In this document: positions 1-45,624 of the stretch, piece after piece | Numbering within the stretch: position 1 is the first letter of the stretch | Layout: every line of letters starts with the position of its first letter | Source: a virus | Length of the DNA stretch: 45,624 nt | IMG/VR virus record: IMGVR_UViG_3300036841_000445 | Span: 1 to 45,624 of that record | Reading direction: 5' to 3' (one strand) | The notes under the pieces: generated by a model | Told to the model about the DNA's origin: nothing | The model's database searches: none | Seen by the model: the letters and a program-made list of their open reading frames with translations, nothing else | Position numbers and translations under genes: made by a program

Positions 1-127
1 GCCTGCTCGCTGCTGTACGCGGCAGCGTGGCGAGCGGCGCGGGCGATGGGCTACCGGCAGCTGATCACGTACACGCTGGCGTCCGAGCCTGGCACATCCC
101 TGCGCGCCGCTGGCTGGCGCGTGGTGG
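1..127. repeat. Terminal overlap, left copy (127 bp)
   Basis: Identical base for base to 45498-45624. The XF1762-family gene reads through the join without a break, so the two ends are the same locus. A length of exactly 127 is a common maximum k-mer in short-read assemblers, so this is best read as the overlap of a circular or circularly permuted genome and not as a biological terminal repeat. Unique length is then 45,497 bp. Confidence 0.95.
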
Positions 128-237
128 CTCAGGTCGAGCGCCGGAGCTGGGACCGGCCTGGCCGGCCGCGCGTGGACCTACATCCGCTCCAGGAGCGATT
201 GCGCTGGGAGCCCGAGAACCACGAGGAGGCGATGTAG
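1..237 (+). CDS. XF1762 family protein, 3' part (gene crosses the contig join)
   Basis: Frame 1 is open from base 1 and stops at 235-237. It continues the frame that starts at 45282, and joined across the ends it gives 150 residues. The joined protein resembles the XF1762 family of small phage proteins. It carries GRPVACH, a VTRLCTDGSRNACS stretch, then YAAAWRAARAMGYRQL and SEPGTSLRAAGW, which looks like an acetyltransferase (GNAT)-like fold with the substrate-side SLRAAGW turn. Biochemical function is not established. The next gene starts 3 bases after the stop, as is usual in this tightly packed genome. The part shown here lacks its own start because the contig was opened inside the gene. 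Confidence 0.85.
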   Translation, partial: ACSLLYAAAWRAARAMGYRQLITYTLASEPGTSLRAAGWRVVAQVERRSWDRPGRPRVDLHPLQERLRWEPENHEEAM

Positions 238-240
238 TCG

Positions 241-786
241 GTGCCTGCGGTCCCACTCAACGATGCAGCCCAGTCCCAGCCCACGCGCAGCGAGCAGAGC
301 CTGGAACGCTGGTGCACCGCCGCCTGGCAGACCCACGAAGCGCGGCGCCGGCACGGCTCCTACACCGAGACCTGGCCCACAGCCGCGGACTTCCGCGAGC
401 ACTGGCCGCTCCTCGCCGGCGACCTCATCGAAGCCGCCTGGTGGTGGGACGGCGCCGCCACCTCGAGCGACGTGACACGCATCCCCGCCGAGCTGCTCGA
501 CCCCCCGCGGCGGCCGCGCGAGGACTGGCGGCGGCTGTACGCCGCCGAACTGGCCGCCAGCGCCGGTGTGCATCTGGACCTCGTCGGCGAGAACCCGGTC
601 GCGGCTATCGCGAAGCGGGCCCGCATGACGCCGGCCGAGACGGACGTCTTCCGGCTCTGGGCCGCGGGGGACTCACTGGGAACGATCGCCCGGACCATCG
701 GCCGCCACCGGAGCACGGTCACGACGCTGCTGGCGCGGGCCCGCTTCCGGCTCCGCGACCTGGACAGGCGCCGGAGCGTGGCGTGA
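241..786 (+). CDS. Sigma-70 region 4-like HTH protein
   Basis: 181 residues with a GTG start three bases after the upstream stop. The last third (about residues 128-175) reads MTPAETDVFRLWAAGD, then SLGTIARTIGRHRSTVTTLL. That is the pattern of a region-4 helix-turn-helix of sigma-70/ECF type: a TxxE..V..L.A.G start and a recognition helix with RHRSTV. The first two thirds are acidic and Trp-rich (EAAWWWDG) and I recognise no domain there. No region 2 is present in this protein, but a region-2-like protein lies two genes downstream at 1284. A role as a late-gene transcription activator, or as half of a split sigma factor, is inference. A generic DNA-binding phage protein is the alternative. 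It overlaps the next gene by 4 bases (GTGA). Confidence 0.6.
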   Translation: MPAVPLNDAAQSQPTRSEQSLERWCTAAWQTHEARRRHGSYTETWPTAADFREHWPLLAGDLIEAAWWWDGAATSSDVTRIPAELLDPPRRPREDWRRLYAAELAASAGVHLDLVGENPVAAIAKRARMTPAETDVFRLWAAGDSLGTIARTIGRHRSTVTTLLARARFRLRDLDRRRSVA

Positions 787-1238
787 TCCCGACGCCGAAG
801 ACGATCGGCAGGCTGTACACGAACAAGCGCCGCCTCATCGAGGCGGACCTCGACATCTTTCTGTTCGAGCGTCTGACGTCGCTCGGCTGGACCGTGTATC
901 GACAGAAGACCGTCCACGGATTCAAGGGCATGGCCAACTGGCGCGCGCCATCGAAGTGCATTCGCACCGCCGATCTGCATGCCTGGTGCAGCGGCGAGCA
1001 CCTGCTCATCGAATCGAAGTGGCCTGCGCAGGCTGATGCTGCCCAGCTTCCCGAGCGCGGCCTCGGACAGATTCTGCTGGCGGCCCGGCTGTTCGAGCTG
1101 CAAAACGGCTTCCCTGCGCATCCGGTGCTGGCGGCGCCGTACTGGTCGTGGCATCGCCAGCTACCCGAGGTGTGCGAGAGGGCAGGCGTCATCCCCTGGC
1201 CCATCGACGTCATCTCCGGCTATGAGCCGCCCGCCTGA
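783..1238 (+). CDS. Small PD-(D/E)XK-like nuclease candidate
   Basis: 151 residues, starting at a GTG that overlaps the previous stop (GTGA), so the pair is probably translationally coupled. The same frame is open further upstream, but that part is a shadow of the preceding gene. The middle holds RTADLHAWCSGEHLLIESKW, an Asp on one strand followed about 12 residues later by E-S-K. This matches the D...(D/E)xK signature of the restriction-endonuclease-like fold. Trp-rich surroundings and the short length fit small phage nucleases or resolvases. No second metal ligand is certain. The function (DNA processing near packaging) is inferred from motif and position only. Confidence 0.6.
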   Translation: MIPTPKTIGRLYTNKRRLIEADLDIFLFERLTSLGWTVYRQKTVHGFKGMANWRAPSKCIRTADLHAWCSGEHLLIESKWPAQADAAQLPERGLGQILLAARLFELQNGFPAHPVLAAPYWSWHRQLPEVCERAGVIPWPIDVISGYEPPA

Positions 1239-1244
1239 GCCTAA

Positions 1245-1267
1245 CTTGTCGGCTACCCGCCGACAAG
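1245..1267. promoter_or_regulatory. Perfect 9-bp inverted repeat before the sigma-like gene
   Basis: CTTGTCGGC (1245-1253), loop TACCC, GCCGACAAG (1259-1267). It lies six bases after the stop of the nuclease-like gene and 16 bases before the ATG at 1284. No T-run follows, so it is either a factor-dependent stop or attenuator, or a protein-binding operator for the sigma-like gene. Confidence 0.5.
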
Positions 1268-1283
1268 GTAGGCAAGAGAACCC

Positions 1284-1574
1284 ATGCAGCCCAGCCACGC
1301 CGACTTTGCTACCGATCTCCAGCCCCGGCTCCTCCAGCATGCCCGCCTCGAGTTGAGACGCCTCGGCTTGCCGGTCGATCGGGATGAGGACATCGTGCAG
1401 GATGCTTGGGCGCGGTGGCTGCGCACCCAACCATCCAGGGTCGAGCAGTGGCTCAGGATCTGCGTGCACGGTCTGGCCATCGACGCGGCGCGGCGCCGCT
1501 CCGGCTCGACCCGCAGCGGCCACGTCGACCCACTCGACATGGAGCCGGTCGGCCTCGAAGTCCTGGGCGCCTGA
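1284..1574 (+). CDS. Sigma-70 region 2-like small protein
   Basis: 96 residues, ATG start. The protein reads like region 2 of an ECF sigma factor: an N-terminal helix with LLQHARLELRRLGLPVD, then RDEDIVQDAWARWLR (the acidic D-x-EDIVQ-x-x-W helix that binds core polymerase), then QWLRICVHGLAIDAARRR (region 2.3/2.4-like, with a basic end). It stops before any linker or region 4. The only region-4-like protein nearby is at 241-786. A hairpin lies just upstream. A split sigma, comparable in principle to the two-part SigO/RsoA system of Bacillus subtilis, is my inference. It could also be a degraded sigma or an anti-host-polymerase factor. Confidence 0.6.
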   Translation: MQPSHADFATDLQPRLLQHARLELRRLGLPVDRDEDIVQDAWARWLRTQPSRVEQWLRICVHGLAIDAARRRSGSTRSGHVDPLDMEPVGLEVLGA

Positions 1575-1607
1575 TGGCGTCCGCCACACCTCGCCAGGGA
1601 GGCGCCC

Positions 1608-2672
1608 ATGGCCGCACGTGACGTCCTCGTGCCCACCCCGATCAGGCCGCGGCATGGCCGCGACCAGGTGGTCGAGGATCTGCGTCATCTGGCCGCCGGC
1701 CGGCTGGACCGCCGGAGCCTGCTGAGCGGCTACCGGCGCCAGCTGAACCCGGTCGAGGTCCGGACCACATCGCTGGTGCCGGATGGTGTCCGGCTCACGC
1801 CGAGCGAGCTGGTGCGCGACCCGGCGGCCTTCAGCGAGCACGGCGCCGTCTGGGACCCGCTCGACCGCGTCTGGCGCGATACCAACTTCGGCATGCAGCG
1901 CCGCGCCTGGCGCGAGATCCGCCGGACGAACAACACGCGGCTCAACGTCGGCCGCGACCAGGTCCAGCGCATCGGTACCTTTGGCGACGTCGGGACCGGC
2001 ACGGGTCTGAGCGGCGCGGTCGGCAACGCCACGGCGACCTCGGCCACGACGATGACCGACTCCGGCGCGACGTTCCCGACCGGCACGAGCTCGGCCGGAA
2101 ACGCCGGCCTGCAGGGCCACGTGGTCTATGTCGGGAAGAACAACTCCGGCACCGGCTCGACCGTGCTCGGCATCATCCTGTCGAACACAGGCACCGTGCT
2201 CACTGTCGACCAGTGGTACGCGCTGCCGCTGACCGGCGCCGCCGGCACCACGCCGAACGCGACCGGGAACTACTTCATCGTCCCGGGCTCCAGCTGGCCC
2301 TGGTGGGTCGCCCTCAGCACCTCGAGCGCGGCGGCGGCGGCCACCGACGTCACCCGCAGCTCGGACGGGCTGTGGGGCGACGGCACGTCGGGCGGCACCG
2401 CGACGGAGCAGACCGCCAACGGCCTGGCCCGCGCCTACTGCGGCCAGGGCGGCGGCACGGCGCCGACGATCCCCGGCGCCGGCCAGATCCAGTTCAACCA
2501 CACCTGGACGTACAGCGGTTCCTCGCTGGTGACGATCCCCAAGGTGGTGCTGTTCAACAGCCTCGCCGCGGCGGGCACCATCCCGATGCTGGAGACGCTG
2601 CTGAACGCCCAGGCAACCGTGAACACCAACGGCGACACCATCCAGCTCGCCGGCTGGCAGATCACCTTCTGA
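1608..2672 (+). CDS. Putative virion (fibre/appendage) protein
   Basis: 354 residues with an ATG at 1608. The first 130 residues are charged and helical. From about residue 133 the composition changes to Gly, Thr, Ser and Asn rich beta-type sequence (GTGTGLSGAVGNATATSATT, SGTGSTVLGIILSNTG), typical of phage fibres and appendages. I cannot assign a family. It opens a block of five similarly beta-rich genes that ends with a BppU-like protein, which supports an adhesion or baseplate role. This block lies upstream of the terminase, an unusual place. The stop shares one base with the next ATG (TGATG), so translation is probably coupled. Confidence 0.55.
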   Translation: MAARDVLVPTPIRPRHGRDQVVEDLRHLAAGRLDRRSLLSGYRRQLNPVEVRTTSLVPDGVRLTPSELVRDPAAFSEHGAVWDPLDRVWRDTNFGMQRRAWREIRRTNNTRLNVGRDQVQRIGTFGDVGTGTGLSGAVGNATATSATTMTDSGATFPTGTSSAGNAGLQGHVVYVGKNNSGTGSTVLGIILSNTGTVLTVDQWYALPLTGAAGTTPNATGNYFIVPGSSWPWWVALSTSSAAAAATDVTRSSDGLWGDGTSGGTATEQTANGLARAYCGQGGGTAPTIPGAGQIQFNHTWTYSGSSLVTIPKVVLFNSLAAAGTIPMLETLLNAQATVNTNGDTIQLAGWQITF

Positions 2673-3346
2673 TGGCCATCACGCTCCTCAACTACGTCCG
2701 GCCGGACCCGACGCGGGCCCGCGACCTGGTCGTCGCCCGGCCCGCCGACGTGGCGCGCGAGGCGCGCCTGTGGCGCGAGTTCCGCGAGCTGAACCTGCGC
2801 CCGATCCGTGGCGCCTCGCTGCAGACCTGGCAGGAGATGGTCGCGGTCGCCCAGGCGGACGGCTCCGCGCTGGCCAACTCGACCACCGAGACCTCGCTGC
2901 TGCCTGCGCAGGCCATCTTCACGGTGCCCGCCAACTACCTGCAGGTCGGCAAGACTCTGCGCTGGTGGGCGGCTGGCCGGGTAGGCACGACTGGCACGCC
3001 GACGCTGCGCCTGAAGATCTGCTATTCGGCGACCGCCAATACCAATGTGCTGGCGGACACCACCGCGCTGACGACCGGGTCGGGCATGACGAACAACACC
3101 TGGTGGTGGCGCGGGCACATGACCGTGCGCGCCGGCGGCTCGTCGGGCAACGTCATGGCCATCTCCGAGCTGGTGGGCATCACCGGGGCCACCGCTCAGG
3201 TCCAGGTCCCGGCCAGCGCGCCGGCGGTCAGCTCCAACGCCGACTTCACCGCGGCGCAGCCGTTCCAGCTCACCGCGCTCTGGGGCACGGCCAACGCCTC
3301 CAACACGATCACCCTGCACGAGTTCTACCTGGAGGCCCTGAACTGA
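2672..3346 (+). CDS. Putative virion protein, beta-rich
   Basis: 224 residues. The ATG at 2672 shares its A with the upstream TGA; the frame is open further upstream but that part is a shadow. A short helical head (RARDLVVARPADVAREARLW) is followed by a beta-rich body with WWAAGRVGTTGTPTLRLKI and NNTWWWRGHMTVRAGGSSG. This Trp-bearing strand pattern is what one sees in jelly-roll receptor-binding or capsid-decoration domains. I have no family name for it. The neighbours on both sides are structural in character. A receptor-binding or tail-appendage role is likely but not shown. Confidence 0.5.
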   Translation: MAITLLNYVRPDPTRARDLVVARPADVAREARLWREFRELNLRPIRGASLQTWQEMVAVAQADGSALANSTTETSLLPAQAIFTVPANYLQVGKTLRWWAAGRVGTTGTPTLRLKICYSATANTNVLADTTALTTGSGMTNNTWWWRGHMTVRAGGSSGNVMAISELVGITGATAQVQVPASAPAVSSNADFTAAQPFQLTALWGTANASNTITLHEFYLEALN

Positions 3347-3348
3347 CC

Positions 3349-3540
3349 ATGCTGCGAGCCATCCTCGACCAGGTCGCGCACGGTCGCATCGTCTGCGTCG
3401 GCCCCGTGCCACAGCTCCCCGACCTCGTCAGCGTCAGCATCACGGACGGCGACCGGATAGTCGAGGAAGCGTCCTGCTCGGATACCGACGCGGCGCTGCG
3501 GCACGTCATCCGCAAGCTCGCGCAGCAGCTGGAGGGCTGA
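3349..3540 (+). CDS. Small hypothetical protein
   Basis: 63 residues, ATG at 3349, two bases after the previous stop. The sequence begins MLRAILDQVAHGRIVCVGP and alternates short strands and acidic turns, ending in a helix (AALRHVIRKLAQQLEG). I do not recognise a family. Its in-operon position between two virion-type genes suggests a minor structural or assembly role. Good third-position G/C and tight spacing support it as a real gene. Confidence 0.5.
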   Translation: MLRAILDQVAHGRIVCVGPVPQLPDLVSVSITDGDRIVEEASCSDTDAALRHVIRKLAQQLEG

Positions 3541-3542
3541 GC

Positions 3543-3899
3543 ATGGCCACCGCCACCGTCTTCGCCGCTCAGGCGCGCGCCGCCGGCACCTACACCTCGC
3601 CCAGCGTCACCTACTCGGGCGGCACCGCCGACTGCGTGCTGACCGTCAACGACGCGAACTGGACGACGACCACGCCGACCTCCCTGGTCGTGACCATCGA
3701 GATCCAGGAGTCGTTCGACGCCTTCGCCACCTTCGACGTGGTCGAGACGGCCACCCTGACCCCACCCGCGGTGGGCAAGGACGGGAAGGCAGGCGCCGGC
3801 TTCCAGACGCAGAACGACGGCCGCGGCTCGCGCCAGGTGAGGGCCCGGATGACCCTGAACCAGTCCTGGTCGGGAGGCATCACCGGCACGGTGAACTGA
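3543..3899 (+). CDS. Putative small virion protein
   Basis: 118 residues, ATG two bases after the previous stop. Beta-rich and Thr/Val/Ala rich throughout (NDANWTTTTPTSLVVTIEIQ, TATLTPPAVGKDGKAGAG), with no hydrophobic segment or cysteine cluster. An alternating polar/apolar pattern suggests a single beta-sandwich. It sits in the appendage module between a small unknown and the repeat-bearing fibre. The family is not recognised, and a structural role is inferred from composition and context. Confidence 0.5.
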   Translation: MATATVFAAQARAAGTYTSPSVTYSGGTADCVLTVNDANWTTTTPTSLVVTIEIQESFDAFATFDVVETATLTPPAVGKDGKAGAGFQTQNDGRGSRQVRARMTLNQSWSGGITGTVN

Positions 3900-3905
3900 C
3901 CGGCG

Positions 3906-5375
3906 ATGGCCGTCTACTCGACCCTCGGCCAGGTCGCGGGCGGCTCCTCGTTCACGATCACCTGGACGGGCACCCAGCCCACGCCGGGCAACAAGATCGC
4001 GGTCGTGTTCTGGGGCTCGAACAGCTCCAACAACACGGTCAGCAGCGTCAAGGACAACGCGTCCAGCCAGAACACGTTCACGGCCGGCCCGTCGGTCGCG
4101 CCGACTTCCGACCGCCAGCTCTGGCTGTACTGGCTGGACCTGCCCACCAACGCGAGCTGGTCGGGCAACTACACCGTCACCGTCACCTTCTCAGCGTCCA
4201 TCACAGACGCGTCCGGCGGCGGCGGCGCCTACCCGAACGTCACCAGCGGCGCGCCGGCGGCCACCAACACGAACAGCGGGACCGGCACCAGCGCCACCTC
4301 GGGCGCCGCCAACCCAGGAGCCAGCAGCTCGCTCTACGTCGCTGGCGTCAACGACAACACCGGCTCCAACCCGGCCAGCCCGTTCTCGGTCGCCGCGCCC
4401 TTCACGATGGAGGTGACGCAGCTCAACGGGTCGAGCCAGCAGGCCGGCTCGATGGCCGATGCGGTCGGCAGCAGCGGGTCGCAGAACGCGACCTTCACCA
4501 TCCAGAACAACACCTGGTCGGCGCTGATCGCCGCCTGGACCCTGATCCCGGTCAGTACGGCCGGCTCCGCGATTGGCGGAGGCTGGCATCCCGGCGCCGG
4601 TCCGACGAACGCTCGGTTCTTTCAGCGCCTCGGTGCATTCCCCTCGAGCGCCGGGCCGGTCGTCAACGTGGTCACGGCTTCCGACACGCTCTCGGCGCTG
4701 AGCGATGCGGCGACGCGGGCCCTCCAGGCGAGCCTGCGCACGGCGTCGGACACGCTGGGCTCGCTGACGGACGTGGCAACCCGAGCCGCGCAGTCGGCCG
4801 CCCGGACGGCCGCGGACAGCCTGTCGGCGCTGAGCGACGCCGCCACCCGGGCTGCGCAGGCCAGCTCGAGGACCGCGACCGACAGCCTGGCGGCCCTGAC
4901 GGACGCCGCGACTCGCACCATCCAGGCGAAGACCAGGAGCGCGACCGACTCGCTCTCCGCGCTGAGCGACAGCGCCAGCCGCAGTCTGCAGAGCTTCGCT
5001 CGGACCGCGACCGAGACCATCGCCGCCCTGACCGACCAGGCATTCAAGGCTGGCAGCCATATCACCGTCACGGCGTCGGACACGTTGTCCAGCCTGAGCG
5101 AGACGGTCGCCAGGGCGGCGCAGCAGTCGGCGCGCACCAGCTCGGACGTGCTGTCGGCGCTGGTCGAAGTGGCAACCCGCGCCGCGCAGCATCCGGTGCG
5201 GACCGCCGTTCAGGGTCTCAGCGCCCTGGTCGATGCGGCGGTGACGCTCGGCGCCAACACTGGCCAGCCGGTGCCCGGCCCGACGCGCCTCCTTGGCGCC
5301 GCCGTCAACCGGCTGCTCGGCATGGTCGGCCGCAACCGCATGAGCGGAGGCGGCCCCAACCAGCTCGGAGGGTAG
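3906..5375 (+). CDS. Tail-fibre-like protein with nine 22-residue repeats
   Basis: 489 residues. Residues about 1-215 form a beta-rich domain with Ser/Asn/Thr-rich loops (WLYWLDLPTNASWSGNYTVT, WSALIAAWTLIPV), typical of a fibre head. A short Gly/Pro hinge follows. From about residue 255 to 452 there are nine tandem copies of a 22-residue unit of the form xRTAxDSLSALSDAATRAAQAS. A 22-residue period equals two hendecads and favours a right-handed or straight helical bundle, so a trimeric coiled-coil shaft is likely (inference). A short C-terminal basic tail ends the protein. The next gene is BppU-like, which supports a receptor-binding or baseplate role. Confidence 0.65.
   Translation: MAVYSTLGQVAGGSSFTITWTGTQPTPGNKIAVVFWGSNSSNNTVSSVKDNASSQNTFTAGPSVAPTSDRQLWLYWLDLPTNASWSGNYTVTVTFSASITDASGGGGAYPNVTSGAPAATNTNSGTGTSATSGAANPGASSSLYVAGVNDNTGSNPASPFSVAAPFTMEVTQLNGSSQQAGSMADAVGSSGSQNATFTIQNNTWSALIAAWTLIPVSTAGSAIGGGWHPGAGPTNARFFQRLGAFPSSAGPVVNVVTASDTLSALSDAATRALQASLRTASDTLGSLTDVATRAAQSAARTAADSLSALSDAATRAAQASSRTATDSLAALTDAATRTIQAKTRSATDSLSALSDSASRSLQSFARTATETIAALTDQAFKAGSHITVTASDTLSSLSETVARAAQQSARTSSDVLSALVEVATRAAQHPVRTAVQGLSALVDAAVTLGANTGQPVPGPTRLLGAAVNRLLGMVGRNRMSGGGPNQLGG
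4668..5262 (+). repeat. Nine 66-bp coding repeats (22-residue units)
   Basis: The unit pattern is TASDTLSALSDAATRALQAS with conservative changes at a few positions. DNA copies differ mostly at third bases and at the S/T, A/S and L/I positions, which points to old duplication under protein-level selection and not to recent expansion. Copies 6, 8 and 9 are the most diverged. Confidence 0.8.
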
Positions 5376-5714
5376 ATGCCCACCTACACGGTGAAGCGCG
5401 GCGACACGGCTCCGGTCGTGACCGACACGCTGGAGGACGCTGCCTTCGCGCCAGTCAACCTGACCGGCGCCAGCGTGAAGTTCCACATGACCACATGGGA
5501 CCGCAGCACGGTGGTCGTCAACGCCTCGGCCACCGGCCCCAACGGCGGAGCGCTCGACAGCACCGGCCAGGTGCAGTACGCCTGGGCCAGCGGCGACGTG
5601 GCGGCGGCCGGCGTCTACAAAGCGGAGTGGGAGGTCACGTTCGCTGGGGGGAAGATCGAGACCTGGCCGAACGAGGGCTACGCTACCGTGAACATCCCGG
5701 CAGATCTGGCGTGA
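5376..5714 (+). CDS. BppU-like baseplate upper protein (N-terminal-type domain)
   Basis: 112 residues, ATG directly after the fibre stop. It begins YTVKRGDTAPVVTDTL, continues NLTGASVKFHMTTWD and VQYAWASGDVAAAGVYKAEW, and ends with WPNEGYATVNIP. This order (RGDT...L-D, LTGASVKF, Y-W-x-x-G-D-x-x-x-x-G-x-Y-x-A-E-x-x-V) is the familiar pattern of the BppU/DUF2479-type N-terminal domain that anchors receptor-binding proteins on siphophage baseplates. It ends with TGATG, overlapping the HNH gene start. The role is assigned by family resemblance. Confidence 0.7.
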   Translation: MPTYTVKRGDTAPVVTDTLEDAAFAPVNLTGASVKFHMTTWDRSTVVVNASATGPNGGALDSTGQVQYAWASGDVAAAGVYKAEWEVTFAGGKIETWPNEGYATVNIPADLA

Positions 5715-6127
5715 TGGGGCTGCGTCCCTGTCTCGACTGCGGCACGCCGACTACAGAAAGTCGGTGCAAGGTGCATCAGACCCAGCTCGAGCAGCGCCGA
5801 GGCAGCGGCACGGCGCGGGGGTACGACAGCCGGTGGCAGCGCTTGGTCGCCAAGGTGAAGGCGCAGCACGTTGCGGAGCAGGGATGGGTATGCCCCGGAT
5901 GGCAGGTGCCTGCCCACCCGGCCAGGGACCTGACCGGTGACCACCTGGTCCCCCTGTCGGCAGGTGGCGAGTCCGTCGAATCGAACGTCGTCATCCTCTG
6001 CAGGAGCTGCAACGCGAGGAAGGGAGGCGACCGGGGGGGAGGGATGGCATCGCGAACGTCGACCGCCGCACGGACCCCAACCCAGGCTTCTCGCACCGTG
6101 TGCAGAAATGGGTTGCTGGTGGTCTGA
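5714..6127 (+). CDS. HNH endonuclease, packaging-associated
   Basis: 137 residues, ATG at 5714 overlapping the upstream TGA. Residues about 8-20 hold CLDCGTPTTESRC, a zinc-binding pair. The HNH core is LTGDHLVPLSAGGESVESN followed by VVILCRSCNARKG, giving D-H, the central N, and the final C-x2-C...N. In many HK97-type phages an HNH protein sits beside the terminase and takes part in DNA cleavage during packaging. The position immediately upstream of TerS/TerL fits that role here. The C-terminal 30 residues are Ser/Thr/Arg-rich and look unstructured. Confidence 0.85.
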   Translation: MGLRPCLDCGTPTTESRCKVHQTQLEQRRGSGTARGYDSRWQRLVAKVKAQHVAEQGWVCPGWQVPAHPARDLTGDHLVPLSAGGESVESNVVILCRSCNARKGGDRGGGMASRTSTAARTPTQASRTVCRNGLLVV

Positions 6128-6131
6128 GAAT

Positions 6132-6551
6132 ATGCAAGGTCGACCGCCGAAGCCGGGTGCCCGCCAGCCCAACCGTGGCCTGGGCGGCCCGGCGCTGGTC
6201 AAGCTGCCGCGCTCCGGACGTCAGGGAGAGCCGCTGGACTGGCCACTCGACCGGCCGTCGAGGCGTGAGCTGACGCTGTGGGCGCGGCTCTGGCAGACGC
6301 CCCAGGCCGTCGCGTGGGAGGCGCTTGACTGGGCCGATGTGGTCGCGCGATACGCCCGCGTACTCACGGTGGCCGAGAAGCGCGGCGCGCCCTACCCGGC
6401 GATGGCCGAGGCGCGCCAGCTGGAGGACCGACTCGGCCTGACGCCGATGTCGCTGCTCAAGCTGCGCTGGTCGATCGTGGATGAGCAGGCCAGTGAGCAG
6501 CCGGAGCTGGAGGTCGTCGACATCCGCGAACGGCTGAGAGCGGTGGAGTAG
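6132..6551 (+). CDS. terS: Terminase small subunit
   Basis: 139 residues, ATG at 6132. It starts with a basic GRPPKPGARQPNRG tail and then has LDWPLDRPSRRELTLWARLW, TPQAVAWEALDWADVVARYA and a C-terminal LEDRLGLTPMSLLKLRW helix. This is the arrangement seen in P27-like/actinophage small terminases, which bind DNA and hand it to the large subunit. Position between HNH and TerL agrees. The start is favoured over the frame's upstream part, which shadows the HNH gene. Confidence 0.8.
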   Translation: MQGRPPKPGARQPNRGLGGPALVKLPRSGRQGEPLDWPLDRPSRRELTLWARLWQTPQAVAWEALDWADVVARYARVLTVAEKRGAPYPAMAEARQLEDRLGLTPMSLLKLRWSIVDEQASEQPELEVVDIRERLRAVE

Positions 6552-6554
6552 AGC

Positions 6555-6641
6555 GTGCCCGTCTGGACATCGAAGAAGGCGCCGGCGCCGCTTGCCGCCG
6601 CGTCCGGCGGGGTCGCCGCCGGACAAGAAGTGACGATCTGA
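6555..6641 (+). CDS. Possible 28-residue peptide between TerS and TerL
   Basis: GTG start four bases after the TerS stop; 28 codons ending with a TGA that overlaps the TerL ATG (TGATG). The product begins VPVWTSKKAPAPLAAA and is Ala/Gly rich with no family. The tidy overlap at its end suggests it may exist to couple TerL translation to TerS. It may equally be an untranslated spacer. Confidence 0.3.
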   Translation: MPVWTSKKAPAPLAAASGGVAAGQEVTI

Positions 6642-8224
6642 TGCCCTGGCGCGGTCCGCGGGAAGCCGGCGAGTACCCGACGCTCGGGTACGAGGTCGGC
6701 CTGTGGATCGAGGCCAACTGCGTGATCCCGGACAGCATCCGCCAGGGCGAGCCGTACCGGCTCACCGACGAGATGTGGCGCTTCCTGCTGCGGTACTACC
6801 GTCTGCACCCGGCCGCCGAGGTGCTGGAGGGGCGTCCGTCGGCGCCGTTCTTCTACCGCGGCGGCCTGCTGATGCGGCCGCAGAAGTGGGGCAAGGGTCC
6901 GTTCGCGGCAGCGCTCTGCCTAGCCGAGGCGTTCGGCCCGGTCCGCTTCGACGGCTGGAGCGGCACCGGTGAGCCAGTCGGCTGCCCCCAGCCCACGCCC
7001 TGGGTGCAGATCGTCGCCACGTCGGAGGAGCAGACGGACAACACGTGGTTGGCGGTGTACGAGATGGCCACTCGCGGCGCGGTCGCGGACATCCCCGCTG
7101 TCGACATCGGCATCCTCGACATCAACCTGCCGTCGGGCGGGAAGATCGAGCCGCGCAGCGCCAGCGGCCGGGCCCGCCTCGGCGCCCGCCTGACCTTCGC
7201 CGTCTTCGACGAGTCGCACCTGATGACGGAGTCGAACGGCGGCGTGCTGCTGGCGACGACGATGAAGCGGAACCTGGCCGGCATGGGCGGCCGGTGGCTG
7301 GAGACCACCAATGCCTACGACCCGTCGGAGCGCTCGATCGCGCAGCGGACCCACGAGAGCCCGGCGCAGGACGTCCTCGTCGATTACCGGCCGCCGCCGC
7401 GCCGGCCCGACCTGACGGACGACGCGGACGCGCTGGAGATGCTCGGCTTCGTCTACGGCGACGCCTGGTGGGTCGACAAGGAGCGGATCTTGGCGGACGC
7501 CCGCGACCCGGCGACATGTCCGACGACGGCCGAGGCGATGCGCTTCTTCTTCAACCGTCTGGAGGTCGGCATCCATGACGCGGTGGACGCAAGCCGGTGG
7601 GACGCCGCGGCCCAGCCCAGCCAGCTCGAGCGAGGCGAACCGATCGCCCTCGGCTTCGACGGCAGCCGCTCGCGCGACTGCACGTCGCTGGTCGCCAGCC
7701 GCCTCGTTGACGGTAGGTGGTTCCATCTACGTACCTGGGACCCGGCGGACTTCGACGACCATCTAGTGCCACGCACCGAAGTGGACCAGGTCGTCACCGC
7801 GGCGTTCGAGGCGTATGACGTCCGCTACTTGTTCATGGACCCGTACCGCTGGCAGGAGTACGCGGATGTGTGGGCCGGCAGGTGGCCGAAGCGTGTGCTC
7901 GAGTTCCCGACCAACGTGGATCGCCGGATGGACAACGCCGTGACGCGCTTCCTGACGGCCTTCGCCGGCGACTTCACGCACGACGGCAACGAGACGCTCG
8001 CCGCGCATGCCAAGGCGGCCGCGCTCGCCAAGGGCGCGCGCAGGGCGCCGCGGCCAGAGGAGGACCCGAGCATCGTCCGCTACTACCTGAAGGTCATCAA
8101 GAAGCGCGAGACCGTGCACATCGACGCCTTCGTCGCTGGCCTGCTCGCCGAACTGGCCCGCGGCCAGGCGGTCGAGGACGGTGGCCTCAACCCCGCACCG
8201 GAGCCGCTACTGGCATGGGGCTGA
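6641..8224 (+). CDS. terL: Terminase large subunit
   Basis: 527 residues, full length for the family. The ATPase half carries a degenerate Walker A, RPQKWGKG (about residue 79), and a Walker B, LTFAVFDES (about 184-192). The nuclease half shows the RNase H-like acidic positions: ALGFDGSRSRD (about 336), LFMDPYRWQEY (about 397) and VHIDAFVAGLL near the C-terminus. The protein pumps DNA into the prohead through the portal and makes the terminal cut. The RPQKWGKG variant is common in terminases of actinobacterial phages. It overlaps the portal gene by 10 bases. Confidence 0.95.
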   Translation: MPWRGPREAGEYPTLGYEVGLWIEANCVIPDSIRQGEPYRLTDEMWRFLLRYYRLHPAAEVLEGRPSAPFFYRGGLLMRPQKWGKGPFAAALCLAEAFGPVRFDGWSGTGEPVGCPQPTPWVQIVATSEEQTDNTWLAVYEMATRGAVADIPAVDIGILDINLPSGGKIEPRSASGRARLGARLTFAVFDESHLMTESNGGVLLATTMKRNLAGMGGRWLETTNAYDPSERSIAQRTHESPAQDVLVDYRPPPRRPDLTDDADALEMLGFVYGDAWWVDKERILADARDPATCPTTAEAMRFFFNRLEVGIHDAVDASRWDAAAQPSQLERGEPIALGFDGSRSRDCTSLVASRLVDGRWFHLRTWDPADFDDHLVPRTEVDQVVTAAFEAYDVRYLFMDPYRWQEYADVWAGRWPKRVLEFPTNVDRRMDNAVTRFLTAFAGDFTHDGNETLAAHAKAAALAKGARRAPRPEEDPSIVRYYLKVIKKRETVHIDAFVAGLLAELARGQAVEDGGLNPAPEPLLAWG

Positions 8225-9657
8225 GGCAGAACATCGCGCGCTGGCTGAGCCCGCAGAGCGAGGCCGAGCGCGACCTGGCGCTCACGCTGAGCCAGTACGT
8301 CGCCCAGTACTTCACCTACGGCGGGATGCAGTACCCGCTTGGCGGCTACGGCATCCAGGGCGACAAGGAGACGATCAACCGCGACTTCGCGGGCTACGTC
8401 CAGGGCGCCTACAAGACCAACGGCGTCGTCTTCGCCTGCCTGCTGGCGCGGCTGATGCTCTTCAGCCAGGCGCGCTTCATGTTCCGCCAGCTCCGCAAAG
8501 GGCGGCCGGGCGACCTCTTCTCGCTACCGCAGCTCGACCTGCTCGCGCACCCCTGGACGAACGCCACGACGGCGGACCTCCTGGCGCGCGCGATCCAGGA
8601 CGCGGACCTGGCCGGCAACTTTTTCGCCGCCCGCATCCGCAAGCAGATCCGTCGCCTGCGGCCGGACTGGACCTTCATCGTGATGGGTTCGTCGACCGCC
8701 TCGTACGACGGCCTCGCCGAGGAGATCGCCTCCGGTGACGCCATCGACGTCGACGTCATCGGCTACGGATACCAGGCCGGCGGGCCGGGATCCGGCGCGC
8801 CGGTGCATACGTTCCTGCCGCACGAGGTGGCGCACTTCGCGCCCATTCCGGACCCGCTGGCGATGTTCCGCGGCATGTCCTGGCTGGAGCCGATCGTCCG
8901 CGAGATCCAAGCGGACACGGCGGCCAACGTGCACAAGCTGAAGTTCTTCGAGAACGCGGCGACCTCGAACACCGTGTGGACGTTCGATCCCAGCGTGGGC
9001 AAGGAAGCGTTCGAGCAGTGGGTCGCGAAGTACCGCGAGGGACACGAGGGCGTGCTCAACGCGTACAAGTCGATCTTCATTGGCGGAGGCGCGACGCCCA
9101 AGGTGATCGGCGCCGACTTCCAGCAGATGGACTTCAAGGTCGTGCAGGGCGCCGGGGAGACGCGCATCTGCGCGGACGCCGGCGTGCCGCCGGTCATCGT
9201 CGGTCTGTCGGAGGGCCTGGCGGCCGCGACCTACTCGAACTACGGCCAGGCGCGCCGGCACTTCGCGGCCTCGACGATGGCCTGGCTCTGGCAGAACATG
9301 GCCGGCTCGATGGCCACGCTCGTGCCGCCGCCGCCCATGTCAGAGCTCTGGTACGACACGAGTGGCATCCCCTTCGTGGCCGACGACGTCAAGGACGCCG
9401 CGGAGATCGGCCAGCTGGAGGCGGCGCAGATGGCGCAGCTCATCAATGCTGGATTCGAGCCGGACTCGGTGGTCGACGCGGTGACGTCGAACGACCGCAC
9501 GCGGCTCGTGCACTCGGGCCTCGTCTCAGTGCAGCTCCAGCCGCCCGGGACCGTTCTGCCGCCTGCTGGGCAGTTGCCGGCGCCCGCGCCGCCAGCGCTG
9601 CCACCGGCACCAGCAACCAACGGCAAGCCGAAGCCGGTCCCCGCCGGCGCCAAATAG
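8215..9657 (+). CDS. Portal protein, HK97 type
   Basis: 480 residues, ATG at 8215 inside the end of terL. Features of HK97-type portals: an N-terminal YVQGAYKTNGVVFACLLARL segment, a central DPLAMFRGMSWLEPIVREIQ (the DP...G.S.l.p..r.i pattern), NAATSNTVWTFDP, and ICADAGVPPVIVGLSEG then SNYGQARRHFAAST. The last 40 residues are Pro/Ala rich and unstructured. It forms the dodecameric DNA channel at the capsid vertex and docks the terminase and the neck. Order (TerL, portal, protease, MCP) is canonical. Confidence 0.95.
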   Translation: MGLRQNIARWLSPQSEAERDLALTLSQYVAQYFTYGGMQYPLGGYGIQGDKETINRDFAGYVQGAYKTNGVVFACLLARLMLFSQARFMFRQLRKGRPGDLFSLPQLDLLAHPWTNATTADLLARAIQDADLAGNFFAARIRKQIRRLRPDWTFIVMGSSTASYDGLAEEIASGDAIDVDVIGYGYQAGGPGSGAPVHTFLPHEVAHFAPIPDPLAMFRGMSWLEPIVREIQADTAANVHKLKFFENAATSNTVWTFDPSVGKEAFEQWVAKYREGHEGVLNAYKSIFIGGGATPKVIGADFQQMDFKVVQGAGETRICADAGVPPVIVGLSEGLAAATYSNYGQARRHFAASTMAWLWQNMAGSMATLVPPPPMSELWYDTSGIPFVADDVKDAAEIGQLEAAQMAQLINAGFEPDSVVDAVTSNDRTRLVHSGLVSVQLQPPGTVLPPAGQLPAPAPPALPPAPATNGKPKPVPAGAK

Positions 9658-9677
9658 AGCAGGAGGAGCACGCTCAC

Positions 9678-10688
9678 ATGGCCGACAACCCCAAGCAGCC
9701 GTATGGAGACGTGCCCTACGCCGATCCCGGCTACCAGAAAGACGGCAAGAAGCGGTACCCGCTCGACACCGCCGCCCACGCCAAGGCGGCGTGGTCGTAT
9801 ATCAACCAGTCGGACAACGCGTCGCTGTACAGCGCCGAGAACCTGGCCAAGGTGAAGGCGAAGATCATGGCGGCCTGCAAGAAGTTCGGCGTCGACATCT
9901 CGTCGGAGCAGCAGCAGAAGTCTGCGCCGGCACCCAGGGACAACCTGGTCCGCGGCGTCTTCCCGCTCGAGCTGCGCGCGATCGAGGGCGCTGACGGCAT
10001 GCCCGTGCTCTGCGGCCACTTCGCCGTCTTCGACCGCTGGACGGAGATCGACTCGGCCTGGGAAGGCCAGTTCATGGAGCGCATCGCGCCCGGCTCCTTC
10101 AAGAAGACGATGCAGGAGAACCGCGCCAACATGCGCGTGCTCTTCAACCACGGCCAGGACCCGCAGGTCGGCAACAAGCCGCTGGGCCCCATCGCCGAGC
10201 TGTGCGAGGACGACACGGGCGCGTACTACGAGGTGCCGCTGCTCGACACCTCGTACAACCGCGACCTGCTGCCGGCCCTGGAGCAGGGCCTGTACGGCGC
10301 CTCCTTCCGCTTCTCGGTGATGAAGGAGCAGATGAACCAGCGGCCGGAGCGCTCCGATACCAACCCGGATGGTCTGCCCGAGCGGACCATCCAGGAGGTG
10401 CGGCTGCGCGAGTTCGGTCCCGTGACGTTCCCCGCATACCCAGAGGCGACCGCCGGCATCCGGTCCCTCACCGACGAGTTCATCGTCAGGCAGCTGCTGG
10501 GAGACCCGGAGCGCATCCAGTCTCTGCTGCAGCAGCACGCCCCGTCAGTGCCGCCCGCACTCTCACGACCTGGAGCCGAGCCTGCTCACTCCGCCGTCAG
10601 GGAGCCGCAGTCGACCCGTTGGCCCCAGATCTCAAGAGAGGACTTCATTGGAAAGGCAGGAACTGGACGATCTCCGTTCGATTCCTGA
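9678..10688 (+). CDS. Prohead protease (S78) with N-terminal DUF6582-like domain
   Basis: 336 residues; a strong AGGAGG about 12 bases before the ATG at 9678. Residues about 1-75 (YPLDTAAHAKAAWSYINQSD, then AENLAKVKAKIMAACKKFGV) match a DUF6582-like helical domain. Residues about 95-265 form the S78 protease: GHFAVFDRWTEID, MRVLFNHGQDP (catalytic His) and LYGASFRFSV (catalytic Ser), then VRLREFGPVTFPAYP. It matures the capsid by cutting scaffold/MCP N-terminal parts. The C-terminal tail overlaps the MCP start by 41 bases. The fused N-terminal domain is not essential to the family and may act in scaffolding. Confidence 0.9.
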   Translation: MADNPKQPYGDVPYADPGYQKDGKKRYPLDTAAHAKAAWSYINQSDNASLYSAENLAKVKAKIMAACKKFGVDISSEQQQKSAPAPRDNLVRGVFPLELRAIEGADGMPVLCGHFAVFDRWTEIDSAWEGQFMERIAPGSFKKTMQENRANMRVLFNHGQDPQVGNKPLGPIAELCEDDTGAYYEVPLLDTSYNRDLLPALEQGLYGASFRFSVMKEQMNQRPERSDTNPDGLPERTIQEVRLREFGPVTFPAYPEATAGIRSLTDEFIVRQLLGDPERIQSLLQQHAPSVPPALSRPGAEPAHSAVREPQSTRWPQISREDFIGKAGTGRSPFDS

Positions 10689-12168
10689 CCTCGTCGCCTA
10701 CCAGCGCGAGGTCCAGGACCGCCTGACGGAGATCAACAACGAGCACGCCGGGCTACCGCTGCCCGACGAGGAGCGCGCGGAGTTCGCGGGCCTGACGGCT
10801 CAGAACGACGAGATCGACAAGCGCGTGCGCGAGCTGGAGGCCCGCCACGCGATGATCGAGCGCCTCGCGCAGGACCCGAAGGCGGTCGAGCGCGAGGTCA
10901 CCGAGCTGGACCGGCAGATGAACAGCCGCGACGCCCGCGGCAGCGCGGCCGAGCGCGACATCTACGACCTCAGCTCGATGCGGATCAACCCGTACGAGCC
11001 GGACCGGATGCGGGACCAGTACCGCGACCGGGCGATGCGCGCCATCGAGGCGGCGCACTTCCCGGCCCGGACCGCCGACGGCCGGCCGCTCGACCGGGCG
11101 CGGGCCCAGGAGCACATCGAGCACCTGATGCGGTCGACGCAGGAGGGCGAGCCGGGCGCCGCCAACCCGGGCGCGGTGGCCCGCCATATCCTGACGACCG
11201 GGTCGCCGACCTACCGCCGCGCGTTCTGGAAGCAGCTCAGCGGCGCGGTCCTGAGCCGCGAGGAGCAGCGCGCGCTGTCTCTGGGTGGCTCCGGTGGCGG
11301 CTTCGCCATCCCGTTCGCGCTCGACCCGACGCTGATCCCGATCTCCAACTCGGTGGTCAATCCGGCGCGCGCCCTGGCGCGCATCGAGACGATCGCCGGC
11401 GCCAATACCTGGATCGGCGTCACCTCGGCCGCCGTCACCGCCTCCCGCGTGGCGGAGCTGACGGAGGTCACGGACACCGCGGGCACGCCGCTGCTGCAGC
11501 CGTCGCTCACGGTGACCAAGGCGCACGCGTTCGTGCCCTTCTCGATCGAGGTGGGCGAGGACTGGCCGGCCCTGGAGAGCCAGTTCACGATGCTCATCGG
11601 CCAGGCCAAGGACGACGAGGAGGCCACGGCATTCGTCACGGGCTCCGGCTCGGGCGTCAACCCGCAGGGGTTCGTCGTCGGTGCGACCGGCAACGTGGCG
11701 GCGTCCACCGGCCTGACGGTGACTGCGGCCAACGTCTACGCGCTGGAGGCGGCGCTGCCGCCGCGCTTCCGCCCGAACGAGTCGTTCGTGGCGAACCGCG
11801 GCATCTACAACGTCATCCGCGCGATCGACACCGCCGGCGGCGCAGCCCTGTGGCTCTACATGAGCATGGGCCTCGACACGCAGGCGCCGCGGCCGGGCAA
11901 CACCGGCGCCACCATCCTGGGCCGGGGCGCCTGGGAGGCGTCGGCGATGCAGGCAACCGTGGTCAACGCGACCAAGATCATGGTCGTCGGGGACTTCAAC
12001 TACTTCCTGATCGTCGATCGCATCGGCATGACGGTGGAGCTGATCCCGCACATCTTCGGCGCGACGGCGCGCTTCCCGATCGGGCAGCGCGGCCTGTACG
12101 CGTACTGGAGGAACACCAGCCGCGTCCTGGCGGGCTCGGCCTTCGTGACCCTCACCGGTACGACCTGA
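10648..12168 (+). CDS. Major capsid protein, HK97 fold
   Basis: 506 residues, TTG start at 10648 preceded by AGAGAGGAC, inside the end of the protease gene. Residues about 1-90 are a charged coiled coil (LVAYQREVQDRLTEINNEHA, RVRELEARHAMIERL), the usual cleavable delta/scaffold region. The capsid body starts near residue 205 (SLGGSGGGFAIPFAL) and includes HAFVPFSIEVGEDWPALES, the E-loop/spine region, then FVTGSGSGVNPQGF and a C-terminal GQRGLYAYWRNTSRVL. It is the shell subunit cleaved by the upstream protease. Confidence 0.95.
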   Translation: MERQELDDLRSIPDLVAYQREVQDRLTEINNEHAGLPLPDEERAEFAGLTAQNDEIDKRVRELEARHAMIERLAQDPKAVEREVTELDRQMNSRDARGSAAERDIYDLSSMRINPYEPDRMRDQYRDRAMRAIEAAHFPARTADGRPLDRARAQEHIEHLMRSTQEGEPGAANPGAVARHILTTGSPTYRRAFWKQLSGAVLSREEQRALSLGGSGGGFAIPFALDPTLIPISNSVVNPARALARIETIAGANTWIGVTSAAVTASRVAELTEVTDTAGTPLLQPSLTVTKAHAFVPFSIEVGEDWPALESQFTMLIGQAKDDEEATAFVTGSGSGVNPQGFVVGATGNVAASTGLTVTAANVYALEAALPPRFRPNESFVANRGIYNVIRAIDTAGGAALWLYMSMGLDTQAPRPGNTGATILGRGAWEASAMQATVVNATKIMVVGDFNYFLIVDRIGMTVELIPHIFGATARFPIGQRGLYAYWRNTSRVLAGSAFVTLTGTT

Positions 12169-12180
12169 TCCTTTCTCTCG

Positions 12181-12205
12181 GGCGGCCGGCCTCGTGCCGG
12201 CCGCC
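12181..12205 (+). terminator. Strong GC hairpin after the MCP gene
   Basis: A perfect 10-bp stem, GGCGGCCGGC (12181-12190), loop CTCGT, GCCGGCCGCC. It starts 13 bases after the MCP stop. No T-run follows and the next gene begins 22 bases later, so a partial terminator or mRNA 3'-end stabiliser for the highly expressed capsid message is more likely than a full stop. Confidence 0.55.
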
Positions 12206-12226
12206 ACCACCACGAGGAGAGCGAAC

Positions 12227-12589
12227 GTGGGCAAGAAGAAGACCCCGGCCCGGCGCCAGGCGACACGCGCCTCCAGCCTGGGCTATCCCTCGCCGCCGCT
12301 CGGCCAGGGCGGCCAGGGGACGCCGCCCGGCCAGGGCTACGGGCCGCCAGCGACCGGCGGCTACACCCTCGGCCTCAACACGACCTCGCACAACGGGTCC
12401 AGCTACCCGCAGCCGAACAGCGCCAACCAGCCGGACACGAGCAGCAACGCCGGCCCGGCGCCGGTGCCGGGCCCGGAGGCGTACCGGCCGAGCATCGCCG
12501 GCAACGCGCCAGCGGCCTCGATGGACAACCCTGGCGTCGTGACCGGCGACGAGCCGCCCGACTACCCGTCGGTCGGCGGCGGCGACTGA
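12227..12589 (+). CDS. Low-complexity Pro/Gly/Asn-rich protein after MCP
   Basis: 120 residues. The GTG at 12227 is chosen because GAGGAGAG lies just upstream and the protein then starts MGKKKTPARRQATRA, a basic head. The rest is Gly/Pro/Asn/Ser rich (GQGGQGTPPGQGYGPPATGG, NTTSHNGSSYPQPNSANQPD) and should be disordered. Disordered small proteins directly after MCP are common in phages and may decorate or stabilise the head. No family is recognised. Confidence 0.55.
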   Translation: MGKKKTPARRQATRASSLGYPSPPLGQGGQGTPPGQGYGPPATGGYTLGLNTTSHNGSSYPQPNSANQPDTSSNAGPAPVPGPEAYRPSIAGNAPAASMDNPGVVTGDEPPDYPSVGGGD

Positions 12590-12590
12590 C

Positions 12591-12701
12591 GTGGCGAAGA
12601 ACGAGCCGGACCCGCGGCCGCCAGCGCCGCCTGGGCAGCCGTACCCGCCGGGCGGGCCGCCGGTGCCACCGGGAGCGCCGCCCAACCCGGGCGGCCGATG
12701 A
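12591..12701 (+). CDS. 36-residue proline-rich peptide
   Basis: GTG start one base after the previous stop, ending in a TGA that overlaps the next ATG (ATGA). The product is nearly half proline (PDPRPPAPPGQPYPPGGPPV) with Gly. The overlap at both ends and the Pro-rich type shared with the gene before suggest a real minor virion or assembly peptide. It is too short for family assignment. A spacer with no product is the alternative. Confidence 0.45.
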   Translation: MAKNEPDPRPPAPPGQPYPPGGPPVPPGAPPNPGGR

Positions 12702-12994
12702 GCCAGAGCCAGCAGTACTACGCGAACCAGCAGACGCAGGCGCGCAGCCGCAAGCAGCGCCAGGCGGTCATCTCTGGCGCGGCCAACAACGGCGGCGGCC
12801 TCATCCGCATCACGGCCCTGAATCACCGCTTCACCGGCCCGCCCAACAAGGTCGACATCTCCGGCGTGAACGGCACGACCGAGGCCAATGCGCTCAACTG
12901 GGTCATCGCCGTCATCGACGGGAACACGTTCGACCTGGTCGGGTCGACGTTCACGAACGCGTACATCTCGGGCGGCCTCGCGAAGGAGCAGTAG
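12698..12994 (+). CDS. Small head/virion protein with FCCH-like beta domain
   Basis: 98 residues, ATG overlapping the previous stop. An N-terminal Gln-rich stretch (SQSQQYYANQQTQARSRKQR) is followed by a compact beta domain: ITALNHRFTGPPNKVDISGV, NGTTEANALNWVIAVIDGNT, FDLVGSTFTNAYISGG. This repeat-like pattern (V.I.GV.G..E.N...V...D..TF.L.G......Y.SGG) is that of the E1 FCCH-type domains annotated in many phage virion proteins. A role in head or neck decoration is inferred from its place between MCP and the connectors. Confidence 0.6.
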   Translation: MSQSQQYYANQQTQARSRKQRQAVISGAANNGGGLIRITALNHRFTGPPNKVDISGVNGTTEANALNWVIAVIDGNTFDLVGSTFTNAYISGGLAKEQ

Positions 12995-13546
12995 ATGGAC
13001 GTCACCAGCTCCTACTGGTCGCAAGGCGCCGAGGCGGCGCGCAGAGGCGACCCGCGGCGTCTGCCGGCGGAGGCCGACCTGCACCCGCGCAGCGCCGACG
13101 CCCGCGCCTGGTTCGCGGGCTGGGATTCAGCGAGCGGCGAGGCCGCAGGAGGAGACGATGGCGGATCCGTACGAGTCCCCGGACGGGGAGACGCCGACCG
13201 AGCGCCGTCAGCGGCTGCTGAATCTGACGAACGAGGCGTGGGAGCCGGAGACGCAGGAGGAGCAGCTGCAGAAGGCGGTCGAGGCGAAGGAGCCGGCGCG
13301 CCCGGCGCCGAGCAAGTCGGCGAAGGAGTGACCATGGCCCGCGAGAAGGTGCAGTACTACCAGGCGATCGAGTCTTTCGTGACCATGCTCGCCGGCGAGC
13401 ACCAGCAGGTGTCCAAGGGCGACCTGGTTCATCCGGACCACCCGATCCTGAAGGGTCGGGAGAGCCTGTTCCGCCCGGCCAAGGACTTCGTGCGCTTCGA
13501 CGTCGAGCAGGCGACCGCCGCCCCGGGCGAGAAGCGCGGAGCGTAG
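12995..13546 (+). CDS. RMF-like N-terminal domain in an unusually extended frame
   Basis: ATG directly after the previous stop. The first 50 residues read SSYWSQGAEAARRG, then SADARAWFAGWDSA, the spacing seen in small RMF/CrpP-like phage proteins (Y..G..A...G ... A..W..GW..A). Third positions are G/C rich up to about 13145. Beyond that the frame stays open but has poor third-position G/C and reads as a shadow of the gene at 13158. It then runs in phase into the gene at 13334 and stops with it at 13546. Either a 183-residue fusion is made, or the stop of the short RMF-like gene has been lost. See findings. Confidence 0.45.
   Translation: MDVTSSYWSQGAEAARRGDPRRLPAEADLHPRSADARAWFAGWDSASGEAAGGDDGGSVRVPGRGDADRAPSAAAESDERGVGAGDAGGAAAEGGRGEGAGAPGAEQVGEGVTMAREKVQYYQAIESFVTMLAGEHQQVSKGDLVHPDHPILKGRESLFRPAKDFVRFDVEQATAAPGEKRGA
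13158..13331 (+). CDS. 57-residue acidic protein, nested in another frame
   Basis: Excellent AGGAGGAG just before the ATG at 13158 and very high third-position G/C in this frame. It encodes MADPYESPDGETPTERRQRL, then LLNLTNEAWEPETQEEQLQK and a Lys/Pro/Ala tail. The pattern is a short amphipathic helix with a disordered end. The family is not recognised. It lies entirely inside the extended frame of 12995-13546, shifted +1. Two bases separate its stop from the next ATG. Confidence 0.6.
   Translation: MADPYESPDGETPTERRQRLLNLTNEAWEPETQEEQLQKAVEAKEPARPAPSKSAKE
13334..13546 (+). CDS. Small conserved-type head protein
   Basis: 70 residues. AAGGAG eight bases upstream of the ATG at 13334 marks an independent start. 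The sequence has YYQAIESFVTMLAGEHQQVS, then DLVHPDHPILKGRESLFRPA and FVRF. The HP.LKGRE.LF.P pattern is common in small proteins that sit between MCP and the head-tail connector of HK97-type phages. The function is unknown. It shares frame with 12995-13546, so its C-terminus could also be made as part of a fusion. Confidence 0.65.
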   Translation: MAREKVQYYQAIESFVTMLAGEHQQVSKGDLVHPDHPILKGRESLFRPAKDFVRFDVEQATAAPGEKRGA

Positions 13547-14215
13547 ATGCCCTCGCTCATCGTCAAGACGCCACCCGCGATCGAGCCGGTCTACCTCGGC
13601 GAGGTGAAGGCTCACCTGCGCGTGGACTTCGACGACGACGATGCGCTCATCCAGGACTTCACCCGGGCCGCGCGCGTGAGCCTGGAAACGAAGTACGACG
13701 TCGCAATGATCACGCAGAGCCTGGTCCTGGGCCGCGACTACTTCCCGAACGTCTTCGGGCTTGGGTACACGCCTTCGCCGCAGTGGTGGCTCGGCCCGTC
13801 CTGGGCGGGCCAGTATGACTCTGAGGAGCTGCGCTACGGCTTCATCAGCCTGCGCGGGCCTGTCCAGTCGATCACGTCGGTGACCTACCTGGACTCGACC
13901 GGAGCATCGCAGATCTGGCCCTCGAGCAACTACGTCCTCGACGCCGACTCGACCCCAGGCCGCATGTTCCTGGCGCTCAACAAGACGTTCCCGACCACGG
14001 CACCACTGCCGGGCGCGGTGAAGGTCGAATGGGTGGCGGGCTACACGCGCCCCGAATTGGTGCCGGACGACATGAAGACCGCCGTCAAGCTCCTGATCGG
14101 TGAGTACTACGAGAACCGCGAGAACGTGGTCGTCGACACGCGCGTCGTGGCGATGCCCATCCCCGACGGGGTGGACGCGCTCATGGCGCCGTACGGGACG
14201 CCGCTGCTGCGATGA
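13547..14215 (+). CDS. Head-tail connector (gp6-like adaptor)
   Basis: 222 residues, ATG directly after the previous stop. It begins PAIEPVYLGEVKAHLRVDFD, DDDALIQDFTRAARVSLETK, the L.E.K.HLRVD...DD..I......A....E pattern of gp6-like/HK97 connector proteins, and has a long middle beta part (YGFISLRGPVQSITSVTYLD). The C-terminal helix MKTAVKLLIGEYYENREN is also typical. It forms the ring under the portal. Overlaps the next start by four bases (ATGA). Confidence 0.85.
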   Translation: MPSLIVKTPPAIEPVYLGEVKAHLRVDFDDDDALIQDFTRAARVSLETKYDVAMITQSLVLGRDYFPNVFGLGYTPSPQWWLGPSWAGQYDSEELRYGFISLRGPVQSITSVTYLDSTGASQIWPSSNYVLDADSTPGRMFLALNKTFPTTAPLPGAVKVEWVAGYTRPELVPDDMKTAVKLLIGEYYENRENVVVDTRVVAMPIPDGVDALMAPYGTPLLR

Positions 14216-14538
14216 GGGCGGGCCAGCTCAACCGGCGCGTGCAACTCCAGCGCCAGGCCCTGACGACCGACAGCGAGGGCCGCGCGAGCGGGACCTGGTC
14301 CACGCTGGCCACCGCCTGGGCGGCGATCGAGCCCCTGCAGGGCAGGGAAGCTCTCCTCGCCGCCCAGGCGCAGACCACGCTCTCTCACCGCGTGCGCATC
14401 CGGTACCGCCCGGGTGTGACCGCGCGCATGCGTCTGGTCTACGGCGCCCGCGTCTTCGACATCCAGGCCGTCACCAACACGGCCGAGGCCCGTCGCGAGC
14501 TCGTCCTGGACTGCCAGGAGTTGGAGCTGGAGGAGTAG
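14212..14538 (+). CDS. Head closure protein (head-tail joining)
   Basis: 108 residues. MRAGQLNRRVQLQRQALTTD, then GTWSTLATAWAAIEPLQGRE and VRIRYRPGVTARMRLVYGAR, FDIQAVTNTAEARRELVLDC. The order (aG.L..RV.lq........G.....W......WA.i.p..G.E, then ..H...IRYR.g......r....g..fdI..v.n....r..L.l.c.e) is that of the phage head closure/SPP1 gp16-type family. It seals the connector after packaging. The gene overlaps the connector gene by ATGA. Confidence 0.85.
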   Translation: MRAGQLNRRVQLQRQALTTDSEGRASGTWSTLATAWAAIEPLQGREALLAAQAQTTLSHRVRIRYRPGVTARMRLVYGARVFDIQAVTNTAEARRELVLDCQELELEE

Positions 14539-14544
14539 AAGCAC

Positions 14545-14826
14545 ATGGCAGCTCTCACCGGTCCCGTCGTCCTGGCGACCGGCGGCGGCAGCGGTTCGCC
14601 GCGCTGGGCAGTCCTGGCGTTCCAGAAGGTCACCGCGTCAGACACCTTCGATATGTCCACGCTGACCTCCATCGCGCCCTTCGTCACCGTCACAGCGGCG
14701 CTGTTCGTGGCCACGTCCAACCGGACCGCGACCACCACACTGGCGACGATCGGCGGCACCACCGTGACCGTGGTCGGGACCGGCATCTCGAACGACTCGG
14801 GCCTGCTTTTCGTCCTCGGCGAGTAG
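14545..14826 (+). CDS. Small hypothetical virion-region protein
   Basis: 93 residues, ATG six bases after the previous stop. Thr/Val/Ala rich (TVTAALFVATSNRTATTTLA, TIGGTTVTVVGTGISNDSG) and apparently all beta, with no membrane segment of useful length and no cysteines. It lies inside the neck genes, so a neck or decoration role is possible. The family is not recognised. Confidence 0.5.
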   Translation: MAALTGPVVLATGGGSGSPRWAVLAFQKVTASDTFDMSTLTSIAPFVTVTAALFVATSNRTATTTLATIGGTTVTVVGTGISNDSGLLFVLGE

Positions 14827-14836
14827 CAGAGGGCCG

Positions 14837-15076
14837 ATGTTCGGGCTCCGCGCCGTGGTCGAGCGGCTCGACCATCTGGTCGTCGCGGTGCGCGAGCATG
14901 CCCAGTCGCAGCGCGAGCTGGTGGAGCGTCTCGATAGTGTCACCGCGGCGCAGCGCGAGCTTCAGCGCGAAGTGCGCCAGCTCAAGGAGAGTGAGGCGGC
15001 GCGCCAAGAGGCGGACGCTGAGCCGCAGCCGAGCGGCTGGGGCCGACCGGCCGGATGGACCGGGCCAGGGAGCTGA
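14837..15076 (+). CDS. Small coiled-coil protein
   Basis: 79 residues, ATG at 14837. Residues 1-55 form a continuous heptad pattern (VVERLDHLVVAVREHAQSQR, ELVERLDSVTAAQRELQREV, RQLKESEAARQE). A Gly/Pro/Trp tail ends it. No transmembrane segment. It might be a minor tail-assembly or scaffold-type protein. The family is not recognised; placement between head closure and the gp10-like neck gene is the only functional hint. Confidence 0.5.
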   Translation: MFGLRAVVERLDHLVVAVREHAQSQRELVERLDSVTAAQRELQREVRQLKESEAARQEADAEPQPSGWGRPAGWTGPGS

Positions 15077-15077
15077 G

Positions 15078-15497
15078 GTGCCGCGCGGGCGCAAGATCGG
15101 CATCGAGTTCGATGACAGCGACTTCCTCGGCTCGCTCGCCGAGGCGGTCCAGATCCTCCACCGCGATGGCCAGGCGGCCATCATCGCGCTGGCGCAGGAT
15201 GCCGGCGCCGACATGCGCCGGCGCCTGGCCGATGATCACCAGCTCGCCGCCAGCATCCAGGTCACGCAGGGAACCGACGTCGTTGAGGTCGGCACGAGCA
15301 ACCATCGGGCCCGCTGGAGGGAGTTCGGGACCGGTGTCTTCGGGAAGTCGCATCACCCGATCGTGCCGCGAAGGAAGCAGGTGCTGGCCGGCGGCCTCCG
15401 TCATCCCGTCGAGCAGGTCTCCGGTGTCCGCCCGCGGCCGTTCTTCCGCCCAGCGATCAACCTGGCCGTGCGCCGGTTCAAGGGCTGGCTCAGGTGA
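15078..15497 (+). CDS. HK97 gp10-like neck/tail completion protein
   Basis: 139 residues; GTG at 15078 one base after the previous stop. The sequence has AGADMRRRLADDHQLAASIQ, VTQGTDVVEVGTSNHRARWR, EFGTGVFGKSHHPIVPRRK and a C-terminal RPRPFFRPAINLAVRRFKG. The ARW.EFGTG..g...HPi.P......ARPFF.PA......r pattern is typical of HK97 gp10-family proteins. These sit at the head-tail junction or complete the tail. Overlaps the next gene by four bases. Confidence 0.8.
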   Translation: MPRGRKIGIEFDDSDFLGSLAEAVQILHRDGQAAIIALAQDAGADMRRRLADDHQLAASIQVTQGTDVVEVGTSNHRARWREFGTGVFGKSHHPIVPRRKQVLAGGLRHPVEQVSGVRPRPFFRPAINLAVRRFKGWLR

Positions 15498-15943
15498 GCA
15501 ACCTGACGCCCGGTGGCGCGCTGAAGAGCTGGATCGACGCGCAGGCGCTCGGGGTGAACGTGCATGTTCGCCACGCTCCCGCCGATGAGGCGCTGCCCTA
15601 CATCACCATCATCGAGGGCATCTCGGCACCCGTCGAGTCGAGGGATGACGGCGGCCGAGCCGCCGGTGGCGGCACGCTCGTCGCCGAGGAGCTCCAGGTG
15701 GATCTCTGGATGCGCGAGCTCGACATGACGGCCGGAGCCGACGCCGGCGCCGTACTCGAGGACTACACGCTTCCCTACCGCCTCGCGGCGATTTTGGACG
15801 GAGCGCAGCTCGGCACCTTCGGCTCTCCTGCGCGTCGGATCTACGCCTGCCTGCTCAGCGACGGGCCGAGCGAGCTGCCCGACGCGACAGACCCGAATCT
15901 CATCCGCAAGGTGTACACCGTGACGTTGCACAGGGAGACGTAG
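15494..15943 (+). CDS. Tail terminator-like protein
   Basis: 149 residues, GTG overlapping the previous TGA. After a short helix (GGALKSWIDAQAL) it has LPYITIIEGISAPVESRDDG, ELQVDLWMRELDMTAGADAG, LPYRLAAILDGAQLGTFGSP and a final strand VYTVTLHRE. The fold pattern, length and place (after gp10-like, before the tail tube gene) fit a tail terminator/tail completion protein, which caps the tail tube and joins it to the head. Assigned on context more than motif. Confidence 0.6.
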   Translation: MSNLTPGGALKSWIDAQALGVNVHVRHAPADEALPYITIIEGISAPVESRDDGGRAAGGGTLVAEELQVDLWMRELDMTAGADAGAVLEDYTLPYRLAAILDGAQLGTFGSPARRIYACLLSDGPSELPDATDPNLIRKVYTVTLHRET

Positions 15944-15946
15944 CCC

Positions 15947-16273
15947 GTGGTCGGCCTGATACCCATCACCTGTCCAGACGACCGCTGTGGTCGACAGCTC
16001 GGCGAGATCGGCGCCTCAATGGCGCAGATGCGCGTCAAGCCGGTCTGGCGCATTCGGCCGGGCTGGATGTTCAGGAAGGGAATCCTGGAGTTCGTCGACG
16101 AGGGGCTACGTTCGGAACGCATGCTCGCGCATGCGACACTCGGTCTCGACCGTTCGGTTCAGGGCCTTGGCTTTAAGCGCGAGGCGGACCTACCGATCTG
16201 TGTCCGCTGCCCGCACTGCCATCGGCTGCGCTGGGTCGTGCCGGATCTCTACTACAGGCGCATCGCAAGCTAG
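15947..16273 (+). CDS. Small zinc-ribbon protein in the tail operon
   Basis: 108 residues, GTG at 15947. It has CPDDRCGRQLGEIG near the start and CVRCPHCHRLRWVVPDLYYR at the end, two Cys pairs well placed to bind one zinc. The middle is rich in Arg/Gly/Trp/Met (VWRIRPGWMFRKGILEFVDE). The family is not recognised. A metal-binding protein between the tail terminator and tail tube is unusual, and it might act in DNA or RNA binding and not in the virion. Confidence 0.55.
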   Translation: MVGLIPITCPDDRCGRQLGEIGASMAQMRVKPVWRIRPGWMFRKGILEFVDEGLRSERMLAHATLGLDRSVQGLGFKREADLPICVRCPHCHRLRWVVPDLYYRRIAS

Positions 16274-16282
16274 GAGGTCTTT

Positions 16283-16855
16283 GTGGCTCTCTCTCACATT
16301 ACCCGCGAGTTCGGAGTCAACGACGCGGCCATCTTCAAGCTGACCGCCGATCCGTCCGGCACTGCGCCGACGTACGCCTCCAAGGTTGACGTGCCCGGCG
16401 TCCAGGAGATGTCCGCCACGCTGGCCATCGTCACCAAGAAGCTGAAGGGCGACAACACTGTGCTCGCCGCGGACAGCGTTCTGGACGGCGTCGACGGCAG
16501 CCTCAAGTGGGCTCGTCACGGCTTCGACATGTACTCGGCCCTGATGAGCTCGACCGTGAGCGACAGCGGTACGACTCCCAATCAGAAGTCGGTCCTCACC
16601 GTCGCTCAGTTCGACCTGCCGGCCCAGGTCAAGATCGAGGGGCAGACCAGGCAGGTCGACTACGTAGGCGGTGACGCCCACGTCATCATCTACAAGTGCA
16701 CGCCGGGCTCCATCCCGTTCGGGCTGGCGGGCGAGGACTACCAGCAGCAGAGCCTGGACTTCACCTCGGTGCCGCTGATCGGGACCATCGTGGGCGGGCC
16801 GGCGAATGCCTGGTTCACGATCCTGGCGAACGAGACGGCAGTGGCCATCGTCTGA
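16283..16855 (+). CDS. Major tail (tube) protein
   Basis: 190 residues with TAGGAGG ahead of a GTG start at 16283. Beta-rich: ITREFGVNDAAIFKLTADPS, KVDVPGVQEMSATLAIVTKK, LKGDNTVLAADSVLDGVDGS, FDLPAQVKIEGQTRQVDYVG, and a closing SLDFTSVPLIGTIVGG. The I...ltg..k.......v.......t.......g.n.....................G pattern and the position two genes before the tape measure (just before the chaperones) identify the tail tube subunit. It polymerises around the tape measure. A leftward gene overlaps its 3' end. Confidence 0.75.
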   Translation: MALSHITREFGVNDAAIFKLTADPSGTAPTYASKVDVPGVQEMSATLAIVTKKLKGDNTVLAADSVLDGVDGSLKWARHGFDMYSALMSSTVSDSGTTPNQKSVLTVAQFDLPAQVKIEGQTRQVDYVGGDAHVIIYKCTPGSIPFGLAGEDYQQQSLDFTSVPLIGTIVGGPANAWFTILANETAVAIV

Positions 16856-17033
16856 GTGCCCAGCTGTCAGCGCCGACGTAGACGAGGGCGTTCGCGGCAA
16901 GGCAGAACAGTCCCCACACGAAGAGCATCTGCGGATTGCGCAGGACGGTCGATCCGGCCAGCGAAGCCACGAGCATCAACTGAGCCGGCACGGCCACGAA
17001 TAGGCCGATCGCCAGTAGCAGCGGTCCTTTCAT
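16815..17033 (-). CDS. Leftward small membrane protein inside the tail operon
   Basis: 72 residues with ATG at 17033, opposite to all neighbouring genes. Two strong hydrophobic segments: LLLAIGLFVAVPAQLMLVAS and MLFVWGLFCLAANALVYVGA, separated by a short polar turn (GSTVLRNPQ), with a basic tail (ALRRWPLPSRS). Third positions are mostly G/C. It fills a 239-base gap between tail tube and chaperone genes, which otherwise has no rightward gene. No clear ribosome site or promoter is visible and a longer start at 17098 is possible. A moron-type, lysogen-expressed membrane protein (for example superinfection exclusion) is inference. Confidence 0.45.
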   Translation of the reverse strand: MKGPLLLAIGLFVAVPAQLMLVASLAGSTVLRNPQMLFVWGLFCLAANALVYVGADSWALRRWPLPSRSPGS

Positions 17034-17094
17034 CACACCAGTAGAACGTGGCGGCCCGGGGCCGGGATCGCCTTCCAGGACAGGAGTCCCATGC

Positions 17095-17595
17095 ATGTCC
17101 GCTGATCCCCAGATCGTCGATCTCGACGAGCAGCGCTCGGAGGTCGAGCAGCTGGCCGCCGACGGCGTCGAGATCGAGCTGGCCGGCGCGCTCTTCCGCC
17201 TGAAGTTCAGCTTCGCCAGCCTCCGCCACCTCGAGCGTGCCTTCGGGTCGCTGGACGCATTCGCGGATGCGGTCCGCGCCGGCAGCGACGGTGAGCTGCT
17301 GGGGATGCTCGAGGCGGGGATCACCGCCGGCCTCCTGCAGGAGAGGTTGCCGACGGAGGTGCGCCAGCAGATGCTCGAGGATGCGCTGGGGCCGCCGGTC
17401 GACTGGGGCCGTATCCACGGCTACCGGGATGCTGTCATCGAGGCGTGCGTCCAGGCCGGGCTACTCACGAGGCTGAAGCGCACCGACCCCCCCGCCGAAG
17501 GGGAGGACACCGTGGCTGGGCCCTCCCCTGGCGCCAGTGCTACTACGACGCGACGGTCACGTTCGGCCGCACGGACTCCCAGTTCTGGGACATGA
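17095..17595 (+). CDS. Tail assembly chaperone (gpG-like, zero-frame product)
   Basis: 166 residues, ATG at 17095 preceded by AGGAG. The core (LAGALFRLKFSFASLRHLER, AFGSLDAFADAVRAG, GELLGMLEAGITAGLL) follows the common pattern of tail chaperone domains in which a small domain binds the tape measure. After Pro-Pro at 17488-17493 the zero frame continues as a disordered Ser/Arg tail, whose poor third-position use suggests it is the less important end. The functional alternative C-terminus is in the -1 frame (see next entry). Confidence 0.8.
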   Translation: MSADPQIVDLDEQRSEVEQLAADGVEIELAGALFRLKFSFASLRHLERAFGSLDAFADAVRAGSDGELLGMLEAGITAGLLQERLPTEVRQQMLEDALGPPVDWGRIHGYRDAVIEACVQAGLLTRLKRTDPPAEGEDTVAGPSPGASATTTRRSRSAARTPSSGT

Positions 17596-17648
17596 CGCTG
17601 GCCCAGTTGAATGCCCTCTACGACGAGGCTGACGCGAGGCGCCGCTGA
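17095..17648 (+). CDS. Tail assembly chaperone -1 frameshift product (gpGT-like)
   Basis: Ribosomes slipping back one base at C CCC CCC (17487-17493) leave the zero frame and continue as RRRGGHRGWALPWRQCYYDA, TVTFGRTDSQFWDMTLAQLN, ALYDEADARRR, stopping at 17646-17648. The GWALPW...... FWDMTLAQLNALYDE pattern is the usual T-domain of siphophage tail chaperones. The end overlaps the tape-measure ATG by one base (TGATG). Product about 184 residues. The pair guides tail tube assembly on the tape measure. Confidence 0.85.
17487..17493 (+). promoter_or_regulatory. -1 ribosomal slippery site CCCCCCC
   Basis: Seven C in the phase ga C CCC CCC g, so both P- and A-site tRNAs can re-pair after a one-base backward slip. 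Located between the G and T parts of the tail chaperone gene, the conserved place for programmed frameshifting in siphophages. Confidence 0.85.
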
Positions 17649-19531
17649 TGGCTGATCAGGCGCTGCGCGACCTCAAGGCGCGGATCCGGCTCGACACCAC
17701 CGACCTGCAGAACGGGTCCAAGCGCGCCAAGACCGCGAGCTCGACCATGGGCGCCGAGTTGGAGAAGGCGGACACGAAGGCCAGCAAGCTGGGCAGCACC
17801 TTCCTGCGGGTCAACGAGAATCTTGGCAAGTTCGGACCAATTGGTGCCTCGGTGACGAGTCGCCTCGACGACATCGGTCTCGGATCTGGCGCCGCCGAGG
17901 GCGGCCTGGCCGGAATCGCAGTCGCCGGCGCGGGAGCGGCCGCCGTCCTTGGCTTCGAGCTCGCCAAGTCTGCCTCGGACGTGAACGAGCAGCTGACCGC
18001 GAGCCGGGTGGTCTTCGGCTCCAGTGCCGATGTTATCGAGCGCTACGCCAAGGGCATGGCGTCGGCGGGCCTCAGCGAGAAGGACGCCCTGGAGGCGACC
18101 ACGAACATCGCCACGGGCCTCAAGGCGGTCGGCTTCACGGACGCCAGCCTGGTCAAGGTCAGCACCACGCTGACCTCTCTGGCCACCGATCTCTCGTCGT
18201 TCTCGAACATCCCGGTGCCGGACGCGCTCGAGGCGATCCAGGCGGCGCTGCGTGGTGAGTTCGATCCGCTGGAGCGGTTCGGCATCCACCTCAACCAGGA
18301 CGCCGTCAACGCAGAGGCGATGAAGGAGGGCCTCGCCAGCTCGACACAGCAGATCAGCGCTCAGGCCAAGGCTGCTGCCACGATCAACTTGATCCTTGGC
18401 CAGACGGCTACGCAGCAGAACGATGTCGCGCGGTCAGGTGGCACCCTGGCATCGAACCTGCGCGAGCTCAACGCCGAGATGGAGAACAACAAGGCCACTC
18501 TCGGCAATCAGCTCCTACCCGAGATGGTGAAGGTCTCATCGGCGGCCGTCGAGCTGAGTGGTGCGATCGCGGCGGTCTCGCAGAAGATGCAGATCGGAGC
18601 AACCACGGGTCCGGAGTGGGTACAGACTCTCAACGATGCGACGACGAAGTCGATCGGTCTGCTGAATCCGCTCTTTCAGCTCAGCACGGTGGTCGACCTG
18701 CTCTCTGACAAGCACAAGTCGGCGACCAAGGCCACGACCGACTACGGCAACGCCACGATCAAGGCGTCAGACTTGGTGAAGACGGCTGCACAGAACCAGA
18801 AGGCGCTGAACGATAGCCTGCAGAAGACGCACGATCTCCTGCTGGGGACCTTCAACGCGGACCTTCAGTATCAGCAGGCACAGCTCTCCACCCACGATGC
18901 GATCGTCAGCGTGGACGACGCCACCAAGGCGTACAACGAGACGGTCCGCGAGCACGGCGCGAAGTCTCGCGAGGCGGCCGACGCGGCTGAGGCGCTGCAG
19001 AAGGCGCAGCTCGACGTGCGCCAGTCTGCGCTCCAAGAGGCGCAGGCCGCCGAGCAACTCGCTTCCGCGAATGCCCAGATGGGCAACGGCAGCCTTTCGG
19101 CACAGGCTGCCCTGGCTGCACAGCGGGACGAGCTCCAGCACGTGGCCAATACCCTGGCCCCGAACTCGCCGCTGCGCGTCTACATCCAGCAGTACATCGA
19201 CAAGCTCAACAACCAGATCCCGCGCGAGATCCAGACGCACTTCAACGTCATCTTCTCCAGCTCCGGCGCGATCTCGACCAGCGGCGAGGCGTTCATTCCG
19301 CGCGCCGCCGGCGGCCCCGTCGTCCCGGGCCGAATCTACACGGTCGGCGAGCACGGCCCTGAGACGCTGGTCATGGGCTCCCGTGGCGGCGTCGTCATCC
19401 CGAACGCCTCGTCCGCCGACCGGCCGCCGGCCGCCAACATCACGAACAACTACACGATCAACGACGCCACCAACCCCGATCTGGTCGCCATGGCGATCGA
19501 TCGCCGGATAGCAAGGGCCTTCGCGACGTGA
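17648..19531 (+). CDS. Tape measure protein
   Basis: 627 residues. N-terminal helical part (LRDLKARIRLDTTDLQNGSK), a Gly/Ala-rich hydrophobic segment (LAGIAVAGAGAAAVLGFELA, about residues 86-108), then the conserved VNEQLTASRVVFGSSADVIE...LSEKDALEATTNIATGLKAV...DLSSFSNIPVPDALEAIQAALRGE block seen in many phage tail-length proteins. A long coiled coil lies at about 395-520. The C-terminus has GGPVVPGRIYTVGEHGPETL, a common tape-measure end. At roughly 0.15 nm per residue, a tail near 90-95 nm is expected. Confidence 0.9.
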   Translation: MADQALRDLKARIRLDTTDLQNGSKRAKTASSTMGAELEKADTKASKLGSTFLRVNENLGKFGPIGASVTSRLDDIGLGSGAAEGGLAGIAVAGAGAAAVLGFELAKSASDVNEQLTASRVVFGSSADVIERYAKGMASAGLSEKDALEATTNIATGLKAVGFTDASLVKVSTTLTSLATDLSSFSNIPVPDALEAIQAALRGEFDPLERFGIHLNQDAVNAEAMKEGLASSTQQISAQAKAAATINLILGQTATQQNDVARSGGTLASNLRELNAEMENNKATLGNQLLPEMVKVSSAAVELSGAIAAVSQKMQIGATTGPEWVQTLNDATTKSIGLLNPLFQLSTVVDLLSDKHKSATKATTDYGNATIKASDLVKTAAQNQKALNDSLQKTHDLLLGTFNADLQYQQAQLSTHDAIVSVDDATKAYNETVREHGAKSREAADAAEALQKAQLDVRQSALQEAQAAEQLASANAQMGNGSLSAQAALAAQRDELQHVANTLAPNSPLRVYIQQYIDKLNNQIPREIQTHFNVIFSSSGAISTSGEAFIPRAAGGPVVPGRIYTVGEHGPETLVMGSRGGVVIPNASSADRPPAANITNNYTINDATNPDLVAMAIDRRIARAFAT

Positions 19532-21423
19532 TCCTGAACGATCTCGACGCGGGCTGGCGACCGGCCCGGATGCTGGTCGCCGCGGGACAGAACGTGGGTC
19601 GCAACAACGTGCAGGGCGGCCGCGCTCTCGCCTGGAGTCAGGGTCAGAACTCCACCAGCCAGGATATGCATGCCTGGCTCGTCGCCTGGAACGCGATAGG
19701 CGGCCAGAACGCGCTGACGCTGCCAGCGCTCCGCCTCGTCCGCCAGCAGCTGCGAGAGCTGGCGGACAACCCAGACATGCAGCCGGTCTACCTGCAACTG
19801 GCCGCCACCGCGCAGCCCGGCTACCCGTCCCGAGCCGACATGAACGACGGCTGGTACTACATCAGCGCCTTCGGCTACGACCCCGAGACGCACGTCTTCA
19901 ACGGCGCGATGGAGGTCGACATCACCGTCATCGACGCAGGCTCCTCATCGCCCACGAGCCTGAAGATGCTGTACGAGGGCGCCGGCCTGTCGACCACGTA
20001 CATCAGCACGCCCGTGGTCCTGGTGGCGCTTCCCTTCGGTGGGGTGGGGCCGGTCGTTTCCCTGAGCCGCACCGGAGCAGAGGGCGCGGTCCCGTTGATC
20101 GCCGTCCCATCCGGCGGCGTGAACCCGGTGCCGTTCATCCCCTCGTCGACGCTTGCCAACCTGTGGGTCGGCGGCACGCGCTGTTTCGACACGGCGGCCG
20201 CGGGCGGGAACGCGGTGCCGACGGGCGGCGCGTTCACGCACGCGAGCTGGTACCAGATCTACGGGCCCGACCATAACTTCAGCGGTGATCTGGTCCTGAC
20301 GAACGGCCTCCTGCTGCTGCGCTTCAACCAGGCCGGCAGCATCGACGTGTACGTCTGGAACACGCAGGGCACGCCGGGCTGGCTCTCACTGGGGACGCTC
20401 CAGTATCAGGACAACAGCGCGAACATCGGGACCGTGCGCAGCATCGACCTGGAGCGCATAAGCCTTCGCTCGTCGCGCGTGACGGCGATTCTCTCGACCA
20501 CGGGCGGCAACTTCGCCCGCGTCTCGGTCGAGCTCGATGCTGGCCACTACGAAGCGCTGGTCGAGTTCCAGCCGTTGACGCAGGCCGCCGCCCTCAGCAA
20601 CGCGCTGCAGCTGAACCTGGCGACCACGGTCAAGGTAGTCGCCAACGAGAGTGCCATCGTCGACATCGTCACCCAGGCCGCCGCGAGCCTGGCGCCGACT
20701 GCGAGCACAGGCTGGAGCGTAGCCATCTCGACGACGGCGAACCAGCCGCTGGTCGGCTGGCTCTACCAGAATGCGCCCGACAGCGGCCAGCCGCGGGCTT
20801 CCGGCACGTCGACAATCGGCTTCGGCGAGACCACCGGTCCCGCTCAGGGCACCTTCCGGACATACGGGCTGTTCGCCGTCCCCTACATCACGGCGCCGAA
20901 CCTGCTGGCGGAGGCGGAGAGCGGCACCCTGGGCACCGGCTGGACGTCGACCGCGGACGCCGGCAGTTCGGGCGGCAACGCCGCGAAGTGCGCCAGCGGT
21001 ACGGCGAGCACGAATGCCGATCTCTGGGCGACTGCCTTCGTGCCCGCCGCCGGTGTCTACGACCTGTGGGTGCGGCTCCGCCTCGCCTCCCTGGCAAGCT
21101 CGACGTCCCAAATGCAGATCGGGTTGTGGAACTCGACGGACAGCGTCTTCGTGGCGAGCACGACGTACGCGCCCAATGCGGCCGCCCTTGCCGGCGGCAC
21201 GTCCTACATCTGGGTGAAGGTCGCCTCCGCTGTCACGCCGACGGCGACGAAGAACATGCGCGTGCGCGCGGTCGCGACCGCTACGACCACGACCGACTGG
21301 TTCATCGACCAGAGCGCGCTCGTGCCGGTCCGCGCCGCCACCCTCGGCCAGGGCTCGTTCCCGGCTGACATCTGGGCGCAGTTCATCGGCCGGCGGCGCC
21401 TCCAGCTGGTGGCAGGTTTGTGA
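19528..21423 (+). CDS. Distal tail protein with C-terminal carbohydrate-binding-like domain
   Basis: 631 residues, GTG overlapping the tape measure stop. The first 150 residues (LVAAGQNVGRNNVQGGRALA, LTLPALRLVRQQLREL) are compatible with a minor/distal tail protein, then long beta-rich stretches. The last 170 residues start LLAEAESGTLGTGWTSTADA and include WATAFVPAAGVYDLWVRLRL and WFIDQSALVPV, the order of a CBM6-like jelly roll (AE.gt......, a.f...aG.Y.lwvR). That domain probably binds cell-surface polysaccharide. Overlaps the next gene by four bases. Confidence 0.65.
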   Translation: MILNDLDAGWRPARMLVAAGQNVGRNNVQGGRALAWSQGQNSTSQDMHAWLVAWNAIGGQNALTLPALRLVRQQLRELADNPDMQPVYLQLAATAQPGYPSRADMNDGWYYISAFGYDPETHVFNGAMEVDITVIDAGSSSPTSLKMLYEGAGLSTTYISTPVVLVALPFGGVGPVVSLSRTGAEGAVPLIAVPSGGVNPVPFIPSSTLANLWVGGTRCFDTAAAGGNAVPTGGAFTHASWYQIYGPDHNFSGDLVLTNGLLLLRFNQAGSIDVYVWNTQGTPGWLSLGTLQYQDNSANIGTVRSIDLERISLRSSRVTAILSTTGGNFARVSVELDAGHYEALVEFQPLTQAAALSNALQLNLATTVKVVANESAIVDIVTQAAASLAPTASTGWSVAISTTANQPLVGWLYQNAPDSGQPRASGTSTIGFGETTGPAQGTFRTYGLFAVPYITAPNLLAEAESGTLGTGWTSTADAGSSGGNAAKCASGTASTNADLWATAFVPAAGVYDLWVRLRLASLASSTSQMQIGLWNSTDSVFVASTTYAPNAAALAGGTSYIWVKVASAVTPTATKNMRVRAVATATTTTDWFIDQSALVPVRAATLGQGSFPADIWAQFIGRRRLQLVAGL

Positions 21424-23363
21424 GCAGGGGCCGCGGCATCCCGAGCTATCTGGCGCTCCGGGTCCTCGACAACGACACTGGCGTCGAGATCGTCAACGAC
21501 CTCCCCCACCTGCACCAGGTGACCTGGCAGAAGCGCGCCTACCAGCCTGGACAGCCCGCCAGCAGCATGGTGGGCTCGGGCACGATTCTGCTGCCGGCGC
21601 CGGGCACTGCGATGTTCCGGGCGCACGCGGATACATACCGCTCGCTCGCCATCGGCCAGCGGGTCGAGGCGTACATGGGCGACCACAGCGGCAGTACGCC
21701 GGCCTTCTCCGGAATCATCGTGCCGCCGGTCGAGCGGGCGATGAACGGGCCCTGGAAGGTGAACGTCGTCGACTCCACGTACATGCTCCAGCGGTCGAAG
21801 ACCGTACCGGGCGAGGGGATCACGCTCGGCAATGGGGAGACGTCGTGGTTTCTGGTGTCGCAGCTCCTGGGCACCATGGAACGGCAGTGGGCCGACGACT
21901 TCAACAACTGGAACAGCACTGGCACGCCGGGCGACCCCACCAGCGCCAGCTACACCAACTCCGGCTTCTCCTTCTCGTCGGCCGATCCCTTCCTGGGTCT
22001 GCCCTGTCTCACCTGTCCCGTGTCGGCGTCCGAGGCGCGACTGACCACGACCACTTCGTGGGGCGTTGCCCGCCCACTGACCGGTGAGTTCGGCACGGCG
22101 GTAGTGTCGACTCAGGGCGTGATGGTCGGAGCCACCGGCGCGAGCCCCGGCGCGGTGGTGGGGTATGCCGGGATCTGGCTCATGGCCGACGCTACGACTC
22201 AGAACGGCATCCTCTGCGACGCAGTCCTCGTTCAGCAGAGCATTGCGAACTGGTACAGCGTGGATGTGCGCATCCTGGAGCGCACCGCTGGCACGTACAC
22301 CTTGCGGCAGTCGGTGAACTGCCTGACAGATTGCACGAGTCCGCTGGAGTTTCAGCTCCAGGCGCTCCTGTTCACCCTGACGAACTCCTCGACCAGTGCT
22401 CCTGGTAGCGGCCAGCAAATGGTAAAGGTCATCTTCAACGGCAAGGACGTCGAGTGCCAGTACGCATACAACCTGTCTCCGCCGGGCCGAGTCGGAATCC
22501 GAGGTGGCGCCATCAGTGGAAGCGGCACCATCTCCACGTACTTCCATCGCCTGCAATTCCAGGCCAGGACGTCTGGTGACATCTTCGGCATCGGCACGTT
22601 CGGAACCAATCGCTTCGCGTTCGGTGACTCGAACAGCAACGGCCCGGTGATGACGTCTCCCGGGAACTCCTCCGGACAGACGCACCTGGATCAGTTCGCA
22701 CTGGCGGCGACCGCGACCAGCTACTACATGAGGATGACGCCGGGCCGCGGCTACAAGTCGGACACCATCGACTTCGGCCACGGCGCGACGGTCGATCGGC
22801 CGACGCCGTCCGGCAATCCTGGCTTGGACCTGTCGGCGAAGATCGTGTTGCGCGAAGGTGTCAACGTGGTCGCCGATGGCACCGAGGTGAGCACGGTGCC
22901 GGAGCAGTTCGACAATGGCATCCAGGTCCAGTCCCTGCCCGGCGGCGACTCAGGCGGGATAGTGACCTGGGGCAGCATCGGAGCCAGCGGGGCAGCGGTG
23001 CTCGAAGGCTCCCTGGCCGAGATGGGCGCGCCTGGCTTCAGCCTCCTGTCGCGCTATGCCTCAGCCATCCATGATCGTCGCCTCGACCCGTTACGGGCGA
23101 CGTCGGTGCGTGTGGTGCGCACGGCCGATTGGATTGCGCTCAACAATGGCCTCGGCCCACGCGAATGCGACACGCTGCTGGTCGATCTGCCGACGTTGGG
23201 CGTGAATAACCAACAGTCCGTGCTGGTGGGCTTCGATTTCGAGGAGGGCAGTGGCACGCAGCTCTGCTACTTCGACGCGCTGCCGGCCGGCACGCTAACC
23301 GATCCGCTGTCCCGCATCCGCCTACCTATCGACTTCCTCACCGCGACCTTCCAGCGCAGGTAG
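21420..23363 (+). CDS. Tail tip / baseplate hub protein
   Basis: 647 residues, GTG at 21420. N-terminal part (DLPHLHQVTWQKRAYQPG, SSMVGSGTILLPAPGT, GQRVEAYMGDHSGSTPAFSG) and C-terminal part (RLDPLRATSVRVVRTADWIA, GPRECDTLLVDLPTLGVN) follow the gp37/hub-type tail proteins of siphophages. Between them, residues about 160-400 (DFNNWNSTGTPGDPTSASYT ... YFHRLQFQARTSGDIFG) look like an inserted lectin/concanavalin-type beta sandwich. Likely roles are tail-tip hub and host contact. An in-frame TTA Leu codon, rare in this genome, occurs at 23091-23093. Confidence 0.65.
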   Translation: MSRGRGIPSYLALRVLDNDTGVEIVNDLPHLHQVTWQKRAYQPGQPASSMVGSGTILLPAPGTAMFRAHADTYRSLAIGQRVEAYMGDHSGSTPAFSGIIVPPVERAMNGPWKVNVVDSTYMLQRSKTVPGEGITLGNGETSWFLVSQLLGTMERQWADDFNNWNSTGTPGDPTSASYTNSGFSFSSADPFLGLPCLTCPVSASEARLTTTTSWGVARPLTGEFGTAVVSTQGVMVGATGASPGAVVGYAGIWLMADATTQNGILCDAVLVQQSIANWYSVDVRILERTAGTYTLRQSVNCLTDCTSPLEFQLQALLFTLTNSSTSAPGSGQQMVKVIFNGKDVECQYAYNLSPPGRVGIRGGAISGSGTISTYFHRLQFQARTSGDIFGIGTFGTNRFAFGDSNSNGPVMTSPGNSSGQTHLDQFALAATATSYYMRMTPGRGYKSDTIDFGHGATVDRPTPSGNPGLDLSAKIVLREGVNVVADGTEVSTVPEQFDNGIQVQSLPGGDSGGIVTWGSIGASGAAVLEGSLAEMGAPGFSLLSRYASAIHDRRLDPLRATSVRVVRTADWIALNNGLGPRECDTLLVDLPTLGVNNQQSVLVGFDFEEGSGTQLCYFDALPAGTLTDPLSRIRLPIDFLTATFQRR

Positions 23364-23408
23364 CGCGCGTCCGCGGCTCTGTCGTCCCACCAGGAGATCA
23401 CCCAGGAC

Positions 23409-24455
23409 ATGAAGCTCGCTGACTACTCGCAGAGCGTCGTCAGCCTCCGACCCCTCTTCGGCCTCGGCCCGCCGGTCCGTGAGCGCCGCGGCCAGGCCGT
23501 GCCGAAAGGAGGCATGGCCAGCCTGGATGCCGCTCTCCGCGCCGGCGGCTTCGAGGGCGTCTTCCACTACCTGGCCGGCACGTCGGGCTACGTCCGTCGC
23601 ATCGAGACGGCCACCGTCGTCGCCGGCATCCGGGCGAAGGGCTGGCCGCAGGCCGGCATCGATCTGCCCTACTCGCCAGCCAACTGCAACGGCGCAGCGG
23701 CAGCAGCGCGGGCCCGCGACACCTACGGCTTCCGGCCCGGCACCGGCTTTCAGATCTACCTCGACATCGAGCCGTCCCGGTTCCAGGCCGACCCCGGCGG
23801 CTGGCCGGGCGCGGCCGATCGCTGGTGCGACCAGATCCGCGCCGCCGGATTCGTCCCGGGCGTGTACGGCGTGGACGCCACGCTGGCCGCCTGCGCGAAC
23901 CACGCCGACCGGATCTGGCGTGCGAAGCCGGGCATGTGCGACCCGGCAGGCGCCGGCCTGGCAGCGCCGTTCTTCGCGGGCCGCCGCGCGGTCCAGTGCG
24001 GCTCCGGGGCCTGGGGCGGCGTCACGTTCGACGTCTCGTATTCGCAGTTCAACATCGCCGCGGCCCCGAGCGGGGGCGGCGGAGGAGGCGACGACTTGGC
24101 CATCACCGACCCCGAGATCGCCACCGGCATCGCGCACATGGCCGTCTACACGTTCCTGCCGGGCCTCGCCGACCCGTCGACCATGGTCGCGGACTACGCG
24201 GCCGCCCTGGAGGGTGGCCGCGGCCTCGGCGACCTCGTGCAGGAGTTGCACAACGACAGCCAGCACCCCGACCAGCAGGCGTACAACGCCCCGGCGCTGC
24301 TGGCAGCCATCCAGGCCCTGACCCAACAGGTCGCCGACCTGCAGGCACAGCTCGCCAACCTGGGACCGGGCGGCATGGTCTCAGACGACCATATCGCCGA
24401 GGTCGCCGGTGCGGCGGCGGTCGCCGAGATCGAGAAGCGACTGGAGAATGGATAG
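23409..24455 (+). CDS. Endolysin-like protein with Rv2525c/DUF1906 glycoside-hydrolase-like domain
   Basis: 348 residues, ATG at 23409 with CAGGAG upstream. Residues about 38-220: MASLDAALRAGGFEGVFHYL, then RRIETATVVAGIRAKGW, FQIYLDIEPSRF (the D-x-E strand end of a TIM-barrel), VPGVYGVDATLAAC, and AVQCGSGAWGGVTFDVSYSQ. This matches the Rv2525c-like glycoside-hydrolase-like domain found in many actinophage lysins. A Gly linker is followed by a helical C-terminal part. It opens the lysis region and should cut cell-wall glycan. No export signal, so it would need a holin. Confidence 0.75.
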   Translation: MKLADYSQSVVSLRPLFGLGPPVRERRGQAVPKGGMASLDAALRAGGFEGVFHYLAGTSGYVRRIETATVVAGIRAKGWPQAGIDLPYSPANCNGAAAAARARDTYGFRPGTGFQIYLDIEPSRFQADPGGWPGAADRWCDQIRAAGFVPGVYGVDATLAACANHADRIWRAKPGMCDPAGAGLAAPFFAGRRAVQCGSGAWGGVTFDVSYSQFNIAAAPSGGGGGGDDLAITDPEIATGIAHMAVYTFLPGLADPSTMVADYAAALEGGRGLGDLVQELHNDSQHPDQQAYNAPALLAAIQALTQQVADLQAQLANLGPGGMVSDDHIAEVAGAAAVAEIEKRLENG

Positions 24456-24501
24456 GGCCGTCGTGCGCATCGCGCTCGCGAAGCGGCTGGCCGAGTAGCG
24501 C

Positions 24502-24792
24502 ATGTTCGATCCGGCCACGCTGGAGGCCATCGCGCGCGCCGGTGGCTGGGTCTTCGCAGCCATCTCGCTGGCCGCGGCCGGCCTTCTCTTCTTCCGGGCG
24601 GTCGCCAGTGGCCAGCTGGTGCCGGGCCCGGTGCATGCACGGGTTCTGGACCAGAACGACCGCCTCAACGAGGCGGTCGCCAAGCTCACCGGGTCCGTCG
24701 ACACGTTCGCCACCCAGACCACAGGAACACTCCGGGAGCTGAGAGATGACGTCGCCGAGCTACGCGGCCTCGCGCGGCCCCGGAGGGACTGA
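24502..24792 (+). CDS. Small membrane protein with coiled coil (holin candidate)
   Basis: 96 residues, ATG at 24502. One hydrophobic segment (GGWVFAAISLAAAGLLFFRA, residues about 14-34), followed by a charged coiled coil (RVLDQNDRLNEAVAKLTGSV, TLRELRDDVAELRG) and an RPRRD tail. One-TM proteins with a coiled coil next to endolysins are common holin or Rz-like accessory proteins. Assigned on topology and place. Confidence 0.6.
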   Translation: MFDPATLEAIARAGGWVFAAISLAAAGLLFFRAVASGQLVPGPVHARVLDQNDRLNEAVAKLTGSVDTFATQTTGTLRELRDDVAELRGLARPRRD

Positions 24793-24793
24793 G

Positions 24794-24967
24794 GTGCCGC
24801 TCCTCAGCTGGCTGGCGCGGCGGCTCCGCACGGTCAGGGAGCTGGAGGCCGAGGCGGACCGGCGCGAGAAGCGGACCAGCGTGACCACCGCCAAGGCGCA
24901 CCAGGCGATCGACCGTGCCGCGCGCCTGGCCCGAGAGATGGAGCAGGCCGGACGGGCCCTCCGGTGA
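24794..24967 (+). CDS. Small basic helical protein in lysis region
   Basis: 57 residues; the GTG at 24794 is chosen because it follows the previous stop by one base and gives VPLLSWLARRLRTVRELEAE, an amphipathic helix, then ADRREKRTSVTTAKAHQAID. No membrane segment. It overlaps the next gene by four bases (GTGA). The family is not recognised; a regulator or partner of the neighbouring membrane proteins is possible. Confidence 0.5.
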   Translation: MPLLSWLARRLRTVRELEAEADRREKRTSVTTAKAHQAIDRAARLAREMEQAGRALR

Positions 24968-25254
24968 CGGCGCTGGCCTGGCTGCTCATCATCCTGTCGC
25001 CAATCGACTGGTGGGCGGCAGGCGTGGTCCTGCACGCGCTCCGGCGACATCGGGAGGCCAACGCGCTCCGCGGCCTCCTCGCGTACTTCGGGCTCACCGC
25101 CCTGGCCGCGACCGCGATCGCCGTCATCGCCCTGAACTATCTGCTGGGGATGCCGCTGCCGCGCGGCGCCGGGTTCGCCCTGCTCGCCGTGGCGCTGGTG
25201 CTGATGTCGGTGCCGGCCGGCGGCTTCCTCTTCGACCACTACCGCCGGCGCTGA
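24964..25254 (+). CDS. Three-segment membrane protein (holin-like)
   Basis: 96 residues, GTG overlapping the previous TGA. Hydrophobic segments: LAWLLIILSPIDWWAAGVVL, LLAYFGLTALAATAIAVIAL and GFALLAVALVLMSVPAGGFL, with a positively charged end (DHYRRR). Segment number and length suit a class I holin. Several other membrane proteins compete for that role here (24502, 26196, 26543), so which one times lysis is unknown. Confidence 0.6.
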   Translation: MTALAWLLIILSPIDWWAAGVVLHALRRHREANALRGLLAYFGLTALAATAIAVIALNYLLGMPLPRGAGFALLAVALVLMSVPAGGFLFDHYRRR

Positions 25255-25284
25255 GCCGGCCGCAGCCCACACGACGGAGGTCCC

Positions 25285-26181
25285 ATGCCCACCCGCTACT
25301 TCGGCCTGCTTCCCGATCGGTTCGACGAGCGCGACCTGCTGCTGCACCAGCACGTCAGCCTGCCGCTGGCGGCCGCCCTGCCGCCCAGCGTCGACCTGCG
25401 CGCCACCGGCGCGCTCGCGGACCCGATCTTCGACCAGGGCGAGCTGGGGAGCTGCACGGCGAACGCCATCGCCGCGGCGCTGATGTACGCCCAGCGCGCG
25501 CAGCGGCTGCTGCAGCACGTCACGCCGGCGCGGCTCGCGCTCTACTACTGGGAGCGGGTCATCGAGGGCTCGACGTCGGAGGACGCCGGCGCCGAGCTCC
25601 GCGACGGCCTGAAGGTGGTGGCCGGGAAGCCGGGCTACGTCGACGAGACCGAGTGGCCGTACGACGTCGCGCGCTTCGCCGACGATCCGGGCCCTGCCGT
25701 CGCCGTGGACGCCGCCAAGGACCACGCGACGAAGTACATGCGCGTGAGCGTCAACGCCACGGCCATGAAGCAGGCCCTGGCCGCGGGGTTCCCGGTCGTC
25801 GTCGGGTTCGACGTCTACGGCCCCATCCAGTCGGACGAGGTCGCGCAGACCGGCGTGCTGCCGATGCCGACTCCCGGCGAGCAGGCCGTCGGCGGCCACG
25901 CCGTGCTGCTGGTCGGCTACGACGACGCGGCGCGGACCTGGCTGTGCCGGAACTCGTGGGGCGACGGCTGGGGCCAGGGCGGCTACTTCACCGTCCCCTA
26001 CGGCTACCTCGACAGCGCCGCGTTCGCGACCGACTTCTGGACCATCCAGCTGGTGGCCGAGGGCTCCAGCCCGACACCGCCGGCGCCGCCTACGCCCACC
26101 GATCCCCTGCACGAGCTGGCTGCGGTCCTGCGCCAGTTCGCGACCAACATCACCTCGTGGCTCTCAAGCCACGACCTGTAG
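25285..26181 (+). CDS. Papain-family (C1) cysteine peptidase
   Basis: 298 residues, ATG at 25285 preceded by GGAGG. Catalytic residues in the right order: Cys in FDQGELGSCTANAIAAALMY (about residue 57), His in VGGHAVLLVGYDD (about 204), Asn in CRNSWGDGWGQGGYF (about 224). The N-terminal SVDLRATG and the GSC motif are typical of bacterial C1A peptidases. A Pro/Thr linker at the end leads to a helical tail. No signal peptide. Its place between membrane proteins of the lysis cassette suggests a lytic or envelope-protein-cleaving role, which is unusual for a siphophage. Confidence 0.85.
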   Translation: MPTRYFGLLPDRFDERDLLLHQHVSLPLAAALPPSVDLRATGALADPIFDQGELGSCTANAIAAALMYAQRAQRLLQHVTPARLALYYWERVIEGSTSEDAGAELRDGLKVVAGKPGYVDETEWPYDVARFADDPGPAVAVDAAKDHATKYMRVSVNATAMKQALAAGFPVVVGFDVYGPIQSDEVAQTGVLPMPTPGEQAVGGHAVLLVGYDDAARTWLCRNSWGDGWGQGGYFTVPYGYLDSAAFATDFWTIQLVAEGSSPTPPAPPTPTDPLHELAAVLRQFATNITSWLSSHDL

Positions 26182-26195
26182 GAGGACCAGTCCCG

Positions 26196-26546
26196 ATGAA
26201 CCAGTACCTCAAGTTCTTCTCGGCCGCCGCGCTGGCGATCGTGAGCGTGATCGTCGCGCAGTTCAACGACGGCAAGATCACGGCTGCCGAGTGGGTCGTG
26301 ATCGCGACGGCGACCGCCAACGCGGTCAACACGTACCTGGTCCCGAACCTGCCCGGGGCCGTCTCCTCGGTGCTGAAGCTGCTGGTGGTGGCCGTGGGCG
26401 CAGTGACGGCCGGGCTGACCGCCCAGGTCATCAGCGGCGGGCTGTCGCAGACCGAGATCGTCACGCTGGCGCTGCTGGCCGTACAGGCCCTGCTCGTCTA
26501 CCTGGCGCCGAACACGCAGCCGAGCCCCGCCGCCTTCCAGCGGTGA
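26196..26546 (+). CDS. Holin-like membrane protein
   Basis: 116 residues, ATG at 26196 with TAGGAGGA upstream, the best ribosome site of the cassette. Three hydrophobic stretches: FFSAAALAIVSVIVAQFND, WVVIATATANAVNTYLVPNL and LKLLVVAVGAVTAGLTAQVI with LALLAVQALLVYLAPNTQ. The first helix followed by NDGKITAAEWVVI is often seen in r1t/actinophage holin-type proteins. Overlaps the next gene by four bases. Confidence 0.65.
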   Translation: MNQYLKFFSAAALAIVSVIVAQFNDGKITAAEWVVIATATANAVNTYLVPNLPGAVSSVLKLLVVAVGAVTAGLTAQVISGGLSQTEIVTLALLAVQALLVYLAPNTQPSPAAFQR

Positions 26547-26686
26547 GCTGGCCGACGGGCCTGGGCGCCGTGGTGGCGGTCGTCGTCCTGGTGCTGGCCA
26601 TCCTGCTGGCCCTGGGCGTGCTGCCGTTCACGCCGCTCATCGTCGGCATCCTCATCGCACTCGTGGCAGCCGCGCGGCTGCTCTGA
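26543..26686 (+). CDS. Small hydrophobic protein, end of lysis operon
   Basis: 47 residues, GTG overlapping the previous stop. Two hydrophobic stretches (LGAVVAVVVLVLAILLALGV and FTPLIVGILIALVAAARL) with almost no charged residues. Possibly an antiholin or holin partner. It is the last gene before the terminator at 26709. Confidence 0.55.
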   Translation: MSWPTGLGAVVAVVVLVLAILLALGVLPFTPLIVGILIALVAAARLL

Positions 26687-26708
26687 TCCGGAACCTCTTC
26701 GGTGGGCT

Positions 26709-26746
26709 GGCCCCGGTTCTGCCTCACGGCGGGCCGGGGTCTTCTT
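26709..26746 (+). terminator. Rho-independent-type terminator after late/lysis operon
   Basis: Stem GGCCCCGG (26709-26716) pairs with CCGGGGTC (26734-26741) with one G-T pair; the 17-base loop is followed by TTCTT. It lies 23 bases after the last rightward gene and just before a leftward tRNA and gene, where a stop between converging transcripts is expected. Confidence 0.65.
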
Positions 26747-26754
26747 CGCGTCTG

Positions 26755-26836
26755 TCGGCGGGGCGGGACTCGAACCCGCACGGCCCTCAGCCAGCCGGGT
26801 TTAAGCCGGCCGCGTCTCCCGTTCCGCCACCCGCCG
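26755..26836 (-). tRNA. tRNA-Leu (anticodon UAA)
   Basis: Read on the minus strand: acceptor CGGCGGG pairs perfectly with CCCGCCG at the 3' end, followed by discriminator A. D stem GCG/CGC with a loop bearing GGAACGGGAGA. Anticodon stem GCCGG/CCGGC with loop CUUAAAC, anticodon UAA. A long variable arm marks class II, and the T arm is GCGGG-UUCGAGU-CCCGC. No CCA is encoded. Length 82 nt. The UAA isoacceptor reads UUA, the rarest Leu codon in high-GC genomes. Its 5' end abuts the stop of the TPR gene with no gap. Confidence 0.95.
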
Positions 26837-27889
26837 TCAGGTCGCGATCATCGCCTCGTCGAGCCGGCGCACGGCCGGCTCCCAGGCGTGGAACGCGAGG
26901 TCGCGCTCGCGGACGCCGCGGATGCGCAGCTGCCGGTCGACGAGCCCGGCGGCGCGGGCCCGCGGCCACGCGTCCGTCAGCAGGGAGCACGCGTGCTCGA
27001 GCTCGCCGAGACGGGCGTAGGCGCTGGCCATGTCCGTGCTCGCCGCGATCCGGTCCGACTCCAGCTCGCGCGGGTACTCATCGATGACCTGCTCGAGGAT
27101 GGGCACCGCCTCCGACGGCCGGCCGCCCAGCAGGTAGATATTGCCCACGAAGGCCCTGTTCAGGGTCTCCGGCCAGGTCAGGCCGTACAGGTCGCGCGAC
27201 GGCGCGTGGCCGCGCGCCCAGGCCGCGGCGACGCGTTCGACGTAGGTCAGCGCCGCGTCCATCTCGCCGGCGACGGCGTGCTCCTCGGCCTGGCGCAGCA
27301 GGACCTGCGCGACGAGCGCGATCGGGGCGCCGACGTCGAGCAGCCGCTCCGCCTTGTCGAGCAGCTCGCGGACCTTCGCCGGGCTCTGGAGCGCCTTCCC
27401 GCGCTGGACAGCGCTGTCGATGTCCGCGTTCCAGGTCAGGGCCAGCGCGCGCAGGTTATCGTCGCCCGCCTCCAGCGCCCAGATGTCCGCCGCGATGAAG
27501 GAGTTCGCCGCCTTGTAGTCGTTCCCGACGAAGCGGTACGCGAGCCCGGCCATCGCGGCGGCGCGCGACGCGACCTGCTGGAGCTGGCGCTGGTGCAGCG
27601 GCGGCGCCTGGGGGACCAGGCTGCCGACGATGGACGCCAGACCCTCGGCGTAGCGGAGGAGCGGCAGCGGCTCCAGCTCGTGCCAGTGCTCGTACAGGCG
27701 CCGGCAGACGGTGTCGAGGTCCTCGACCAGCCTCGCGCCGATCTTCACCCGCTTGCCGATCGACTCCATGAAGGCGATCTGCGCCCAGATGCCGAGACCC
27801 GCCAGCGTCGCCGCGTCACGAAGGAACTCGCGCCTGATCATCTCCGCCTCGCTGGTGCCGCCCGCCAGGATCACTTCCCACTTTTCCAC
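26837..27889 (-). CDS. TPR-repeat protein without HTH (regulator-like)
   Basis: 350 residues, GTG at 27889. An initial MIRREFLRDAATLAGLG segment is the type of linker that follows the HTH in actinobacterial XRE/TPR regulators, but there is no HTH ahead of it. The rest is helical repeats: QVASRAAAMAGLAYRFVGND, YKAANSFIAADIWALEAGDD, KVRELLDKAERLLDVG, SEAVPILEQVIDEYPRELES, MASAYARLGELEHACSLLTD. Such TPR folds bind peptides or partner proteins, as in Rap/AimR-type receptors. It follows two membrane-protein genes in one leftward operon, and its stop touches a tRNA. Regulator or sensor role is inference. Confidence 0.75.
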   Translation of the reverse strand: MEKWEVILAGGTSEAEMIRREFLRDAATLAGLGIWAQIAFMESIGKRVKIGARLVEDLDTVCRRLYEHWHELEPLPLLRYAEGLASIVGSLVPQAPPLHQRQLQQVASRAAAMAGLAYRFVGNDYKAANSFIAADIWALEAGDDNLRALALTWNADIDSAVQRGKALQSPAKVRELLDKAERLLDVGAPIALVAQVLLRQAEEHAVAGEMDAALTYVERVAAAWARGHAPSRDLYGLTWPETLNRAFVGNIYLLGGRPSEAVPILEQVIDEYPRELESDRIAASTDMASAYARLGELEHACSLLTDAWPRARAAGLVDRQLRIRGVRERDLAFHAWEPAVRRLDEAMIAT

Positions 27890-27892
27890 AGC

Positions 27893-28240
27893 TCAGCACG
27901 CCTCGCAAGCTGGCGGTTCCGCGGACTGCGGCGCGCCGAGCGCGGCGATCACCTGCTGGGCGGGGTGCTGGGCGCGCGCGAAGGACGGCGGGCCGAGGGC
28001 GCGGTCGACCAGCAGCATGCTGGTCGGGAACACGCCGGCCGCGACCGCGAGGCACGGCGACCAGGGGACGCGGATGCGCTTGGCGGGCCGCGTTCGCCGT
28101 ATCCACTTCGGCGCCAAGACGAGCTCGGCCAGTAGCGCCAGGACGAGGTAGAGCAGGGCGAGGAGGAAGATCAGGGGCACCCGCCACGCCAGGGATCCCG
28201 GGCCCGTGGTCAGCCAGCCGCGCAGGCGAGGCGGGATCAC
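27893..28240 (-). CDS. Two-segment membrane protein in the leftward operon
   Basis: 115 residues; GTG at 28240, overlapping the TGA of the small gene upstream (GTGA). Hydrophobic segments VPLIFLLALLYLVLALLAEL and PCLAVAAGVFPTSMLLVD, joined by a basic loop (PKWIRRTRPAKRIR). The C-terminal 40 residues are Ala/Pro/Gln rich and end ACEAC. The TPR gene starts four bases after its stop. The family is not recognised; a lysogeny-expressed envelope protein or a partner of the TPR protein are the options. Confidence 0.6.
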   Translation of the reverse strand: MIPPRLRGWLTTGPGSLAWRVPLIFLLALLYLVLALLAELVLAPKWIRRTRPAKRIRVPWSPCLAVAAGVFPTSMLLVDRALGPPSFARAQHPAQQVIAALGAPQSAEPPACEAC

Positions 28241-28350
28241 AGCGAGAGCCCCAGTGTGATCAGAGCGAGGCCGAGGGCGGCAGTCGCCATGCCCACGACG
28301 AAGATCAAGTCCGTCTGGTCGAGCTGTCCCGCGCGCCGTGCCGTCCGCAT
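28237..28350 (-). CDS. 37-residue single-pass membrane peptide
   Basis: ATG at 28350; the product is a basic head (MRTARRAGQLDQTD) followed by one hydrophobic segment (LIFVVGMATAALGLALITLG). Its TGA overlaps the next GTG. First gene of the leftward three-gene operon that ends with the TPR protein. A peptide of this size next to a TPR protein is also a candidate partner or signal precursor, but there is no direct evidence. Confidence 0.5.
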   Translation of the reverse strand: MRTARRAGQLDQTDLIFVVGMATAALGLALITLGLSL

Positions 28351-28483
28351 CGCCTCGCCCTCCGGCGGAGTGGACCGGGTCGGGCTGCACCCCTACCCGG
28401 TCATCCCCCGCCGATCGAGGACCGGCGTCCCGTTCCCGCCGTGCAGAGCGGTTCCGCCCTGTGGTGGTCCCGGCCAGGGCTGC

Positions 28484-28546
28484 TTGACAGCCTACTCGTT
28501 GGGAACATCCGGTGCAAGTGGAACATCAGGAACGACAGGAACACAT
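28484..28546 (+). promoter_or_regulatory. TTGACA box and five 9-bp iterated repeats
   Basis: TTGACA at 28484-28489 is followed at 28502-28546 by five phased nonamers: GGAACATCC, GGTGCAAGT, GGAACATCA, GGAACGACA, GGAACACAT. The repeat lies 34 bases before the ATG at 28580 and between divergent genes. It probably binds a regulator made nearby. No convincing -10 was found at 16-18 bases. The rest of 28351-28579 shows no gene. Confidence 0.55.
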
Positions 28547-28579
28547 GGTTTAGCAGGTGAGACATAGCCTCATCGGTGC

Positions 28580-28780
28580 ATGCCGGACGAGGAGCTGGAA
28601 GAGGGGGAGCTGCTGAGCACGACGCAGGCGGCCCGCATCCTGAGCGTGGACCGTCACACCGTGGTGCGGTGGATCACCCAGCACCAGCTCGATGCGATCC
28701 GGCTGCCGAGCGGCGTCTACCGGATCCGGCGCGCCGACATACGGAAGATGCTGGAGAGAGGAAGGGAGGAGGACTTGTAG
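28580..28780 (+). CDS. Small HTH (excisionase/MerR-type) DNA-binding protein
   Basis: 66 residues, ATG at 28580. After an acidic head (PDEELEEGE) it has LLSTTQAARILSVDRHTVVR and WITQHQLDAIRLPSGVYRIR, RADIRKMLE. The T..AA..L.V...TV.rWi....l...r...G..Ri...di.k.l order is the helix-turn-helix plus wing of the excisionase/HTH_17 family. It stands at the edge of the regulatory region and may act as a Cro- or Xis-like switch protein. A second protein of the same family is next to integrase (39650). Confidence 0.75.
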   Translation: MPDEELEEGELLSTTQAARILSVDRHTVVRWITQHQLDAIRLPSGVYRIRRADIRKMLERGREEDL

Positions 28781-28838
28781 GTCATGCTAGCGGTTTTGCG
28801 GACAGCGTTGCTATCAACGACTTACCCTACCTGACGGC

Positions 28839-29006
28839 ATGGCATGGCCGAAGGGCGTCGCACGTCCGCAGAAGGATCGAGACGCGATTGCGCGCGGCAA
28901 GACGGGTCAGGCCGCCTCGGCGTCACACCGCCAGGCGATCAGCGAGGGCCTGAAGCGCCTCTGGCTCCGACGGAAGTCTGGAGGGGGAACCGCCGGGGGC
29001 CAGTAA
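28839..29006 (+). CDS. Small basic NUMOD3-like protein (55 residues)
   Basis: ATG at 28839. The product reads MAWPKGVARPQKDRDAIARG, KTGQAASASHRQAISEGLKR, LWLRRKSGGG. The HRQAISEGLKRLW stretch is like the NUMOD3-type DNA-binding motif (.e.r.kiSe.lk). It is basic throughout and likely binds DNA. Weak ribosome site. Its last 68 bases overlap the 3' end of the leftward XRE gene. Bases 28781-28838 hold a small inverted repeat (CGTTG-CTAT-CAACG, 28806-28819) but no other gene. Confidence 0.5.
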   Translation: MAWPKGVARPQKDRDAIARGKTGQAASASHRQAISEGLKRLWLRRKSGGGTAGGQ

Positions 29007-29328
29007 GCCACGCGCCCAGGGCGGCCACGACGTCGTGGCCCCCCTGCTCCATTGCGCGGCACAGGATGTCCCCGGGCGGCGCGATCACGCCCGCCTCGTA
29101 CGCCTCGATGGTCTCCGCCAGCAGCCCGGGATTCCGCGGGCTGCTCTCGTTGATGGCCGCGGCGAAGGCTGACGTGCTCATGTGCGCGCGCCGGCGGGCC
29201 TCGGCCATCACCTCGCGCAGAACGTCCTCGATCGTTCGAGGCTCAGCCTCGAACTCCACCCGCAACACTCTCACCTCGAACGCCTCCATCAGGGGCACAC
29301 GCCCCCTCTCTCTCTTCCGAACCGGCAT
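28939..29328 (-). CDS. XRE-type HTH regulator
   Basis: 129 residues with ATG at 29328. Head MPVRKRERGRVPLMEAFE, then EDVLREVMAEARRRAHMSTS, AFAAAINESSPRNPGLLAET, IEAYEAGVIAPPGDILCRAM. This fits the XRE helix-turn-helix: l...R.......s...fA.ai.......l....I..yE.G...P..dil.ra. The start could lie at a later Met (MEAFEV). It is transcribed leftward with the repressor-like gene at 29375 and probably takes part in the lysis-lysogeny choice. The C-terminal 25 residues overlap the small rightward gene. Confidence 0.65.
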   Translation of the reverse strand: MPVRKRERGRVPLMEAFEVRVLRVEFEAEPRTIEDVLREVMAEARRRAHMSTSAFAAAINESSPRNPGLLAETIEAYEAGVIAPPGDILCRAMEQGGHDVVAALGAWLTGPRRFPLQTSVGARGASGPR

Positions 29329-29374
29329 GCCAGTGTAAAGCCGACCTGTCAGGTTGGGAAACGTGACGTTCGTC

Positions 29375-29746
29375 CTAGTTGCCGTCCGCGGTACCCACGC
29401 TCCTTGGGAATTCCATGGGTTTCTGTCCCTGGAGTGCCAAGAGGCGCTGCACGTGCTCCTGCACGATCGCCAGGTGCACGCGCACCTCGCGGAGCTGGTC
29501 CTGGAGGGCGCGCCGGTCCTCCTCGTCGAGCGCGAACTCGTCAAGGCTCAGCTTCCATGCCTGGGCGATCTTGAATAAGAGCCACGATGGAGGATCGTTC
29601 GTGCCAGAGATCCAGAAGTCCACCGTCGAGCGGCTCGGCGTCTTCCCGTAGAGCGGCCGAACGCGCTCGCGAAACTCATCACGCGAGCCCCAGTGATTGC
29701 AGGCGTGCTCGATGAACCGACCTGCCGGCGGTCGTGAATCCTCCAT
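29375..29746 (-). CDS. Repressor-like HTH protein with C-terminal coiled coil
   Basis: 123 residues, ATG at 29746. SRDEFRERVRPLYGKTPSRS, TVDFWISGTNDPPSWLLFKI, AQAWKLSLDEFALDEED follow an XRE-like HTH (the VDFWI...NDPP...l.kIa.a..ls.dEf part), then RALQDQLREVRVHLAIVQEH, VQRLLALQG forms a coiled coil fit for dimerisation. It is divergent to the early operon and the operator palindromes lie between, which makes it the best candidate for the lysogeny repressor. No LexA-type autocleavage domain is present. Confidence 0.65.
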   Translation of the reverse strand: MEDSRPPAGRFIEHACNHWGSRDEFRERVRPLYGKTPSRSTVDFWISGTNDPPSWLLFKIAQAWKLSLDEFALDEEDRRALQDQLREVRVHLAIVQEHVQRLLALQGQKPMEFPRSVGTADGN

Positions 29747-29751
29747 CTAGC

Positions 29752-29775
29752 CGCTACCGAGGGTAGCGCCTACCC
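29752..29775. promoter_or_regulatory. Overlapping operator palindromes (CTACC/GGTAG)
   Basis: CGCTACC-GAG-GGTAGCG (29752-29768) overlaps GGGTAG-CGC-CTACCC (29761-29775), giving three regularly spaced half-sites. A further GAGTAG lies at 29782-29787. They fill the gap between the repressor-like gene and the rightward promoter, so they are the likely operators. Confidence 0.7.
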
Positions 29776-29791
29776 AAATCTGAGTAGCCCC

Positions 29792-29819
29792 TTGACGCCG
29801 CCCTGATCATGGGTATAGG
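29792..29819 (+). promoter_or_regulatory. Rightward early promoter
   Basis: TTGACG (29792-29797), a 16-bp spacer and TATAGG (29814-29819), a good sigma-70-type match in a very GC-rich genome. The expected start is near 29826, within a few bases of the ATG at 29829, so the first gene would be leaderless or nearly so. The -35 lies 17 bases after the operator palindromes. Confidence 0.65.
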
Positions 29820-29828
29820 GTGCGATCC

Positions 29829-30122
29829 ATGATCGGATTGGCTACGATCGATCGCATAGACGATTCCTCATCTCCCGCCGCCGACGGCGGGTGCCCACTC
29901 CATCTAGCCAATCCGGTCTGGGCGCCTGCCGTCGGCGAGCTGGAGAACCGGCCCACCATCGATCCGGTCGCCTTCGGCCGAGAGGAGATCTCGCTGGGCC
30001 GAGAGCTGGCCGCCAGCATCGGTGAGGGCTGCGCCATCGCCGCCGCCTTCGTCCTGCTCGCGCCGGTCGTGGTCGCGGTGGTCTTCGCGTTCCAGGTCGC
30101 GGCGCATGGAGGCGGTCGATGA
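29829..30122 (+). CDS. First early-operon protein, one membrane segment
   Basis: 97 residues from ATG 29829 (an upstream ATG at 29820 lies inside the -10 region and is unlikely). The N-terminal half (MIGLATIDRIDDSSSPAADG) has no known domain. Residues about 72-92 are hydrophobic (CAIAAAFVLLAPVVVAVVFA). The 5' third of the gene contains nested inverted repeats (29834-29915). The family is not recognised. Four-base overlap with the next gene. If the structured 5' part is a leader, the true protein could be shorter. Confidence 0.5.
   Translation: MIGLATIDRIDDSSSPAADGGCPLHLANPVWAPAVGELENRPTIDPVAFGREEISLGRELAASIGEGCAIAAAFVLLAPVVVAVVFAFQVAAHGGGR
29834..29915. promoter_or_regulatory. Nested inverted repeats at the start of the early transcript
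   Basis: Outer arms CGGATTGGCTA (29834-29844) and TAGCCAATCCG (29905-29915) are a perfect 11-bp inverted pair. Within them CCCGCCG-CCGA-CGGCGGG (29874-29891) is a perfect 7-bp hairpin. It could be an RNA structure early in the message or paired protein-binding sites. Confidence 0.5.
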
Positions 30123-30370
30123 CGAGCCTCCTCCTCTACCCGCGCCGCTGGCGCGTCGGCATCGACCACGGCCCGTCGTGGGCGCCCGGTTTCTGGGCGG
30201 TCCGGCTCGGGCCGTTCGAGCTGGTCAGGTGGGCGAGCCTGCCGCGCCGGTACGCGACGCCCGAGCAACGCCTGGCGCGTCGGATGCACCGCGCCGGCCA
30301 GGCATTCGCAGTCCTCTGCCTGACCTTCGTCCTGGTCGGCGCCCTGCTCCTGATGACGAGGACGATCTGA
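30119..30370 (+). CDS. Small membrane-anchored early protein
   Basis: 83 residues, ATG overlapping the previous gene. A Trp/Arg/Pro-rich front (RRWRVGIDHGPSWAPGFWAV), a basic middle (RRYATPEQRLARRMHRAG) and one C-terminal hydrophobic segment (FAVLCLTFVLVGALLLM). Not recognised. The tail-anchored topology matches the upstream protein, and the two may act together at the membrane. Confidence 0.5.
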   Translation: MTSLLLYPRRWRVGIDHGPSWAPGFWAVRLGPFELVRWASLPRRYATPEQRLARRMHRAGQAFAVLCLTFVLVGALLLMTRTI

Positions 30371-30720
30371 TGGCGCGCAGGCTGCCGCCCAGCCGGGCCC
30401 GCTGGAAGCAGGCGGAGCGCGAGCTGGCCGAACGCATCGGCGGCCGTCGCGTGCCGGTCAGCGGCCGGACACGCGGCGACGTGCCGGACATCCAGCACCC
30501 ATGGCTCTCCGTCGAGGCCAAGAGCTGGAGCCGGATGCCGGAACGGGTCGTCGACGCCTTGCGTCAGGCGGAGGCGGCGGCCCGCGACGGGAAGCTACCG
30601 GTCGCGCTGATCCACGGCAACGGCGAGCGCTACGAACGCGCGCTGGTCGTGCTGCGGCTCGGCGACTTCCTGGACTGGTTCGGCGGCGCCGGCGACCAAC
30701 CGGCGGAGCGAACAGCATGA
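30370..30720 (+). CDS. Holliday-junction-resolvase-like PD-(D/E)XK nuclease
   Basis: 116 residues, ATG at 30370 overlapping the previous stop. Basic start (RRLPPSRARWKQAERELAER), then GRRVPVSGRTRGDVPDIQHP and WLSVEAKSW: the G...p.sG...gDv.d......veaKs signature in which D, E and K bind metal. Small phage proteins of this type are annotated as resolvases or recombination nucleases. It may resolve branched DNA ahead of packaging, working with YqaJ/RecT downstream. Confidence 0.75.
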   Translation: MARRLPPSRARWKQAERELAERIGGRRVPVSGRTRGDVPDIQHPWLSVEAKSWSRMPERVVDALRQAEAAARDGKLPVALIHGNGERYERALVVLRLGDFLDWFGGAGDQPAERTA

Positions 30721-30827
30721 GCGGACGCCGCATCGTGCTCCGCTGGTGGATCGCCGCGGTCGTCGCCGGCGTGGCGCTGTGGCTGCTCTTCGGCGACGCC
30801 ATCCGCTGGGCGGTGAGCCATGGGTAA
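30717..30827 (+). CDS. 36-residue membrane peptide
   Basis: ATG overlapping the resolvase stop (ATGA). The product is RRIVLRWWIAAVVAGVALWL followed by LFGDAIRWAVSHG, a single hydrophobic helix with a basic head. Its stop overlaps the next small gene. No family; one of several one-pass peptides in this early block. Confidence 0.5.
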   Translation: MSGRRIVLRWWIAAVVAGVALWLLFGDAIRWAVSHG

Positions 30828-30927
30828 GCAGCAGCCGATCAACGATCCCGGCTGCCAGCACACGGTCTGTCAGAACTGCGGCCGCTGCACGCAGTGCGAG
30901 GGCCATGGCCATCCCTGTGTCACGTGA
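30820..30927 (+). CDS. 35-residue cysteine-rich zinc-knuckle peptide
   Basis: ATG at 30820 overlapping the previous gene by eight bases. MGKQQPINDPGCQHTVCQNC, then GRCTQCEGHGHPCVT: six Cys and three His in 35 residues, including C-x2-C-x2-C-x2-C. It should bind one or two zinc ions. A small early zinc peptide could target host transcription or nucleic acid, but nothing shows this directly. Confidence 0.6.
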   Translation: MGKQQPINDPGCQHTVCQNCGRCTQCEGHGHPCVT

Positions 30928-31023
30928 AATCAGACGGCTGGACCTGCGCGCCCGCCCGGGGGCGCCTTCCCCTGCCGTTGCCCTTTCGTGTGCGCTTCCC
31001 CTCCTGGGGAACTGTATGTGCCG

Positions 31024-31062
31024 GTTGACGTGTGGCCGCCTGCGCCGGGCAGCGGCGGCCAC
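31024..31062 (+). promoter_or_regulatory. Leader hairpin before the DUF2303 pair
   Basis: TTGACG (31024-31029) and a 9-bp stem GTGGCCGCC (31032-31040)/GGCGGCCAC (31054-31062), eight bases before the GGAAGGAG ribosome site for the GTG at 31084. The gap 30928-31083 has no gene. The structure may tune translation of the following genes. Confidence 0.45.
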
Positions 31063-31083
31063 TTCACGGAAGGAGAGTAGCCA

Positions 31084-31425
31084 GTGACGAACCCGTACTC
31101 GCAGCCGTTCCCGGTCACCCTCGCCGCGGTGCGGAAGGGCCAGCTCCTGAACGAGCTGACCGAACGACTGGCCGAGGTCGTCGCCGGCGTCGTCCAGTTC
31201 GAGAAGGCCGGCGAGCTGCACCTGAAGCTGAAGGTGAAGCCGGCCGCCGAGAACTCCGAGATGATCGTCATCACCGACGAGATCGTCGTCAAGGTGCCGG
31301 TCGCCGACCGGCCGCCCACGTGGTTCTTCGCCACCGAGGACGGCGGCCTGGCCCGCGAGTCGCCGACGCAGGAGAGCCTGTTCCGGCGGGTCGACCCCAT
31401 CGAGAACGCCGAGGAGCAGAGCTGA
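31084..31425 (+). CDS. Early protein upstream of DUF2303
   Basis: 113 residues, GTG with GGAAGGAG upstream. QPFPVTLAAVRKGQLLNELT, ERLAEVVAGVVQFEKAGELH, LKLKVKPAAENSEMIVITDE, then VPVADRPPTWFFATEDGGL. Alpha-beta with a Trp-Phe-Phe turn. This pair (a small alpha-beta protein just ahead of a DUF2303 gene) recurs in temperate phages, but the role is unknown. No membrane segment or metal site. Confidence 0.6.
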   Translation: MTNPYSQPFPVTLAAVRKGQLLNELTERLAEVVAGVVQFEKAGELHLKLKVKPAAENSEMIVITDEIVVKVPVADRPPTWFFATEDGGLARESPTQESLFRRVDPIENAEEQS

Positions 31426-31427
31426 GC

Positions 31428-32288
31428 ATGGCCCCGATCGAGCCCACCTTGCTGGCCGCCGCCGTCGAGCGGACCGAGAACGACGCCGTCATCGAGCTGG
31501 CGCGCAGCGCCGCCGCCGTGGCGCGCGAGACGCCGGCCATCGGCGGCCTGCTCGACGTCGTGCTGCCGCCCGGCCACACGCACGAGCTCGTCGACCTGGA
31601 GCGCTTCCACCCGGCGCCGCGGCGGAAGACCGAGCACGTCATCCTCCACGAGGCCGGCTCCTTCGCGGCGTACGTCATGCGTCACCGCATCGAGGCGCAG
31701 ACCACGATGTATGCCGTCCTGGACCACAACGCGATCGTGGCCGTGCTCGACGACTCGGCCGCGGATCTCCCAGGCTGGGGAGAGCATCAGGCGACGCTGA
31801 AGCTGAAGCTGACCAAGCCCTGGCAGCACTGGACCAGCCTCGACGGCAGGCAGCTCACGCAGGAGCAGTTCGCCGAGCACATGGAGGGCGGCCTGGACGA
31901 GATCGCAGCGCCGCCGGCGCTGGACATGTTCGAGCTGGCGCAGACCTTCCACGCGACCGTGGGCGCGACCTTCCAGCAGACGGGCCGGCTCGCCAACGGC
32001 CAGCGCACCCTGCACTACGACGAGAACATCCAGGCGCGCGCCGGGACCAAGGGCGACATCGAGATCCCGCAGGAGTTCCATCTCGTGATCGAGCCCTTCG
32101 AGGGCTCGCCCGCCTACGACATCGTGGCCCGGCTGCGCTTCCGGATCCGCGAGGCGCGGTTGACGCTGAGCTACCACCTGGTCCGCCCGGACGAGGTGCT
32201 GAAGCAGGCGTTCGACGCCACGTTGGAGGCGATCGAGAGGGGCACCGGCATCACCGCGTTCCGCGGTACTCCGCCAGTCCGGTCGTAG
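31428..32288 (+). CDS. DUF2303 family protein
   Basis: 286 residues, ATG two bases after the previous stop. It has LVDLERFHPAPRRKTEHVIL, EAGSFAAYVMRHRIEAQTTM, YAVLDHNAIVAVLDDSA, WGEHQATLKLKLTKPWQHWT, and a C-terminal FEGSPAYDIVARLRFRIREA. The order (f..Yv..h......iyad.....v.aVLD.........wg.h.a.l....tp.w..W) is the DUF2303 (YfdQ-type) family of phage early proteins. The function is unknown; it is often linked to recombination or anti-host gene sets. Confidence 0.8.
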   Translation: MAPIEPTLLAAAVERTENDAVIELARSAAAVARETPAIGGLLDVVLPPGHTHELVDLERFHPAPRRKTEHVILHEAGSFAAYVMRHRIEAQTTMYAVLDHNAIVAVLDDSAADLPGWGEHQATLKLKLTKPWQHWTSLDGRQLTQEQFAEHMEGGLDEIAAPPALDMFELAQTFHATVGATFQQTGRLANGQRTLHYDENIQARAGTKGDIEIPQEFHLVIEPFEGSPAYDIVARLRFRIREARLTLSYHLVRPDEVLKQAFDATLEAIERGTGITAFRGTPPVRS

Positions 32289-32328
32289 GTCCAGCCACCC
32301 CAACCCCACCAGAGGAGGTATCGACACG

Positions 32329-32643
32329 ATGCGAGAGATGTACCGGCAAGGCGACATCCTGATCGTCCGCGTAGACGAGGCGCCAGAAGGCGCGCGCCGG
32401 AAGGCGGAGCGCGGCCGGCTGATCCTGGCCCGGGGCGAGGTGACCGGTCACCACCACTCGGTGGCCGTCCAGGACGCCGAGCTGATCGACGCCGGGGCCC
32501 GCGGGATCTTCCTGCGGATCATGGAGGCGACGCCGCTCGAGCACCAGGAGCACGGCGCCATCACGCTGCAGCCGGGCGACTACCGAGTGACGCGTCAGCG
32601 GGAGTACGTGCCGGCCGAGCTCCCCCGCCAGGTCGCCGACTAA
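32329..32643 (+). CDS. Small conserved-type early protein
   Basis: 104 residues, ATG at 32329 with a strong AGAGGAGG. MYRQGDILIVRVDEAPEGAR, then RLILARGEVTGHHHSVAVQD, FLRIMEATPLEHQEHGAITL, GDYRVTRQREYVP. The QGDilivrVd.......vLa.GEvTGH.H, HqEH..i.lppG.Y.v..QREY.P pattern recurs in soil-phage early regions as an unnamed family, with His-rich turns that could bind metal. Often paired with DUF6745, as here. Confidence 0.65.
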   Translation: MREMYRQGDILIVRVDEAPEGARRKAERGRLILARGEVTGHHHSVAVQDAELIDAGARGIFLRIMEATPLEHQEHGAITLQPGDYRVTRQREYVPAELPRQVAD

Positions 32644-32647
32644 CCCG

Positions 32648-33937
32648 ATGCCGGCACGCATCGACCAGCTGACGGATGCCCAGCGGGCTCGGATGGACGA
32701 GTGGGCGTCCAAGTGGATCGAGATCGGCCTCCGGACCGGTGAAGCCGACTGGGAGCGCTTCGAGGCAGCGGCCAAGAAGTGCTACCAATTCGCCGGCATT
32801 CCCTGGCCGAATGTGGTCGTGCGCGTGCCGTCGCCGCTCGTGGGTGCCTTCGCAGCACCCATCGCACTCCATGTCCTTCGGACGACCGCGGCCGGCCGCG
32901 GTCGTCCGGTGGGCGGCGCGGTGGACGGCGCGGTGCGCGGCGCGGTGGGCGGCGCGGTGGGCGGCGCGGTGCGCGGCGCGGTGGACGGCGCGGTGGGCGG
33001 CGCGGTGCGCGACGCGGTGGGCGGCGCGGTGGACGGCGCGGTGGACGGCGCGGTGGACGGCGCGGTGGACGGCGCGGTGGACGGCGCGGTGGACGGCGCG
33101 GTGGGCGGCGCGGTGCGCGACGCGGTGCGCGGCGCGGTGGACGGCGCGGTGGACGGCGCGGTGGACGGCGCGGTGGACGGCGCGGTGCGCGACGCGGTGC
33201 GCGGCGCGGTGGACGGCGCGGTGGACGGCGACTGGTACCGCTATCTGGGCGGACAATTCTGGGCCGGCGGCTGGGGCTGGGGCCCTGCGTATACCTCGTT
33301 CTTCCGCGAGGTCTGCTCGCTGACGTTGATGGGCGACATGTGGGACCGCGGTCGCGCCTACGAGGCAACGGTCGAATCGGCCTGCTGGTGGTGGCCGACG
33401 ACGAAGTTCGTCATGGTCTGCAACCGACCGCAGGTCATCGAGTTGGAGCAGGTCCAGCCGCGGGGCTGGGGTTCGCATCGCCTTCACTGCACCACTGGTC
33501 CAGCGGTCGCATGGGAAGGCTGGAAGCTCTACTTCGTCCATGGCGTGCGAGTGCCTGAGCGCGTCATCGAGACACCCGAGACGCTGACCACGCAGGAGGT
33601 GCTGACCGAGCCGAATGCCGAGGTGCGGCGGGTCATGATCGAGCGCCTCGGCGCCGACCGCCTGCTGTCGGGCGCCCGTGAGAAGGGCGGCCCCGGCGTC
33701 TTCGTCATGCACGAGGATGCAGACCAGCTCGGCCACCGCAGGCGCCTGCTCAGGCTGCCCCTGCTCGACGACGAGCCCCTCGTCATGGTCGAGGTCACGA
33801 ACTCCACTCGGGAGCCGGATGGGACCTGGAAGTCCTACATGCTCCGCGTCCCGCCGACGATGAGCACCTGCGCGCAGGCGGTGGCCTGGACGTTCGATGT
33901 CGATGAGCGCGAATACGCGCCGGCGGCGGAATCGTGA
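32648..33937 (+). CDS. DUF6745-like protein with GAVx tetrapeptide repeat
   Basis: 429 residues, ATG at 32648. Head: LTDAQRARMDEWASKWIEIG. Residues about 90-193 are 26 tandem GAV(D/R/G) tetrapeptides. After the repeat, WYRYLGGQFWAGGWGWGPAY, ATVESACWWWPTTKFVMVCN, HRLHCTTGPAVAWEGWKLYF and VHGVRVPERVIE match the DUF6745-type domain, in which the HC.dGPAv.w..G...y..hGv.vP.wvi strands recur. DUF6745 relatives often carry four-residue repeats in the same place. The function is unknown. Confidence 0.7.
   Translation: MPARIDQLTDAQRARMDEWASKWIEIGLRTGEADWERFEAAAKKCYQFAGIPWPNVVVRVPSPLVGAFAAPIALHVLRTTAAGRGRPVGGAVDGAVRGAVGGAVGGAVRGAVDGAVGGAVRDAVGGAVDGAVDGAVDGAVDGAVDGAVDGAVGGAVRDAVRGAVDGAVDGAVDGAVDGAVRDAVRGAVDGAVDGDWYRYLGGQFWAGGWGWGPAYTSFFREVCSLTLMGDMWDRGRAYEATVESACWWWPTTKFVMVCNRPQVIELEQVQPRGWGSHRLHCTTGPAVAWEGWKLYFVHGVRVPERVIETPETLTTQEVLTEPNAEVRRVMIERLGADRLLSGAREKGGPGVFVMHEDADQLGHRRRLLRLPLLDDEPLVMVEVTNSTREPDGTWKSYMLRVPPTMSTCAQAVAWTFDVDEREYAPAAES
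32915..33226 (+). repeat. Coding minisatellite, 26 x 12 bp
   Basis: The unit is GGCGCGGTGNNN, where NNN is GAC, CGC or GGC; three units start GAC instead of GGC. Copies are otherwise identical at the DNA level, including third bases, so the array is recent or actively homogenised. It encodes a helix with a four-residue period. Copy number in the assembly may be collapsed or mis-stated. Confidence 0.9.
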
Positions 33938-34224
33938 GCCAGCAGCCGACGAAGGCGGAGCTGGCCGCCCGGGAGCGCGAGCGCGTGCGCCGCGCGAACC
34001 GCCGGGCCCGTCGCCGAATGAAGAAGCTGAACCGCCGCGAGCGCGCGCTCAACCTCGGCAAGGACCCGATCGTCGTCCGCCTTCCCGGGCCGCCTCGGGC
34101 GACCGCCGGCCAGCAGTCCGGCACCCCGATGGGTCCAGGCCGGGGCTCGATGAAGCCGTGGGCGGCGCGGCGCGCGGCCCAGCGCCGGGCCGAGCGCGAG
34201 CGCGAGGAGGCGGCCCGTGGCTGA
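33934..34224 (+). CDS. Small highly basic protein
   Basis: 96 residues, GTG overlapping the DUF6745 stop. KAELAARERERVRRANRRAR, RRMKKLNRRERALNLGKDPI, then a Pro/Gly linker and AARRAAQRRAEREREEAARG. About a third of the residues are Arg or Lys. Helical and likely to bind nucleic acid. No family. Overlaps the next gene by eight bases. Confidence 0.55.
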   Translation: MSQQPTKAELAARERERVRRANRRARRRMKKLNRRERALNLGKDPIVVRLPGPPRATAGQQSGTPMGPGRGSMKPWAARRAAQRRAEREREEAARG

Positions 34225-34846
34225 ACAGCCGGCGGTCCGCGTCGGGCAGGTGTGGGAGCAACAGAGCGGCGACCTGAAGGGCCGTCGGCTGAAGGTGCTG
34301 TGGACTGAGCGGATGCGTGATCGAATCGCCCGCGAGGTCCGCCAGCAGGTGCTGACCGCCGGCGGCTACATCCACTTCGACGCTCACCGCGACTGGCCGG
34401 AGACGCCGACGACCGGCATGTGCTGTATGGGCAGTGCCGCCCGCGGCCCGAGCAGTTGCACCTGCTGGGAGCCGGTGTATGACGTCGAGCAGGCCGCGCC
34501 GAGGACCGACGGCCTGCTGTTCGGCTGCCGGTCGTCGATGTGCAAGGACTGTGCCTATCGGCCCGGCTCTCCCGAGCGGAGGGGTGACGAGGAGGCGGCC
34601 GGCGACCAGGAGCTGCTCGATGACCTGGTCGTCAGAGGCCAGCCATTCTGGTGCCACCAGGGCATGCGGCGCCCGGTCCGGTATCGACACCCGTCGGGCG
34701 TCGTCGTCGCGGCGAGCCCGCTGGAGTACGCCCCGCCGCAATCCGGTGGCCGGCTATTCAAGGCCGACGGCAGCCCGGCTGACCTGTGCTTCGGCTGGGC
34801 CGCTCGCCGGGCGAGATTCGTCCAGTGGGAGGCGGCCGGTGCCTGA
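34217..34846 (+). CDS. Cys-rich hypothetical early protein
   Basis: 209 residues, GTG at 34217. VRVGQVWEQQSGDLKGRRLK begins a small beta domain. Then MCCMGSAARGPSSCTCWEPV and GCRSSMCKDCAYRPGSPE give six or more Cys that may hold zinc. The last third (WCHQGMRRPVRYRHPSGVVV, YAPPQSGGRLFKADGSP) has no motif I know. It ends at the converging RHH gene, with one base between. Function unknown. Confidence 0.55.
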   Translation: MAEQPAVRVGQVWEQQSGDLKGRRLKVLWTERMRDRIAREVRQQVLTAGGYIHFDAHRDWPETPTTGMCCMGSAARGPSSCTCWEPVYDVEQAAPRTDGLLFGCRSSMCKDCAYRPGSPERRGDEEAAGDQELLDDLVVRGQPFWCHQGMRRPVRYRHPSGVVVAASPLEYAPPQSGGRLFKADGSPADLCFGWAARRARFVQWEAAGA

Positions 34847-34847
34847 G

Positions 34848-35075
34848 CTACTGGTCGCCGACTGGCGCAGCAGGCTGTGGGCCGCGTGGCGGCTTCGCCA
34901 GGTAGCGGGCGAGAGCATCGGCGACGACCGACGAGAGGCTGAGTCCGCGCTCCTCGGCGAACGCTTCCGCCTTGGCCCACACCTCACGGTCCTGGGCGGC
35001 CACGTAGACGAAGCGCCGCCGCTCGTCCTTCCGTCCCCGCTGGGTCTGTCGCCGAAGATGGCCGCTGTCAGTCAC
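34848..35075 (-). CDS. Ribbon-helix-helix (RHH) regulator
   Basis: 75 residues from the GTG at 35075. Basic head (RRQTQRGRKDERRR), then FVYVAAQDREVWAKAEAFAE and ERGLSLSSVVADALARYLAK, the strand plus two helices of the RHH fold (rv.v...d.e....a...a.e.g.slS..v..al..yl). TATGCT lies six bases before the start, so the message is probably leaderless; a longer start at 35108 is less likely. A 12-bp palindrome upstream (35099-35110) may be its own operator. It likely controls the rightward genes from 35198. Confidence 0.75.
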   Translation of the reverse strand: MTDSGHLRRQTQRGRKDERRRFVYVAAQDREVWAKAEAFAEERGLSLSSVVADALARYLAKPPRGPQPAAPVGDQ

Positions 35076-35083
35076 CAGCGCAG

Positions 35084-35120
35084 CATAGCATGCGCGCAGT
35101 ATGCGCATACGTGCTACACT
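35084..35120. promoter_or_regulatory. Operator region for the RHH gene
   Basis: The perfect palindrome GTATGC-GCATAC (35099-35110) sits next to TGCGCGCA (35091-35098). A leftward TATGCT box overlaps the left side and a rightward TACACT (35115-35120) the right side. This is the only AT-richer island between the divergent genes, so autoregulation is likely. Confidence 0.6.
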
Positions 35121-35197
35121 ACAACCACAGGAACAGCGAAGCCGCCCCTCTCCCTGGAAAGCAGTGGGACGGCTCCATGAAGAACAGGAGTCCTTCG

Positions 35198-35254
35198 ATG
35201 ACGAATGCTACTGGCTGGCGCGTGCTGGCCGCGGCCACCTACGGCGTGGACTGA
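35198..35254 (+). CDS. 18-residue leader peptide
   Basis: AGGAG seven bases upstream of the ATG at 35198; codes for MTNATGWRVLAAATYGVD, stopping one base before the next ATG (TGAGATG). The good ribosome site belongs to this peptide and not to the following gene, which has none of its own. Translational coupling of the next gene to this peptide is likely. Confidence 0.45.
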   Translation: MTNATGWRVLAAATYGVD

Positions 35255-35255
35255 G

Positions 35256-35759
35256 ATGGTCCTCACCACGTACAACCCGCCCGGCTCGGCGACCGTCTAC
35301 GAGATCCACGTCGAGGAGAACGGCGAGTTCCAGGCCGTTCTCGATGGCGAGGTGGTGGAGCGGAACAAGCTCCTGTCGGCCCTGAGGGAAACGCTCAGCA
35401 GCCGCACGCGGGAGGCGGCGCGCGCCGGGCGGGCGAAGGTCCGCGTCGCGGTGCTGCGCGAGATCCCCGGTGGCCTGGAGGCCGGCCACGTGTACGGCAT
35501 CCACGCCGGCACGGGCAACCTGATGGTCGCCTGGCCCGGCAGCAAGCAGCAGCTCGCCGTCTATGACAACACGACCCTGTTCCGGCCCGAGATGCCGGCC
35601 GACCAGCAGGCCCACTTCGCCGAGGTGGCCGCTCGCTGGCGGGCTGACGGCCAAGAGCTGGCCCGGCTGCGGACCGCGTGGCGGGAGCCGATCCAGACGC
35701 TCAGGAAGCGCGCGACAGTCGAGATCGAGCAGGCCGAGCGCGCCTCGGAGACCGCGTGA
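35256..35759 (+). CDS. Hypothetical early protein
   Basis: 167 residues, ATG at 35256. First part beta-rich (ATVYEIHVEENGEFQAVLDG, EVVERNKLLSALRETL), then AKVRVAVLREIPGGLEAGHV, YGIHAGTGNLMVAWPGSKQQ, and a C-terminal helix (AEVAARWRADGQELARLRTA ... VEIEQAERA). No family known. Start is coupled to the upstream leader peptide; the stop overlaps the next ATG (TGATG). Confidence 0.55.
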   Translation: MVLTTYNPPGSATVYEIHVEENGEFQAVLDGEVVERNKLLSALRETLSSRTREAARAGRAKVRVAVLREIPGGLEAGHVYGIHAGTGNLMVAWPGSKQQLAVYDNTTLFRPEMPADQQAHFAEVAARWRADGQELARLRTAWREPIQTLRKRATVEIEQAERASETA

Positions 35760-35953
35760 TGGCCACCGAGCTGACGGCCGCCGACGCCCGCACCCGGCTG
35801 ATCTTCGACCTCCACCCGGCCATCCGCGAGTTCGTGCTCGCGGTCGACGAGCTGGGGCTCGCCATCCAGGCCCGCGACCTGGGGCGCGTCGAGCGCTCCT
35901 GGCGCCGGGTGCAGGCGCGCGAGGCCGAGTACCTCGAGGTTGCTGCGCAGTGA
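35759..35953 (+). CDS. Small helical early protein
   Basis: 64 residues, ATG at 35759 sharing the A of the previous TGA. TAADARTRLIFDLHPAIREF, VLAVDELGLAIQARDLGRVE, then RSWRRVQAREAEYLEVAAQ: almost entirely helical with an acidic and basic face. Four-base overlap with the next gene. Family not recognised. Confidence 0.5.
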   Translation: MATELTAADARTRLIFDLHPAIREFVLAVDELGLAIQARDLGRVERSWRRVQAREAEYLEVAAQ

Positions 35954-36687
35954 GCGGGCAGATCACCTGGCAGGAGATCCGCGAGCAGGTCGCCCGGCTG
36001 CACGAGGCGCTCGACAGCAGCCACGGCCGGGCCCGCGAGGCGGTGCTCAACCCGGCCGACAGCGTGCCCGACGGCACCGAGTACCGGGCCGCCTTCGCTC
36101 AGCTCCTCTGGGACATGGACGTCCTGCAGGGGATGGCCGAGCGGCTGCTGGAGCAGCTCGCCGAGTCCACGCCGCCCGCCCGCCCGCTGGAGGCGGTGCT
36201 GGCGGAGATCGTGGCCCTCGGCCACCAGTACGTCACGGTCGATATCTCCGGTCAGCGCGCCCGCTGCACCTCCTACCGGACACACGACGGCATGCCGGCT
36301 GCCCCAAGCGCCCACGACTACGACCCGGCGTCGTGGGAGCGCTGGGACGCCGAGGTCGAGCGGGGGGCCGTCTCCGCAGAGGACCCCACCGCCGCTGCCG
36401 AGGCCCGCCTCGACCAGATCCGGGAACTGCACACCGCGAAGTGGGTCACGAGCCTGTTCGACGGCCCGCGGCTGCTGGCCAACCTGACCGGCGACCCGAC
36501 GTTCAACCCGGTCACCGGCGCGACGACCGTCGCTCGCTACGTCGCCCGCGAGCGTGAGGACGGCCGCTTCGAGGTCCGGAACCTCCACGGCTACGACGAG
36601 CCCATCGTCGGCGTGTACGACGAGGAGGAGGCCGGGCGTCAGCGCGACCTGCTGAACGGCGCTCCCGAGGAGCCGTTCTGTGGCTGA
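35950..36687 (+). CDS. Hypothetical early protein
   Basis: 245 residues, GTG at 35950. Helical first third (WQEIREQVARLHEALDSSHG, FAQLLWDMDVLQGMAERLLE), then a beta part VTVDISGQRARCTSYRTHDG, RLDQIRELHTAKWVTSLFDG, and TTVARYVAREREDGRFEVRN. No recognised motif. It lies directly before the YqaJ/RecT genes and may be part of the recombination set, but this is only context. Overlaps the next gene by eight bases. Confidence 0.5.
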   Translation: MSGQITWQEIREQVARLHEALDSSHGRAREAVLNPADSVPDGTEYRAAFAQLLWDMDVLQGMAERLLEQLAESTPPARPLEAVLAEIVALGHQYVTVDISGQRARCTSYRTHDGMPAAPSAHDYDPASWERWDAEVERGAVSAEDPTAAAEARLDQIRELHTAKWVTSLFDGPRLLANLTGDPTFNPVTGATTVARYVAREREDGRFEVRNLHGYDEPIVGVYDEEEAGRQRDLLNGAPEEPFCG

Positions 36688-36901
36688 GGAGTCGCGGTTC
36701 CAGCCGGTGCAGACCGCGAGCGGGCACGGGGTCATGGATCGCCATGACCCCGGCCACCCAGTCGTCCGCGCCGGGCTCGCCGGGTGCGTCGCCGAGCAGA
36801 TCGCGAGCGTGCTGAACGACCTCCACGAGGACAACGTCTTCCTGCGCGCGATGTGCCGGAACCAGGGCCTGGAGATCCGGCCCGATAGGAGGGCCGGGTG
36901 A
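36680..36901 (+). CDS. Small hypothetical early protein
   Basis: 73 residues, GTG at 36680. SGHGVMDRHDPGHPVVRAGL, AGCVAEQIASVLNDLHEDNV, FLRAMCRNQGLEIR. A helical segment with His/Asp-rich front. The stop overlaps the YqaJ start (GTGA), so the two are coupled. Family not recognised. Confidence 0.5.
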   Translation: MAEESRFQPVQTASGHGVMDRHDPGHPVVRAGLAGCVAEQIASVLNDLHEDNVFLRAMCRNQGLEIRPDRRAG

Positions 36902-37821
36902 GCGGCGCCCTCCAGCTGGTGCACTCCAACCGGCCCGACTGGCTGGAGTGGAGGCGCGGCGGCATCGGCGGCTCGGACGCCGCCGCCGTCGCGGGCCTGT
37001 CGCCGTTCTCGAATCCCTGGATGGTGTGGGCGGACAAGCGCGGCCTGCTGCCGCTCGACCGCCAGGAGGACCGGCGCCAGCGCGCCGGCCGGCTGCTGGA
37101 GCCCGTCGTCATCGAGTGGTTCGAGGAGGACACCGGCATCGACGTGCGCGATCGCCAAGTCGCGGTCGTGCACGCCGACCACGAGTGGATGCGCGCGACG
37201 CTCGACGGCCGCGCGTACCAGGACGTCGAGGGCCACCGGAACCCGCCCTTCGGCGTGGTGGAGGTGAAGACGTCCAACGGGCTCGACGGCCAGTGGACGG
37301 AGGGCGTGCCCGAGCACGTCCACATCCAAGCTCAGCACCAGATGGCCGTCGACGACGCTGCGCAGGCGTACGTCGCCGTCATGCTGCGCGGCGACTCATT
37401 CCTGTGGTTCCAGGTGGACCGGGATGACACGGCCATCGGCATCCTGATGGAGATCGAGGAGCGCTTCTGGCGCAAGCACGTGCTCGCCGGCGTGGCACCG
37501 GAGGTGGACGGTTCCTCAAAGACCGCCGAGGCGCTGCGCGCCGCGTTCGCGCGCCCGGAACGCGAGACGACGGAGCTGCCACCTGACGCACGCGGCCTGG
37601 TCGCCGAGTTTCTGCGCGCGGACCTCGCGGCCGTCGCCGCCAAGGCGGTCCGGCAGAAGGCCGCGAATCGGCTGATGGCGCTCATGGGCGACGCCGAGGT
37701 CGGTCTCATCGACGGCCGGCCGCAGGTGCGCTGGCCGATCGTGAAGCGGCGCGGCTACACCGTCCAGGCCACCGAGTACCGGCGCCTGACGGTGGTTGGA
37801 GGGATCGACGATGAGCGGTGA
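36898..37821 (+). CDS. YqaJ-family exonuclease (recombinase partner of RecT)
   Basis: 307 residues, GTG at 36898. RRGGIGGSDAAAVAGLSPFS (start of YqaJ domain), RAGRLLEPVVIEWFEEDTGI, MRATLDGRAYQDVEGHRNPP, GVVEVKTSNG and HIQAQHQMAV give the metal-binding Glu/Asp/E-x-K and the Gln-rich helix of lambda-exonuclease-like nucleases. It chews 5' ends to leave 3' single strands for RecT. It overlaps RecT by 11 bases, the usual exo-annealase pair. Confidence 0.9.
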   Translation: MSGALQLVHSNRPDWLEWRRGGIGGSDAAAVAGLSPFSNPWMVWADKRGLLPLDRQEDRRQRAGRLLEPVVIEWFEEDTGIDVRDRQVAVVHADHEWMRATLDGRAYQDVEGHRNPPFGVVEVKTSNGLDGQWTEGVPEHVHIQAQHQMAVDDAAQAYVAVMLRGDSFLWFQVDRDDTAIGILMEIEERFWRKHVLAGVAPEVDGSSKTAEALRAAFARPERETTELPPDARGLVAEFLRADLAAVAAKAVRQKAANRLMALMGDAEVGLIDGRPQVRWPIVKRRGYTVQATEYRRLTVVGGIDDER

Positions 37822-38668
37822 GCTGACGCAGCGCCTCCAGACGGCGGCCGTCGCCCAGCAGCAGGGCCAGAGCCTGACGAAGCCCGGTGCGCGGCCGGCC
37901 AACGTCATGCAGCTCTTCCAGTACGACGTGTACCGGACGGAGCTGATGCGCGTGCTCAACGACAAGGACATGGTCCGACGCTTCCTGCAGGCCGGGCTGA
38001 CCGAGTGCATGCGCATCAAGAAGCTGGCCGACTGCAACTGGCAGAGCTTCGCCGGCGCGCTGATGCAGTGCGCGGTGACGAAGCTGGAGCCGGGGCCCGC
38101 GCTCGGCCACGCCTGGCTGCTCCCGTTCAAGGGCAACGCGACGTTCGTCCTCGGCTACCCCGGCGTGGTCCAGCTCGGCTGGCGGTCGGGCCTGGTCGCG
38201 GACATCCACGCCGCCAGCGTCTGCGAGGGCGACGAGTTCTTCTACGACGAAGGCGCCAACGTCGTCCAGCACAGGCGGCCTACGCGCGGAAAGCGCGGCA
38301 CCGCGTACGCGTACTACTCGGTCGTCCGCTACGTGAACGGCGGCCGGCATATCGAGTTCATGACGCGCGAGGAGGTCGACGAGCACGCTCAGCGCTACTC
38401 GCCGTCCTACCAGTCCAACGACGCGAGCTCGCCCTGGCGGACGAACTTCGACGAGATGGCCGAGAAGACCTGCGTGCTCCAGGGCAAGAAGATGATGCCG
38501 GCCTCCATCGAGTGGGTGAGCGCGGTCTCGGCCGACGAGCGGACCACCATCTGGACGCCGGGCAGCGGCATCCGGCCGGAAGACATCATGCTCCCGGCCC
38601 TGCCCGGACCGGAGGGCGAGCAGGCGGCAGAGGCCGCTCAGGGCACGCTGCTGGGGAGCCAGGGCTGA
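37811..38668 (+). CDS. recT: RecT single-strand annealing protein
   Basis: 285 residues, ATG at 37811 with GGAGGG upstream (a TTG at 37796 would add five residues but is less likely). MRVLNDKDMVRRFLQAGLTE, CNWQSFAGALMQCAVTKLEP, GPALGHAWLLPFKGNATFVL, GYPGVVQLGWRSGLVADIHA and SSPWRTNFDEMAEKTCVLQG are the classical RecT blocks (the a...gLeP....g.aylvPf......q.iiGy.G...la.Rsg pattern). It anneals single strands made by the YqaJ exonuclease. Confidence 0.95.
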   Translation: MSGELTQRLQTAAVAQQQGQSLTKPGARPANVMQLFQYDVYRTELMRVLNDKDMVRRFLQAGLTECMRIKKLADCNWQSFAGALMQCAVTKLEPGPALGHAWLLPFKGNATFVLGYPGVVQLGWRSGLVADIHAASVCEGDEFFYDEGANVVQHRRPTRGKRGTAYAYYSVVRYVNGGRHIEFMTREEVDEHAQRYSPSYQSNDASSPWRTNFDEMAEKTCVLQGKKMMPASIEWVSAVSADERTTIWTPGSGIRPEDIMLPALPGPEGEQAAEAAQGTLLGSQG

Positions 38669-38868
38669 TGCCGGATCTGAAGCTCTTCGTGTGGGAGGAC
38701 GTGCTCTGCGACTACACCTGCGGCATGGCCTGCGTGCTCGCGCACGACCTGGAGGAGGCCGGCCGGCTGCTCGCCGCGAAGTACCCGGAGTACACCATGA
38801 AGCTTCCGTTCTCGGAGGCCCGGGTCGTCAGCGAGCCAGAGGCCTTCGCCGTCCATGGAGGTGGGTAG
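38668..38868 (+). CDS. Small hypothetical early protein
   Basis: 66 residues, ATG at 38668 sharing the A of the RecT stop. DLKLFVWEDVLCDYTCGMAC, VLAHDLEEAGRLLAAKYPEY, ARVVSEPEAFAVHGGG. The lkLfvWedvl.dyt.G...vla.dleeA..ll pattern is found in small phage proteins of unknown role near recombination genes. Overlaps the next start by one base. Confidence 0.55.
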   Translation: MPDLKLFVWEDVLCDYTCGMACVLAHDLEEAGRLLAAKYPEYTMKLPFSEARVVSEPEAFAVHGGG

Positions 38869-39104
38869 TGGCGATCGCCGTGGCCGCCCCGGACGAGTTC
38901 CCGGCGCGGATGGAGATCAGGATCGTCGAGGAGCACCGGTCCGAGCGCGGCTCGATGGTCGTCCGCATCGGCGAGGGGATCTGCCCCTGGTGCGGCTGGG
39001 GCGCGATGCGCGCCGAGGCCGGCGGCCGGGGCTACTGCCCGAGCTGCGGCGGCTGGGTGCTGGCGGTGTTGGTGGAGCAGCGAGAGGAGGTGTCCGGTGG
39101 CTGA
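38868..39104 (+). CDS. Small zinc-ribbon protein
   Basis: 78 residues, GTG overlapping the previous TAG. Two Cys pairs, ICPWCGWGAM and YCPSCGGWVL, form a standard four-Cys zinc ribbon, after a strand-rich head (ARMEIRIVEEHRSERGSMVV). Probably binds nucleic acid or a partner protein; no family name. Overlaps the DnaQ-like gene by eight bases. Confidence 0.6.
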   Translation: MAIAVAAPDEFPARMEIRIVEEHRSERGSMVVRIGEGICPWCGWGAMRAEAGGRGYCPSCGGWVLAVLVEQREEVSGG

Positions 39105-39636
39105 GCAGAATGCCGGGCCATTCGTGGTGTTCGACGTCGAGTCGGACGGCCTGCATGGAGAGGGTTTCGCGGTAGGCTGGGCCGTCGTTGAGCTGGACCC
39201 GGTTGGAGGTGTGCCGATCCTCCTGGCGGACGGCATCGCGGTCGGACCGGCGCCACAGTCGAACGGCTGGATCCGCGAGAACGTCCTGCCCCATCTTCCC
39301 ACGCCGACGCATGCCGACCGCCGGAGCGTCCGGGACGCGTTCTGGCAGGTGTGGGAGCACTGGCGCGAGGAGGGCGCTCGGCTCGCTGCCGACGTGGCGT
39401 GGCCAGTCGAGGCGCGCTTCCTGGCGGCCTGCGTAGACGACGCACCGGCCACGAGGAGCTGGGGCGGACCATACCCGCTGATCGACATCTCCTCAGTTCG
39501 ACTCGCCGCGGGCCTGGACCCGCTCGGCGAGGAGGTTCGCCTCCCTCCAGAGTTGCCCGCCCACAACCCGCTGGCGGATGCCCGCCAGTCTTCGCGGCTG
39601 CTGACGGAGGCGCTGCGCCGTCGGGAGCAGCGATGA
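39097..39636 (+). CDS. DnaQ-like 3'-5' exonuclease
   Basis: 179 residues, GTG at 39097. Exo I: FVVFDVESDGLHGEGFAVGW (the D-x-E pair). The middle has EGARLAADVAWPVEARFLAA (the W/F and D of Exo II). Exo III: PAHNPLADARQSSRLL (His...Asp five residues apart). This is the DEDDh family order. Likely to trim single strands in recombination or to degrade host nucleic acid. The full motif set suggests an active enzyme. Confidence 0.75.
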   Translation: MAEQNAGPFVVFDVESDGLHGEGFAVGWAVVELDPVGGVPILLADGIAVGPAPQSNGWIRENVLPHLPTPTHADRRSVRDAFWQVWEHWREEGARLAADVAWPVEARFLAACVDDAPATRSWGGPYPLIDISSVRLAAGLDPLGEEVRLPPELPAHNPLADARQSSRLLTEALRRREQR

Positions 39637-39649
39637 AGAAGGTGTCGCG

Positions 39650-39880
39650 ATGGAGGTGATCGCGCTGCGCCGGGCCGCGGCGCCGGTGGACCCGCCGCAG
39701 CTGCTGCGCCCGCGGGAAGCGGCCGCCCGGCTGAGCATCAGCGAGCGCACCTTCTGGCGCTACATCCGCAAGGGCCTGCTCCCGCACGTCCGCCTGGGCG
39801 AGGACCAGCGCACGGTGCGCGTGCCGGTCGCCGCGCTCGACGAGTACATCCGGTCGCGCACGGTGAGGAGCAGCGCGTGA
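39650..39880 (+). CDS. xis: Excisionase-like HTH protein
   Basis: 76 residues, ATG at 39650. LLRPREAAARLSISERTFWR, YIRKGLLPHVRLGEDQRTVR, VPVAALDEYIRSR match the HTH_17/excisionase family (l.p.eaA..L.is.rt..r.ir.G.lp.vr......r.rvp..al..yi). It overlaps the integrase start by four bases and is almost certainly the recombination directionality factor. Confidence 0.8.
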   Translation: MEVIALRRAAAPVDPPQLLRPREAAARLSISERTFWRYIRKGLLPHVRLGEDQRTVRVPVAALDEYIRSRTVRSSA

Positions 39881-41091
39881 CCAGGCGCGGCGCCGGCGAG
39901 GGCTCCATCTCGCAGCGCAAGGACGGACGCTGGCAGGCCCGCATCGACCTCGGCGTCGACGCGCTCGGCCGCCGCCGGCGGAAGTACCTGTACGGCGCCA
40001 GCAAGCCGGAGGTCGTACGCAAGCTGCGCGCCGCGCTGCGTGGGCGGGAGGCGGGGCAGCTCGCCGGCGGCGACCAGCAGGGCCGGACCGTGCGCGCCTG
40101 GCTGGAGCACTGGCTGGAGACCGTGCATGCCACCCGCGAGCCGAACACGTACGCGGCCTACCGGCGAGCGGTGCACGTCCACCTGGCGCCCGCGGAGGGC
40201 CCGCCCGGGCTGGGGAGGATCCGGCTCGACCGGCTGGAGCCCGCGCAGATCGAGCGCTTCCTGCTCGCCAAGCAGCGCGCCGGCCTGGCGCCCTCGCACA
40301 TCCATCTCCTGCGCGCGGTGCTCAGTTCAGCACTGCGCCGGGCGCAGCGCCAGGGCCTGGTCGGCCGCAACGCGGCAGCAGCCGGGCTCGTCGAGCTGCC
40401 CACCATCGACCGCGGCGAGCATCAGGTCCTGAGCCTCGAACAGGCGCGCGCCTTCCTGGCCAGGATCAAGGGCGACCGCCTCTACGCGCTCTTCCTCACC
40501 GCCCTCATGCTCGGCCAGCGCCGATCCGAGATCCTCGGCCTGCGCTGGCGCGACGTCGACTTCGAGGGCGAGCGGCTGCGCATGATCTACAAGCTGGCGC
40601 GCGTCGACGGCGTGTGGCAGCTCCGGCGCCCGAAGACGGTCGGCAGCCGGCACACGCTGCCCATGCTGCCACCGCTCGCCGCGGCGCTGCGCGAGCACCG
40701 GGTCCAGCAGCAGTGGGAGCGGGAGGTCGCGGGCTCCAGCTGGTGGATGATGGAGCACCACGGTCAGCCGGTGGAGCTCGTCTTCACATCGGAGCGCGGC
40801 GCGCCGCTGCGCGGCGACTACGTGCGCGAGCGCTTCCAGAGGGAGCTGGTCGCGGCCGGCCTGCCGCGCCTGCGCTTCCACGACACCCGCCACTCGGCGG
40901 CCAGCATCATGCTCGCGCTGGGGGTGCCGCTGAAGACCGTCTCGCTGGTGCTCGGCCACGCCAACTACCGGATCACCTCGGACGTCTACGGCCACTTGGA
41001 GGACGACGTGGTCCGCGAGCAGCTCGCTGGCCTGGGCGCGGCTTGGGCGGATGAGCCCGAGCCGCCCGTTCTGCGGGAGGAGGAGGCATAG
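39877..41091 (+). CDS. int: Tyrosine site-specific integrase
   Basis: 404 residues, GTG at 39877. N-terminal arm-binding region (GSISQRKDGRWQARIDLG), a core-binding SAM-like part (WLEHWLETVHATREPNTYAA), then the catalytic domain: Arg in GQRRSEILGLRW (about residue 215), Lys in RPKTVGSRHTLP, His-x-x-Arg in RFHDTRHSAAS (about 335-338), His in LGHANYRIT, and the nucleophile Tyr in SDVYGH (about 371). All five catalytic positions are present, so it should be active. The probable attP starts at its stop codon. Confidence 0.95.
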   Translation: MTRRGAGEGSISQRKDGRWQARIDLGVDALGRRRRKYLYGASKPEVVRKLRAALRGREAGQLAGGDQQGRTVRAWLEHWLETVHATREPNTYAAYRRAVHVHLAPAEGPPGLGRIRLDRLEPAQIERFLLAKQRAGLAPSHIHLLRAVLSSALRRAQRQGLVGRNAAAAGLVELPTIDRGEHQVLSLEQARAFLARIKGDRLYALFLTALMLGQRRSEILGLRWRDVDFEGERLRMIYKLARVDGVWQLRRPKTVGSRHTLPMLPPLAAALREHRVQQQWEREVAGSSWWMMEHHGQPVELVFTSERGAPLRGDYVRERFQRELVAAGLPRLRFHDTRHSAASIMLALGVPLKTVSLVLGHANYRITSDVYGHLEDDVVREQLAGLGAAWADEPEPPVLREEEA

Positions 41092-41323
41092 GGTGTCATC
41101 CGTGGGTGTCAGGGGTCTCTTCGCAGACGCTCGGCGGGCGTCATCCGAACTTGTAACGGATGCGCTGCGCCGGAAAACCTGCGCAAGCCGCCATTGTCGC
41201 AGATGGCAAGGCACGGGTTGCCACCCGTTGCCAGGGAGTGCCGCCAAACTGGCCGCCTCTGGCATGCGCCGCCACGCGACGACACCGCCTGCCGCCGGTT
41301 GGGTGTCTTCTGGGGGTGTCAGG
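41091..41323. other. Probable phage attachment site (attP) region
   Basis: Between int and the next gene. Two 23-bp near copies, 41091-41113 and 41301-41323 (20 of 23 identical), each with two GGGTGTC boxes 13 bases apart, look like integrase arm sites. Between them CATCCG-AACTTGTAA-CGGATG (41142-41162) is a perfect inverted pair around nine bases, the shape of a core site. GGGCGTCATCCG at 41136 also repeats 41091-41102 with one change. Confidence 0.65.
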
Positions 41324-41934
41324 TGAGGTTCGTCACCCGGCCCCTGCCGGAGGTCTGGCCGAGCGGGGCGCGGACGCCGTCGTGGGATCGCCAGTACAGC
41401 CGGTTCAAAGCCGGCTGGACGGCGACGATGGATCTGCTGCAGCGGGAGCTGCGGCACCTCGACGCAACCGAGCCGGTCGTCATCGAGGCCGGCTATCAGC
41501 CGCACGAGATCCGTCTCGACGGCCGGCCGCGGGCCAACGCGAAGCTGTCGGATCCGGCCGTCATCGTCAGCTTCGGGAGCCGGCTCGGCCCGCTGCGGTA
41601 TGCGGCGGACACCTACCACGAGCACGCCGACAACCTGCGCGCCGTCGCCCTGACCCTGGAGCACCTGCGCGCCGTCGACCGCTACGGCGTCACGAAGCGC
41701 GGGGAGCAGTACCAGGGCTGGGCCGCGCTGCCGCCGTCGGACGAGGGCATGTCAGCCGAGGAGGCCGAGCTCTTCATTCGCCACCACGGTGACGGACTCG
41801 CCGCGCCGGGCCGGCCGCTGGGCTCGCTGAAAGATGCGTACCGGCGGGCCGCGAAGTACCTGCATCCGGATGCCGGCGGCGACCCGGCGGACTGGGCGAA
41901 GCTCGACCGGGCCCGCCAGGCGGTGAGGCTGTGA
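41323..41934 (+). CDS. J-domain (DnaJ-like) protein
   Basis: 203 residues; the GTG at 41323 follows the attP repeat. First part VRFVTRPLPEVWPSGARTPS, LDATEPVVIEAGYQPHEIRL, VSFGSRLGPLRYAADTYHEH. The C-terminal 50 residues hold SLKDAYRRAAKYLHPDAGGD, with the essential His-Pro-Asp, then WAKLDRARQAV, the end helix of a J-domain. It would recruit a host Hsp70, as other phage J-proteins do for replication or assembly. Overlaps the next gene by four bases. Confidence 0.8.
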   Translation: MRFVTRPLPEVWPSGARTPSWDRQYSRFKAGWTATMDLLQRELRHLDATEPVVIEAGYQPHEIRLDGRPRANAKLSDPAVIVSFGSRLGPLRYAADTYHEHADNLRAVALTLEHLRAVDRYGVTKRGEQYQGWAALPPSDEGMSAEEAELFIRHHGDGLAAPGRPLGSLKDAYRRAAKYLHPDAGGDPADWAKLDRARQAVRL

Positions 41935-42197
41935 ACCGCCCGGACCGCGATGCGTTGCGGCGGTTGGAGGTGGAGACGCGTGGCCACCACCTGCTCTCCG
42001 GTGACGAGACTGACCTGATCCTCGCGCAGCTCCCCGCCATCCTGGCTGCCCTGGAGCGCGCCGAGCGCGTGGAGGCGGCGGCGCGGGTCGTGGCTGCTGA
42101 CGACGCTCTCGACAATGGGGACGAACTGGTCCGCCGACTGTTCCGGCTCCGCGCCGCCCTGGTCTCTGCGCCGATCGAGGAGGCCGACCGTGGCTGA
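41931..42197 (+). CDS. Small helical protein
   Basis: 88 residues, GTG overlapping the J-protein stop. DALRRLEVETRGHHLLSGDE, TDLILAQLPAILAALERAER, VEAAARVVAADDALDNGDEL. Entirely helical with heptad-like spacing. Family not recognised. Eight-base overlap with the next gene. Confidence 0.5.
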   Translation: MNRPDRDALRRLEVETRGHHLLSGDETDLILAQLPAILAALERAERVEAAARVVAADDALDNGDELVRRLFRLRAALVSAPIEEADRG

Positions 42198-42636
42198 CGA
42201 GACGCGCACCAGCCGCGACACGATCCGCGCAGTGATCGAGGAGTGGAACGCCGTTGAGCTGACCGGCTGCGTAGGCGCGCTCTGGGACCGCCTCGCAGAA
42301 CGCATCGACCGGGCGCTGTTCGGCGACGGTAGCCACGAGCAGTCCGCGGCGCACTGGCGCGCCAACGCGGCGTCCGAGAAGCGCAAGAAGCAGCACGTCT
42401 CGGAGCTGCTGAGCGTGGCCTTCCGGGAGCGCGATGAGGCCCGCCGGGATGCCCTGAACGAGCATGCCGAGCTGACGGCTCTTCGTCGCGAGGTCGTGCG
42501 AGTTCTGCGTTTCTCCCGGAACCACGGTCGCGATCGCGACTACATCGTCCAGTACGGGCGAGGCATTCGGCCCAGCGAGGTCCGGCGCATCGCTGCCCTG
42601 CTTCGCGAGCCGGCCGAGGAAGTGCGTCATGGGTGA
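42190..42636 (+). CDS. Hypothetical protein upstream of replication genes
   Basis: 148 residues, GTG at 42190. SRDTIRAVIEEWNAVELTGC, then a basic coiled coil HWRANAASEKRKKQHVSELL, RERDEARRDALNEHAELTAL, and IRPSEVRRIAALLREPAEEV. No domain recognised. Followed by 156 bases without a gene that hold hairpins and the ribosome site for the initiator. Confidence 0.5.
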   Translation: MADETRTSRDTIRAVIEEWNAVELTGCVGALWDRLAERIDRALFGDGSHEQSAAHWRANAASEKRKKQHVSELLSVAFRERDEARRDALNEHAELTALRREVVRVLRFSRNHGRDRDYIVQYGRGIRPSEVRRIAALLREPAEEVRHG

Positions 42637-42662
42637 GACGGCGATGGCGCATCAGGCCCCGC

Positions 42663-42752
42663 GAAGGCCCCGCGCGGGGCCTTCCATCGGGGTAGTGGAG
42701 AACGCCATGGTCTGGTAGCGGCCCGCCGACACCATCTGGCCCGCCACTCCAC
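42663..42752 (+). promoter_or_regulatory. Two hairpins before the replication genes
   Basis: First, GAAGGCCCC-GCGC-GGGGCCTTC (42663-42684), a perfect 9-bp stem resembling a terminator without a T-run. Second, GTGGAG (42695-42700) pairs with CTCCAC (42747-42752) around a GC-rich inside. The region 42637-42792 has no gene. Probably a stop/attenuator separating upstream genes from the replication operon. Confidence 0.5.
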
Positions 42753-42792
42753 AGTCCCACCGGACGCATCTGAACACGTAGGAGAAATTCCG

Positions 42793-43770
42793 CTGAGGTC
42801 GTACTTCCGCGTCGACCCGCAGATGGTCGAGAACAAGCTGGCCGCTGGCTACACGCCGGCGCAGGTCGGCGCATTCGTCATGCTGCTCTCGCAGGCGGAG
42901 CAGCAGCCACAGCGGGGAAGGTTCCGCACGCTCGGCGAGTTGCGGGCGGCGATGGACTGCATGGTCGAGAAGGTCGGCAAGACGGCACGCATGTCGCCGT
43001 TCGTGCCCTTCCTCATCGACCGGAAGGACGTCATCCGGCTCGACGACGGCACGTACTACGTCGAGGGCTGGGACGAATGGCAGGAGGGCAACTGGCAGGT
43101 AGCCGAGCGCATGCGACGCGTGCGCGAGCGGAAGGCCGATGTGACGGCCGATGCGCTTCCCGACGACGAGGAGGTGACGGCGCCGGTTACGGGCGCCGTT
43201 ACGGGCGCCGTTACTCCGCCCGTTACGGTGGGCGTTACGGTCGGGGTTACTCCTGCCGTTACTCCCGCCGTTACGGCTCGTGACGCGCGTAGATCAGCAG
43301 CAGCAGCTACTCCAGGAGCTGAAGCTCCTTACGTAGCTACTGAGCTACCAGCCGTAAGCCGTCAGCGGCAAGCCGCGAGCGAAACGGCCGTGACGCCGCT
43401 GCCGCTGCCGCCGGAGGTGCAGGAGCGGGTCCGGGAGCTGGATGACGGCTGTGGCGGGATTCTGGCTCGCCAGCTCCGGGGCCCGGAACGGGACCTTGTG
43501 CTGCGCTGGGCATCGACCCTGCGGCGGGCCGGCGAGCTGGTCGCTGTCAGCGAGGTGCTCGACGTGGTGGCCTACGAGATGCGCCGGCCGACGCCCGACG
43601 GGACGCTGCCGGTGAACCTGGCCTGGTGCGCCGACGCCGTGGCGACCCTGGCCCGGGAGCGGGCCAGTCCAGCCACAGGAGCCGCCGGCGAGCGGCTCAC
43701 CGCGAACTCGCAGCTGGCCCGGCGCATCGAGGCTGGGCTGCTGCAGCGGCAGGGCGGCGGGTCGTCGTGA
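42793..43770 (+). CDS. Replication initiator-like protein (DnaD/lambda-O type)
   Basis: 325 residues if translation begins at CTG 42793, which has AGGAG eight bases upstream; the first ATG (42823) has no ribosome site and would remove the conserved-looking RSYFRVDPQ start. N-terminal winged-helix part: AAGYTPAQVGAFVMLLSQAE, QQPQRGRFRTLGELRAAMDC, TYYVEGWDEWQEGNWQVAER. Middle Val/Thr repeats encode the iterons (43186-43274). C-terminal part: RQLRGPERDLVLRWASTLRR, VSEVLDVVAYEMRRPTPDG. It lies directly before a helicase-loader gene and should bind the origin inside its own gene. Confidence 0.7.
   Translation: MRSYFRVDPQMVENKLAAGYTPAQVGAFVMLLSQAEQQPQRGRFRTLGELRAAMDCMVEKVGKTARMSPFVPFLIDRKDVIRLDDGTYYVEGWDEWQEGNWQVAERMRRVRERKADVTADALPDDEEVTAPVTGAVTGAVTPPVTVGVTVGVTPAVTPAVTARDARRSAAAATPGAEAPYVATELPAVSRQRQAASETAVTPLPLPPEVQERVRELDDGCGGILARQLRGPERDLVLRWASTLRRAGELVAVSEVLDVVAYEMRRPTPDGTLPVNLAWCADAVATLARERASPATGAAGERLTANSQLARRIEAGLLQRQGGGSS
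43186..43348. other. Candidate replication origin (iterons)
   Basis: Eight GTTAC boxes lie exactly 12 bases apart (43186, 43198, 43210, 43222, 43234, 43246, 43258, 43270), the first two in identical GTTACGGGCGCC units. Just downstream are AGGAGCT-GA-AGCTCCT (43314-43329) and AGCTAC boxes at 43305, 43335 and 43343 in a less GC-rich stretch. Iterons inside an initiator gene are the lambda-ori arrangement. Confidence 0.7.
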
Positions 43771-44555
43771 CCATCGACGAGTGGGCCGCCACAGCGACGC
43801 TGCTGCTGCGTCGCTGGCCGAACCAGTCGCTGGACACCGACGTGCTCAGCACCTGGTACGAGCTGCTGGCCGACCTGCCCGGCGAAGCGGTGCACGCCGC
43901 GGTGCGGGCTCTGGCGCTGACCAGCCGGCCGTTCCCGCCCAATCCCGGCGACATCCGGGAGCGGTTCGCCGACCTCGTCGAGCCGCAGGTCACGTTCGAG
44001 CAAGCCTGGGCCGAAGCTCATCGGGCCATCAGCGCGGCGGGCCGCTACGACTCGGCGGAGGCCGAGCGGATGCTGCGGCAGGTGCCCGGAGCCTGGGACG
44101 TGGTGTTGGCGATGGGCGGCTGGGATGAGTTCTGCCACGGCGGCCCGATCGAGCAGCCGCCCATTCCGGCCGGGGTCCGCCGGGCCGAGGCTGAGCACGC
44201 GTGGAAGGCCCTGCGAGAGCAGCGCCGCACCGACATCGCCGCTGCCCCGCTGCCTGGGCCGGCCGGCGAGGCGGCCCGACGGCGTCTCCGGGGAGACGCC
44301 ATGCAGCCCATCGCGGTCGGAGCGCCGCCGCCGAGGGTCGCCGGATACCTGGCGCCGCTCCACCAGGTGGCGCTGCCGAGCATGCCCGAGATCCGGGAGC
44401 TGGCGACGGAGCGGCTCCTGCAGGCCGCGGCGAACCCGGTCCTGAAGCCCGAGTACCGCCAGGAGATCGAGCTCGCCATCCGCGAGGGCCGCGAGGCGCA
44501 GCTGCCCGACCGCCGGCAGCCGTTCGTCGACCAGGTCCGACAGGAGATGCAGTGA
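43767..44555 (+). CDS. Helicase loader-like protein
   Basis: 262 residues, GTG overlapping the initiator stop. WAATATLLLRRWPNQSLDTD, VLSTWYELLADLPGEAVHAA, VRALALTSRPFPPNPGDIRE match the SPP1 G39P-like loader N-terminal pattern (w...l.dlp...v..Av..l......fpP..gdi). Pro/Arg-rich linker and a basic helical C-terminus (MPEIRELATERLLQAAANPV). With the initiator it should bring a host replicative helicase to the origin, since no helicase gene is visible. Confidence 0.7.
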   Translation: MTIDEWAATATLLLRRWPNQSLDTDVLSTWYELLADLPGEAVHAAVRALALTSRPFPPNPGDIRERFADLVEPQVTFEQAWAEAHRAISAAGRYDSAEAERMLRQVPGAWDVVLAMGGWDEFCHGGPIEQPPIPAGVRRAEAEHAWKALREQRRTDIAAAPLPGPAGEAARRRLRGDAMQPIAVGAPPPRVAGYLAPLHQVALPSMPEIRELATERLLQAAANPVLKPEYRQEIELAIREGREAQLPDRRQPFVDQVRQEMQ

Positions 44556-45202
44556 TCAGCCTCGCCGCCTGCTGCAGTCCTATCACGTGCCACGACCGGG
44601 TCTCGCTCCAGGGTGGTGGTTGGGCCTGCCGAATGCTCTTGGAGTGCGGATTGCTCGACGGCCGCCCGCTTCTATCAGAGAGGCTGGAGAGCCTCGATGA
44701 TGATCGCGTCGCTTGGTTCTGCCGAACGTGTGGGCGAATGGAAGGGGATGCTCTGGAGAAGCACTGCCCGCAGTGCGACGGAAAGCGGATTCGCGTCTCG
44801 CGCTACGAGTGGTATCTCGCCGATGCGCTCCAGGCAGAGCTGGAAAAGTCAGGCCGAAGATTCACCGTGACGGAGCAGTGGGAGCTCCCTGACCACCGAG
44901 GTTTCTCCTGGTACTTCGACCTCGCGGTTAGCGTCGAGGGCGCCTCGTACTTCGGCGGCATCACGGAACTGATTGAGATTCAAGGCCCCACTCATGCGCA
45001 CCAGGCCGTCTACTCCGGCCCTGGCGGCGGATACACCCGCGACCACGACAAGCACTGGGAGGTGTTCAACGTGCACCGGTTGCACAAGTCCGGATACGAC
45101 TTCCGGGCGATCCCAGCCACCGAATGCCGCCGCAGCGTTATCCGGATCACGGCGGAGACCATCGCTGCGCAGCTGGTGAACAAGGCAGATACGTTCTCGT
45201 GA
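44552..45202 (+). CDS. Zinc-ribbon PD-(D/E)XK-type nuclease candidate
   Basis: 216 residues, GTG overlapping the previous stop. Cys-rich front (FCRTCGRMEG, HCPQCDGKRIRVSR) forms a zinc ribbon. Next, SRYEWYLADALQAELEKSGR, then WYFDLAVSVEG and ELIEIQGPTHAH, HDKHWEVFNVH: an Asp, then E-x-Q, then His/Asp-rich helix, like the VSR/DUF559-type endonuclease order with Gln in place of Lys. Likely a DNA nuclease of the replication set. Codon use has more A/T than its neighbours. Confidence 0.6.
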   Translation: MISLAACCSPITCHDRVSLQGGGWACRMLLECGLLDGRPLLSERLESLDDDRVAWFCRTCGRMEGDALEKHCPQCDGKRIRVSRYEWYLADALQAELEKSGRRFTVTEQWELPDHRGFSWYFDLAVSVEGASYFGGITELIEIQGPTHAHQAVYSGPGGGYTRDHDKHWEVFNVHRLHKSGYDFRAIPATECRRSVIRITAETIAAQLVNKADTFS

Positions 45203-45285
45203 AGCCCCGCCTGCTGCTCGCCTTGGCGGTGATCCTCCTCGGCGTCCTGGTCCGCGTCGTGCAGCTGGTGCAGGAGTGGCGATGA
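45199..45285 (+). CDS. 28-residue single-pass membrane peptide
   Basis: GTG overlapping the TGA of the nuclease gene and a TGA overlapping the next ATG (ATGA). VKPRLLLALAVILLGVLVRV, VQLVQEWR: one hydrophobic helix with basic flanks. Overlaps at both ends favour a real coding role. Function unknown. Confidence 0.5.
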   Translation: MKPRLLLALAVILLGVLVRVVQLVQEWR

Positions 45286-45624
45286 CGCTTTCGCCGCTGA
45301 CGCTCCGCGAGGCCGCCGCATTCGTACAGCAGCACCACCGCCACAGCCAGGCGCCGCAGGGTGGGCTGTTCGCAATCGGCGCAGCATCGGCCGGCGAGGT
45401 CGTCGGCGTCGTGATCGTCGGACGACCGGTCGCTTGCCACATGTCTGACGGCTGGACGGCGGAGGTCACCCGGCTCTGTACGGATGGCAGTCGCAATGCC
45501 TGCTCGCTGCTGTACGCGGCAGCGTGGCGAGCGGCGCGGGCGATGGGCTACCGGCAGCTGATCACGTACACGCTGGCGTCCGAGCCTGGCACATCCCTGC
45601 GCGCCGCTGGCTGGCGCGTGGTGG
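45282..45624 (+). CDS. XF1762 family protein, 5' part (continues at base 128)
   Basis: ATG at 45282 overlapping the previous TGA. MTLSPLTLREAAAFVQQHHR, then GGLFAIGAASAGEVVGVVIV, GRPVACHMSDGWTAEVTRLC and TDGSRNACSLLYAAAWRAAR. This is the classic head of the XF1762 family, and the frame continues past the contig end to the stop at 235-237. Probable acetyltransferase-like fold; role unknown. Confidence 0.85.
   Translation, partial: MTLSPLTLREAAAFVQQHHRHSQAPQGGLFAIGAASAGEVVGVVIVGRPVACHMSDGWTAEVTRLCTDGSRNACSLLYAAAWRAARAMGYRQLITYTLASEPGTSLRAAGWRVV
45498..45624. repeat. Terminal overlap, right copy (127 bp)
   Basis: Exact copy of 1-127. It shows that the contig is complete and closes on itself. 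Confidence 0.95.

Follow-up and report, generated by a model that had tools for sequence, protein, structure and literature searches.

Introduction

Sigma factors are usually single chains in which a linker joins the part that reads the -10 element to the part that reads the -35 element. To our knowledge, the SigO-RsoA pair is the one clear bacterial exception. This two-subunit sigma factor of Bacillus subtilis (PMC8103513) is made of proteins with masses of 22.54 and 9.00 kDa (PMC10141391), both of which are needed, together (PMC10028694). The title of a 2016 paper on how SigO and RsoA interact points to region 2.3.

Among phages, T4 offers a looser parallel. At T4 late promoters, the sigma-2-like gp55 sits on the beta-prime coiled-coil while gp33 sits on the beta flap and replaces sigma-4 (PMC2988020). 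Protein gp33 has no discernible sigma sequence similarity and no sequence-specific DNA binding, and activation needs the sliding clamp (PMC2988020). Phage SPO1 also has two adjacent small genes, gp34 (annotated as a sigma factor, 197 aa) and gp33 (annotated as a sigma accessory, 101 aa), which we considered as a split precedent and rejected: gp34 has region 2 plus a weak region 4, and gp33 belongs to another family (PF25742). In a brief search of part of the literature, we found no described case of a phage sigma factor split between sigma-2 and sigma-4. The split design itself is already known from one Bacillus pair, and a phage-borne case would be new as far as we searched.

Here we describe a pair of small genes of a soil phage that may encode such a split factor. 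We put the probability at roughly 60% that their two proteins act as one, making up a two-subunit sigma factor of ECF-like type.

Genome and gene neighborhood

The window, by which we mean the whole stretch of DNA that was analyzed, is the entire virus record IMGVR_UViG_3300036841_000445 (45,624 bases). Because its first 127 bases recur exactly at its end as a terminal direct repeat (1-127 = 45498-45624), the record is probably a complete genome of ~45.5 kb (45,497 bp) that is circular or circularly permuted. Judged from its gene content, the phage looks like a temperate siphovirus, since it encodes an integrase, RecE/RecT, terminase, portal, and major head and major tail proteins. Its terminase has relatives in actinobacterial phages and shares 66% identity with one on a contig of Parafrankia soli, which makes an actinobacterial host likely. 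The features that concern us are as follows.

241-786, + strand: sigma-4-like protein, 181 aa, 20.4 kDa (Pfam HTH_38, AlphaFold model, VIA-align, homologs in the related loci L020 and L030)
568-774, + strand: region-4-like domain, residues ~110-178 of the 181-aa protein (structure match range 107-181)
783-1238, + strand: nuclease-like protein, 151 aa, between the pair (possible PD-(D/E)xK-type motif, D...LLIESKW, by sequence reading)
1245-1267, + strand: 9-bp dyad or hairpin, CTTGTCGGC...GCCGACAAG, in the 45-nt gap (1239-1283) before the region-2 gene
1284-1574, + strand: sigma region 2-only protein, 96 aa, 10.9 kDa (Pfam Sigma70_r2, PDB profile matches, predicted fold)
1608-5714, + strand: run of about six genes after the pair, perhaps virion-related (ORF calls)
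5714-6127, + strand: HNH endonuclease-like gene (tblastn to many relatives, in which it is kept before TerS)
6132-6551, + strand: terminase small subunit, TerS (Pfam Terminase_7, E 1.1e-7)
6641-8224, + strand: terminase large subunit, TerL (phrog_19179, E 4e-68), the marker used for finding relatives

The portal gene follows TerL, and on the other side the pair is flanked by a Mom-like DNA modification gene (phrog_1384) that spans the joined record ends. The nuclease-like gene overlaps the sigma-4-like gene by four bases (GTGA), and its product has no convincing match in Pfam or PHROG. No PHROG assignment was obtained among those genes of the 1608-5714 run that were tested. The PHROG family matching 6132-6551, phrog_226, carries the label 'minor tail protein'; we nonetheless assign this gene as TerS because of its Pfam Terminase_7 match and its position beside TerL. 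Homologs of TerS start near residue 66 of the longer ORF.

An initial annotation of this DNA had described the pair as two small reading frames lying two genes apart at the head of the virion operon, and had called the design rare. Both reading frames exist, but a single gene lies between them. The pair is indeed upstream of HNH-TerS-TerL, although the head of the operon is ill-defined, with about six genes intervening. The design does appear to be rare, and given SigO-RsoA it is not unprecedented.

The phage pair resembles SigO-RsoA (YvrI-YvrHa) in that sigma-4 and sigma-2 are carried on separate proteins with the sigma-4 gene first. The masses are 22.5/9.0 kDa for SigO/RsoA versus 20.4/10.9 kDa in the window and 19.7 kDa (sigma-4-like) and 8.95 kDa (region 2) in L020, a likeness of order and size. 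In contrast to the phage pair, SigO-RsoA is chromosomal and controls oxalate decarboxylase and its own operon, whereas the phage genes precede the terminase genes of a high-GC phage and, in the window, have the nuclease-like gene between the two halves. Unlike gp33 of T4, the second protein of the window is HTH/sigma-4-like. One-piece ECF-like phage sigmas (Rhizobium phage 16-3 p086, Nitrincola phage 1M3-16 orf1, and others) have a similar region 2 and region 4, and differ from the pair in that a single chain of about 166-191 aa carries the two regions.

The region-2 protein

The 96-residue protein matches Pfam Sigma70_r2 (PF04542) with an E of 1.4e-5 and 25.2 bits, above the curated cut-off of 24 bits (residues 33-73 on profile positions 22-69 of 71), and it is the sole Sigma70_r2 match in the 45.6-kb record. 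A search of NCBIfam returned sigma families only, all under their cut-offs. When a two-row profile of this protein and its L020 homolog was compared with the PDB, 20 sequences matched at E up to 1, all of them named sigma factors, the best being region 2 of the ECF sigma SigR (E 7e-5). The GC content by codon position (0.76/0.48/0.85) is typical of real genes in this genome.

The predicted model contains the three-helix region-2 fold, with a pLDDT of ~83 over the three-helix core, and is closest to ECF sigma region-2 domains, with the top rows from both Foldseek and VIA-align being mostly sigma region 2. In VIA-align, the first 32 rows are sigma factors (best Z 9.5, rmsd 5.0, 75 residues); Z values of helical bundles are easily inflated, and the weight lies on sigma factors filling the top of the list. 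T4 gp55 (7d7c) also appears in this list (Z 6.7, rmsd 2.6, 68 aligned). The window (DRDEDIVQDAW) and L020 (EQAEDLVQDAF) both retain the core-binding segment and also a 2.3/2.4-like W...RR segment, and the two proteins align with the one-piece phage sigmas. The chain leaves no room for a region 4. Instead, an acidic 23-residue C-terminal tail (pI 4.3) begins where the sigma2-sigma4 linker would. We are highly confident that this protein carries sigma region 2.

The sigma-4-like protein

The C-terminal part of the 181-residue protein is less distinctive by sequence. An HTH_38 match is found near the C-terminus (Pfam E 4.5e-7), and the match to Sigma70_r4_2 is weak (12.5 bits, under the curated cut-off of 25.7). 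HTH_38, GerE, and NarL/GerE- and LuxR-like HTHs match this protein as well as or better than sigma region 4 does, and the best match of the family profile in an actinobacterial genome is LuxR-type. The AlphaFold model has block mean pLDDT values of 82-93 over residues 121-170, and the top rows in VIA-align for the C-terminal domain are sigma-4 domains that bind the -35 element, with LuxR-type HTHs ranking below them. The match to 3vfz (Z 6.2, rmsd 1.8, 61 aligned) is suggestive, the Z being middling and HTH folds common. No region 2 was found in the protein. Its N-terminal ~110 residues are family-specific and conserved in L020, and were modeled with low confidence.

It is quite likely that the product of 241-786 carries a region-4-like domain. 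The initial annotation had read this protein as a region-4-like HTH lacking region 2, and the 96-residue protein as region 2 lacking region 4. The second reading holds, with profile searches placing 1284-1574 inside the sigma region 2 family. The first is supported by fold and by the lack of region 2, but the sequence itself indicates only a generic HTH. Modeled singly, the 96-residue protein falls nearest to ECF region 2 and the C-terminus of its partner nearest to sigma-4 domains.

Conservation of the pair

Using TerL as a query, we gathered 70 related loci, and 37 TerL-sharing records were checked for Sigma70_r2. Homologs of the 181-residue protein occur in two of the 70 loci, L020 (38% identity, E 5e-22) and L030 (30%, E 1e-9), and in these two loci, as in the window, the gene lies upstream of HNH-TerS-TerL. 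In L020, a diverged relative, a 78-aa region-2-only gene (4346-4582) sits directly after the sigma-4-like homolog and 1.2 kb before TerS. Its product matches Sigma70_r2 (E 4.4e-9, 36.5 bits, again above the cut-off) and the 'RNA polymerase sigma factor' family phrog_1740 (E 3.9e-9, profile positions 66-125). Sigma70_r2 matches were found in 2 of the 37 records, namely the window and the L020 record (G009), each time beside a sigma-4-like gene. Window and L020 proteins are reciprocal best matches, both for the sigma-4-like protein (E 1e-25 and 5e-26) and for region 2 (E 0.014 and 0.006, in first place among 577 and 512 ORFs), which speaks against a chance finding and supports the split pair of separate genes proposed in the initial annotation. 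This conservation in L020 is the strongest evidence for the split pair.

The L030 homolog matches the 'sigma factor' family phrog_3512 (E 0.001) and, under the cut-off, Sigma70_r4_2 (E 0.0012, ~19-20 bits). Its region 4 weakly matches phrog_1740 at positions 169-216, the same profile that is matched by region 2 of L020. No region-2 gene was detectable in the L030 record, which may be incomplete. Within L030 7045-7789, the N-terminal part of the sigma-4-like homolog may sit in an overlapping upstream frame (7045-7362).

Most TerL relatives are without the pair, and it is therefore not essential to this type of phage. The known region-2 members are two, from the window and L020. In tblastn searches of 50,697 phage records, neither protein found relatives at E 0.1, and the region 2 of the window found none even at E 10. 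Scans of IMG/VR with either protein and with small alignments returned the L020 and L030 contigs only, apart from a match in L135 that proved to be unrelated and due to chance. No family member was found in 84,980 prokaryote genomes searched by pattern or in 393 same-class genomes searched by profile; these searches gave one generic HTH match. HTH-like matches in L026, L116, L022, and L007 were rejected as LuxR-type, unrelated or chance. The frame in L026 (2353-2718) is a LuxR/GerE-type HTH ~1.5 kb before TerS, roughly at the place of the pair, and is perhaps an alternative late regulator. When the DNA of the window was compared with that of L020 at the dinucleotide level, no noncoding word of note was common to both.

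Proposed mechanism and alternatives

We infer that the two proteins form a complex, bind polymerase, recognize promoters, and act on late genes. Joint action is suggested because of the conserved linkage and the known SigO-RsoA pair, and the polymerase contacts that we propose follow from established sigma anatomy and the same precedent. The 96-residue protein would supply region 2, docking on the beta-prime coiled-coil of the host RNA polymerase via its DEDIVQDAW segment (AEDLVQDAF in L020), and would read and melt the -10 element. The 181-residue protein would supply region 4, sitting on the beta flap and reading the -35 element. The ~110 N-terminal residues of this larger chain probably serve to hold its region-2 partner, in place of the covalent linker. 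Together, the pair would turn the host polymerase toward promoters of the phage, most likely ones that serve the adjacent packaging and virion block.

Phages keep ArpU/RinA- or Q-like late regulators at the place occupied by the 181-aa gene. The two proteins might act apart, the larger as an ordinary HTH late activator and the smaller as an unrelated small polymerase-binding factor, which might compete with host sigma for the beta-prime coiled-coil. This agrees with the generic sequence of the HTH, with its place closely upstream of the terminase genes of three phages, and with its occurrence in L030 without a detectable region-2 partner. However, both region-2 finds among the 37 records adjoin the HTH homolog, directly after it in L020, and in the fold comparison the HTH comes out with sigma-4 domains, ahead of LuxR ones. 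We regard separate action as unlikely, though it deserves to be taken seriously.

A further alternative accepts the two-part sigma but gives it another purpose, for example the control of middle genes, lysogeny, or the Mom-like modification gene instead of the virion operon. Late-gene control is suggested by the position of the pair before the packaging and virion genes, and virion genes as targets seem to us to have slightly less than an even chance. No sigma-70-type promoter was found in 1-9000. Ahead of ten gapped genes, no shared bipartite motif exceeded what shuffled controls gave, so that the late-gene promoter motif envisaged in the initial annotation did not appear. These results are compatible with another purpose, as are the Mom-like gene and the several genes without an assigned role that flank the pair. 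The location of the pair upstream of HNH-TerS-TerL in both the window and L020 speaks against it, and we think it rather improbable.

Region 2 might also be a decoy with no role in initiation, one that titrates a host anti-sigma and so frees an ECF sigma of the host, in the way that PhyR acts on NepR. Such mimicry is known for PhyR (PMC8103513), and the L020 region 2 matches Pfam PhyR_sigma2 as well (E 6e-4, under its cut-off). Sigma70_r2 fits that protein much better, though, and the core-binding segment is retained, whereas the promoter and core contacts of PhyR are described as degenerated (PMC8103513). Mimicry would also leave the linked sigma-4-like gene without a role, and we consider it very unlikely. 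Finally, although one-piece ECF-like sigmas occur in other phages, it is hardly credible that the pair is the remains of one such gene broken by a frameshift or insertion: in the two phages region 4 comes before region 2, an order opposite to that of a sigma gene and thus not that of one broken in place, coding-type base composition is kept in both genes, and the region-4 protein has an additional long N-terminal part that is conserved.

Returning to the two-subunit sigma, its halves could come from separate transcripts or be produced at different times, given the hairpin between them in the window, such that virion genes would be turned on only with both. The full proposal, an AND gate on late transcription by a phage-borne ECF-like factor that is a second natural sigma-2/sigma-4 split, independent of SigO-RsoA, is speculative and on balance improbable. 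A phage-borne case, with both halves kept in two genomes that have diverged, would mean that the split arose or spread in viruses. A split sigma provides a natural AND gate and could be a source of small orthogonal parts for hosts of high GC content, and phage genes that encode a lone region 2 or a lone HTH merit a check for partners.

Additional sequence features

The hairpin before the region-2 gene occurs as a single copy in the window, and the RNA fold of 1228-1290 has an energy of -25.1 kcal/mol (z -3.6). It possibly masks a GGUAGG upstream of the region-2 start codon, and may serve as a terminator, an operator, or a translational control. There is no such gap in L020, where the sigma-4-like and region-2 reading frames overlap. 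Elsewhere, 239 bp at 16856-17094 are without a called gene inside the otherwise packed virion operon. The gene at 3906-5375 encodes a probable virion protein of 489 aa with tandem 66-bp (22-aa) repeats, TASDTLSALSDAATRA-like, at 4672-5200.

Follow-up and report, generated by a model that had tools for sequence, protein, structure and literature searches.

A four-part cargo operon in a putatively temperate actinobacterial virus encodes an NsdA-like TPR protein without a DNA-binding domain

What is the role of a compact operon that joins a 37-aa hydrophobic peptide, a two-pass membrane protein, a TPR protein, and a tRNA-Leu(UAA) gene beside the lysogeny genes of a virus? We examined this locus in record IMGVR_UViG_3300036841_000445, in which the analyzed stretch as a whole (the window) spans 45.6 kb with 70% GC. 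An earlier note on this DNA had interpreted the locus as an HTH-less actinobacterial TPR protein whose operon also encodes membrane proteins and a tRNA, and further as a possible peptide-sensing system. The former part stands and the latter is not supported.

The window belongs to a soil actinobacterial virus with the gene order of temperate actinophages. The plus strand carries the terminase (6641), lysin, C1 peptidase, and holin-like genes (23409-26546), recombination genes (36898-38668), and an excisionase-like gene with a tyrosine integrase (39650-41091); the holin, recombination, and excisionase names were given by sequence resemblance. Regulators occupy 28580-29746, with a divergent HTH_17 gene on the plus strand and two HTH genes on the minus strand. 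The four-part operon lies on the minus strand, opposite to the phage late genes, between the lysis genes and these regulators, in agreement with the claimed placement beside lysogeny genes. The C1 enzyme, a papain-family cysteine peptidase at 25285-26181 adjoining the holin-like gene, is unusual for a lysis region and is also found in a related phage (G001, 69% identity). Elsewhere in the window, GC-rich tandem repeat DNA at 32648-33937 encodes a protein of 429 aa, in which imperfect GAVDGAVR-type repeats form a long series.

The first operon gene (28237-28350, minus strand) encodes a 37-aa peptide, with an ATG start after a GGAGG Shine-Dalgarno-like sequence and a GC3 of 0.86. Hydropathy predicts a single membrane pass, with hydrophobic residues from 15 to 37, that is, up to the last residue, and no family match was obtained in Pfam or NCBIfam. 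Its stop codon is overlapped (GTGA) by the GTG start of the second gene (27893-28243, minus strand; GC3 0.92), which encodes a 116-aa protein with two predicted transmembrane segments. The second segment is weak in hydropathy, and a single-sequence AlphaFold model (pLDDT 60) places helices at residues 18-43 and 63-82. This membrane protein had no match in Pfam, PHROGs, NCBIfam, or PADLOC and no relative among viral contigs. The third gene (26837-27889, minus strand) extends from a GTG at 27889 to a TGA (stop 26839-26837), encodes the 350-aa TPR protein, and, given its GC3 of 0.97, is clearly coding. The membrane and TPR ORFs lie in one frame with only the TGA and one codon between them, a feature that the earlier note missed and that two ORFs would show by chance in 1 of 3 cases. 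Together with the tRNA gene, these elements are all present where that note had placed them, in a compact operon.

Searches at E<=1 with Pfam returned only generic TPR models for the TPR protein, and PHROGs and PADLOC returned nothing. The NCBIfam model NF053720, which describes NsdA-family TPR-like regulators, matched with an E value of 1.3e-17; the alignment runs from position 101 to 431 of the 432-position profile, and its score of 64.5 bits lies below the curated cut-off of 75. The NsdA-type C-terminal TPR region (~330 profile positions) is therewith present. A set of 396 genomes sampled from the phylum was searched for relatives, followed by one of its orders. HTH-bearing chromosomal relatives were found, the best being L158 (E 4.5e-20, 30% identity), which has a C-terminal RIRGVR motif in common with the phage protein, and an alignment-based search recovered 27 further relatives. 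In nearly all of the collected relatives, an RRxFL-type motif is preceded by a stretch of about 100 residues or more that includes the HTH and linker, whereas the phage protein starts only 18 residues before this linker and has no N-terminal HTH. In frame upstream of its start is the membrane ORF ending in TGA, not an HTH. The RRxFL-type linker itself is kept, with R19 and R20 invariant among 20 aligned sequences. The view that the protein retains the linker of actinobacterial regulators while lacking their DNA-binding domain is thus upheld and, going beyond it, sequence comparison now allows the protein to be named: it is a distant relative of the NsdA regulators that corresponds to their C-terminal half, the DNA-binding domain having been lost.

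In a tree, the phage protein sits on a very long branch that weakly joins an HTH-less chromosomal protein (L146), a grouping that is possibly an artefact of long-branch attraction. A very long branch, like that of L146, is what a change of constraint would be expected to produce. HTH-less NsdA-type TPR proteins also occur on a chromosome (L146, 1321-2517; L147; probably L160), all from a 4.7-Mb genome (G333) with about 31 family members. Across five of the genomes searched, NF053720-type HTH-TPR regulators numbered 13-31 matches per genome.

The TPR protein was present in 0 of 35 related phages. No close relatives were found in the phage, viral-contig, or genome-contig collections; among plasmids the only matches were proteins of the HTH-TPR type, which aligned in part and at no more than 36% identity, and L158 as a query gave no match among viral contigs. 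Phages were additionally sought through the neighboring terminase, C1 peptidase, and DUF2303-like protein (the last named by sequence resemblance), and those recovered lacked the module. This absence holds for the collections searched and is no proof of absence elsewhere. The earlier note had looked to co-conservation of the peptide, membrane protein, TPR protein, and tRNA, and had taken separate occurrence in relatives as evidence against a joint system. Separate occurrence is largely what we observed: no relative of the module was seen in the phages, viral contigs, and genomes searched, and the chromosomal TPR relatives stand without the partners. Because no relative carries the same operon, conservation gives no support for the four parts acting together.

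The position of the operon is shared more widely than its content. Phages related through the terminase (34-81% identity) carry other minus-strand cargo after their lysis genes. In G001, an HTH_31-DUF5753 gene and a DUF6879 gene follow the holin. In G029, the gene directly after the holin, on the opposite strand (39377-40345, oriented), encodes a TPR protein that lacks an HTH and has a TM-like N terminus; we rejected it as a homologue and regard it as an analogue only, given an hhalign probability of 0.4% against the window protein. It belongs to a paralogue family conserved in chromosomes of the Frankia order, and a further locus (L110) represents the same prophage group as G029. In G005, the minus strand (23662-26277, oriented) carries an HTH-TPR gene, a small gene, and a gene for a DUF4352 membrane protein. 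These are flanked by the lysis genes and by an integrase of the resolvase (serine) type, so classified from its sequence, and the HTH-TPR protein may be the repressor of that phage. By its position, the four-part element is a cargo operon, real and unusual. In mycobacteriophages, variable and lysogenically expressed genes, some of them defensive, likewise adjoin the immunity region (PMC9262239).

The operon ends in a tRNA-Leu(UAA) gene (26754-26836, minus strand), called by ARAGORN and by Rfam RF00005 (50.3 bits; gathering threshold 29). Its acceptor stem (CGGCGGG/CCCGCCG) is fully paired, with an A73 discriminator and a long, class II variable arm, the CCA is not encoded, and the best identity to chromosomal tRNA-Leu(UAA) genes is 88%. 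When folded freely together with its flanks, the tRNA reached a minimum other than the cloverleaf, which at 77% GC is uninformative. As the earlier note had described, the tRNA abuts the TPR gene, with base 1 immediately after the TGA stop and zero spacing. From this abutment it is plausible that RNase P processing of the tRNA defines the mRNA end, since a cut at base 1 would leave that end exactly at the TPR stop codon; tRNA maturation and translation of the TPR mRNA would then compete. Tight spacing is not unique to this phage, as on two Streptomyces plasmids tRNA-Leu(UAA) genes lie 7-8 nt behind a hypothetical CDS (L136, 5012-5097; L137, 2998-3074). We rejected the idea that the gene is an attachment-site remnant; the tRNA is complete and the integrase is 13 kb away.

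TTA codons are very rare in this phage, with 2 in about 13,400 codons (2 of 1,194 leucine codons). A tRNA that meets only two such codons is not for bulk translation, and general codon supply was rejected as its role. One TTA falls in a tail gene and the other at codon 57 (29576-29578) of a candidate immunity repressor of 123 aa (29375-29746, minus strand), which was proposed from weak HTH-repressor matches and its position. The pairing of the tRNA with the repressor codon was spotted after the fact and, with a chance of roughly 2% by gene length, does not constitute a test. A second regulator, a small XRE-like HTH protein with an uncertain start (28939-29328, minus strand), is encoded on the operon strand, further upstream; it shows an XRE-like HTH pattern in its sequence and obtained only insignificant library matches in PHROGs and NCBIfam.

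Divergent from the operon is a gene for a 66-aa HTH_17 protein (28580-28780, plus strand; Pfam HTH_17, E 6.9e-13). Over 50 residues, this single winged HTH protein matched PDB entries 6amk (E 2.8e-4) and 6ama (E 3.6e-4), which we take to be structures of BldC. Its nearest PHROGs family is an excisionase/regulator (E 5.5e-9), so it resembles BldC or may alternatively be excisionase-like, and no viral relative of it was found. Between the divergent 37-mer and HTH_17 genes, just upstream of the latter, lie five 9-bp direct-repeat units (28502-28546): GGAACATCC, GGTGCAAGT, GGAACATCA, GGAACGACA, and GGAACACAT. The three-unit repeat pattern is unique in the window and was absent from 100 shuffles, and in this divergent promoter region the array is a candidate operator. 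The binding sites of BldC are 9-bp direct repeats, which the protein occupies in head-to-tail fashion (PMC5859096). The phage array is GGAACATCA-like and lacks the BldC motif AATTNNNNC; the BldC-like protein and its neighboring array therefore offer a lead on how the operon might be controlled. One plus-strand frame through the repeat bases would give a collagen-like series of Gly-X-X units; since it lies antisense to the gene for the 37-mer, it probably does not represent a gene. The BldC resemblance, the 9-bp array, and the count of two TTA codons with one in the candidate repressor are all new relative to the earlier note.

We tentatively favor, at a probability of roughly 0.45, a cargo operon of the prophage, in which the NsdA-like protein without HTH acts through contact with host HTH-TPR regulators or with a membrane partner. 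Such an accessory operon, filling the variable position that separates the lysis cassette from the immunity region, would probably be expressed in the lysogen. The TPR half might bind host HTH-TPR regulators and block or modulate them in a dominant-negative manner, or it might partner, on the cytosolic side, the two-pass membrane protein to which it is translationally coupled. The divergent BldC-like protein, acting on the 9-bp direct repeats, probably sets operon transcription, and the tRNA-Leu(UAA), if matured from the operon transcript, would permit reading of UUA, including the codon of the candidate repressor. This reading draws on the full-length kinship of the TPR region to the NsdA family with the N-terminal HTH part missing, on operon genes that overlap or nearly touch, on the other regulators and TPR proteins that fill the slot in related phages, on the lysogenically expressed cargo beside the immunity region of mycobacteriophages (PMC9262239), and on the BldC-like neighbor with its repeats. 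Against it stand the sub-threshold NF053720 score, the lack of the same operon in any relative, and the failure of known defense models to match.

Several other explanations were weighed. The operon could serve superinfection exclusion or abortive infection, with the membrane proteins acting at the envelope, the TPR protein as their cytosolic partner, and the lysogen protected from other phages. A membrane protein with a soluble partner, peculiar to one phage and placed between lysis and immunity genes, would suit such a role, for which Cluster N mycobacteriophages provide precedent (PMC9262239), but PADLOC gave no match at E<=1, there is no toxin or nuclease signature, and the TPR protein clearly descends from transcription regulators, so we consider defense doubtful. 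Decaying cargo, in the form of a captured host regulator fragment and tRNA that are functionless at present, would account for a singleton operon and the long TPR branch; it is unlikely in view of the strong codon bias in three ORFs (GC3 0.86-0.97), the intact tRNA with paired stems, and the overlapping, coupled starts. The membrane ORF might also have replaced the HTH, with low-level TGA read-through or coupling anchoring the TPR protein as a membrane-tethered sensor. The common frame of the two ORFs, interrupted by the TGA and one codon, suggested this arrangement, to which we assign the least weight of all, as the frame would coincide in 1 of 3 cases by chance, the TPR gene has its own start, and a fused relative was not found.

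Peptide sensing, as raised in the earlier note, would make the operon an RRNPP- or arbitrium-like lysis-lysogeny module. The signal would be all or part of the 37-mer, with the membrane protein responsible for its export or processing; the TPR protein would bind this signal first and a nearby HTH protein next. The clustering of a TPR gene, a small hydrophobic peptide gene just upstream, and HTH genes fits this scheme, and some enterococcal pheromones are hydrophobic heptapeptides, which gives a precedent for such a signal. At E<=1, however, none of the RRNPP-specific Pfam models matched the TPR protein. A PDB profile search with the TPR family gave RapH an E value of only 0.25 and a second Rap one of 1.3, and designed TPRs, kinesin light chain, and MalT all ranked above RapH. 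NprR appeared among the weak structural matches (Z 7.2-7.3) to a single-sequence AlphaFold model of poor quality (pLDDT 48), but tied with 14-3-3, mTOR, and spliceosome chains, and so no better than unrelated helical proteins. The 37-mer, hydrophobic throughout its C terminus, is unlike the usual Phr or AimP precursor in having no hydrophilic C-terminal mature peptide, the parts of the module are not co-conserved, and a literature search on actinobacterial TPR peptide receptors found nothing direct. Nothing that we found shows that this operon senses peptides, a reading that we regard as very improbable.

HTH-TPR regulators of this family are very numerous in actinobacteria, and we know of no ligand for their TPR halves, so a phage with the TPR half alone presents a small, testable system for finding binding partners. 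With a BldC-like protein and a tRNA that reads UUA as neighbors, it also offers a chance to test whether phages read the developmental state of the host. In the most elaborate form of this idea, a BldC-like protein with its own operator, an HTH-less NsdA-like antagonist of host repressors, and a bldA-like tRNA gating translation of the TTA-containing repressor would together tie lysogeny to that state, a long shot at present.

Compared with known systems, the operon resembles the defense cargo of Cluster N mycobacteriophages in that variable genes stand beside the immunity region, a likeness by position with no shared genes shown. With the RRNPP regulators (Rap, AimR, PlcR, and NprR) the phage protein has helical TPR-type repeats in common, and Rap too is without an HTH; unlike in those systems, there is no significant sequence match and no recognizable propeptide in the operon. 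The NsdA family (NF053720; NsdA and NsdB in Streptomyces), of which NsdA negatively regulates both sporulation and the production of antibiotics (PMC7105598), shares the TPR region over 330 positions and the RRxFL linker, whereas the phage protein has no N-terminal HTH, scores under the curated cut-off, and is encoded on a phage, its operon also comprising membrane protein genes and a tRNA gene. The 66-aa protein is like the BldC family in size, in its single winged HTH, and in the adjacent 9-bp direct repeats, but the phage repeat is GGAACATCA where the BldC motif is AATTNNNNC, and the protein may alternatively be an excisionase. Finally, the phage tRNA has the UAA anticodon, class II arm, and A73 in common with bldA and with the tRNA-Leu(UAA) genes of mobile elements, and it differs from bldA-type genes in its C1-G72 pair, its zero spacing to the upstream stop codon, and its membership in an operon.
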